In this document: positions 1-37,598 of the stretch, piece by piece
How positions within the stretch are numbered: the stretch's first letter is position 1
Layout of the letters: every line of letters starts with the position of its first letter
Assembly (NCBI GenBank): GCA_021775915.1
Contig: JAJFGW010000014.1
Coordinates: forward strand, 1-37,598
Reading direction: 5' to 3'
Length of the DNA: 37,598 nucleotides
DNA from: Alphaproteobacteria bacterium
GTDB lineage: Bacteria > Pseudomonadota > Alphaproteobacteria > Micavibrionales > Micavibrionaceae
Program-made: the position numbers and the translations under genes
Notes under the pieces: model-generated
Database searches by the model: none
What the model was told of the DNA's origin: nothing
Seen by the model: only the letters and a program-made list of their open reading frames with translations

Positions 1-65
1 ATCAGGATCAGGAACAGCACGTTGCCGCGCTCGCCAATCCTTTTATAATTTAATCTCTCAAACAT
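1..65 (-). CDS. Prepilin-like protein, 5' end only (cut by window edge)
   Basis: Only the first 21 codons lie in the window. They read MFERLNYKRIGERGNVLFLIL: a short, positively charged leader with a Gly at residue 14, followed by a hydrophobic stretch. This is the arrangement of a type IV prepilin leader, which would be cut after the Gly by a prepilin peptidase. The usual Glu at mature position +5 is not seen. A purine-rich site with two GGAG runs lies just upstream of the ATG. It is the last visible gene of the minus-strand pilus operon, a place where pilins or pseudopilins usually sit. The identification rests on the leader and context only. Confidence 0.5.
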   Translation of the reverse strand, partial: MFERLNYKRIGERGNVLFLIL

Positions 66-146
66 TACGATCTCCACTCCATTTTTCTTTTAACCCAAAT
101 AAATTACCCTAGACAGTCTAACCCCTTAAAACATAAATAAAAAGCC

Positions 147-680
147 CTAACCCTTCGGTATATCCACCGAAACTTTGTTTATTTTGAGCAGTACGCCCAG
201 CGCCTGCCCCTTGCATTCCCGGCCAACACAGAGCTTATCAACACTCACCCGCCAGCCCGTACCGCCATTCTGCACATGACCGATCGCCTCGCGCCAGGGA
301 CCAAACATACCGGTTGTTTTTGCCGTAATCTGGATGCTCGGCCCTTGCTGCTTGATCGCCAAGTTAGGGTATGTCTTCTTCAGCCCTACGGAAAAAGCGG
401 ACACGGCCTTCTTGCTCACCGGCACATTGCGCAAAGTTGGCACCAAAGGCTTCAAGGCTTGCGTTTCTTTTAGCTCGGCGCGCAGCTCTATCAAAGCCTT
501 AACATTCACGGCCGTATACAAACCAAGCCCTGACGCCGCCATCCATGCTACCCCTGCAGCAATCAACACCGTCTGCCCCGCAGTTTGCGGCAGCCTTTCC
601 AGAAAATCATTCAGGTCATTCGCTGCGCTAGGATTAAGATACTTTTGCAACGAACGCCAATCAAACGACTTTAAATCCAA
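147..680 (-). CDS. Bitopic inner-membrane pilus assembly protein, PilO/GspM-like by topology
   Basis: The product has 177 residues: a short cytoplasmic start, one membrane segment at about residues 36-58, a charged, possibly helical stretch after it and a small periplasmic domain ending in a Cys pair (LCVGREC). I recognise no family by sequence. Size and topology match the PilO/GspM alignment proteins that sit next to the GspF platform protein. The start is TTG, supported by a GAGGGG Shine-Dalgarno six bases upstream; the nearby ATG at 685 is out of frame and stops after four codons. It lies downstream of the larger bitopic protein and upstream of the prepilin-like gene, so it is probably part of the assembly platform. 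The role is inferred. Confidence 0.65.
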   Translation of the reverse strand: MDLKSFDWRSLQKYLNPSAANDLNDFLERLPQTAGQTVLIAAGVAWMAASGLGLYTAVNVKALIELRAELKETQALKPLVPTLRNVPVSKKAVSAFSVGLKKTYPNLAIKQQGPSIQITAKTTGMFGPWREAIGHVQNGGTGWRVSVDKLCVGRECKGQALGVLLKINKVSVDIPKG

Positions 681-793
681 AACATTCCCCTCGCTCTTAT
701 TCTGAACCCCTCATTACAAGCTTAGTTCGAATTAGTTAAAACAATATAAATCAATCAATTAGCAAAGAATATTAACAAAAAAGGAGACTTTCA

Positions 794-1786
794 TTACCTT
801 GTTCCCCGTATTCTAACCCGGCCATCCGGCTCCAGACCCGGCTGAATTTGACATCCCCCCAAAGGCCCACCGCAACTGGTGAAAGACTGCGGCACAAGCG
901 CTTCCCAGACGGTTTTGCCCTTGCCAACATCATATTTTACCAATGTTCCGTCAATTTTGGACAAATGGTCTAAAAGCTCCTGAATCCTGACCATATGCTT
1001 GATCGTGTCACTTTGGAGCGCATTCAGCGCATTAAACATCAAATCCGTAGATTGTTTTTCCGACCTCATCTTAACCGTTTTCAAGTCCCGTTCCACAAAT
1101 CCCGTAAGAACATATTGAAATAAAAGAACAATAATGACCATCGCATTAATGGCTAGTCCCGCATAAAGCAGCGCCATGGCGCTTGCCCGCGATAGTTTCT
1201 CGGTTCTGAGCTGCCTGTTGCGCCAAGGCGCTATTTTTGCCACTTCTGCGTTAATTGTTACAAAATTAGCGTCCATGCTCTGGATCCGCGGCAAAAGCGT
1301 CCGTGCCGCGCCCAAAAAAACCTGCATCCGCGCCGTTTCCGGGTCCCAACGCAATGCCGAGGCCACCCCTTCCTGCTCATAAAGATAGACCGTTTCACGG
1401 TCCCAGTATTCGCTGTTTCCCGGCAGTGCCGCCGCCAAAGGGCACCAGCTATCCGGATTTGAAGCCAGCACAGATGACGGACAGGCCAGATACCATATCC
1501 GGTTTTCATCAACAGTATAAGTATAATGCACACGCTCTGTCCCCGCCGCTTGGGACGCCGCATTCCATACGGCCTCTTCCTCTGTGCCGGGCATATGGGG
1601 AAGCGAGCCGCCCACCAGCTCCTGCGGCAAATAAGGAACCAAATTCTCAACAAACAGGTCAGCTTCGCCGGCGATATAATCAGCCATACCCGGCTTAAGT
1701 TTGCCAGCGTCAAGCCCCTTGTCCGCATCCTTTGCCGAACCCGAAACTTTATCTATCAGCTTTTTATCCTTGGAAATGAGCGCCAA
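794..1786 (-). CDS. Bitopic pilus platform protein, PilO2/GspL/BfpC-like by topology
   Basis: The product has 330 residues: about 200 cytoplasmic residues, one membrane segment near residues 205-228, then about 100 periplasmic residues. The first part of the periplasmic region is likely helical or coiled-coil, and its end carries two Cys (SCGGPLGGC). Such cytoplasmic-TM-periplasmic proteins (GspL, PilO2, BfpC) link the ATPase to the periplasmic parts of type II secretion and type IVb pilus machines. I do not recognise the sequence itself. The start is TTG, two bases after the gspF-like stop, with a perfect AAGGAG ten bases upstream lying inside that gene's end. The next in-frame Met is at residue 33, so the TTG is credible. 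Tight spacing implies translational coupling. Confidence 0.7.
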   Translation of the reverse strand: MALISKDKKLIDKVSGSAKDADKGLDAGKLKPGMADYIAGEADLFVENLVPYLPQELVGGSLPHMPGTEEEAVWNAASQAAGTERVHYTYTVDENRIWYLACPSSVLASNPDSWCPLAAALPGNSEYWDRETVYLYEQEGVASALRWDPETARMQVFLGAARTLLPRIQSMDANFVTINAEVAKIAPWRNRQLRTEKLSRASAMALLYAGLAINAMVIIVLLFQYVLTGFVERDLKTVKMRSEKQSTDLMFNALNALQSDTIKHMVRIQELLDHLSKIDGTLVKYDVGKGKTVWEALVPQSFTSCGGPLGGCQIQPGLEPDGRVRIRGTR

Positions 1787-1788
1787 GA

Positions 1789-3009
1789 TTATATTGCTCC
1801 TTGCATTAATCCGCCCATCATACTGTCCAGACTCATATTCATCACCGTTAGAGCATAAATAGCACTACCGAAAGCCAGAACCAGAAAGACACCTGTCAGG
1901 GCAAAAGCAACCCAGACAATCAACGAATGTTTTGTTTTTGCCGCAGCAGAACGCATTTCGGCAATAGACTCTAATACTGTAGCAACTTGTGTCAAATCAG
2001 ACAAGCTTGCGACTTCCAAACGTTCACTGCGATTCAAAGGTTTATGGTCCAGCGCCGCGCCTAACATAACGCCTCGCTCCAACTCCTGGCTCGAATCCGT
2101 CCAATATGCAGAAACCTCCGGCACAGTTGTCGCCTCGGACGATTGCTTTAGCGTATCCCCAATCGGCACCAGACCGCGCAACATTCGGGACGCTGCCATC
2201 ATCGAATCTGCAAAACCAAGGTCGCGCAAATATCCACCAACAAGAGGGATTTTACGCACAATCCGCGCCGTCGGCCAGTCAGTCTTGCCTTTATTGATCC
2301 AGTAAGAAAAAACTGTCCATGCGAGAAAAAGCCCGGCGCCTGTCGCAATCGCAATAAGAACATTCCATGTCAGCTCCAGATTACCAACAACGCTTAAATA
2401 ACCTTCCAGCTCAGCCGGGTTTGTCGGCGCATTGCCCCTAAACCATTCCAGCACCATGCCCTTGCCCCAAAACAAAGACTGCACAATCGTAATCACATCA
2501 AAACCAAGCCATGACATGGTTCCGGCAATGGCCCTTGTATTCTTACGCTTTTGCGTCACCGAATGAATGGCATGGGGAATACCTTCCTGTAACTTATTGG
2601 CTTTTTCACTGGCCGCCAGAATAGCAATAGTTCCATGATCGAAAATTTTCAATGCCTTCAGGGCATCGATAACCCCCATCCCCCTTGCCAAAGCCTCCCG
2701 CGCCGGCGCCAGAATATTCTGGCGCATCGGGTTCGTTTCCGCCTCAATAATACGCCAGAACGCCACCCCGGGAGAGGTCGCCGTTGAGCGAAACTGAATA
2801 CCGCGCAAAAGCTGCACCTGCCACCATGTAGAGCGGGCAAACAGCCGTTCGATAGGAGATCTTTCATGCGGCCTGATTGACAACACATGACCGCCATTCT
2901 CAAACACAGCCCGGCGCACATCATCCACAGTCGGCAGGTAAAAGGACTCCGTGGCCTTTTTTGGCCCGGATGTCGTATCATAAGCAATTTCGACAATCCA
3001 TTGCTGCAT
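1789..3009 (-). CDS. GspF/PilC-family platform protein (PilR-like)
   Basis: This is an integral inner-membrane platform protein of a type IV pilus or type II secretion system; the cytoplasmic ATPase acts on it to drive pilin polymerisation. It carries two GspF-type helical domains, the first around the segment ending EKANKLQEGIPHAI and the second around ADSMMAASRMLRGLVPIGDTL, with hydrophobic segments between them and at the C-terminus. The frame extends upstream to 3096 and would overlap the ATPase gene. I place the start at ATG 3009 (MQQWIVEIAYD), which gives 406 residues, close to the family norm and 40 bases after the upstream stop. It sits between the ATPase and the bitopic protein, as in R64-type pil operons (pilQ-pilR). 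Confidence 0.88.
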   Translation of the reverse strand: MQQWIVEIAYDTTSGPKKATESFYLPTVDDVRRAVFENGGHVLSIRPHERSPIERLFARSTWWQVQLLRGIQFRSTATSPGVAFWRIIEAETNPMRQNILAPAREALARGMGVIDALKALKIFDHGTIAILAASEKANKLQEGIPHAIHSVTQKRKNTRAIAGTMSWLGFDVITIVQSLFWGKGMVLEWFRGNAPTNPAELEGYLSVVGNLELTWNVLIAIATGAGLFLAWTVFSYWINKGKTDWPTARIVRKIPLVGGYLRDLGFADSMMAASRMLRGLVPIGDTLKQSSEATTVPEVSAYWTDSSQELERGVMLGAALDHKPLNRSERLEVASLSDLTQVATVLESIAEMRSAAAKTKHSLIVWVAFALTGVFLVLAFGSAIYALTVMNMSLDSMMGGLMQGAI

Positions 3010-3049
3010 CGCGACGAACCTTTTTAATAACCCTTTATCATTATATAAC

Positions 3050-4885
3050 TTAATCTTCCAGATGGGAAAGGGCGGATTTAGGGTCCACAAGGCCACTTGT
3101 AACCAGATCTACGAGCCCTTCACGGCGCGTATGAACCATAACACCGTCCTCGCTTGTGAGGTTGTTCACATTTTTCATCAGAGCTTCGTATACATTATTC
3201 CTCTGCCCCGGCCCCAGCGTAATCAACAACGCATCCAAAAGCAGGGTTCTGCCCACAACTCCGGTACGATTACAAAGGTCACAACCGCTTGTGTTATGGC
3301 GGCGAATTTCAGTCTTATCATCAAGCCCAAGCTGCGTAATTTCATGCTCATCAAGATAAGACGAAGCCTCGTCTTTATGAGCGCAGCCCTGACATAAAGT
3401 CCTAACAAGCCTTTGGTTTAAAACACATTTAACCTGCTGCGCCAATGTATAGGTAGAGGAGCGCTCCCGCTCATGCGGCATTAACGAGCGCAAACGTTCA
3501 AATGTCTGCAAGGCGGTATCAGCGTGAATAGTTGAAATCACGGTATGTCCTGATTCTGCGGCACGTAGCGACGTTTCAACCGTATCACCATCCCGCATCT
3601 CACCAATCACAATATAATCCGGGTCATGACGCATCGCGGCGCGAATAAGGTCAGGGAATTCACCACCGGGCATACCGGGGCGCACCTGCCACTGCGTCGA
3701 ATAACGCAGCTCATATTCAATCGGGTCTTCAATGGTTAAAACATGGCGCCGTCGCCGGTCAATTTGCTGCACACAGGCATACATGGTTGTCGTTTTACCC
3801 GAACCAGTGGGGCCAGAAAGCAAAATCAAGCCCCCGCCGCCCTTAATTTCCGGAGAAAGAAGCTTGGCCAGATAGTCCCCGACATCCTCATGACGCCGAA
3901 AAAGCTCATCAAACCCCTTCAAAGCCGCCCTGTCCAGCAAACGAAGGGTCAGCTTCTCCCCCTCCTGCCCATGCGGGCCGGCAGCAACACGAACATCAAT
4001 GCTACGCCCCTGCCATGAAAAACCAAAACGCCCGTCTTTTGGTGTTGTTTTATCACCAAAGTTAAGTCCCGCATCTCTTTTCAAGAGCGTTGTCAGGCGG
4101 GCCATGGCCTCAGGAGGCAACAAATGCATAGGAACAAGATCACCATCAATCCGGTATTTTATCCAGTTCGGTGAATCAGAATTAGAATCCTGCAACAAAT
4201 GAATATCGGAAGCGCGCACTTGCAATGCCTCTGCCATCATATCACGCTGAAACTGGTTTAATAACAAACCGTTATCGGTATCTCCCAGCCATTGCGCCAA
4301 AGTTTTTTCAGTACGGTCAGCAGACAGATCATGCACAGAACGCAACGTCTCCAGAAGCTCGGCACGGTCCCACATTTCTATTTCAATACGATCGACGCTA
4401 AAACCACTACGTTGTGCCGTTGACATCAAAGACTGAATTTGACGATCGTTCAGCTCGTGCAAAGGCGCAATGCGCAATACACCTTCTTTTAAATCGATCA
4501 GGTGAATACTCAAAGGCAACCAGGATTGCACCGGCAAAATGGAGCGCAACTGGTCTCCTGCCGCCCGGTCCTTGATACCTTCTTCCTCAAGCTCCGATGC
4601 GCCGCCTGCACCGGCAATATCAAGAAGCTGGTCCGTCGTACGAACAACCCCTTGATCCAGAAGCATAACGCGCTCCTTCTGCACCATATCCAGATAACGT
4701 TCCCGGCCTTCCTGAGCCCGCGCTTTCCGGCGGTCGTGCCACTGCCTGCGCTCTATACCATCAGGCGGCAAACCGGTATCCGCGCGCCGATCATCACCTT
4801 TTTCACGGCGTTCAGGCTCCGAACTTACTTCATCCTCCGCGCTTGGCAGAGAAGTTTCTCCTATTGGTAAATCTTCATCATTCAT
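3050..4885 (-). CDS. Type IVb pilus/T2SS assembly ATPase (GspE/PilB/PilQ family)
   Basis: This hexameric cytoplasmic ATPase powers pilus extension or secretion. The C-terminal half has every hallmark: Walker A GPTGSGKTTT near residue 360, Asp box IEDPIE, Walker B IVIGEMRDGDT and His box ISTIHAD. A zinc-binding CxxC...CxxC motif follows (CQGC, then CDLC), typical of PilB/GspE and absent from retraction ATPases. The N-terminal 100 residues are highly charged and probably disordered, followed by an N-terminal domain of GspE type. The start is uncertain: ATG at 4885 (MNDEDL) is chosen, but an in-frame TTG at 4894 has GGA close upstream. It lies between the periplasmic Ig-like protein and the GspF homologue, as expected for a pilus assembly operon. 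Confidence 0.95.
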   Translation of the reverse strand: MNDEDLPIGETSLPSAEDEVSSEPERREKGDDRRADTGLPPDGIERRQWHDRRKARAQEGRERYLDMVQKERVMLLDQGVVRTTDQLLDIAGAGGASELEEEGIKDRAAGDQLRSILPVQSWLPLSIHLIDLKEGVLRIAPLHELNDRQIQSLMSTAQRSGFSVDRIEIEMWDRAELLETLRSVHDLSADRTEKTLAQWLGDTDNGLLLNQFQRDMMAEALQVRASDIHLLQDSNSDSPNWIKYRIDGDLVPMHLLPPEAMARLTTLLKRDAGLNFGDKTTPKDGRFGFSWQGRSIDVRVAAGPHGQEGEKLTLRLLDRAALKGFDELFRRHEDVGDYLAKLLSPEIKGGGGLILLSGPTGSGKTTTMYACVQQIDRRRRHVLTIEDPIEYELRYSTQWQVRPGMPGGEFPDLIRAAMRHDPDYIVIGEMRDGDTVETSLRAAESGHTVISTIHADTALQTFERLRSLMPHERERSSTYTLAQQVKCVLNQRLVRTLCQGCAHKDEASSYLDEHEITQLGLDDKTEIRRHNTSGCDLCNRTGVVGRTLLLDALLITLGPGQRNNVYEALMKNVNNLTSEDGVMVHTRREGLVDLVTSGLVDPKSALSHLED

Positions 4886-4916
4886 AATAGGCAATCATCC
4901 GTTATTGGATAAGAGA

Positions 4917-6467
4917 TTAACCGCCACCACTGGCAGCCGTTGTAGCGGAAGAAGAACCGCCGCTCCCTGATTGTGGGGCAACCCGGTTAACAGAAGATAA
5001 AGATCTATCAAATAATAGAAGGACTTTCTCGTCACCGGTTCTGAACTCAACACCGCTGGGGCGAATATTTACGTTCCATAATATACCGCCCAGCACAACT
5101 TCCTCACCATTAAAAACAATCCGGCTGCCCCCCGGCCCGGCAATAATGGCCCGTCGCGGCGAATGCGATGTCACAACAAACCCATCTAGAACACTAACCG
5201 GATCAATGGTTTCATCTCTGACAAAAACGAGACCTTCCGTTGATCCGCCGCCCAAGCTGGCACTAACAACACCACCACTAGCCAGACGCACCGGTTTGGC
5301 ATCCTTACTGACAATATTGTCCGCATCACCGCGCACCGGCAGCACAAGAACGCCTCGGGCGCCATCATGCCATATTTGCACATCATCGAGAATCTGTCCC
5401 TCGCGAACAGGAGACCAGGTTAACGTCAGCGGACAAGCTTCAACAGGATCCAAAACCAGATCAATCAAACAGCCTGTTTTACTAATACTCACCCCGCCAT
5501 TATCGGGGCTCGCCAGCCTGATATCGCTAATTGTAAGCGGTGCATCACCAACATTCACAAGAGAAACAGTAATAGCCGAAACCGTCTCTATCCCACTGCC
5601 AAAATCAACTTCCTCCAGCGAAGAAACCATCAAACCCTTTCCGGGAACGGCTTCCGGGAAGATCTCCGCTTCTTCTGTTTTGGTAGGGTCAAAATCTCCT
5701 GAAAGATTTACGCTAGAGACCGTCGTCGGCCCGGTATGTTCAACAATCAAAACGCCGGACGCATCGCCTTTAAGCACGGGCGACCACGTCACAATTATAA
5801 TACAGGCCTGTCCGGGACCAAGCCGCGTACAATCCGTCCGCAGCGAATACCCTGCCTGATCAGCAGCCTCAATATAAATGGCATTCATATCAATAGGCTC
5901 AGACGTGATGTTTCTCATCACAAGCGCCTTTACGATGGGCTGACTTGTTTCAAGGCTTCCAAAATCAAGCTCATCCGGGATAGATTCAATATCACTGATG
6001 AATTTATCTTCCGACCCCTCACCTGTCGAAACACGACCTCCCAGCGTTGTCGTCACCAATCGAGACCGGCCACTATGCCGCACCAGCATCTCAATACGCC
6101 AGGACCCCGCCTGCAAGGCTTTAACCGAAAGCCCCACGGCACAGACCGCGCCCGCAGGTAAATCTTCAGAACCACATTGATTCAAAGCCACGCCGGCCGA
6201 CACCGTCGAAGAAGGGTAAAGCTGAATAGCCCCCGTTTGAATAGGGCGACCACTATCATTACGAAACAGCACAACGACCTGCGCCGTTGCTCCAACTGTA
6301 ATATCACCGCCATCAACCTGCGCATCAACAGGAACCAGATCACCAGAAGCCCCGCCACCGCCTCTGGCACCAGGGTCGCCAAAACCGGCAGGCTGCGCAT
6401 AGGCAAAAGAAGCCCCGCCCAGAGCCATCGCAAAAACGACAAACAATATGAGAGCAACCTTGTTCAT
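4917..6467 (-). CDS. Periplasmic Ig-like (choice-of-anchor D/SPD-2-like) protein with PilP/GspC-like C-terminus
   Basis: A clear Sec signal peptide (MNKVALILFVVFAMALGGASFAYA, cut before QP) fixes the start at ATG 6467, with GAGGG just before it; the longer frame to a GTG at 6566 would bury the signal. Three repeats of about 100 residues follow, each with a pair of Cys and phrases such as LDFGSLETSQP and VDFGSGIETVS. This resembles the ASPM-SPD-2-Hydin/choice-of-anchor D Ig-like fold. The last 110 residues (RRAIIAGPGGSRIVF, GEEVVLGGILWNVNI, GVEFRTG) look like the small beta domain of PilP or the GspC homology region, which touches the secretin. A Gly/Ser-rich tail ends the protein. Its place between secretin and ATPase is that of PilP in R64-type operons. 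The domain reading is by eye. Confidence 0.75.
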   Translation of the reverse strand: MNKVALILFVVFAMALGGASFAYAQPAGFGDPGARGGGGASGDLVPVDAQVDGGDITVGATAQVVVLFRNDSGRPIQTGAIQLYPSSTVSAGVALNQCGSEDLPAGAVCAVGLSVKALQAGSWRIEMLVRHSGRSRLVTTTLGGRVSTGEGSEDKFISDIESIPDELDFGSLETSQPIVKALVMRNITSEPIDMNAIYIEAADQAGYSLRTDCTRLGPGQACIIIVTWSPVLKGDASGVLIVEHTGPTTVSSVNLSGDFDPTKTEEAEIFPEAVPGKGLMVSSLEEVDFGSGIETVSAITVSLVNVGDAPLTISDIRLASPDNGGVSISKTGCLIDLVLDPVEACPLTLTWSPVREGQILDDVQIWHDGARGVLVLPVRGDADNIVSKDAKPVRLASGGVVSASLGGGSTEGLVFVRDETIDPVSVLDGFVVTSHSPRRAIIAGPGGSRIVFNGEEVVLGGILWNVNIRPSGVEFRTGDEKVLLLFDRSLSSVNRVAPQSGSGGSSSATTAASGGG

Positions 6468-6584
6468 AACCCTCGGCACACCAACAAACCCTCGCCCCCT
6501 TGCAGCACCACTGCTAAAGAGCCTTTCGCTACTATAGTAAAACTGTTGTAACACGCCAGCAAACACCTGTTTTTAGTTTAATTC

Positions 6585-8207
6585 CTAGAAGGGAGTTCCA
6601 GGATCGAGAAATTCAGACGTAACAGACCCCAAAGGAGGTTCGCCACCATAATTGTCTGACTCATAATCATTTGATGATGTGTCAAACGGAGAAAAATCAT
6701 ATTCAAGCGGAGAAAGCTTCTTATGCGCCGCCCCTCTGACAGCACCATAATATTCTTCATCCTCCGGACTAACATAAACAACAACACGCGGCCTGAGCAA
6801 GAACACAAGCTCAAGATTTGTCGTTTCAGCCGTCCTGCTTGTCGGCACAATTGGGCTTGTAAAGCCCGGCCCAGCCGAATCAAAATTATCCTGCTCACTC
6901 ACCAGACCGGCGATCAGAAGCGAATCCCCAGGCCTAACACGAACCTGAGTTGTTAACTCTCGCTCCGCAGTATTGGGCAATTGAATTGTTGTCGATGTCG
7001 CATTGCCGCCCGTTCCTTGCGATGAAAATGAGAAATCCTCAATATCGGAAACATTCGTCAACGCAATATCAATATCAGCATAAACCGTTGAGTTGTCCCA
7101 ATTACTGCTAATCGTTAGCGTAAAACCGGTATCAACACTGCTCGTGTTCACAGAAGTGCTCACCTGCCCACTATCGATTGTTTGCGACACATTAGAAACA
7201 AAATTTTGCGTATCCGCCACCCGCAACCGCGCTTCCGACCCGGACAAGACAGTAATTTTCGGCTGGGAAATTGTTTTCACGGCACCAAATTTCGAGAGGA
7301 AGTCAAAAATATCGTTCGGGCTAAAAGCACCGCCCTCTTCAAATCCGGTTGTCGGCAAACCGATACTGACAGGATTCGTAAAACCCGCCCCGACATTACC
7401 AGCAAGATTAATACTGCCGGTAAACTTACCAAAAGACTCAAGAGCGTCCCAACGAATGCCAGTTGAGTTACCACTCTCCAAAGTAACTTCCCAGATATAT
7501 GTTTCAAACACAATCAGCGCCGTACTGGTTCTCATTCGCTGAAAATAACGCAAAGCATATTCAGCCGTTCTGTTTGTTGCCTCATATATAAGAGTACGCG
7601 TCGACTGATCAACAATAGGGGCACTGCCAATAATAGCAGCAAGCCCCGCCGCGATATTACTCATAAAACTCGGATCCTGACTGATAGGCGGAATTTTAAC
7701 GGTAAAGACCTGCGTCTCTTTAACGATCAACAACCCATCTTCATAGGCACAGTAAAGATCCGCCAGAGAACAGACGCGATAAACAACCTTATTAAGAGGC
7801 CCGCGCAGATTAGCCACTGTAATGCGCCGGTTAAGACCTTCTTCCGTTTCAAAAGCCAGAGACACATCATACTCAGCAAGAACAAGCTGCAAAGCCCCCG
7901 CCAAAGTTTCAGAGCGCAGTTCAAACGGCCCGACATGCTCAGACGGCAACCCGTCATCAGCGCTAACAATCGGAACCAGAACATCCTGCCCCAAAGGCAA
8001 ATAAAGAACACTGTCCGGCCGCTCATTAATAGCCTCAGGACGCTCGTCCGCCATCATCGGAGAGGGAATATTTACGTTACGCGTCCCCGGCACATCCACA
8101 TCAGCACAGCCCTGCAAAACAAGCACAGATACCAACAAGACAAAAAGCCGTGACAACGCCACCTTTTCCGCAAAGCCTTTCATGTATTTACCGCTCATCC
8201 CCACCAT
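6585..8207 (-). CDS. Secretin, type IVb pilus lipoprotein (PilN/BfpB-like)
   Basis: This is the outer-membrane ring through which the pilus or substrate passes. The N-terminus carries a hydrophobic signal with lipobox LQGC (Cys 34 from the first Met), so it is a lipoprotein, as R64 PilN and BfpB are. N-domains lie in the middle (TVKIPPISQDP, TSTALIVFETYIWEV). The C-terminal secretin domain ends with the typical ELTTQVRVRPGDSLLIAGLVSE and a final strand LELVFLLRPRVVVYV. Length (540) is usual. ATG 8207 begins two bases after the stop of the receiver gene, implying coupling; in-frame ATGs at 8198 and 8183 are alternatives. The acidic, Asp/Ser-rich tail after the barrel could be an outer-membrane-targeting S-domain; that is inference. 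Confidence 0.92.
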   Translation of the reverse strand: MVGMSGKYMKGFAEKVALSRLFVLLVSVLVLQGCADVDVPGTRNVNIPSPMMADERPEAINERPDSVLYLPLGQDVLVPIVSADDGLPSEHVGPFELRSETLAGALQLVLAEYDVSLAFETEEGLNRRITVANLRGPLNKVVYRVCSLADLYCAYEDGLLIVKETQVFTVKIPPISQDPSFMSNIAAGLAAIIGSAPIVDQSTRTLIYEATNRTAEYALRYFQRMRTSTALIVFETYIWEVTLESGNSTGIRWDALESFGKFTGSINLAGNVGAGFTNPVSIGLPTTGFEEGGAFSPNDIFDFLSKFGAVKTISQPKITVLSGSEARLRVADTQNFVSNVSQTIDSGQVSTSVNTSSVDTGFTLTISSNWDNSTVYADIDIALTNVSDIEDFSFSSQGTGGNATSTTIQLPNTAERELTTQVRVRPGDSLLIAGLVSEQDNFDSAGPGFTSPIVPTSRTAETTNLELVFLLRPRVVVYVSPEDEEYYGAVRGAAHKKLSPLEYDFSPFDTSSNDYESDNYGGEPPLGSVTSEFLDPGTPF

Positions 8208-8209
8208 AA

Positions 8210-8596
8210 CTAAGCAAGCCTCTTGCTTGTTTCTATCGTCCTTGAAACAGTTTTGATCAACCTGTCTTTCTCAACCGGCTTCATCAAAACAGCACTTACA
8301 CCCCACTGACCAGCCTGCTCCAACAGATCCGGAGTCTGGTCTCCCGTCACAAGAATGACAGGCATTTCAATATCACGGCCACGGATGGCCTTAATAAACT
8401 CAAAGCCACCCACAGGCTCCATCCTGACATCCACAATCGCGAGATCAACATTGTCATTTGACATCACGTGGTCCAGCGCAGCCGCGCCCTCCGAAGCCTC
8501 CAGAATCGTATATCCAGCCCCCCCAAGGTAGCTAACGATTTGCATACGCACAAAATCATTATCTTCAACGACTAAAATTGTACTTTGGTCATCCAT
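8210..8596 (-). CDS. CheY-like single-domain response regulator heading the pilus operon
   Basis: The product has 128 residues and is one receiver domain with no output domain. The acidic pocket is E11, D12; the phospho-acceptor is D56 (AIVDVRM), with the switch residue T84 and the conserved K106 (MKP). It is the first gene of the minus-strand pilus operon, separated from the secretin gene by two bases. This suggests that phosphorylation by an unlinked histidine kinase tunes pilus assembly through protein-protein contact; the partner is unknown. A perfect 14-bp palindrome (8606-8619) sits immediately upstream and overlaps the ribosome-binding region. The receiver assignment is firm; the link to pilus control is inferred from position only. 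Confidence 0.93.
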   Translation of the reverse strand: MDDQSTILVVEDNDFVRMQIVSYLGGAGYTILEASEGAAALDHVMSNDNVDLAIVDVRMEPVGGFEFIKAIRGRDIEMPVILVTGDQTPDLLEQAGQWGVSAVLMKPVEKDRLIKTVSRTIETSKRLA

Positions 8597-8605
8597 AGAT
8601 GTTCA

Positions 8606-8619
8606 CTGATCCGGATCAG
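8606..8619. repeat. 14-bp perfect palindrome before the receiver/pilus operon
   Basis: CTGATCCGGATCAG is its own reverse complement and lies 10-23 bases upstream of the receiver ATG. It could be an operator or a small hairpin covering the Shine-Dalgarno region (GGAT). No second copy was noticed nearby. Confidence 0.45.
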
Positions 8620-8736
8620 ACTAGAATTTGACTATCAAAACAACAACGCGTGGCTCTTATGTGGGCAGAATCATAAACTTATAACCTACCAATATATAAA
8701 GTAGACCATGGCGTGCAGCGCTGGCAATCACCGCCA

Positions 8737-8787
8737 AAAAGCTATCCACTGAAAATATGCACTATCTTTTCCCAAAAACTATCCACA
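8737..8787. repeat. Pair of 14-nt direct repeats resembling DnaA boxes
   Basis: Two near-identical 14-mers, AAAAGCTATCCACT at 8737-8750 and AAAAACTATCCACA at 8774-8787, start exactly 37 bases apart in the divergent gap between the pilus operon and the prepilin peptidase gene. The core of the second, CTATCCACA, differs from the DnaA box TTATCCACA at one position. They could be binding sites for DnaA or another regulator. The gap 8597-8830 shows nothing else clear. Confidence 0.3.
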
Positions 8788-8830
8788 TAAGCATTGTTTT
8801 GAACGGGCTCTGGTGTAATGTTACTGCATA

Positions 8831-9334
8831 ATGCTTGAATGGATTGCCTTAGCATGCCTTTGCGGCGCTGTTACTTTGTTGATTGCCCTGTCTGTGGTCG
8901 ATCTGAAGACGCGACTACTGCCCAATGAAATGGTTCTGGGCTTTGCCACGCTGGGCTTTGTATTTCACCTGACAACACTGACAAGCTTTGTTTCCGTACA
9001 AAATATTTTTCTTGGCGGATTTATCGGCTTTGCCTCCCTCTATATTGTCCGGGCTATCGCCAATCATATTTACAAGACAGACACGCTTGGTCTGGGCGAT
9101 GTAAAGCTTATCGGCGCGGGCGGCCTGTGGCTGGGGCCTGATACCATCATGCTCGCTATGTCAGCCGGGGCCTTCGCCGGGCTTATACACGGCGTATATG
9201 AAGCGTTCAAAATTGCAAAGAAAACAAAAACAAAGCCTGACTTTTCACGCCTGCAAATTCCAGCCGGCCCCGGCTTTGCCATTGGTCTGGTTTTGGCGGG
9301 TACCTACAAATTCTGGAATTTCAATCCATTTTAA
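8831..9334 (+). CDS. Prepilin peptidase, A24 family, short form (CpaA/TadV-like)
   Basis: This membrane aspartic protease cuts prepilin leaders at the inner membrane. Both catalytic aspartates are visible: D24 in VVDLKTRLLPN and D90 in the GLGD motif (LGLGDVKLIGAGG). At 167 residues it has only the peptidase core and lacks the N-terminal methyltransferase domain of PilD, so it resembles CpaA/TadV or R64 PilU. About six hydrophobic segments are seen. It is divergent from the pilus operon and is the obvious candidate to process the prepilin-like protein at the left edge. It precedes pyrB by 15 bases, so it may share a transcript with housekeeping genes. Confidence 0.9.
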   Translation: MLEWIALACLCGAVTLLIALSVVDLKTRLLPNEMVLGFATLGFVFHLTTLTSFVSVQNIFLGGFIGFASLYIVRAIANHIYKTDTLGLGDVKLIGAGGLWLGPDTIMLAMSAGAFAGLIHGVYEAFKIAKKTKTKPDFSRLQIPAGPGFAIGLVLAGTYKFWNFNPF

Positions 9335-9349
9335 AATAAAGTGCCCTCC

Positions 9350-10279
9350 ATGACAGATTTTTCACAAAAACACCTGCTCGGTATTGATCAACTCTCGACC
9401 AGTGACATAGAGACCATTCTTGATCTGGCCGGTGATTATGCGGCCCGGCTTGAAGACACATCTTTTAAAACGGACACCCTTAACGGCAAAAGAGTCCTGT
9501 CGCTCTTTTTCGAGGATTCAACCCGCACCCGCACCTCTTTTGAAATGGCAGCAAAAAATGGCGGCGCCGACTGGGTTAATATTGATATTGAGCATAGCGC
9601 CGTTAAAAAAGGCGAAACCCTGCTTGATACCGTGACAACGCTTCAGGCCATCACCCGCCCCGCCGCTATCATCATGCGCCACAGCGAATATGGCGCGCCT
9701 TCCTTGATCGCAGGTCACGTCGATTGCCCGGTGATTAACGCCGGTGACGGAACCCGCGAGCACCCCACGCAAGCGCTGCTTGATGCGCTTACAATCTTGC
9801 AGCACAAAGAAACACTACGAGACCTGAATATTGCTATCTGCGGCGATGTGGCCCATAGCCGCGTTGCGAATTCAAATATGATCCTGCTAACCAAAATGGG
9901 TGCCAATGTCCGCATTATCGCGCCGGAAAACCTGATGCCAGAAAAATTCCCGGTCGACGGCATTGCTAAATTCAAAACCATGGAAGGCGGCCTGAAAGAC
10001 TGCGACATTATTATGATGTTGCGCCTGCAAAAAGAGCGCATGGCGGAAGGAACCATCACATCCGAAAATGCTTATTTTTCTGAATTCGGTCTAACGGCTG
10101 AAAAACTGGCACTGGCAAAGCCCGGTGCTCTTGTCATGCACCCCGGCCCAGTCAACCGTAATGTCGAAATTGCCGATGATATCACCGATAATCCGGCACG
10201 CAGCCTGATCCTGAAGCAAGTGGCAAACGGTGTCCCGACCCGCATGGCGGTGCTGGATTTACTGCTGGGAAATAAATGA
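9350..10279 (+). CDS. pyrB: Aspartate carbamoyltransferase catalytic subunit
   Basis: The enzyme joins carbamoyl phosphate and L-aspartate to give N-carbamoyl-aspartate, the committed step of pyrimidine synthesis, in the cytoplasm. The carbamoyl-phosphate site STRTRTSFE is at residues 57-65, HPTQALLD follows, and the C-terminal aspartate-domain motif MLRLQKER is present. Length (309) is normal. I start at ATG 9350; an in-frame GTG at 9341 is possible and neither has a strong ribosome site. The stop overlaps the plsY start in an ATGA. The companion pyrC (dihydroorotase), often found between pyrB and plsY in alphaproteobacteria, is absent here. Confidence 0.97.
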
Positions 10280-10866
10280 TAGAATTAACGGCTATAATTC
10301 TGGGTTATCTTCTGGGATCTATTCCTTTTGGACTCGTGCTCTCAAAAATCGCGGGCTATGGCGACATCCGTAAAATCGGCTCCGGCAATATCGGCGCGAC
10401 CAATGTGCTTCGTACCGGAAACAAGTTACTGGCGCTGGCGACCCTTATTCTCGACGGTGGCAAGGGCGCGGCAGCCGTATTGATTGCGGCTCATTTCGGC
10501 TCCTATGAATCTGCCATAGCCGCCGGCCTGTTCAGCATTATCGGCCATATGTTTCCGGTCTGGCTCAAATTCAAGGGCGGCAAAGGCGTTGCCACTACCG
10601 TTGGTATGCTGCTGGCACTGGCGCCAATGGTCGGACTTACCACCTGCATTATCTGGCTCACCACGGTTCTGATTTTCCGCTATTCCTCGCTGGCCGCGCT
10701 TATCGCCATTTTTGCCAGCCCGGCCCTTGCCAATTTTATTTACGGCGACGCCAACCTGACCGGCGTTTGCGCGATTATCACCCTGCTGGTCTGGATCAAG
10801 CACCGCGCCAATATCCGCCGTCTGATGAAAGGCGAAGAGCCGAAGATTGGGAAGAAGAAAGCGTAA
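10276..10866 (+). CDS. plsY: Glycerol-3-phosphate acyltransferase PlsY
   Basis: This inner-membrane enzyme moves an acyl group from acyl-phosphate to glycerol-3-phosphate, the first step in phospholipid synthesis. Family motifs are clear: [12 protein letters not shown], then [13 protein letters not shown] near residues 36-48, and [19 protein letters not shown]. Several membrane segments alternate with these loops. At 196 residues the length is typical. Its ATG overlaps the pyrB stop, so the two are probably translationally coupled. The lysine-rich end (KKKA) is cytoplasmic. Confidence 0.96.
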
Positions 10867-10875
10867 AAAGATTTA

Positions 10876-10967
10876 AAACGCAAAGTACGCTAAGTCGCGC
10901 AAAGTAGGATACAGCTATTGGCAAATAGCGCCGAAAAAACTTTGCGTCCTTAGCGTACTTTGCGTTT
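10876..10967. repeat. Large imperfect inverted repeat (about 29-nt arms) before dprA
   Basis: The left arm (10876-10905) and right arm (10939-10967) are reverse complements except for a small bulge near the middle. Each arm is built of degenerate CGCAAAG/CTTTGCG words (CGCAAAGT, CGCTAAGT). The 33-nt loop holds a second hairpin, GCTATT at 10914-10919 with AATAGC at 10924-10929. It fills most of the plsY-dprA gap. It could form a cruciform or a strong RNA hairpin, but no T run follows, so it is not a standard terminator. Confidence 0.85.
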
Positions 10968-10997
10968 AGAAATATTAATAAGAGCTCAATATAAAAA

Positions 10998-11027
10998 ATC
11001 TGTGTCTATCTGTGCCCATCTGTGGTT
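10998..11027 (+). repeat. Three ATCTGTG units at exact 10-nt period
   Basis: ATCTGTG starts at 10998, 11008 and 11018, giving a tandem array with a period close to one helical turn. It lies between the large inverted repeat and the dprA start, so it is in the dprA leader. An open frame runs through it into dprA, but the encoded residues do not look like DprA sequence. Confidence 0.85.
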
Positions 11028-11040
11028 AAAAAGAACCATC

Positions 11041-12183
11041 ATGGAAAAAGCACTACAGCAAAATACACCGTTAAGCGTGGAAGAAAAGCTCTCGTGGCTG
11101 CAGCTAATACGCACGGAAAATGTCGGCCCGATCACCTTTTTCAATTTTATGGATTATTACGGTTCTGCGGATAAGGCGCTGGAGGCAATCCCTGAGCTAG
11201 CCAAACGCGGCGGCCGCAAACGGCCCCTTAAAATTCCGCCGCGTAGCATGATCGAAAAAGAATATCGCGCCATTCAAAAACTGGGCGGTGACATTATTAC
11301 CGCTTGCGAACCGAATTACCCATTGGCGCTGTCCGCCTTGGAAGATGCGCCGCCTGTTATATCAATTTTCGGCAACCCCGAACTAATGCACAGCCCCTGC
11401 ATTGCCATTGTCGGAGCACGCAACGCTTCGCTCAATGGCCGCAAATTTGCTAAAAAAATAGCCACTGACCTTGGCAACACCGGGCAAGCAATTGCTTCGG
11501 GCCTCGCGCGTGGCATTGATACAGCCGCCCATGCCGGGTCACTACAAACTGGCACGATTGCCGTTTTTGCCGGCGGCATTGATGTCGTTTACCCGTCAGA
11601 AAATCAAAAACTTTACGATGAGATAAAGGAAAAAGGCCTGATCATCGCCGAAAACCCGTTGGGCACAGCCCCCCGGGCGCGCGATTTTCCGCGCCGCAAC
11701 CGTATTGTTTCCGGCTTGTCACAAGGCGTTATTGTTGTCGAGGCCACACTGCGCTCCGGCTCACTAATCACGGCGCGGCTTGCCGGTGAACAGGGACGCG
11801 ATGTTTACGCCGTACCCGGGCACCCGCTCGACCCGCGCGCCAGCGGGCCAAATGCCCTGATCCGTGACGGTGCCACACTTATCCGCAATGCCGAAGATGT
11901 GCTGGAAAACATAAATAATTTCACCGGAAACACTCTGGAAGATTCGGGCTTTAGTGCATTTGAAAGACAAGTTATCGCAAACGACGAGCCAGACGCACAA
12001 AGTTTTGAAGATGCCCGCGATATTGTTCTGGAAAACCTGTCCTATACAGCATCCGAAGTGAATGAACTCATCCGCAACACCGGCTTAAACACCGCTCTGG
12101 TACAGACCGTTTTGATGGAGCTGGAGCTTGCAGGCCGCCTTCAACGCCTGCCCGGCAACCGCGCCATGCTGGTGGATGAATAA
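11041..12183 (+). CDS. dprA: DNA-processing protein DprA
   Basis: DprA binds incoming single-stranded DNA and loads RecA during natural transformation; in non-competent bacteria its role is less clear. The Rossmann-like domain is complete: IAIVGARNAS, SGLARGIDTAAHAGSL, GTIAVFAGGIDVVYP, ENPLGTAP, FPRRNRIVSGLSQGVIVVEA and the SGSLITARLAGEQGRDVYAVPG segment. A winged-helix C-terminus (SYTASEVNELIRNTGLNTALVQTVLMELELAGRLQRLPG) follows, and an N-terminal helical domain precedes. The frame is open back to 10960, but that part runs through repeat DNA, so the start is set at ATG 11041 (MEKALQQ), giving 380 residues. The neighbours plsY and topA match common alphaproteobacterial order. Confidence 0.96.
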   Translation: MEKALQQNTPLSVEEKLSWLQLIRTENVGPITFFNFMDYYGSADKALEAIPELAKRGGRKRPLKIPPRSMIEKEYRAIQKLGGDIITACEPNYPLALSALEDAPPVISIFGNPELMHSPCIAIVGARNASLNGRKFAKKIATDLGNTGQAIASGLARGIDTAAHAGSLQTGTIAVFAGGIDVVYPSENQKLYDEIKEKGLIIAENPLGTAPRARDFPRRNRIVSGLSQGVIVVEATLRSGSLITARLAGEQGRDVYAVPGHPLDPRASGPNALIRDGATLIRNAEDVLENINNFTGNTLEDSGFSAFERQVIANDEPDAQSFEDARDIVLENLSYTASEVNELIRNTGLNTALVQTVLMELELAGRLQRLPGNRAMLVDE

Positions 12184-12259
12184 GCTAAACTATTGACGAA
12201 CACCCCCTTTCCGTGTCAGTTCCTTAAATAGTGTTTATTGATTCAGGAGTAAAAAACGC

Positions 12260-14875
12260 TTGAGCGCACCAAATATTGTCATCGTTGAGTCGCCCGCCAA
12301 GGCGAAGACCATCAACAAATATCTCGGACCTGATTACGAGGTTATTGCCTCTTATGGTCATGTACGCGACCTGCCGCCTAAAAACGGTTCGGTCGAGCCT
12401 GATGACGATTTTGCGATGAAATGGCAGCCGAGCGAGCGAGCCGACAAGCAAATCCGGGAAATCAAAAAGCTCGCTAAAAAATCCAAAGCTATTTATCTCG
12501 CGACCGACCCCGACCGCGAAGGGGAAGCCATTTCATGGCATATAAAAGAATTGCTCAATGACGATAAATTGCTCGATGGGAAAGAGCTTTACCGCGTTAC
12601 CTTTAACGAGATTACAAAAAACGCTGTGCAAAAGGCCTTTGAAAACGCGCGCGATCTCGACACACCTTTGATCGAGGCCTACCTTGCCCGCCGCGCACTG
12701 GATTACCTTGTCGGCTTTAATATATCGCCTGTACTCTGGCGCAAACTTCCCGGTTCCCGTTCTGCCGGGCGCGTACAATCGGTTGCCCTGCGCCTTATTT
12801 GCGAGCGTGAATTCGAGATTGAAAAATTTAATGCTGATGAATACTGGTCAATTGAGGCACGGCTAAAAAACCCTGACGGCGCGCCGTTTACTGCAAGACT
12901 TACCCATCTGGCCGGAAACAAGCTCGATAAGCTCGACATCAAAAACGAAGAAGAAGCCACAAAAGCCGTAGAACGTATTAAAAATAAAGCGCTCTCTATC
13001 CAGAAGCTGGAAAAGAAACAGGTACGGCGCAACCCGCCGGCACCGTTTATTACCTCGACGCTGCAACAAGATGCCGCGCGGAAATTATATTTCTCGGCCT
13101 TTAAGACCATGCGCACCGCCCAAAAACTTTATGAAGGCGTGACGATTAAAGGCGAGAGTGTCGGGCTGATTACCTATATGAGGACAGACGGCACCACACT
13201 TTCGCAAGACGCGATTAACGAAGCGCGTAACGTTATTAAAGACAAATACGGCGATAAATATGTACCGGACGCGCCGCGCATCTATAAAACCAAAGTCAAA
13301 AATGCGCAGGAAGGCCACGAAGCCATCCGCCCTACGGACTTATCACGTTTACCCGAAGATGTGGCCAGTATGCTCGACAACGATCAGGCGCGGCTTTATG
13401 AACTCATCTGGAAACGCACCATGGCCTGCCAAATGGAAAATGCCATTATGGACCAGGTCAAAGCCGATATTTCCGATGGCACTGACGATGTTATCCTGCG
13501 CGCGACTGGCTCGGTCATTGCCTTCGACGGCTTCCTGACCCTCTATCAGGAAAGCGAGAGCGATGATGACGAGGGCGATGATAAAAATAAAAAGGATCAG
13601 GACCGGCGCCTGCCGAAGCTACAACAGGGTGATGCCACAAAACTAGCGGAAGTCATTCCCGACCAGCATTTCACCCAGCCGCCGCCGCGCTACTCCGAAG
13701 CCTCGCTTGTTAAAAAGATGGAAGAGCTCGGTATTGGAAGGCCTTCGACCTATGCCTCAATCATGCAGGTCTTGAAAGACCGCAATTATGTTGTGCTGGA
13801 AAAGCGCCGCTTTGTCCCTGAAGACCGGGGCCGTATTGTTACAACCTTCCTGATGAAATTCTTTACGCGCTATGTCGATTACGACTTTACCGCAAATCTG
13901 GAAGAAGAGCTGGACGTTATCGCCAATGGCGATTTGCACTGGAAAGAGGCACTGCGTCAGTTCTGGACTGATTTTACAAAAGCCATCGACGGCACCAAAG
14001 ACCTGACGATTACCGAAGTCATTGACCACCTGAATGAAGAGCTCGGCCCGCATTTCTTCCCCAAAGACGATGACGGAAAAATGACCCGGGTTTGTTCGGC
14101 CTGTAATGATGGAGAGCTCTCTCTTAAGCTCGGTAAGTTCGGTGCCTTTATCGGCTGCTCGAATTATCCTGAATGTAAATTTACCCGGCCTCTGGTTGTC
14201 AAAGACGGCGACGGCGATGCTGACGATCCTGAGTATGCGAAGCTTGCCAACGAGCCTAAAGAGCTCGGCGTTGACCCAGATACGGGGCGAACCGTATCGT
14301 TGCGGCGTGGCCCTTATGGCCCTTACGTGCAAATCGATCCGCCGCCTGAATCTAAGGAAGATATAAAAGCTTACGAAGACGAATTTAAGGCGTACAAAGA
14401 GAATTTGGAGGTCTACGAAAAAGCAAAGGCTGCCAAAGATAAGAACAAAGGCAAGAAGCCCAAAAAACCAAAAAAACTGGCGGCGCCTAAACCAAAGCGT
14501 CAAGGCCTACCGCAAGGTACACAGATTGCCGATATCGATTTAAAAGCGGCGCTCAAACTTCTGGAATTGCCGCGCGATATTGGCGAGCACCCGGAAAGCG
14601 GGAAAATGATTACCGCCGGGATTGGCCGCTTTGGGCCCTTCTTAAAACATGACAACGTGTTCTCGTCCCTGCCAAAAGACGATGATGTATTGCAAGTCGG
14701 CATAAACCGCGCCGTTGTTGTCATCGCCGAAGTCGCCGAAAAACGCGCCGCCAGAGAAGCGGCCAAAGCCGCTAAAGCCGCAGAAAAACCCGTTAAAAAG
14801 ACAAAAGCGAAAAAGAAAACCACCAAGAAAAAACCGGCGAAAAAGAAAGCGACCAGCAAGAAAAAAACTGGATGA
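12260..14875 (+). CDS. topA: DNA topoisomerase I (type IA)
   Basis: The enzyme relaxes negative supercoils by cutting one strand through a 5'-phosphotyrosine. TOPRIM motifs are IVIVESPAKAKTI (residues 6-18) and ATDPDREGEAISWH (81-94); the active Tyr is Y306 in ITYMRTDGT. A four-Cys zinc ribbon (CSACNDGELSLKLGKFGAFIGC) comes after residue 600, then a topA C-terminal repeat with RRGPYGPYVQ and GIGRFGPFLKH. The last 60 residues are a Lys/Ala tail, common in alphaproteobacterial TopA. The start is TTG, supported by CAGGAG ten bases upstream. Two charged inserts (near EDDDEGDDKNKKDQD, and the KNKGKKPKKPKK stretch) separate domains. Confidence 0.97.
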   Translation: MSAPNIVIVESPAKAKTINKYLGPDYEVIASYGHVRDLPPKNGSVEPDDDFAMKWQPSERADKQIREIKKLAKKSKAIYLATDPDREGEAISWHIKELLNDDKLLDGKELYRVTFNEITKNAVQKAFENARDLDTPLIEAYLARRALDYLVGFNISPVLWRKLPGSRSAGRVQSVALRLICEREFEIEKFNADEYWSIEARLKNPDGAPFTARLTHLAGNKLDKLDIKNEEEATKAVERIKNKALSIQKLEKKQVRRNPPAPFITSTLQQDAARKLYFSAFKTMRTAQKLYEGVTIKGESVGLITYMRTDGTTLSQDAINEARNVIKDKYGDKYVPDAPRIYKTKVKNAQEGHEAIRPTDLSRLPEDVASMLDNDQARLYELIWKRTMACQMENAIMDQVKADISDGTDDVILRATGSVIAFDGFLTLYQESESDDDEGDDKNKKDQDRRLPKLQQGDATKLAEVIPDQHFTQPPPRYSEASLVKKMEELGIGRPSTYASIMQVLKDRNYVVLEKRRFVPEDRGRIVTTFLMKFFTRYVDYDFTANLEEELDVIANGDLHWKEALRQFWTDFTKAIDGTKDLTITEVIDHLNEELGPHFFPKDDDGKMTRVCSACNDGELSLKLGKFGAFIGCSNYPECKFTRPLVVKDGDGDADDPEYAKLANEPKELGVDPDTGRTVSLRRGPYGPYVQIDPPPESKEDIKAYEDEFKAYKENLEVYEKAKAAKDKNKGKKPKKPKKLAAPKPKRQGLPQGTQIADIDLKAALKLLELPRDIGEHPESGKMITAGIGRFGPFLKHDNVFSSLPKDDDVLQVGINRAVVVIAEVAEKRAAREAAKAAKAAEKPVKKTKAKKKTTKKKPAKKKATSKKKTG

Positions 14876-14960
14876 CTTTACGCCTTACAGTCCCTCAAAT
14901 TTCCATTTTTACGCGCTACAGGCTATAATTCCCTAAAAAAGAAAGACAGGGAGATAAAAC

Positions 14961-15188
14961 ATGCCTAAGAAGAAAAAAGATGGCCTTGAGCCAAATATAT
15001 TTTCACCGAAAAGTCTGCGCTATATAAAAGAGAATTATTTTCCTAAACCTGCGATTACGGCTCTGTTCACAGCCCTTGTTCTCGGCGCTATGATTGCCAG
15101 TAATGCTGTCTTAAGCGAAGATGAAAACATCCCCGACAAACCACAACCGGCACAGCAAATGGAAATATTTACGCCCGCCCCCAGCTAA
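14961..15188 (+). CDS. Small single-span membrane protein between topA and rnr
   Basis: The product has 75 residues. A basic start (MPKKKKDG) leads to a membrane segment (PAITALFTALVLGAMIASNAVL, about residues 29-50) and a short acidic, Pro-rich tail ending FTPAPS. A good GGGAG Shine-Dalgarno lies 9-10 bases before the ATG, which supports a real gene. The basic start predicts the N-terminus inside and the tail outside. I do not recognise a family. Its place between topA and rnr, in the same direction, suggests co-expression with the nucleic-acid genes, but no function can be given. Confidence 0.7.
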   Translation: MPKKKKDGLEPNIFSPKSLRYIKENYFPKPAITALFTALVLGAMIASNAVLSEDENIPDKPQPAQQMEIFTPAPS

Positions 15189-15229
15189 AAAGATTTTATT
15201 TTGAAGGTAATTACTATATTGATGCAGGC

Positions 15230-17458
15230 ATGAGCATACCCAGTCCCGAAGAGATTCTTGAGTTTCTAACGCAGAGCCCCTCCCCCCAGACCAAGCGCGA
15301 ACTTGTTAAAGCGTTCGGCATTAGGGGAGATTCCCGCGTTCCGTTCAAAAAAGCCTTAAGGGCTTTGGAAAATGACGGCCTCATCGTCAAGCAAGCTGGT
15401 GGCGGCTATAGCGTCCCCGATGCCATGCCCTCTGTCAGCGTCATTGAAGTCATCGACATTGATATTGACGGTGATGTTCTGGCAAGACCGGCGCAATGGA
15501 ATACGGATATACAGGGCAATCCGCCGCGCATTGAAATTATGCCGGATAAAAAGGGCCACCCGTCATTAGGCGTGAGCGACCGTATCCTGGCGCGTCTGGA
15601 ACGACAAGCTGATGGAGTTTACCAGGCGCGGACTATTCGTCGCCTTGATACGCCCAAGGACAGGGTGATGGGCGTCATCCGCCGTCAGAAAAACAATTAC
15701 ATCCTCCAGCCCACCGATAAAAAGGCGCGCTATAATTTTGATGTCGCGCAAACGGATCTTGGCGGAGCAAAAGAGGGCGACCTGGCCATTGGCGAGTTAC
15801 AACCCGGACGCGGCCTGAAAAACAAAAAAGTGCGCATTGTCGATGTCATCGGGGTTGAATCAGACCCCAAAGCCATCAGCTTAATCAGCGCCCATGAAAT
15901 GGGGCTGCGCGAAGAGTTCCCGGATGAGGTGCTAAAAGCCGCCGAAAAGATGAAAGAACCGGAATTAAAAGGCCGCGAAGACTTACGCGATATTCCGCTC
16001 GTGACCATTGATGGCGCTGATGCCCGTGATTTTGATGATGCCGTCTTTGCCGAAAAAACTGATGGTGGCGGCTTTCACTTAATTGTCGCTATTGCCGATG
16101 TCGCTTACTATGTGCAACCTGACAGCCCGCTTGATCGCGAAGCTTACAAACGCGGCAATTCCACCTACTTCCCCGACCGCGTCATCCCAATGTTGCCCGA
16201 AGCCCTTTCCAATGATTTATGCTCACTGCGCTCGAATGAGAACCGCGCCTGTATGGCCGTACATATGCAGATCGGCAAAGATGGCGCGCTTAAAAGCTAT
16301 AAATTTGTGCGCGGACTGATGCGCTCTGCTGCGCGACTGACCTATGAGCAGGTGCAAGCGGCAAAAGACGGCGTAACCGATGATGCCACAGGCCCGATCA
16401 TGGATATTGTGATCAATCCACTTTATGAGGCTTACGATGTTCTGTGGAAATCCCGCGAAAAACGCGGTGCGCTTGACCTTGATCTCCCCGAACGGCAAAT
16501 TCTGATTAACGACAAAGGCGATATGACCGGCGTAAAAATGCGCGAACGACTGGATAGTCACAAGCTTATCGAAGAGTTTATGATTCTGGCCAATGTTGCC
16601 GCCGCCTCTGCGCTAGAAGACAAGAAAGCGCCCTGCGTTTACCGTATCCACGACCGGCCTGACCCGGCAAAGCTTGATAGCGTGCGCGAATTTATTGAGG
16701 GGTTCGGACTTTCACTGCCCAAAGGGCAAGTGATCCGTTCCGCCCAGATCAACGCCGTACTACATCAAGCCAAAAACCATCCCTTTTCACATTTAGTCAG
16801 TCAGGTCGTGCTGCGCGCGCAATCGCAAGCCATTTACCACCCGGACAATATCGGGCATTTCGGGCTGGCGCTGAATAAATATGCTCACTTTACCTCGCCA
16901 ATCCGGCGCTATGCCGATTTACTGGTGCATCGCAGCCTGATCCGCAGTCACGGCCTTGGCGCGGGCGGCATTGATGATGGAGAAGTCGCCGCTCTGGAGG
17001 AAAAAACCCAGCATATCTCGCAGACTGAACGCCAGTCCATGCAAGCCGAGCGCAGCGCCACTGACCGCTTTACCGCCGGTTATCTTGTACAGCATATCGG
17101 CGCGGAATTTGCCGGGCGCATTTCCGGCGTCTCGCGCTTCGGACTTTTTGTCGCGCTAGAGGAATCCGGCGCTGACGGGCTTATCCCTATCCGCACCTTA
17201 CCCGATGATTATTACATTCATGATGAGCACCAGCATGCGCTTATAGGCCGCAACACGGGACGTGTTTACCGCATGGGCGCGCAACTTACCGTGCGTTTAA
17301 AAGAAGCCGACGGATTAACAGGAAGCACGATTTTAGAGCTTATAAATGACGAAGGTGCCGATATTCCCGGTCTTAAGCTTAAAACGCCAAAGCCAGCACG
17401 ACGCAAAGACACGTATAAGCGCCGCAAGAAAAAAGGGCCCCGAGGCAAAAGAAAATAA
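15230..17458 (+). CDS. rnr: Ribonuclease R
   Basis: This 3'-5' exoribonuclease degrades structured RNA and, with SmpB-tmRNA, non-stop mRNA. The order of domains is an N-terminal helix-turn-helix (TKRELVKAFGIRGDSRVPFKKALRALENDGLI), a cold-shock/OB region, the RNB domain with metal-binding DGADARDFDDAVF, and HFTSPIRRYADLLVHR near its end. An S1 domain follows (GAEFAGRISGVSRFGLFVALEESGADGLIPI), and then a basic tail. Length (742) is normal. It follows topA and the small membrane protein. The tmRNA gene at the right edge of the window is a functional partner. Confidence 0.97.
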   Translation: MSIPSPEEILEFLTQSPSPQTKRELVKAFGIRGDSRVPFKKALRALENDGLIVKQAGGGYSVPDAMPSVSVIEVIDIDIDGDVLARPAQWNTDIQGNPPRIEIMPDKKGHPSLGVSDRILARLERQADGVYQARTIRRLDTPKDRVMGVIRRQKNNYILQPTDKKARYNFDVAQTDLGGAKEGDLAIGELQPGRGLKNKKVRIVDVIGVESDPKAISLISAHEMGLREEFPDEVLKAAEKMKEPELKGREDLRDIPLVTIDGADARDFDDAVFAEKTDGGGFHLIVAIADVAYYVQPDSPLDREAYKRGNSTYFPDRVIPMLPEALSNDLCSLRSNENRACMAVHMQIGKDGALKSYKFVRGLMRSAARLTYEQVQAAKDGVTDDATGPIMDIVINPLYEAYDVLWKSREKRGALDLDLPERQILINDKGDMTGVKMRERLDSHKLIEEFMILANVAAASALEDKKAPCVYRIHDRPDPAKLDSVREFIEGFGLSLPKGQVIRSAQINAVLHQAKNHPFSHLVSQVVLRAQSQAIYHPDNIGHFGLALNKYAHFTSPIRRYADLLVHRSLIRSHGLGAGGIDDGEVAALEEKTQHISQTERQSMQAERSATDRFTAGYLVQHIGAEFAGRISGVSRFGLFVALEESGADGLIPIRTLPDDYYIHDEHQHALIGRNTGRVYRMGAQLTVRLKEADGLTGSTILELINDEGADIPGLKLKTPKPARRKDTYKRRKKKGPRGKRK

Positions 17459-17484
17459 ACTCCGCCTCGGAACCGTGACTCGTC

Positions 17485-18600
17485 CTAAAAAGCGTATTGC
17501 CAACCAAGCATTACTGACCAGTCCGTTTCAAGCTGCGGCCCGTTCAAGTTCCTGTAAAGCGGCGCGGTTGCTTCAATAGCCAGCCTGTGGCCTTTCACGG
17601 CTCCTTTTGTCGCCAGCAGATTAGCCCCCAAACTAAGCTCCAGTACATCACCGCCATAGTTATCGGGGTCAGCCGTCTGAACAGGCACAACGATCTGCGA
17701 ATCAATACCGTCAATTTCATCCTGCGTATAACCCGTAAGCCGGGCCGAAGTGCTAATCCACGGCGCCCATTCATAGCTCCCCCATACACTAAAGCTATGC
17801 TTGTCGCCCCACGCATAGCCTTCATCGTTTTCATCCTCAAGGCGGATTTCAGCCGCGTACTGTGCCCCCCAACTCCACGCATTTTTGTGTCCAATATAAG
17901 TTACACCGGGCAACAAATCATATGTTCCTGTTCCAAGCTGCATGGCATAGGGCATACGCAATAGAGGCATAGCACCGTTCGGAGCCAGCACAGTGGCCGT
18001 TTCATCAATAGAACCGGTCGGCAGGCTTATCCCCATATTCAGGTGAATTCCATACGTATCATTTTTAGAGAGTCTGACCAGACCACTAAGCTTCGTATCT
18101 CCCCATCCTTTGCTTTTGGTTGTAAAATTTCCAAGAACAGCCGTCCCGGCCCCACCGGCAAATGTTATGTGATCCATCTCTTTTTCAAGATAGTTCGCCA
18201 TAGCCATTAAGGTTAACCAGTCTGTCGGAGCATACATGCCGCCCAGCATATGCATATCCATCGTCATAGAAGTCGGGACAACACGTAAGGTTGGCGGTTG
18301 CCCCGCCACACCAAAAAAGCGGTTGGCCTCTGTTGTCGCAATTGTAACCGGATCAATATCGCTGGTTCCCTTGCGACTGCCGTCCATGTCCATATGCATG
18401 GCGCGGTATGAAAGCATAAAATCTCCGGCACCGTGTATATGATCGCCCATAACACCAATTGGCGCATGGTCGCTTGCTGTGCTAGCGCTATGGTCATGAA
18501 CGCCATGATTGCCGAGGTGAACAGCCTGATCGGCATAGGCGGGTGAAAGTGAGAAAGAGCAGACCATGCCTGCCATAAGTAGGGTTGTGCGTATACGCAT
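17485..18600 (-). CDS. Met/His-rich outer-membrane beta-barrel (phenol_MetA_deg/transporter-like), probably copper-linked
   Basis: A signal peptide (MRIRTTLLMAGMVCSFSLSPAYA) is followed by a His-rich stretch (HLGNHGVHDHSAS, GDHIHGAGD) and Met/His clusters (YRAMHMDMDG, TSMTMDMHMLGGM). Alternating strands run to a C-terminal aromatic residue (VMLGWQYAF), the usual end of an outer-membrane barrel. This matches the proteins loosely called 'transporter' (phenol_MetA_deg-like) that I recall next to copper genes. Met and His clusters fit Cu(I)/Cu(II) binding. A perfect AGGAGG lies upstream of the ATG. It follows the DUF2946 gene by 53 bases and probably forms an operon with it. Metal binding is inference. 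Confidence 0.75.
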   Translation of the reverse strand: MRIRTTLLMAGMVCSFSLSPAYADQAVHLGNHGVHDHSASTASDHAPIGVMGDHIHGAGDFMLSYRAMHMDMDGSRKGTSDIDPVTIATTEANRFFGVAGQPPTLRVVPTSMTMDMHMLGGMYAPTDWLTLMAMANYLEKEMDHITFAGGAGTAVLGNFTTKSKGWGDTKLSGLVRLSKNDTYGIHLNMGISLPTGSIDETATVLAPNGAMPLLRMPYAMQLGTGTYDLLPGVTYIGHKNAWSWGAQYAAEIRLEDENDEGYAWGDKHSFSVWGSYEWAPWISTSARLTGYTQDEIDGIDSQIVVPVQTADPDNYGGDVLELSLGANLLATKGAVKGHRLAIEATAPLYRNLNGPQLETDWSVMLGWQYAF

Positions 18601-18653
18601 AATATCCTCCTAATTTGAGGGTTAAATTTCATTAAAGTCAGTAAATTTCAGAA

Positions 18654-19058
18654 TCAGGAGGCGTAAGGCGGTGCGCGGGGATGGGCGAACAAATAACGCG
18701 TATTATTAACTAAAACGCCATCAACAAATTGCCACTTTACCTCCCGCACTTCCAAAGAAGGCAAAATATTCTGCATGAGATTTTCGGGCAGAATAGCGGC
18801 AAAACGCAGCGAACAAAGCGGGCAATGATTAGAAGCAAGCTGTCTTTCATTCGGCGCTTTTGGATCACTTTCCGGGTCAAAATCATCACCAAGGCTAATA
18901 AATTCTATACCCTGCGCCGTACAAATTTCCAGCAGGAAACTCCCGCCAGCTTGCCGCACATGACCACCAAGAGCAGGCAAAATGCTCCAGCTTAGAATAG
19001 AAAACAGACACAACCAGCAAGCTATGAGGCTTATATATGGTTTTTGTTTTTCATACAT
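18654..19058 (-). CDS. DUF2946-like protein with CPLC motif
   Basis: The product has 134 residues. It has an N-terminal hydrophobic segment (ISLIACWLCLFSILSWSILPALGG) that is a signal or anchor, then a periplasmic part with CTAQG and the HCPLCSL motif typical of DUF2946. In many proteobacteria these small Cys proteins stand beside copper uptake or export genes, and the CxxC and His may bind copper. No ribosome site is obvious before the ATG. An inverted repeat TTCGA-N6-TCGAA (19079-19094) lies 21-36 bases upstream and may be an operator. It is the first gene of a two-gene unit with the Met/His-rich barrel. Confidence 0.7.
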   Translation of the reverse strand: MYEKQKPYISLIACWLCLFSILSWSILPALGGHVRQAGGSFLLEICTAQGIEFISLGDDFDPESDPKAPNERQLASNHCPLCSLRFAAILPENLMQNILPSLEVREVKWQFVDGVLVNNTRYLFAHPRAPPYAS

Positions 19059-19078
19059 ACGAAAATAACAACGCTCGA

Positions 19079-19094
19079 TTCGATCAAATTCGAA
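19079..19094. promoter_or_regulatory. Possible operator, TTCGA-N6-TCGAA
   Basis: Perfect 5-bp arms separated by six bases lie between the divergent DUF2946 and rpmG genes, nearer to the former. It has the form of a dimer binding site, but no regulator gene adjoins, so this is tentative. Confidence 0.25.
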
Positions 19095-19114
19095 GAAAAC
19101 CTAACATCTATTTC

Positions 19115-19142
19115 TTGACAATCACAGGGAAATCCTTATTGT
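19115..19142 (+). promoter_or_regulatory. Likely sigma-70 promoter of rpmG
   Basis: A perfect -35 box TTGACA (19115-19120) is followed after 16 bases by TATTGT (19137-19142), a fair -10 box. The rpmG ATG is at 19177 with GAGG eight bases before it. This agrees with strong expression of a ribosomal protein gene. Confidence 0.5.
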
Positions 19143-19176
19143 GCGGGCTTCAAATTAGATTAACGAGGCAAAAAAC

Positions 19177-19401
19177 ATGGCTAAAAAAGGCGTAGCAGTA
19201 AAAGTTCGTTTGGTCAGCCCTGCCAAAAATAAAAATGGCAACCCGACCGGCACGACCTATTACGTGAAAAAAGGAAAAGGCGCGACAGAAAAGCTCCGTT
19301 TCCGCAAATATGATTCCAGGGCTTGGAATGAGAAAACAGGCAAAGCCGGCATGCACGTCATGTTCGAAGAGAAGAAGCTGCCTCCTCACAAGAAGAATTA
19401 A
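19177..19401 (+). CDS. rpmG: Large-subunit ribosomal protein bL33, enlarged form
   Basis: The start MAKKGVAVKVRLVSPA and the core TEKLRFRKYDSRA...HVMFEEKKL are those of bL33 of the 50S subunit. The usual protein has about 55 residues; this one has 74. The additions are a KNKNGNPTG insert in the first loop, an NEKTGKAGM insert before the last strand and a short basic end (PPHKKN). No CxxC pairs are present, so it is the zinc-free form. A strong promoter lies upstream and an intrinsic terminator directly follows, so it is a single-gene unit. rpmG lies close to rnr in several alphaproteobacteria; here two genes, probably copper-linked, separate them. Confidence 0.9.
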   Translation: MAKKGVAVKVRLVSPAKNKNGNPTGTTYYVKKGKGATEKLRFRKYDSRAWNEKTGKAGMHVMFEEKKLPPHKKN

Positions 19402-19424
19402 CGCGAACCTTCGCGCATAACTGC

Positions 19425-19453
19425 AAAAAGGCGCCCTTTGCGGCGCCTTTTTT
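19425..19453 (+). terminator. Intrinsic terminator after rpmG
   Basis: GGCGCC pairs with GGCGCC around a six-base loop. The stem is extended by five A-T pairs (AAAAA/TTTTT) and ends in a run of six T. It begins 23 bases after the rpmG stop. This is the clearest rho-independent terminator of the window. Confidence 0.9.
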
Positions 19454-19462
19454 GTTTGCCAT

Positions 19463-21319
19463 ATGCTGATAAAATACGCTACAAACGTCTCTATGGAAAC
19501 ACTAAGATCCAGCAGCTCTCTTAACCGCCGGGACTTTAACCGTAAGCTTCTGGCTGTCCTGATGAATGACAATCCGGCACAAGAGGCAACCATTGCCCGC
19601 ATAGTGCCGCACTGGGAAGAGGTTCGGCTGGGGCGTGCCGCGCTAACATTTCCTGAACTGTCTGAAATCCTAACGCAGCTTCACGATCAGGGGCTTGCCA
19701 TCAACCCCGACAATATTGGCGTAACCGGCCCGGTTAAAACGCCGTTCTCACAACAAAGCTTTTATGATTCAATTCGGCAACATTTTGAAGATGTGCAAGC
19801 CTTGGAAGCACAGCTTTATGCCCTGCAAGAAGAAGGCAAGGCCGAGGACGGGTTCTTAAAAACAGTGTTTAATATTTTCTCCAGTAAAGACCCGCTGGAA
19901 AAAATCGTTCATGACGTCGCTTCTTTCGCGCAATATTGCCGCGCAAACCATATTACTTTTGACGAAATTAGCCAGCAGCTTGCCCCCGGCGACAAACCTA
20001 GGACAACATGGGATAAAATTAAGGAATTCCGCTTTTTAATCGCTGCTGCGGGTGGCTGTGCTTTAGGGCTAGGCGGTTATGCCACTGACATCAACCTACT
20101 AGGCCATGCCCCTGATATTATCCAAAACATCCCCGGCGCTTTTTTCAAGGCTCTGCCCTATTTTGCGCTGCCCTTTATCAGCCTGAGTATTTTTAGAGCT
20201 TTTTCTGAAAAAAATATTACCGAGGAAATCGGAACATTCGCCCGTTTTGCCGGAACGATGACCCTTGGCATTCTTATCGGGCTTGGCGTCACCTACGGCA
20301 TGGCGGACATGCTGCCCGCGCTCGAAACGCCGGAAGCTCTTAAACGAACCTCGGAAGCCATGGCGGCTGCAGCAGGCAAAGCCTTCAATCCATCAGAGTG
20401 GATATTACACGGCATTGGATTGGCCGCCGGTTTTGCCGCTGTCTATAAAAAGGCAAAATCAAGCATCGCTTCCAGCTTTAATCAGGCTGTAACTCATAAA
20501 GACAAACTTACTGCGAAATTTAATAAAGTCGCCGACACGTTTATTAACCGCCACACCGCTCCGGCTATAGATAAAATAGGGCAGTGGGCCGGAAAAAGCG
20601 CCACAACCATGGACAAACTGTTCAATGATTATATGAATTACTTAGGCGTACCGGCCATATTTCTAATGATGACCGGTATCATCAATGATGGCGGCGTTGG
20701 ACAACTTGGAAATTATGGCGGCTTTTACCTCACGATTACTGCCGGAATGGCCACCTGCGGCGTAGCGCTGGCGGGGGCAGCATGGCTTTATGGCTGCAAC
20801 AAAAAAGATTTCAAAGAAATTGCCAAAACGGCAAGCACGGCCTTTACCATTTCCTCCAGCGCCGCGACCATGCCAGAGACCAAGAAAAGTCTACAAAAAA
20901 TGGGCGTGCCGGATAAAATTGTCAATTCTGTTGTGCCGCTTGGGGCAAATTTCGACATGATGGGCACATCTCTTTATTTGGGAGTTACCGCATCTTCTGC
21001 ACTGGTGATGTTTGGGCTAGACCCCACCATAGGGCAGCTTGCCGCGACGATGGGGCTTGCTGTTGCGACAGCATTCGGAGCACCCGGCGCACCGGCATCA
21101 ACCATCATTTTTCTTGATCCGGTTTTGGCCAAGGCCGGGCTTAATACAGCGCAAGCCCAAGAAATTTACAAAATGATTCTTCCCACAGACCGCGTATTCG
21201 ACATGGGGCAGACGGCCCTAAACGTGACCGGCGATATGATGGTCGCCAAGGACACACAAACCTGGGAAGAAGGACACGGCCTTAAAAAGCTACTCAATAA
21301 GTTTGCCGGCCCTCGTTAA
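19463..21319 (+). CDS. SDF/DAACS-family cation symporter with a 190-residue N-terminal extension
   Basis: The C-terminal two thirds is the GltPh/DctA fold: SSSAATMPETKKSLQKMG (first hairpin), LGANFDMMGTSLYLG (TM7), GAPGAPASTI (second hairpin) and TDRVFDMGQTALNVTGD (TM8). It imports an organic solute with cations. Three differences stand out. About 190 soluble, partly helical residues precede the first membrane segment (the family is usually near 430 residues; this has 618). The TM7 NMDGT cation motif reads DMMGT. The TM8 Arg that binds acidic side chains in GltPh is Gln 583, so a dicarboxylate substrate is doubtful. The start may instead be ATG 19493; neither has a clear ribosome site. Its stop overlaps the convergent regulator's stop. 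Confidence 0.85.
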   Translation: MLIKYATNVSMETLRSSSSLNRRDFNRKLLAVLMNDNPAQEATIARIVPHWEEVRLGRAALTFPELSEILTQLHDQGLAINPDNIGVTGPVKTPFSQQSFYDSIRQHFEDVQALEAQLYALQEEGKAEDGFLKTVFNIFSSKDPLEKIVHDVASFAQYCRANHITFDEISQQLAPGDKPRTTWDKIKEFRFLIAAAGGCALGLGGYATDINLLGHAPDIIQNIPGAFFKALPYFALPFISLSIFRAFSEKNITEEIGTFARFAGTMTLGILIGLGVTYGMADMLPALETPEALKRTSEAMAAAAGKAFNPSEWILHGIGLAAGFAAVYKKAKSSIASSFNQAVTHKDKLTAKFNKVADTFINRHTAPAIDKIGQWAGKSATTMDKLFNDYMNYLGVPAIFLMMTGIINDGGVGQLGNYGGFYLTITAGMATCGVALAGAAWLYGCNKKDFKEIAKTASTAFTISSSAATMPETKKSLQKMGVPDKIVNSVVPLGANFDMMGTSLYLGVTASSALVMFGLDPTIGQLAATMGLAVATAFGAPGAPASTIIFLDPVLAKAGLNTAQAQEIYKMILPTDRVFDMGQTALNVTGDMMVAKDTQTWEEGHGLKKLLNKFAGPR

Positions 21320-21930
21320 AGCCACTGCAACTTAGCAATAGCGCGCCCGATAATCTCGGCCTTTTCCAGCAACGTTACATAGGAATCATATTTACTGTTT
21401 CTGGCTGACAATTTTATTTCCGGCGGGTCGGAATGCGGTACATATTCACACTGACGGATGATATAGCCCAGCCCGTCAGAGACCACAAACACCCCGGCAG
21501 GAGATGGTTTTTTATCGGACAAATCGACCAAGACCTGCTCCCCCTGATATATCTCGGGAATCATGGCATCTTCCTGCACCGCAAAAATCTTGATTTTTTC
21601 AGGAGGGGATTTTGTCCGACCTTCAAACAAATGCGCCGGAATCACCCACGAATCACCACTTTCTGTTTCAGGAGTCTCCTTCTCATTCATCGCAAAATCG
21701 AGCGTATCCAGCACATAGGAGCGCCCAGCGCCCGGCATAACCGCCCGCTCCCCTTCCGCAGGCATGCCGAAAAACAGCCGCATGGTCACATATTCCTGCG
21801 CCTTGATCTGCCGCCCACCGCTCAGGATCTTGCTCACCGCAGGCGGCTCTAGCCCCAGTGCTCTAGCAAGATCCGCTTTGCTTTTATCGCGGTGGATCTT
21901 AAATTGCGTTTCCAACCATTCTCTATCCAT
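21316..21930 (-). CDS. HTH regulator with an S24-like domain lacking the catalytic dyad
   Basis: The N-terminus is an XRE-type helix-turn-helix (KADLARALGLEPPAVSKILSGG). The C-terminus follows the LexA/CI S24 fold (VQEDAMIPEIYQGEQVLVDL, GVFVVSDGLGYIIRQ). In active family members the first motif reads GDSM with the nucleophile Ser; here it is EDAM. The Lys of the second motif is also missing (YIIRQ). Self-cleavage is therefore unlikely, and the domain probably only dimerises. ATG 21930 (MDREWLE) is chosen; the frame extends to a TTG at 21957. It is divergent from the XRE gene at 22024 and convergent with the symporter. Its targets are unknown; auto-control across the shared gap is likely. Confidence 0.85.
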   Translation of the reverse strand: MDREWLETQFKIHRDKSKADLARALGLEPPAVSKILSGGRQIKAQEYVTMRLFFGMPAEGERAVMPGAGRSYVLDTLDFAMNEKETPETESGDSWVIPAHLFEGRTKSPPEKIKIFAVQEDAMIPEIYQGEQVLVDLSDKKPSPAGVFVVSDGLGYIIRQCEYVPHSDPPEIKLSARNSKYDSYVTLLEKAEIIGRAIAKLQWL

Positions 21931-21947
21931 AAAAGAAAGTATGTACG

Positions 21948-21970
21948 GCAAATACAACTTCAGGTATTGC
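21948..21970. promoter_or_regulatory. Inverted repeat in the divergent regulator gap
   Basis: GCAAATAC (21948-21955) and GTATTGC (21964-21970) form an imperfect inverted repeat with an 8-base gap, one A being extra. It lies 18 bases upstream of the S24-like regulator start and is a candidate operator for either regulator. Confidence 0.3.
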
Positions 21971-22023
21971 TATTTTGGAAATTATTTGCTTAAATTGATT
22001 TCTAAAAAGGAAATATTTATAAA

Positions 22024-22413
22024 ATGGGAAACAATAATAAAAAAGCACTATACTGCTCCGGCTCGCCAATAGACAAGCAAATTGGCCGCAATTTGTATGA
22101 ATTAAGGCAATATGCAGGCTTGTCCCAGTCCTCCATTGCCGACAAGCTCGGAATCACTTTCCAGCAATATCAAAAATATGAAAATGGTAGCAACAGGCTA
22201 TCCAGTAGCCGCCTGTTCAAACTCAAACATTTTTTCGATGTCCCTTACGGGCGTTTTTTTGAAGGGGTCAGCCTTAAATGCACGAGCAGAGCGAACCAAA
22301 CAAACCATAAAACCGACGCCCTGACCGTAAAAATCATCCAAAAAATAGCTAAACTGGACGATCACGACCTAAAAACCAAAATAAATAAAATGATTGATAT
22401 TCTAGGTTCATAG
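22024..22413 (+). CDS. XRE-family HTH regulator
   Basis: The product has 129 residues with one Cro/CI-type helix-turn-helix at about residues 21-73 (IGRNLYELRQYAGLSQSSIADKLGITFQQYQKYENGSNRLSSSRLFKLKHFFDV). The C-terminal part is helical and charged, probably for oligomerisation. Similar small regulators are common in alphaproteobacteria. AAGGAAA lies upstream of the ATG at a rather long distance. It is divergent from the S24-like regulator across 93 bases. No toxin, integrase or phage structural gene adjoins, so a prophage origin is not supported. Its targets cannot be told from the sequence. Confidence 0.87.
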   Translation: MGNNNKKALYCSGSPIDKQIGRNLYELRQYAGLSQSSIADKLGITFQQYQKYENGSNRLSSSRLFKLKHFFDVPYGRFFEGVSLKCTSRANQTNHKTDALTVKIIQKIAKLDDHDLKTKINKMIDILGS

Positions 22414-22453
22414 GCACTACTTAATTTTCTATAGCTTGTTTTTAAAAGAAAGC

Positions 22454-22482
22454 TTGATTTTTAGGGCACAGACCCATTATAA
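22454..22482 (+). promoter_or_regulatory. Likely promoter of tRNA-Glu
   Basis: TTGATT (22454-22459), a 17-base spacer and TTATAA (22477-22482; TATAAA with an 18-base spacer) stand about 30 bases before the tRNA 5' end. Box quality and distance are good for a stable-RNA promoter. Confidence 0.5.
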
Positions 22483-22510
22483 ATGCCTGTCTTATCGGAA
22501 GGCTTTATAC

Positions 22511-22586
22511 GACCCGTTCGTCTAGAGGCCTAGGACACCGCCTTTTCACGGCGGCAACACGGGTTCAAATCCCGTACGGGTCGCCA
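22511..22586 (+). tRNA. tRNA-Glu (anticodon UUC)
   Basis: The acceptor stem GACCCGT/ACGGGTC closes a complete cloverleaf. The anticodon stem CCGCC/GGCGG holds loop TTTTCAC with anticodon TTC. The T-arm CACGGGTTCAAATCCCGT has the standard TTC loop. The discriminator is G and CCA is encoded (22584-22586). It lies alone between the XRE gene and the 3' end of hutF. Confidence 0.98.
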
Positions 22587-22615
22587 TTTATTTCAATGAA
22601 TTATTTTTCCTGGGG

Positions 22616-24610
22616 TCAGAACGGCCCGAGAAGTGCCATATAGTCCGGCAACTCCGCCGGAACTTTTGAATCCTGATCAATACGCGCCTGACAAAGTCCC
22701 GCGGCCGTCAGATCTCTACCAAACACGACCTTATGACCGTTATATTCTGTTTCATAAACATGAGTTGATAAGGCGTCAATTAAGTCCCCGTGCCCCTGTT
22801 TCTGAAAGGCCGTGACCAGTTCGCCCAAAACAGCGCTTCGCCCCGGCATAACGGCAGCGCAATGAAGCAAAGTCCAGCCGCTGCCATTAACAATGGTAAT
22901 GTCCGCGCCGGCCTTAATCATTTCGCGCACCAGATCAACGGAGGAGACTTTCGCCGCGTAGGTAATCAAGGTCGATTGATAAGAGCCTGACGGTGTATTG
23001 AGTTCGTACTCTTTCCAGCGCCGCTGCCCCAAAGGTTTTTGCGTATCGTTAAAGGCTTCCCGCGTCAGAAGATCAAGCGCCTCAAGGCCGTTACTGGCCG
23101 CCCGGTTAAAAGCCGTCCGTCCTTTTTCATCGGTATCATAGGGGTTTGCACCTTCCGCCAGAAGCGCCTTTACCGCGCCCGTATCGTCATGGGCGGCAGC
23201 ATTGCGCAGGCGTTCATTCAGTGCATCATCACCTTTCGGCGCCAATAATTTTGCCAGCGTATCTTTATATTTTTCAAATATTTCCAACTCTCTCACATGC
23301 CGAAAGTCTTTTACAACAGGCACGCCGCCGCTAAAGACGTCCTTGACCGGATTGACGTTCCCGGCAAAGACCATAGCATCAAGAGTAAGGTCATCTTTCT
23401 TTGAAAACAGCGCAGGATTTTCCGGATCAAGCACAATAAAATCAGCGCGCTTCCCGACCTCAAGACCGCCAATGGGCCGCCCCATGGCCTGCGCGCCACC
23501 CGCCAGCGCCATTTTGTATAAAGACGATCCAACGGAAGGATTGCCCGGCGTTTTTACAACGGCGCGTTCCCGGCGCAGCAGGCGCTGGCCGTATTCCAGC
23601 GTGCGCAGTTCTTCGATCATGCTGACTGAAATATGACTATCAGAGCCAATACCAAGCTTGCCGCCGGATGCCAGATAATGCGGCAAATTAAACAGACCGT
23701 CACCAAGATTTGCTTCCGTCGTCGGGCACAGCCCCGCCACGGCACCTGTTTTGGCCAGGCTTTCCGTTTCCTCGTCCGTCATGTGCGTGGCATGGATAAG
23801 GCACCAGCGTTCATCCACCGGCGCGTTTTCCAGCAGCCATTCAACCGGACGCTGGCCGCTCCACGCGATACAGTCATCGACTTCTTTTGTCTGCTCGGCG
23901 ATGTGAATATGCACAGGGGCATCAGAGTCCATGTCATGAACCTTTGCCGTGACATCATTCAACATCTCCGGCGTAACAGCGCGCAGCGAATGATGCACCA
24001 GCCCGATGCGCACTTGCGGATCATCTTTATAGTCGCGATGCAGGGCGGTAATAATATCGAGAAAAGCATCAGAACCATTAATAAATCTTTTTTGCCCGGA
24101 TACAGGTTTCTGGCCGCCAAAGCCGCCATGGGCATAAAGCGCGGGCATATGGGTAATGCCGATCCCGGTCTTTTTTGCCGCCGCAATCACATGGCGCGAA
24201 AGCAACGCCGGATCATCATAGGGGGTGCCATCCGGCTGGTGATGCACATAATGGAATTCCCCCACCGCCGTATAACCGGCTTTGAGCATCTCCATATAAA
24301 GCTGCGCGGCAATGGCTTCCATGTCCTCTGGCGTAATTTGATCGAGAAAATCATACATGACCTCACGCCATGTCCAGAAACTATCCTTATCGCCGGTCGC
24401 CCGCTCGGCAAGCCCGGCCATCGCGCGCTGGAACGCGTGGGAGTGCAGATTCGGCATACCGGGGATCACCGGCCCGGGAAGAATTTGCGCAGCGCCGCTT
24501 TTTTGCCCGGTCTTAACATCCGTAATCCAACCGCCCTCATCGGCGGTGATAAGAACATCGTTCGCCCAACCCTCAGGCAATAAAGCTGTATTTGCAAAAA
24601 ACTGCGGCAT
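22616..24610 (-). CDS. hutF: Formimidoylglutamate deiminase HutF fused to C-terminal ankyrin repeats
   Basis: Residues 1 to about 455 are a full HutF of the amidohydrolase superfamily. It turns N-formimino-glutamate into N-formyl-glutamate and ammonia, the fourth step of histidine breakdown. Metal ligands are seen: H56 and H58 (NLHSHAFQR), the His of HIHIAEQ, LIHATHM and the Asp of GIGSDSH. The reading frame then continues unbroken for about 208 residues with at least two ankyrin repeats (LRNAAAHDDTGAVKALLAEGANP, and LITYAAKVSSVDLVREMIKAGADITIVNGSGWTLLHCAA). HutF normally ends near 455 residues. The start is ATG 24610 with GAGAG upstream; an open frame upstream to 24685 overlaps hutI and is ignored. 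The ankyrin part probably mediates a protein contact; that is inference. Confidence 0.93.
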   Translation of the reverse strand: MPQFFANTALLPEGWANDVLITADEGGWITDVKTGQKSGAAQILPGPVIPGMPNLHSHAFQRAMAGLAERATGDKDSFWTWREVMYDFLDQITPEDMEAIAAQLYMEMLKAGYTAVGEFHYVHHQPDGTPYDDPALLSRHVIAAAKKTGIGITHMPALYAHGGFGGQKPVSGQKRFINGSDAFLDIITALHRDYKDDPQVRIGLVHHSLRAVTPEMLNDVTAKVHDMDSDAPVHIHIAEQTKEVDDCIAWSGQRPVEWLLENAPVDERWCLIHATHMTDEETESLAKTGAVAGLCPTTEANLGDGLFNLPHYLASGGKLGIGSDSHISVSMIEELRTLEYGQRLLRRERAVVKTPGNPSVGSSLYKMALAGGAQAMGRPIGGLEVGKRADFIVLDPENPALFSKKDDLTLDAMVFAGNVNPVKDVFSGGVPVVKDFRHVRELEIFEKYKDTLAKLLAPKGDDALNERLRNAAAHDDTGAVKALLAEGANPYDTDEKGRTAFNRAASNGLEALDLLTREAFNDTQKPLGQRRWKEYELNTPSGSYQSTLITYAAKVSSVDLVREMIKAGADITIVNGSGWTLLHCAAVMPGRSAVLGELVTAFQKQGHGDLIDALSTHVYETEYNGHKVVFGRDLTAAGLCQARIDQDSKVPAELPDYMALLGPF

Positions 24611-24656
24611 AATATAAGCTCTCGTTTTTAAGTTATGTCTACTATAGGGAAAAGTG

Positions 24657-25865
24657 ATGTGGGACACAATATACATTAACGCCAATCTGGCGACAATGGC
24701 TGAAGATAACGGTTACGGCGCGATTAAAAATAGCGCGATTGCTGTGAAGGACGGCACAATTGCCTGGATAGGGCGACAAGAGGACGTGCCGGAAAACGCA
24801 GCCAAAACCACCCATGATGCTGCCGGGCAATGGATTACGCCGGGGCTGATTGATTGTCACACTCATTTAATTTGGGGCGGCAGCCGCGCCAAAGAATTTG
24901 AGATGCGCCTCAACGGAGCAACTTACGAAGAAATTTCCCGCGCCGGAGGCGGCATTGTTTCAACCGTCAAAGCCACACGGGAAGCGAGCGAAGACGAGTT
25001 ATTTAATGCCGCGCTGCCACGCTTGAAAAATCTCATGCGCGAAGGTGTCACCGGCGTAGAAATTAAATCCGGCTATGGTCTGGATACGGACAATGAAGCC
25101 AAAATGCTGCGTGTCGCTACACGCCTGCGCGATGAAACAGGAATGCGCGTGCAGCGCACTTTTTTAGGTGCCCATGCGCTGCCGCCAGAATATAAAGACA
25201 AACCCGACGAATATATTGATTTGGTCTGCGATGAGATGATGCCTGCAATACATAGCGAAGAGTTGATTGACGCCGTTGATGGCTTTTGTGAGGGGATCGG
25301 TTTTACAGCAGCGCAAACAGAACGCGTTTTCAAAAAAGCGCAAGAGCTGAGCCTTCCTGTTAAGCTCCATGCCGAACAGCTTTCAAATCAGGGCGGAACG
25401 GCTTTAACGGCAAAATATAATGGCCTGTCAGCAGACCATCTTGAATATCTGGATGAAGATGGTGTTAAGGCGATGGCGGACAGCGGTACTATTGCGGTGT
25501 TACTCCCCGGCGCGTTTTATTTCTTGCGCGAAACACAAGTGCCGCCGATAGACTTACTCCGCAAACATAAAGTGCCAATAGCAATCGCCACCGACCTTAA
25601 TCCCGGAAGCTCCCCGGCGCACTCGCTATTGCTGATGATGAACATGGCCTGCACATTTTTTCGCATGACACCGGAAGAAGCATTAGCGGGCGTTACGCGC
25701 AATGCGGCAAAAGCGCTAGGCTTTGATGATTGTGGTATGATCAAAGAAGGTATGAAGGCTAATTTTGTCCTCTGGGATATTGAAAGTCCGGCAGATTTAT
25801 CATACCGGTTTGGGTTTAATCCCTGCGTCGAAATTGTTCGTAATGGCATGAAGAACACGCTCTAA
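24657..25865 (+). CDS. hutI: Imidazolonepropionase
   Basis: The enzyme hydrolyses 4-imidazolone-5-propionate to N-formimino-L-glutamate, the third step of histidine breakdown. It is an amidohydrolase with [10 protein letters not shown] (metal HxH), [14 protein letters not shown], the His of [21 protein letters not shown], and [13 protein letters not shown]. Length (402) is typical. ATG 24657 has GGGA six bases upstream; an in-frame GTG at 24654 is less likely. It is the only hut gene here on the plus strand, divergent from hutF across 46 bases, and its last 66 bases overlap the end of hutG on the other strand. Confidence 0.97.
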
Positions 25866-26594
25866 TACAGGTTTAAGCTGTGCCGCCCGTGCCTCGTCAT
25901 AAACAAAGCCGTCTTCATTCATATAATTTCCGCGCACCAGTTCCATTTGCAAAGCATGGACATTACCTTCAGGGTCGCCATAATGGCGCGTGATATAACC
26001 ACCGACAAAACGACCATTTAACACGGCGCTATAAGAAGAATCCTGCGCCACTTCAAAGGCGGCCTTTGCCATGCCTTTATCACAGCTTATCCCATTAACC
26101 GTACCCAAATTCAAATCCGGCAAATTGCCTTCAAATAAACGCGGCACAATTTGGCAAATGGAATGCGCGTCATATAAAATCGCGTATCCGTGAATTCCTT
26201 TTACCCGCTCAATTTGCCGCGCCAGCTCATCATGGTACGGTTGCCAGTATTTTTCGATACGGCCCGTCATATCCGAAGTATCTTCGTATAGAGCCTGTCC
26301 GTCGAAAGTTTCCTCCGGGCACAAAGGAATTTTAGTTTGTCCAGGATAGAGAGGCTCATCATTTGACGGACGATTCAGGTCAATAACATAGCGAGAATAA
26401 TTAGCCTTAACTATAGTCGCGTTATTGGCGTTGGCAAAATCGTTATAGAGCTGGTCTACATGCCAGTCGGTATCTGGCAGCGTGCGCGCAATAGCGGTGA
26501 AATATTTTTTTATATCCTCCGGTACAAATGTCCCTGCATGCGGAACCGAAATAATAAGCGGGCTAGTGCCTGCTTTTAGATTATAAATATCCAT
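25800..26594 (-). CDS. hutG: N-formylglutamate amidohydrolase
   Basis: The enzyme removes formate from N-formyl-L-glutamate to give glutamate, the last step of the HutF route. Family motifs are [10 protein letters not shown] (residues 16-25), [24 protein letters not shown] and ILYDAHSI. Length (264) is normal. It begins three bases after the hutH stop and so is almost certainly co-transcribed with it. Its stop lies 66 bases inside the 3' end of hutI on the opposite strand. The use of HutF plus this enzyme rather than formiminoglutamase (which makes formamide) marks the five-step pathway. Confidence 0.95.
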
Positions 26595-26597
26595 GAA

Positions 26598-28133
26598 TTA
26601 AATCTCTTTAAATGACGGCAAAAGATCACTACATAATTCGATCAGATCATCACCCTCTACCAAATTTTTTGCCGCTTCAATGTCCGGCGCAAAATAACGG
26701 TCTTCTTTATAATTTGTTACGTGCTCTCTAATCGTAGAAACAATATTTTCCAGTGTCCCTGATGATTGAAGAGGGCGGTGAAACTCGAGCCCCTGCACCG
26801 CCGCCAGCAATTCGATCCCCACGATTGTCGCCGTGTTTTCCGCCATATCACGCAAGCGCCGCGCGCCGTGTGTTGCCATGCTGACATGGTCTTCCTGTCC
26901 CGCCGATGTTGGAATAGAATCGACACAAGCCGGGTGAGATTTTTGCTTGTTTTCGCTGACCAGCGCCGCCGCCGTGACATGAGCGATCATGAAGCCGGAA
27001 TTAATCCCGGCATCACGAACAAGAAAAGGCGGCAAGCCGCTCTGATTTTCATCAATGAGCATGGCAATGCGTCGCTCTGAAATGCTGCCAATTTCTGCCA
27101 GCGCCAGCGCCAACATATCAGCCGCCATGGCGACCGGTTCGGCATGAAAATTACCGCCGGATAAAATCTCTCCTGTATCGGCAAAGACCAAAGGATTATC
27201 CGTCACAGCATTGGCTTCATGTTCCAGCGTTTGCGCGGTAAAACGAATGGTGTCAAGGCAAGCGCCCATGACTTGCGGCATACAACGCAGGCAATAAGGG
27301 TCCTGTACCCTGTCACAATCTTTATGCGACTTACCGATCTCGCTACCATCAAGAAGAGCGCGGTATTTAACGGCAACATCTATTTGTCCCGCTTGCCGCC
27401 GGACATTCTGAATTTCCGGTTTAAAAGGAGCGGCACTACCTTTGGCAGCCTCAGTACTAAGCGCGCCGGTAATAACTGCCCCGGCAAAACAATTCTCTGT
27501 GGTAAATAATCCGGCTAACGCCAAGGCTGTGGAGACCTGCGTACCATTGATAAGCGCTAGCCCTTCTTTGGGCGCAAGGCTCATCGATTCTAATCCGGCA
27601 ATTTTTAGCCCTTCTTTAGCAGGTAGAATCTTACCCCCAACACTCACTTCACCATAGCCAAGTAAAACAGCGCTCATATGGGCCAGCGGCGCGAGATCAC
27701 CGGACGCGCCGACCGAGCCTTTGGCGGGTATGCACGGATAGACCTCATGATTAAGTAGCGCAATCAAAGCCTCAATCAGTTCCGGGCGCACACCGGAATA
27801 GCCCTGTGCCAACCCATTGATTTTTAGCACCATTATAAGGCGCGTAATTTGTTCATACAGGATGTAGCCGGTGCCGGTACAGTGCGAAAGAATCAGGTTT
27901 TCTTGTAATTTCTCCAACTTTTCAGCGCTGATTTGCTCTTTGGCCAGCTTGCCAAAGCCGGTATTGATGCCGTAAACAACTTCTCCTGTATCAAGAACAT
28001 TTTCAACAACAGCGCGGCTGGCTGCGATTTTATCTGCGGCAGCCTCATGCAAAGACAGTTTTACCGGCGCATCATAAATTCGCCGCAAATCGGTAAGCGT
28101 TAAGTCTCCGGGGCTGAGTTCCAGCTCGAACAT
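26598..28133 (-). CDS. hutH: Histidine ammonia-lyase
   Basis: The enzyme removes ammonia from L-histidine to give trans-urocanate, the first step of the pathway. The MIO cofactor arises from A143-S144-G145 in GSVGASGDLAPLAHM. Other family motifs are YGINTGFGKLA, QDPYCLRCMPQVMG, NPLVF and GNFHAEPVA. ATG 28133 is supported by GGGAG six bases upstream; a GTG at 28145 is in frame. It lies 48 bases after the lipoprotein gene and just before hutG. Length (511) is standard. Confidence 0.98.
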   Translation of the reverse strand: MFELELSPGDLTLTDLRRIYDAPVKLSLHEAAADKIAASRAVVENVLDTGEVVYGINTGFGKLAKEQISAEKLEKLQENLILSHCTGTGYILYEQITRLIMVLKINGLAQGYSGVRPELIEALIALLNHEVYPCIPAKGSVGASGDLAPLAHMSAVLLGYGEVSVGGKILPAKEGLKIAGLESMSLAPKEGLALINGTQVSTALALAGLFTTENCFAGAVITGALSTEAAKGSAAPFKPEIQNVRRQAGQIDVAVKYRALLDGSEIGKSHKDCDRVQDPYCLRCMPQVMGACLDTIRFTAQTLEHEANAVTDNPLVFADTGEILSGGNFHAEPVAMAADMLALALAEIGSISERRIAMLIDENQSGLPPFLVRDAGINSGFMIAHVTAAALVSENKQKSHPACVDSIPTSAGQEDHVSMATHGARRLRDMAENTATIVGIELLAAVQGLEFHRPLQSSGTLENIVSTIREHVTNYKEDRYFAPDIEAAKNLVEGDDLIELCSDLLPSFKEI

Positions 28134-28181
28134 TAGGACTCCCACATATATTGTTCACAATTGGCAAGCTAACAACTCTTT

Positions 28182-29390
28182 TTACGCGTGATTTATGGCA
28201 TAAGCAAGGGCAGGCAGGGGCGCGGCATCGTTAGCAGAAAATTTTCCAGCCTCTTTTTTCCATTTTTCAAAAAGCGCCATCATCTCTTCCTTATATTGGA
28301 CAATCGCATCATCAAGACTAACCAAGGCCGGATTAAGCCCCGAAGCTTCCATCATTTTTCTAATAAAGAACCTTTGCCCATAATGAGCGTTATATTCAAT
28401 ATCCGGATCATTATGTATTTCCGGCGGATTCATTAACCATATAATTTCCTTGTCTTCCAGATTGTAGTCAGGAGGGACAAGGTTTTTTCCATCTAAAGTA
28501 CGCCTTAGCAATGGCACAACCAATACAGAGTAGCCCATATCTTTGAATAAGGTGGTCAAGCTATGCTGATATAAAAACTGGTCCTTTTTGCTGCCAATGA
28601 GATGTGCGGCGCCACAATGTTGTACGTAAACACGTGGGCGGGTTTTTTTCGTATGAGCAATGGCGTTTTGTACCATCATATGGTTACGGATATGAATGGC
28701 TTGCGCCTCTCTAACATTAAGGTCATCTTCTATATTTTCTGGATAAAGATCTTTGATCGCCCGTTTGGTTTGAGGATCATCATTGTTCAGTTGCGTACCG
28801 ATCGTTGCCGTGTCGTTAAAACGATTAGGGATTTTTTCTTTAAGAATAAAATTAAGAAGCGTTTTATGAGAGTAAGCATTAGAGACAAAATTTCCAAAAG
28901 CTATATAAGACTTTAAAGACAGACTCCCATTTAGATCATTCTCCGCTATAAATGCAGATAAGGATTCTTTTTCTTGCACCCCCTTCACCTTCCTATAAAA
29001 ATTTTTGGCCAGGTTGTTATGCTCAAACTCTTTTCCAAAGGCGATATCAACACCATGATCCTTTAGCTTTTTTAGCACCAGCATCTGAATCACGGGATGA
29101 GACAAAACATAATGATCTTCCCCGAGCATGAGAATTAACGGCTTGTCCGGTGTTTCTTTGAGGCGCTTTAAAGCCTTCTCGACAATGATATCCGCATAGG
29201 GGCGCAAATCATACCGGCTCTGCTTTGCGTATTCTTTTTTGTTTTTTCCATCGTGGACGAAAACCCCTCCCGTCGTATCGTTATGGATGGTAGTGTCCGG
29301 CATTGTCGTACACGACACCATGCCAAAAAGCATGGTCAGGCTCATAAATTTGGCGGCGGTTTTGTAGAGATTCATCCTGCTCTGTCTCAT
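28182..29390 (-). CDS. Tiki/ChaN/EreA-like lipoprotein of unknown role inside the hut operon
   Basis: The product has 402 residues. A signal ending MVSC (Cys 27) suggests a lipoprotein, though the lipobox is imperfect. The body has motifs like those of the ChaN/Tiki/erythromycin-esterase superfamily: LGEDH (residues 89-93), FGKEFEH (118-124) and VYVQHCGAAH (254-263). These would place two Glu and several His in one pocket, for metal, heme or hydrolysis; which one cannot be told. Start ATG 29390 or 29375 (MNLYKTA). It lies between hutU and hutH with short gaps and the same strand, so it is probably co-transcribed, but no histidine pathway step is missing. By eye it is more AT-rich than its neighbours, which suggests later insertion. 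Confidence 0.65.
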   Translation of the reverse strand: MRQSRMNLYKTAAKFMSLTMLFGMVSCTTMPDTTIHNDTTGGVFVHDGKNKKEYAKQSRYDLRPYADIIVEKALKRLKETPDKPLILMLGEDHYVLSHPVIQMLVLKKLKDHGVDIAFGKEFEHNNLAKNFYRKVKGVQEKESLSAFIAENDLNGSLSLKSYIAFGNFVSNAYSHKTLLNFILKEKIPNRFNDTATIGTQLNNDDPQTKRAIKDLYPENIEDDLNVREAQAIHIRNHMMVQNAIAHTKKTRPRVYVQHCGAAHLIGSKKDQFLYQHSLTTLFKDMGYSVLVVPLLRRTLDGKNLVPPDYNLEDKEIIWLMNPPEIHNDPDIEYNAHYGQRFFIRKMMEASGLNPALVSLDDAIVQYKEEMMALFEKWKKEAGKFSANDAAPLPALAYAINHA

Positions 29391-29454
29391 TACTTATAAT
29401 TAAGAGAGAACAGTACCAAAATACTCTATATTATGTCAATAAAAATCAGAAAAA

Positions 29455-31143
29455 TCAAATCATCGGCAAATTCAAATCCTGCTCCTCTGCGCACTCAATC
29501 GCAATATCATAGCCCGCATCAGCATGACGCATCACGCCAGTTGCCGGATCGTTGGTCAAAACGCGCACGAGCCTTTTCGCCGCCGCATCAGTACCATCGG
29601 CAAGGATGACCATCCCGGCATGCTGGGAATATCCCATCCCGACCCCGCCGCCATGATGCAGCGACACCCATGTCGCGCCGGATGCGGTATTAAGTAACGC
29701 GTTTAACATCGGCCAGTCTGATACGGCGTCAGACCCATCCTTCATGCCTTCTGTCTCGCGGTTAGGGCTAGCGACTGAACCACTATCCAGGTGATCTCTT
29801 CCAATTACGACTGGCGCAGAAAGTTCGCCGCTGGCGACCATTTCATTAAAGGCGAGACCAACTTTCGCCCGGTCCTCCAACCCGATCCAGCAAATACGGC
29901 AAGGCAGACCCTGAAATTCTATACGCTCCCGCGCCATATCGATCCAGTTATGAAGGTGTTTGTTATCAGGGAGCAGCTCTTTTATTTTAGCATCGGTCTT
30001 GTAAATATCTTCCGGATCTCCGGACAATGCCGCCCAGCGGAACGGGCCAATCCCACGGCAAAAAAGCGGACGAATATAGGCGGGAACAAAACCGGGGAAA
30101 TCAAAGGCATTTTTAACACCCTCGTCAAAGGCGACCTGCCGGATATTATTGCCATAGTCGAGCGTCGGAATCCCCATTTCATGAAGATCAAGCATCGCCT
30201 GCACATGCTCCGCCATGGATGCGCATGCCGCCTTAACAGTAGCCTCCGGATCTTTACGGCGCATTTCTTCGGCCTTATCAAGGCTCCAGCCCTTCGGTAA
30301 ATACCCATTGAGCGGATCATGCGCACTGGTCTGGTCTGTGACAACGTCCGGGCGGTAACGCGCATCTTCCTTCGCCCGCCGCGCAATTTCCGGGAATATT
30401 TCAGCCGCATTGCCAAGCAAGCCGACGGACACCGGCTTGCCTTCTTCGTGGGATTTATGAATGATGTCGATTGCCTCATCGAGAGTATCGGCGCGCTGAT
30501 CGAGATAGCGCGTATCAATACGGCGCTGAATATGAGAAGGCACGCATTCCACCGCCAGCATCGACGCGCCCGCCATCGTCGCTGCTAAAGGCTGTGCCGC
30601 GCCCATACCGCCAAGCCCGCCGGTTAAAATCCATTTTCCTTTAAGATTGCCGTCATAATGTTGCCGCCCAATTTCGGCAAACGTCTCATAGGTGCCCTGA
30701 ATAATGCCTTGCGAGCCAATATAGATCCATGATCCGGCTGTCATTTGGCCGTACATCATCAAGCCCTTTTTATCGAGTTCGCGGAAATGCTCCCAGTTCG
30801 CCCAATGCGGCACAAGGTTGGAATTGGCAATCAAGACGCGCGGCGCGTCTTCATGGGTTTTAAATACGCCGACAGGTTTGCCAGATTGTACCAGCAATGT
30901 CTCATCAATCGCCAAAGCTTTAAGTGTCTCAATAATTTTATCAAAACATTCCCAGTTCCGCGCTGCCTTGCCAATCCCGCCATAAACAACTAGCTCGTCC
31001 GGGTTTTCGGCGACTTCAGGGTCAAGATTATTCATCAACATACGCAGCGGCGCTTCGGTTGACCATCCCGCAACGGTGGACGGCTCCGTGCCATGCGGCG
31101 CTTTAATAACACGGCGGTTTTTCAGTGTGGCATCTGCGGACAT
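29455..31143 (-). CDS. hutU: Urocanate hydratase
   Basis: The enzyme converts urocanate to imidazolonepropionate with tightly bound NAD+, the second step of histidine breakdown. NAD-binding [13 protein letters not shown] and the conserved Cys in [16 protein letters not shown] (about residue 410) are present, as are [16 protein letters not shown] near the N-terminus and [19 protein letters not shown] near the C-terminus. Length (562) is normal. A strong GGGGAG is seven bases before the ATG. It is the first gene of the minus-strand hut run (hutU, lipoprotein, hutH, hutG), so the operon promoter should be in 31144-31234; I could not pick a convincing one, nor a HutC site. Confidence 0.98.
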
Positions 31144-31234
31144 GATATTCTCCCCTTGGTTTATAAATTTTCTATAACATTTAGAATATACGGAGAGTAA
31201 ATCAATCTATCTATGATATCTAGTTGAAAATACC

Positions 31235-31264
31235 TTGACTGTACGCCATACTTTGCTATATATT
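31235..31264 (+). promoter_or_regulatory. Likely sigma-70 promoter of the methyltransferase gene
   Basis: TTGACT (31235-31240) and TATATT (31259-31264) are separated by 18 bases and lie about 26 bases before the ATG at 31291. It stands in the divergent gap with hutU. Confidence 0.45.
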
Positions 31265-31290
31265 ATGTCAAAATACAAAAGAAAGATATT

Positions 31291-32034
31291 ATGACTGAAA
31301 ATTCAAAAATACCCCCAGAAAAAGAAGGCTGGATACCGACCCTTAACCAGCAAGGGTTTATGACGACCACGCGAGATAGTGTGTCTGAAGCTTTTACAAA
31401 ATTCGCAGTTAAAGGCCCCGGCCCAGCTCTGGAAATCGGCGCGGCATATGGTATTTCAGCGCTGGAAGCTCTCAGTAATGGTGCAAAAGTTATTGCTAAT
31501 GATATTGATAAGCGTCATTTGGAGCTTCTTGAAGATCAAGCGCCGGATGAACTTAAAAAGAACCTTACTTTAAAACCTGGAAAATTCCCCGATGAAGACC
31601 TTAATATTAAAAAAAACAGCCTCGGCTCTGTCTTGATCTGCCGGGTGATGCATTTTTTCAATGGCCCGGAAGTAGAAGAAAGCGCAAAAAAAATAGCCAA
31701 CTGGCTTGCATCAGGTGGCAAGGCCTTTGTTGTTTGCGATTCACCTTATGTGAAAACCATGCGGCGCTTTATTCCTGAATTTGAGAAAAACGTCAAAGCC
31801 GGAAAAGAGTGGCCAGGTTACTGCGAAAAAATACACGAGATATGCGATCCACCAGAACTAAAAGACAAGTTGCCAAATACAATGCATTTTTTCACGCCCG
31901 ATATACTAAAAGAAGCGTTCGAGAAGGCCGGTCTAAAAGTGGAAAAGGCGGAATTTTTGGCCCGTCCCGATTTCCCTGAAATGCTGCAATATGACGGCAG
32001 GGAGAGCGTCGGGCTTGTTGCTGTCAAGCCTTAG
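31291..32034 (+). CDS. Class I SAM-dependent methyltransferase
   Basis: The product has 247 residues. Motif I PALEIGAAYGISALEAL binds S-adenosylmethionine; the acidic end of strand 2 is VIANDID, and motif IV-like GSVLICRVMHFF and a later GGKAFVVCDSPY complete the Rossmann fold. A C-terminal extension (about 90 residues, FTPDILKEAFEKAGLKVEKAEF) resembles the last strands of small-molecule methyltransferases. The substrate is unknown. It is divergent from hutU and convergent with the receiver gene at 32051, leaving 16 bases between stops, so it is probably transcribed alone. Confidence 0.85.
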   Translation: MTENSKIPPEKEGWIPTLNQQGFMTTTRDSVSEAFTKFAVKGPGPALEIGAAYGISALEALSNGAKVIANDIDKRHLELLEDQAPDELKKNLTLKPGKFPDEDLNIKKNSLGSVLICRVMHFFNGPEVEESAKKIANWLASGGKAFVVCDSPYVKTMRRFIPEFEKNVKAGKEWPGYCEKIHEICDPPELKDKLPNTMHFFTPDILKEAFEKAGLKVEKAEFLARPDFPEMLQYDGRESVGLVAVKP

Positions 32035-32050
32035 TAAATCTTTTTCTTTG

Positions 32051-32452
32051 CTATTCATCGGGAGCAAAACGATACGCCTGCCAGAGCCTCTGAATGCTCA
32101 TGATAAAATCAGACGGCTTGAAAGGCTTGTGAATGACGCCGATCACATCAAGCTCTTTGTATTCGTCCTGCATTGTAACGCGATGCTCTCCTGTAACAAA
32201 AATAACCGGCGTTTTAGAAATTTGCGGAACGGCCTTCAGGTCGCTAATAGTTTCGGTACCGTCTTTTCCCGGCATTCTGAGATCAAGCAAAATAAGATCC
32301 GGTACAAAGCCGTTAACACTGGAAAGGGCTTCTTCGTAGCCATTACAGGTCTTAATTTCTATATCACCGGCCCGACTTAAGGCCTGCTCTTCCATTTCAA
32401 GAAGCATCGGATCATCATCAATAACAAGTACTTTTTCAGGAAACCCGGCCAT
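32051..32452 (-). CDS. Orphan single-domain response regulator
   Basis: The product is one CheY-like receiver of 133 residues: acidic pocket D12-D14 (VIDDDP), phospho-acceptor D57 (LILLDLRMPG), switch T87 and K109 (HKPF). No output domain or kinase gene is near. The frame is open to 32485, but the start at ATG 32452 (MAGFPEK) has a strong GGAGAGGGAG eight bases upstream and is preferred. The signal it carries is unknown. Confidence 0.92.
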   Translation of the reverse strand: MAGFPEKVLVIDDDPMLLEMEEQALSRAGDIEIKTCNGYEEALSSVNGFVPDLILLDLRMPGKDGTETISDLKAVPQISKTPVIFVTGEHRVTMQDEYKELDVIGVIHKPFKPSDFIMSIQRLWQAYRFAPDE

Positions 32453-32557
32453 AATAAAAACTCCCTCTCCATTACGAATGGTCAATGCCCATTATATCAT
32501 ACTGTGAGAGCTTGTCTCCACAATGCACCCCGCGGGCATTCCTCCGTATTCAGCGCT

Positions 32558-33484
32558 CTAGCGCGTCAATTGCAGAAAAACGTCCTCAAGGTCACTTTCA
32601 TCAGTGGAAATATCAACAATCCCGTAACCGGCCTTTTGAAAGGCCTTTATCATTTTCCCAACGACATGATCACCGGGACTATAACGGCACGTAATGCTAC
32701 GATGCCCCTTTTTGACGGGGTGAAACATAGCCAGTTCCTGCGGCACGGTCTCAACTTTCTTATCAAGCCGGAACGTAATTTCTTTTTGGTCGACACGCGA
32801 AAGCAGCGCTTCCTTTTCATCATTAGCAACAATTCGGCCATGATTGATAATCGCAATATAATCGCAAAGCTCTTCCGCTTCCTCCAGATAGTGCGTCGTA
32901 AGCAATATTGTGGTGCCTTTGCTGTTTAATTCACGCACATTGTCCCATAATTGACGCCGCATCTCTATATCAACACCGGCCGTCGGTTCATCCAGCACCA
33001 GAACAGGCGGCGTATGAACCATGGCTTTGGCCATCATCAAGCGCCGGCGCATTCCGCCCGACAACCTGCGAGCATGTGACTGTGCCTGCTCTTCCAACCC
33101 CACCATTTTTAAAAGCTCTGCTGTACGCAATTCCGCTTTCGGCACGCCATACAAACCGCCCTGAATATCCAACAATCTTTGCGGCGTGAAGAATGCATCG
33201 AGATTAATTTCCTGCGGCATCACGCCGATTGATGCCTTGGCCTGCCGCTCATCTTCATCAATATCAGTGTCCCATATTTTAACAGTTCCTGAAGTTTTAT
33301 TCACAAGCCCTGCCATGATGTTAATAATAGTCGACTTACCGGCCCCATTGGGGCCAAGCAGCGCAAAGATAGACCCTCTGGGAATTTTTAAATCCACATC
33401 ATGCAGGGCGATTTTTTCAGGACTTTTACCCAAAGCCTTATAGGTTTTGTTCAGTTTTGAAATTTCAATGGCGTAGGCAGTCAT
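32558..33484 (-). CDS. ABC transporter ATP-binding protein (ABC-2 exporter type)
   Basis: This is a cytoplasmic ATPase subunit. Walker A GPNGAGKST is at residues 44-52; Q-loop GVMPQEINLD, signature LSGGMRRRL, Walker B VLVLDEPT and the H-loop LLTTHYLEEAEEL follow. The C-terminal 80 residues resemble the regulatory tail of YadG/CcmA-type ATPases. No permease gene adjoins: the next gene downstream is the orphan receiver. The start overlaps the hydrolase stop in an ATGA, so it is translationally coupled to the hydrolase gene. A permease must be elsewhere, or the protein has a different partner. Confidence 0.93.
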   Translation of the reverse strand: MTAYAIEISKLNKTYKALGKSPEKIALHDVDLKIPRGSIFALLGPNGAGKSTIINIMAGLVNKTSGTVKIWDTDIDEDERQAKASIGVMPQEINLDAFFTPQRLLDIQGGLYGVPKAELRTAELLKMVGLEEQAQSHARRLSGGMRRRLMMAKAMVHTPPVLVLDEPTAGVDIEMRRQLWDNVRELNSKGTTILLTTHYLEEAEELCDYIAIINHGRIVANDEKEALLSRVDQKEITFRLDKKVETVPQELAMFHPVKKGHRSITCRYSPGDHVVGKMIKAFQKAGYGIVDISTDESDLEDVFLQLTR

Positions 33485-34434
33485 AATGATCGGTGCTCAT
33501 GTTTTGCTTCAGCGTTTAAATATGTACTTACCCCCTCCCCCGTCAACCACTCCATTGCCTTTTCATCATTGCGCAGATAAGCATCCCAAAAAGCAAGCGA
33601 AGTGACCTTTATAATATCTTCATGGATTTTGCGCTTGGGGTGGACGGCAAGCTTACCTCGGCTTCCGGCAAAAACCATATGGTCGCCCTCATCCAGAAGC
33701 AGTAGATGTTTTTCCGGGCACCCTGCATGTTCATAAACCGGCATTCGGTAATGGTAATCTTGCCCTGAGGTCGGACTATCATCCGCGGTACCCGTCATGA
33801 AAAACAAAGGGATATTGATCGGGCCATAAAGGTCTTTGCCCGGCATAGCGGTTAAATGCATCATTGGGACAAAGCTATATAAAATTCCGCATTTGAAACG
33901 CTCATCACCCATAACGGCCAGGTTTTCGTTTTTATCGGGAAAAGGCTGCCCAGCCATAACTTGCGTGGTGAGAGCGCCAAAAGAATGCCCGGACATCCCT
34001 ATCTGGTCCAAATCCATATGCGCGCCTATGTCAGGGTGCTCCTGCGCAAAACCGGGCAACTGATCCAGAACAAAAGGGACATCATTAAACCTGTCCAGAG
34101 AATCCTGACGCGAAACATCCGCCGCTCTGATGATATCCCAGGGATGCCCCAGCTTACCCTCCCAGATAGATGTGTCAGTTCCAACATGCTGAACATTAAC
34201 AACAACATAGCCATGAGATGCTATATAACGCGCCAAAAAAGCGGCGCCATCGCGGCTGCCGCCCAGTCCGTGCGACCAGATGATAACAGGCAAATTCTCA
34301 AGAGAGTGCGCTACCGGATAATAAACTTTGAAAGGGACTATGCGCCCGGCGCGGGACTCATCAACAAAATCGCCCTTATGAATAAGAACTTTGTGCGGTT
34401 CGTGATGGGGATCAAAATCAGGACGCCAGAACAT
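33481..34434 (-). CDS. Alpha/beta hydrolase, PAF-acetylhydrolase-like
   Basis: The product has 317 residues without a signal peptide, so it is cytoplasmic. The fold is shown by VIIWSHGLGGSRDG (oxyanion region), nucleophile S151 in GMSGHSFGA, an Asp in FMTGTADDSP and a His in DEGDHMVFAG. The HGLGGSR and GHSFG pattern is like platelet-activating-factor acetylhydrolase and dienelactone hydrolase relatives, so an ester or lactone is the likely substrate; which one is unknown. The ATG starts directly after the sspB stop and its own stop overlaps the ABC ATPase start, giving a very tight three-gene unit. Confidence 0.85.
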   Translation of the reverse strand: MFWRPDFDPHHEPHKVLIHKGDFVDESRAGRIVPFKVYYPVAHSLENLPVIIWSHGLGGSRDGAAFLARYIASHGYVVVNVQHVGTDTSIWEGKLGHPWDIIRAADVSRQDSLDRFNDVPFVLDQLPGFAQEHPDIGAHMDLDQIGMSGHSFGALTTQVMAGQPFPDKNENLAVMGDERFKCGILYSFVPMMHLTAMPGKDLYGPINIPLFFMTGTADDSPTSGQDYHYRMPVYEHAGCPEKHLLLLDEGDHMVFAGSRGKLAVHPKRKIHEDIIKVTSLAFWDAYLRNDEKAMEWLTGEGVSTYLNAEAKHEHRSL

Positions 34435-34935
34435 TTAATCTTTCTTGCGGAACTGATCAAGTGAGACAACCTCGCCGGTTTTATCACCTTTTTTCGTGTC
34501 CTTATCGCCTTCGCCCTCGTCATCATCAAGGAAGCCTTCCGGATCAAAATCAGGGCCGCCATCTTCGCCCAAGGGCTGGAACTGCAACGCAAAATTAACA
34601 GAAGGGTCGGCAAAAATAGTAATGGCCGCCAGCGGCACAACCAGATTCTCCGGCACATTATTAAAGGACAGCGTGACATTCATCTTTTCGTCATCAACGC
34701 CAAGGTCATAAAACTGGTATTGCAGGACGATCGTCATTTCCCCCGGATAGCGGTCACGCAGGTAATCCGGTATATTCACGCCAGGAAAATCAGTCATAAA
34801 GGTAATGTAAAAATGATGGTCACCGGGCAATCCATCTTCCATAACTTCTTCAACGGCCTGCTTGACCACACCGCGCAGGGCATGCTCGACCATTTTATCG
34901 TAGCGCAGGACATTGTCTTCTTCGTTATCACTCAT
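34435..34935 (-). CDS. sspB: SspB-family ClpXP protease adaptor (alphaproteobacterial form)
   Basis: SspB binds the ssrA tag on rescued proteins and delivers them to ClpXP. The N-terminal 110 residues match the SspB fold (HFYITFMTDFPGVNIPDYLRDRYPGEMTIVLQYQFYDLGV, FNNVPENLVVPLAAITIFADPS). An acidic linker (GFLDDDEGEGDKD) then leads to the ClpX-binding end EVVSLDQFRKK. Length (166) is typical. It is the first gene of the unit sspB-hydrolase-ABC ATPase. The tag-encoding ssrA piece lies about 2.5 kb away on the same strand, so both sides of the tag-recognition system are in the window. Confidence 0.92.
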   Translation of the reverse strand: MSDNEEDNVLRYDKMVEHALRGVVKQAVEEVMEDGLPGDHHFYITFMTDFPGVNIPDYLRDRYPGEMTIVLQYQFYDLGVDDEKMNVTLSFNNVPENLVVPLAAITIFADPSVNFALQFQPLGEDGGPDFDPEGFLDDDEGEGDKDTKKGDKTGEVVSLDQFRKKD

Positions 34936-35090
34936 AATTAATCAGTCGCAGATTTGCAGGGGGGAAATCAAGGAAATAAACTTCTTACCCCTAATGATTC
35001 GCATAGACTGCCCCTATAAATCCATAGCGGACTCATCTTTACCTCAATATAGCTGTGGAAAAAACAGTAAGAGCTTATATAATCAGAGCC

Positions 35091-35957
35091 ATGACTCTTC
35101 ATGATCACCATACATTCAAAGGCATTCTTTTCTCTATTGCGGGCTTTAGTCTCTGGTCCTGCGGCGATGCCGCCTATAAATATTTAAGCGAATTTTACGG
35201 TATGGGGCTGCTGATCTTTGCAAATGCAGCCTTGGTTACCGCCGCTTTGCTAGTGATGTCCCCCTGGCTTGGCGGATTAAAACAAACCTTTCAAACGAAA
35301 AAACTCAAACTTCATTTTTTTCGAGGATTTCTAATTTTCTTACAGGTCGCCGGGGTCGTTTACGGCTTTAGCCACATGTCGATGACAAAAACATATTCAA
35401 TCGTGTTTATCGCCCCTCTTTTTGCCACGCTTCTTTCCATTCCCCTGCTAAAGGAAAAAGTGCATTTGCAGCAATGGCTCGCTATCGCGATTGGATTTGT
35501 CGGCATTCTGGTGATATTACGCCCCGGCGTCATACCGCTGGAACCGGCCGTGGCGGCAGTTATTTTTTCAGCGCTGTGTTTTTCATTGTCTAACATTCTA
35601 ATCAGGAAAATAGGTCACGAAGGGGAGACACTGCTAGCGTGGGGATTAATACCGCAAATTGTCATGCTTGCCTGCTCTGCCGTTCTCTATGCCATGAATT
35701 TTGAATTATTTCAGCTCGTGCATTTACCTCTTTTTATCTTTTTAGGGGCGATGTCGTCCGGCGGTATTATCTGCATTGCTCTTGCTTTTATCTATGCCCC
35801 GCCCGCCATTGCCGCGCCGTTCCATTACGTTCAAATGCTCTGGGCGGTTCTGTTCGGCTTCACACTTTTTGGGGATGTTCCCGACTTATGGACGGGAGCC
35901 GGTGCCGTAACCATTGTCACCAGCGGTCTTTGGCTGATAAAAGCCAAACGGCCCTGA
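35091..35957 (+). CDS. EamA/DMT-superfamily transporter
   Basis: About ten hydrophobic segments form two EamA repeats; the second begins near LEPAVAAVIFSALCFSLSNILIRK. Gly/Pro-rich helices and the repeat phrases (GILFSIAGFSLWSCGDAAYKYL, PLFATLLSIPLLKE, WTGAGAVTIVTSGLWL) are typical of drug/metabolite exporters, with 289 residues. ATG 35091 (MTLHDHH) is preferred over an in-frame GTG at 35055, though neither has a good ribosome site. The substrate cannot be told. It is divergent from sspB and convergent with the DegP-like protease gene. Confidence 0.9.
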   Translation: MTLHDHHTFKGILFSIAGFSLWSCGDAAYKYLSEFYGMGLLIFANAALVTAALLVMSPWLGGLKQTFQTKKLKLHFFRGFLIFLQVAGVVYGFSHMSMTKTYSIVFIAPLFATLLSIPLLKEKVHLQQWLAIAIGFVGILVILRPGVIPLEPAVAAVIFSALCFSLSNILIRKIGHEGETLLAWGLIPQIVMLACSAVLYAMNFELFQLVHLPLFIFLGAMSSGGIICIALAFIYAPPAIAAPFHYVQMLWAVLFGFTLFGDVPDLWTGAGAVTIVTSGLWLIKAKRP

Positions 35958-35971
35958 CTTCCATCAGGGCC
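35950..35971. terminator. Hairpin between EamA transporter and protease genes
   Basis: GGCCCTGA (35950-35957, containing the transporter stop) pairs perfectly with TCAGGGCC (35964-35971) around six bases. On the minus strand, GTTTGGCTTTT follows, so it may end transcription of the protease gene. On the plus strand there is no T run. Confidence 0.5.
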
Positions 35972-36002
35972 GCCGGATATAAAAATCAGATAATGACGAT
36001 GC

Positions 36003-37208
36003 TTATTTAGGGCCGTTCGGAACAAAGCCGCGCCGCCCAGAAGGTTTAGGTGCCTGCGCTTTATCATAATCGCCAATCGTAACATTGATTGTCACTTCTG
36101 CGTTATCGCGCCAAACAGTCACATCCACTTTGTCACCAGCGTTTGCCATGGCAACGATACGCGGTAAATCACGCGCCGTATCAACAGTTTTGCCATCAAA
36201 TTTTAAAATGACATCACCCTGTTTCAGACCAGCATCAGCCGCCGGACCGTCAGGAATCACCCCGGCGATTATCGCCCCATGGGCGCTATCCATGCCGAGC
36301 TTATCAAGCATATTATCCGTTACAGCGCCGATCTGAACACCAAACCAGCCGCGATGCACTTTACCATCTTTAGCACTCTGTATTTTATCGGCGACAGCCT
36401 TGACCAGATTGGACGGAATAGCAAAACCAATTCCGATAGAGCCGCCAGCTTGACCGCCCTGCTGACCACCGCCGCCACCAGAGATAATGGCCGTATTCAT
36501 ACCAATAACCTCGCCAGCAAGATTAAACAGCGCGCCGCCGGAGTTTCCGGCATTAATAGAAGCATCTGTCTGAAGGTAATTATCATAAGGGCCAGAACCA
36601 ATATTTCTCCCTGTAGCCGAAACAATACCCATTGTTACCGTCGTACCCAAACCAAGCGGCTGGCCTATGGCAATGACAGTTTCCCCGACCTCCATGGCAT
36701 CACTATCACCAAGCTCAACCTGATGAGAAAGCGGCGTATCACAGTCTGTTTTTATCACGGCGACATCAACCTTGTCATCTCTACCAATGAGCGTCGCGTT
36801 ACGTACCGTACCATCTTCAAAGCGAACCTTAAGGGCATCAGCATCTCCGGCAACATGGTTGTTCGTGTAAATGATACATTCCTGTTTATCGACAACATAT
36901 CCTGAACCAGCGCCTCCGGGACGGAGATTCGGCTTATTGTCTTTATTGCCCTCGTTAAACTTGTCTAAAAAATCCTGAAAAGGATTGGGCGCGGCACCGG
37001 GTTGTTTAGGTTGCTGTTTAAAAGAACCCGCAGGCCCCTTGGCCTTTGTCATGGTAGACACCCCAACTGTCGCCGGTAATATTTTTTTTACCAACTCCGC
37101 ACGCTCGTCTGAATCATGCTTCAATGAGTGATGCGCATCCGCAGGCGATCCCGCGACAACCAAAAAGGTAAACGCCAATGGCGCTGCCAAAGCTTTAGCT
37201 AATTTCAT
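36003..37208 (-). CDS. DegP/DegQ-type (HtrA) periplasmic serine protease, one PDZ domain
   Basis: A signal peptide (MKLAKALAAPLAFTFLVVAGSPADA) exports the protein. The trypsin-like domain has the triad H118 (TNNHVA), D148 (KVDVAVI) and S223 (GNSGGALF). One PDZ domain follows (about 290-385, with GVIPDGPAADAGLKQGDVILKFDGKTV). A Gly/Gln-rich loop (GGGGGQQGGQAGG) lies after the active Ser. With a single PDZ it is closer to DegS in layout, but the cleaved signal suggests a free periplasmic protease. It degrades or refolds damaged envelope proteins. A perfect AGGGAGG precedes the ATG. The basic end (SGRRGFVPNGPK) is unusual. Confidence 0.94.
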   Translation of the reverse strand: MKLAKALAAPLAFTFLVVAGSPADAHHSLKHDSDERAELVKKILPATVGVSTMTKAKGPAGSFKQQPKQPGAAPNPFQDFLDKFNEGNKDNKPNLRPGGAGSGYVVDKQECIIYTNNHVAGDADALKVRFEDGTVRNATLIGRDDKVDVAVIKTDCDTPLSHQVELGDSDAMEVGETVIAIGQPLGLGTTVTMGIVSATGRNIGSGPYDNYLQTDASINAGNSGGALFNLAGEVIGMNTAIISGGGGGQQGGQAGGSIGIGFAIPSNLVKAVADKIQSAKDGKVHRGWFGVQIGAVTDNMLDKLGMDSAHGAIIAGVIPDGPAADAGLKQGDVILKFDGKTVDTARDLPRIVAMANAGDKVDVTVWRDNAEVTINVTIGDYDKAQAPKPSGRRGFVPNGPK

Positions 37209-37315
37209 AGTATCCTCCCTAAATTTTTACGTTTGATGGAGGAACGCTAAAATCTTTTATACGGAAATGCAAGTTATAAAAAATAAAATATTTATTAGGG
37301 AAAATAAATAGGTTT

Positions 37316-37399
37316 TGTTGCTGTGCCTGAACCTAAAAAGTGGCGGTTTCTGTTGCTAGACTCAGAATTTTAAAGAAAATGGGCCGGTTCTGTTGCTAG
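37316..37399. repeat. Three TGTTGCT-containing units downstream of ssrA
   Basis: TGTTGCT starts at 37316, 37351 and 37391, each after a GG-rich or T-rich word (GGTTT, GGCGGTTTC, GGGCCGGTTC). The two right-hand copies share about 12 identical bases (GGTTTC/GGTTC then TGTTGCTAG). On the minus strand they follow the tmRNA tag. Confidence 0.6.
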
Positions 37400-37408
37400 G
37401 CCCGGCCC
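37373..37408 (-). terminator. Possible terminator after the ssrA tag piece
   Basis: On the minus strand, GGGCCGG pairs with CCGGCCC (37402-37408 with 37381-37387) around a 14-base loop containing CTAGCAACAG, then ATTTTCTTT follows. The stem is strong and the T tract imperfect. Confidence 0.4.
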
Positions 37409-37598
37409 GGCCCCACCTAATTCAGGTCAATGAAAAAGGAATTGATTTGCATCTAATAACTACCGTCTTAGGCAGCGATAGCAACGAGTCCGTTGTTATC
37501 ATTCGATGCGACTTTTAAGTTGTCATTTGCAACTATAAAATAGCCCGATAACGGCGGTACCATGCCGGATACAGACTTATGCCTTTACCACGCGTGTC
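37409..37598 (-). ncRNA. ssrA: tmRNA (ssrA), tag-encoding part; cut at window edge
   Basis: On the minus strand, GCA at 37529-37527 opens a frame reading ANDNLKVA-SNDNN-GLVAIAA and then TAA. The ANDN start and the small hydrophobic -AIAA end are those of alphaproteobacterial tmRNA tags; TATAGTT before the resume codon and the GC-rich, pseudoknot-like stretch to its right fit as well. No T-arm or acceptor with CCA follows before the protease gene. That agrees with the permuted two-piece tmRNA of alphaproteobacteria, in which the CCA-bearing piece lies upstream, beyond the right edge. tmRNA rescues ribosomes stalled on broken mRNA, and the tag sends the product to ClpXP, helped by SspB. The 3' end given is approximate. 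Confidence 0.8.

Follow-up and report, generated by a model that had tools for sequence, protein, structure and literature searches.

The genes plsY and dprA are neighbours in the 37,598-nucleotide stretch of DNA analysed here (hereafter the window), and the gap between them contains a conspicuous repeat. A preliminary description of this DNA regarded the repeat as one composite, made of a large hairpin of CGCAAAG/CTTTGCG words followed by an array of ATCTGTG words, and proposed that it might be a mobile or otherwise spread non-coding element of unknown nature. The locus thus raises the question of what this repeat is, whether its two parts belong together, and what could have brought them there. 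We propose that it is probably a miniature, non-autonomous mobile element, mobilised most likely by GxxExxY nucleases that read helically phased units.

Two repeats in the plsY-dprA gap and copies of the hairpin in the genome

The upstream gene, plsY, encodes a G3P acyltransferase (positions 10276 to 10866, forward strand; Pfam PF02660, E = 1.6e-53). Nine nucleotides separate its stop codon (10866) from the hairpin. The left arm (10876 to 10905, forward strand) consists of TAAA followed by three CGCAAAG-type units, CGCAAAG-TA-CGCTAAG-TCG-CGCAAAG, spaced 9 and 10 nt apart. The right arm (10939 to 10967, reverse strand) reads CTTTGCG-TC-CTTAGCG-TA-CTTTGCG-TTT on the forward strand, with both spacings at 9 nt. 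Pairing is perfect over the outer 19 bp (10876-10894 with 10949-10967), and 9 more base pairs form beyond a small internal loop. The loop between the arms (10906 to 10938, forward strand) holds a nested hairpin of 6 bp at 10914-10929. The predicted folding energy of the hairpin is -55.7 kcal/mol, against a mean of -31.0 for shuffled sequences (z = -7.1). The stem is followed by TTT and then AG. A terminator was considered and rejected, the elements of this type lying inside operons and having no T run. The hairpin lies outside any 23S rRNA gene, its site being the plsY-dprA gap, and in an Rfam scan of positions 10700-11200 nothing reached the gathering threshold; where 70 bits were required, the best of the four matches scored 19.5, and three of the four were microRNA families.

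The second repeat starts 30 nt past the hairpin and extends from 10998 to 11027 on the reverse strand, where it reads AACCACAGAT-GGG-CACAGAT-AGA-CACAGAT. On the forward strand its ATCTGTG units begin at 10998, 11008 and 11018, at an exact period of 10 nt. The two-unit form of this pattern has two matches in the window and none in 100 shuffles of it. No mate arm for the array was seen within the gap, which ends at dprA (11041 to 12183, forward strand; Pfam PF02481, E = 5.5e-70). The inverted repeat, the nested hairpin and the three phased words were therefore all as first described.

The idea of a single composite did not hold when the source genome was searched. The exact pattern ATCTGTGNNNATCTGTG has its sole match in the 2.45-Mb assembly in the plsY-dprA gap (degenerate arrays would escape such a search), whereas pairs of CGCAAAG at most 20 nt apart gave 29 matches, against 1 and 2 for reversed-pattern controls, and these resolve into 11 inverted-arm sites, a few arms being degenerate or having two units. 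Nor do the two parts always occur together, since ATCTGTG arrays found elsewhere stand alone or form inverted pairs of their own. With 11 inverted arrays in this genome and relatives across phyla, the element is not unique to this locus.

An alignment of nine gene-less copies, the one between plsY and dprA included, spans about 96 nt and shows that they share asymmetric ends. The outer ends are of the TAAACGC / GCGTTTA type, and the two ends can be told apart by their consensus inner borders, CGCAAAG-TA and AAAAA-CTTTGCG. The loops of these nine short copies are variable, with a length of about 30-35 nt, and inspection of the nine-copy alignment by eye found no inner hairpin common to them; a tenth copy has a longer loop. 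All 11 elements lie between reading frames, which by inspection are co-directional in nine cases and convergent in two. The likely junctions include plsY-dprA, secD-secF, tkt-gap, murG-murC and trxB-LysR, the names other than plsY and dprA having been assigned by inspection.

The eleventh element, between tkt and gap (contig C29, 79821-80284), has a GxxExxY gene filling the space between its arms, at the place equivalent to the variable loop of the plsY-dprA copy. This gene begins immediately inward of the left array, and its stop codon falls within the first spacer of the right one. The encoded protein matches TIGR04256 (2.1e-39, 135 bits against a cut-off of 35) and PF13366 (PDDEXK_3, PD-(D/E)XK; 7.3e-38). 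The element before dprA is thus gene-less, in agreement with the preliminary description, but its nature is not wholly obscure, since the gene-carrying version encodes a GxxExxY nuclease. The gap itself is best explained, as judged from the sequences, by two insertions of one family, namely a complete gene-less hairpin with the word CGCAAAG and a lone arm, with the word CACAGAT, of another copy.

The GxxExxY gene and the arrays that flank it

GxxExxY is a single protein of about 125 amino acids. An AlphaFold2 model of the protein of locus L130, built from four sequences, reached a pLDDT of 88.4 and a pTM of 0.80. Its best structural match was SSO0001 (Z 10.1, 98 residues, 3.2 A), which we take to be a Cas4, followed by restriction enzymes and others with Z of about 8 and below; Foldseek also places lambda-type exonucleases high. 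No TnsA chain occurs among the fold matches listed, an absence that carries no weight, and a PDB sequence search with the GxxExxY protein of the source genome gave no match up to E = 1. Of 114 proteins, 109 to 114 conserve each of five residues, D79, E89, K91, Q103 and Y107 in L130 numbering. At the catalytic positions D is found in all 114, E in 109 with D in 2 more, and K in 111. We take this D...ExK...QxxxY set to be RecB/Cas4-like. By its modelled fold together with the D...(D/E)xK motif, GxxExxY belongs to the PD-(D/E)XK nuclease superfamily; the fold alone proves no function.

Six pairs of genes were used for dN/dS estimates; synonymous sites were saturated in five, and the remaining pair (L182/L188) gave a dN of 0.043 and a dS of 0.153. 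The gene is rare on plasmids, with matches to one query in 7 of 72,556 records, though it is common on chromosomes, and one query found it in none of 50,697 phage records. Among the viral contigs of IMG/VR one query yielded a single relative (L321) in 6 candidate stretches. Two papers containing the string 'GxxExxY' mention the protein in passing, one of them an algal virus paper that lists a relative.

The association of the gene with inverted arms was measured by a flank score, obtained from the highest-scoring inverted repeat without gaps that the 250 nt before the gene form with the 250 nt after it, and called positive at 14 or more. Flanks shifted outwards by 1 kb served as null, and the loci scored were the best-scoring GxxExxY loci, at most 30 per set. 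In the phylum of the source genome, 23 of 29 usable loci out of 30 were positive (null 1/26), nearly all from one family. The corresponding figures were 25 of 29 usable out of 30 (null 2/27) for genomes chosen by their ATCTGTG arrays, 20 of 25 usable out of 26 (null 0/23) for the relatives, and 24 of 28 usable out of 29 (null 2/27) for Bacteroidota not chosen by arrays. With dprA as control gene, 2/27 loci were positive (null 1/27). A further null with mispaired flanks was dropped on account of orthologous loci in opposite orientation in two sets (maxima 105 and 110).

The arms show self-identity peaks at lags 9 and 10. Their words differ by locus (CGCAAAG, CGCAGAG, CACAGAG, CACAGAT, CACGAAG, CACTAAG, CACGGAA and more), and their shape is similar throughout, often with an outer ACC or AAAC followed by CRCRRAG/CRCRRAT-type units every 9-10 nt. 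The earlier suggestion that a 10-nt period could place protein contacts on one face of the helix is compatible with this spacing of 9-10 nt. The ATCTGTG of the plsY-dprA gap is the reverse complement of CACAGAT, one of the words of these GxxExxY-flanking arms.

Among the 111 full-length genes with usable flanks (3 of 114 were excluded for short flanks), inverted-repeat arms accompany 91 of 108 with an intact catalytic site and none of the 3 in which it is broken (Fisher p = 0.005). Some of the 17 intact genes that lack a strong inverted repeat by score show visible weaker arrays. In every one of the four sets, higher protein identity goes with greater similarity of the arm words (Mantel r 0.25-0.59, p at most 0.001), and the correlation stays positive when pairs over 60% identity are removed (p 0.005-0.032). 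The 90 loci kept for this comparison had a score of at least 14 and a stop-free protein of at least 90 amino acids. The closest protein pair between sets, L222/L397 with 67% identity, has unlike arms. All p-values given here are indicative only, since the genomes share ancestry and relatedness inflates them. Because protein and word similarity go together in all four sets, the arms and the gene seem to travel as a unit.

Three loci (L151 at G000:C50:78544-78870, L335 in genome G016 and L340 in G023) carry a GxxExxY paralog that has lost the catalytic residues and has no arms. In the three genera concerned it adjoins genes that by inspection appear to encode succinate dehydrogenase, and it is likely a domesticated copy.

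The three-unit ATCTGTG pattern was found in at least 118 stretches of public genomes, which by record title come from Chloroflexi, Bacteroidetes, Spirochaetes, Cyanobacteria, Verrucomicrobia, Planctomycetes, Proteobacteria and others, so that the earlier statement that such strings recur in intergenic DNA of unrelated bacteria was borne out. A lenient scan of these loci detected 216 arrays, against 7 in reversed sequences. Where arrays neighbour each other within 500 nt, the CACAGAT...ATCTGTG orientation occurs 60 times, the opposite one 3 times and the same orientation 15 times. Lone arrays are frequent, 96 of the 216 having no inward mate within 500 nt. A GxxExxY match lies within 5 of the 118 listed loci, and at L061 and L130 the gene is placed between two inverted arrays of the CACAGAT/ATCTGTG word; the other paired arrays mostly enclose too little DNA for a gene. 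Full-length members of the family consist of an array arm, a GxxExxY gene and an inverted array arm, and the ORF-less copies share these ends without the gene, a relationship like that of MITEs to an insertion sequence.

Thirty array-bearing genomes were hand-picked over taxa from the 118 listed loci, and 29 of them encode GxxExxY; the figure is 25 of 26 when the four known gene-holders (L061, L096, L129 and L130) are set aside. The one genome without the gene is G314 (L137). The background frequency was 48 of 249 genomes in the phylum of the source genome, presumably Pseudomonadota (47 over the family cut-off), 74 of 148 in Bacteroidota (the phylum of G310, the genome of Flavobacterium glaciei with locus L122) and 15 of 38 among the relatives. 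CGCAAAG pairs in at least three copies were present in 16 of 48 GxxExxY-positive genomes against 1 of 201 negative ones, and within one family in 15 of 39 against 1 of 24. For at least one copy the numbers were 29 of 48 and 35 of 201. CGCAAAG arrays are present also where the GxxExxY examined in the genome has a different word.

Some loci are more complicated. In Scytonema (L132, 6860-7500) a broken GxxExxY fragment lies between CACAGAT/ATCTGTG arrays with extra tandem arms, and at L235 one element is apparently nested inside another of different word. Furthermore, four-helix-bundle genes of Bacteroidota (TIGR02436; L348-L377) also have inverted arrays, with a score of at least 14 at 22 of 30 loci (null 0/30). 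These arms have a period of 7/14 nt, against 9-10 nt for GxxExxY, and the protein is unrelated to GxxExxY. TIGR02436 is presumably the same protein family as the S23/four-helix protein of intervening sequences.

Presence and absence at orthologous sites

In 28 of 30 loci plsY and dprA are neighbours with the same orientation. Among the 27 relatives with this arrangement, 25 are without an element in the gap, and in several the stop codon of plsY and the start codon of dprA, by inspection, overlap by ATGA or nearly touch. In the two others, G007 has an independent inverted array with a CACGAAG-type word and G016 an apparent degenerate lone arm. This distribution fits the original suggestion of a mobile or otherwise spread non-coding element.

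Other junctions differ in the same manner. Between tkt and gap the GxxExxY element is common to G000 and G001 and the junction is bare in four relatives (G007-G010), while in G004 the site is occupied by an ORF-less hairpin of CACTAAG words, and the same genome has a GxxExxY element with this word at trpS (L341). At secD-secF and murG-murC elements are found in G000 and G004, with words that differ at least partly, and in none of the other relatives read. A presence/absence difference exists also at the trxB junction. G004 shows only a lone arm at the junction that precedes a maiA-like gene, and upstream of trpS G001 has a degenerate right arm alone (L255) where G000 has the full hairpin. Because of these two cases, lone arms look like leftovers, which suggests that they may arise by rearrangement or decay.

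The junction between trpD and trpC offers a series of such sites within one genus, that of G149 (L291-L320). Of 21 genomes read, 14 have an element, six are element-free and one was unreadable. These GxxExxY elements have words that differ between genomes, and some carry a broken or partial gene. The element sits at the overlap of the stop and start codons, and both codons are preserved. ATGA is found on both sides at some sites, which may be just the required stop and start codons. For 11 of the 14 loci (in three the start of trpC was not located) the arms could be compared, and own arm pairs scored 21.5 on average against 15.6 for re-paired arms (permutation p = 5e-5), close relatives among the 11 adding to the signal. 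The two arms have thus co-evolved at this one site.

Over the four sets, 73 of 90 elements with arms lie between co-directional genes, 8 between convergent and 9 between divergent ones (2 more being outside the count), and for 42 of 89 adjacent element ends the distance to a stop codon is -5 to 12 nt; these are raw counts in which orthologous sites recur.

Proposed mobilisation, alternatives and known systems

The mechanism that we propose starts from three features, namely words recurring once per helical turn, inverted arms and an adjacent nuclease gene that tracks the word, because of which a lining-up on the DNA, a pairing of the arms and a cut appear plausible. GxxExxY molecules would bind the 7-nt units and, as these recur about every helical turn, would form a row along one face of each arm. 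They would then pair the two inverted arms and cut or nick the DNA, and the element, gene-carrying or not, would be copied or moved, both in cis and in trans. The ORF-less copies would be mobilised in trans, as is thought for MITEs and REPINs. Insertion, or survival, may be favoured directly behind stop codons, where an arm starting with TAAA or TGAACC would do little harm. Lone arms would be decay products. Both the mobility and the chemistry outlined here are inferred from comparative data.

A wider proposal, which we regard as tentative, is that these elements make up a new superfamily of transposable elements, distributed over many bacterial phyla, and that a GxxExxY protein on its own reads their phased arrays and mobilises itself and ORF-less hairpins, with a recognition code that drifts as protein and word co-evolve. 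TIGR02436 with its 7-nt-period arrays would be a sister class, and inverted short-word arrays around one small ORF might be a general type accounting for many orphan intergenic repeats.

The strongest alternative, because most sites lie between co-directional genes, is an element acting at the RNA level in the manner of the 23S rRNA intervening sequences. The arms would pair in a polycistronic mRNA, RNase III would cut the stem, the hairpin would insulate or process the transcript and the ORF would be a passenger. The co-directional setting of 73 of 90 elements, the very stable stem and the parallel architecture of the four-helix genes of the intervening-sequence protein family all agree with it, as does the intervening sequence of C. 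burnetii, in which an ORF is bounded by complementary ends that RNase III cuts (PMC4990558). However, pairing does not require each arm to contain three copies of one 7-nt word with a period of 9-10 nt, lone arms are common (the 96 unmated arrays of 216), the three catalytically dead GxxExxY genes have no arms, and the words track the protein. We consider this alternative unlikely.

The repeats might also have existed beforehand and have been spread by another enzyme, the GxxExxY gene merely homing into the arrays or parasitising them. Genomes with arrays in which the GxxExxY copy examined has another word would fit such a history, and so would the one array-bearing genome of 30 without the gene and the 35 of 201 GxxExxY-negative genomes with at least one CGCAAAG pair. 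Against this stand the correlation between protein and word in all four sets, the neat nesting of the gene between the arms and the single negative genome of 201 with three or more CGCAAAG pairs, and we find homing quite unlikely. A static regulatory hairpin of plsY-dprA, be it a terminator, an attenuator or a protein operator, appears very unlikely: a strong hairpin does stand between a stop codon just before it and a start codon after it, but none was found in 25 of 27 orthologous gaps, the same element is present at ten other unrelated junctions (including murG-murC and secD-secF, named by inspection), and its stem is trailed by TTT, then AG. REP/REPIN repeats mobilised by a RAYT (TnpA-REP) transposase, which have a similar size range, hairpin shape, intergenic place and proposed trans-mobilised lifestyle (PMC3116915, PMC3733652), can be dismissed as highly improbable, since the stem foot carries neither GTAG nor CGTC as a tag in the nine aligned copies, the window hairpin included, the stem is 28 bp of repeated words against the 5-13 bp given there, and the nested gene encodes a PD-(D/E)XK nuclease and not a Y1 HUH transposase.

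The preferred reading, mobilisation by GxxExxY, links common and unexplained intergenic repeats in distant phyla with a single, uncharacterised family of nucleases, so that their nature could be addressed by assays of binding and cutting. Should mobility be confirmed, the elements would represent a class of miniature mobile DNA whose enzyme has a fold other than those of HUH, DDE and tyrosine/serine recombinases, and would explain the indels that split tight gene pairs such as plsY-dprA and trpD-trpC. The protein-word pairs constitute a natural series for reading a DNA-recognition code, and the trpD-trpC series in the genus of G149 is good material for word evolution. A literature search, with coverage that lacked bioRxiv preprints and included few subscription journals, found no description of the element, its arms or its ORF-less copies among the titles and abstracts listed, and an exact-string search for the repeat retrieved no paper. 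The family models TIGR04256 and PF13366, of which the gene of the full-length element is a member, name the protein only.

Several known systems resemble these elements in part. Tn7-like ends contain several protein-binding repeats each, inverted, with sites of about 22 bp, and TnsA is a PD-(D/E)XK nuclease. Our elements likewise have several repeats in inverted orientation at each end and a PD-(D/E)XK enzyme, but no TnsB/C partner was seen beside the single protein of about 125 amino acids, and the units are 9-10 bp apart. We know of no transposon that moves with a lone PD-(D/E)XK nuclease. MITEs of bacterial insertion sequences are also ORF-less and share terminal inverted repeats with a gene-carrying copy in the genome, as the elements of about 96 nt do here; in our case, however, the end is a phased array instead of a single terminal repeat, with no known transposase and no proved target-site duplication. 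The 23S rRNA intervening sequence of C. burnetii, described as a small ORF between complementary ends, termed selfish and excised by RNase III (PMC4990558), has the architecture in common with our elements and with the TIGR02436 genes of Bacteroidota between their inverted arrays, but it lies in rRNA, and its type of protein is unrelated to GxxExxY. The REPIN-RAYT system also has short, palindromic, ORF-less intergenic elements whose ends are inverted, and these ends flank the gene of the cognate enzyme as well (PMC3116915). REPs are defined by a GTAG or CGTC tetranucleotide at one stem end (PMC3733652), while here such a tag is missing, the enzyme is a PD-(D/E)XK nuclease, and tandem words 9-10 nt apart change between loci. 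Miniature mobile palindromes with a cognate enzyme are a known kind of element; if a nuclease alone mobilises those described here, they would be categorically new.
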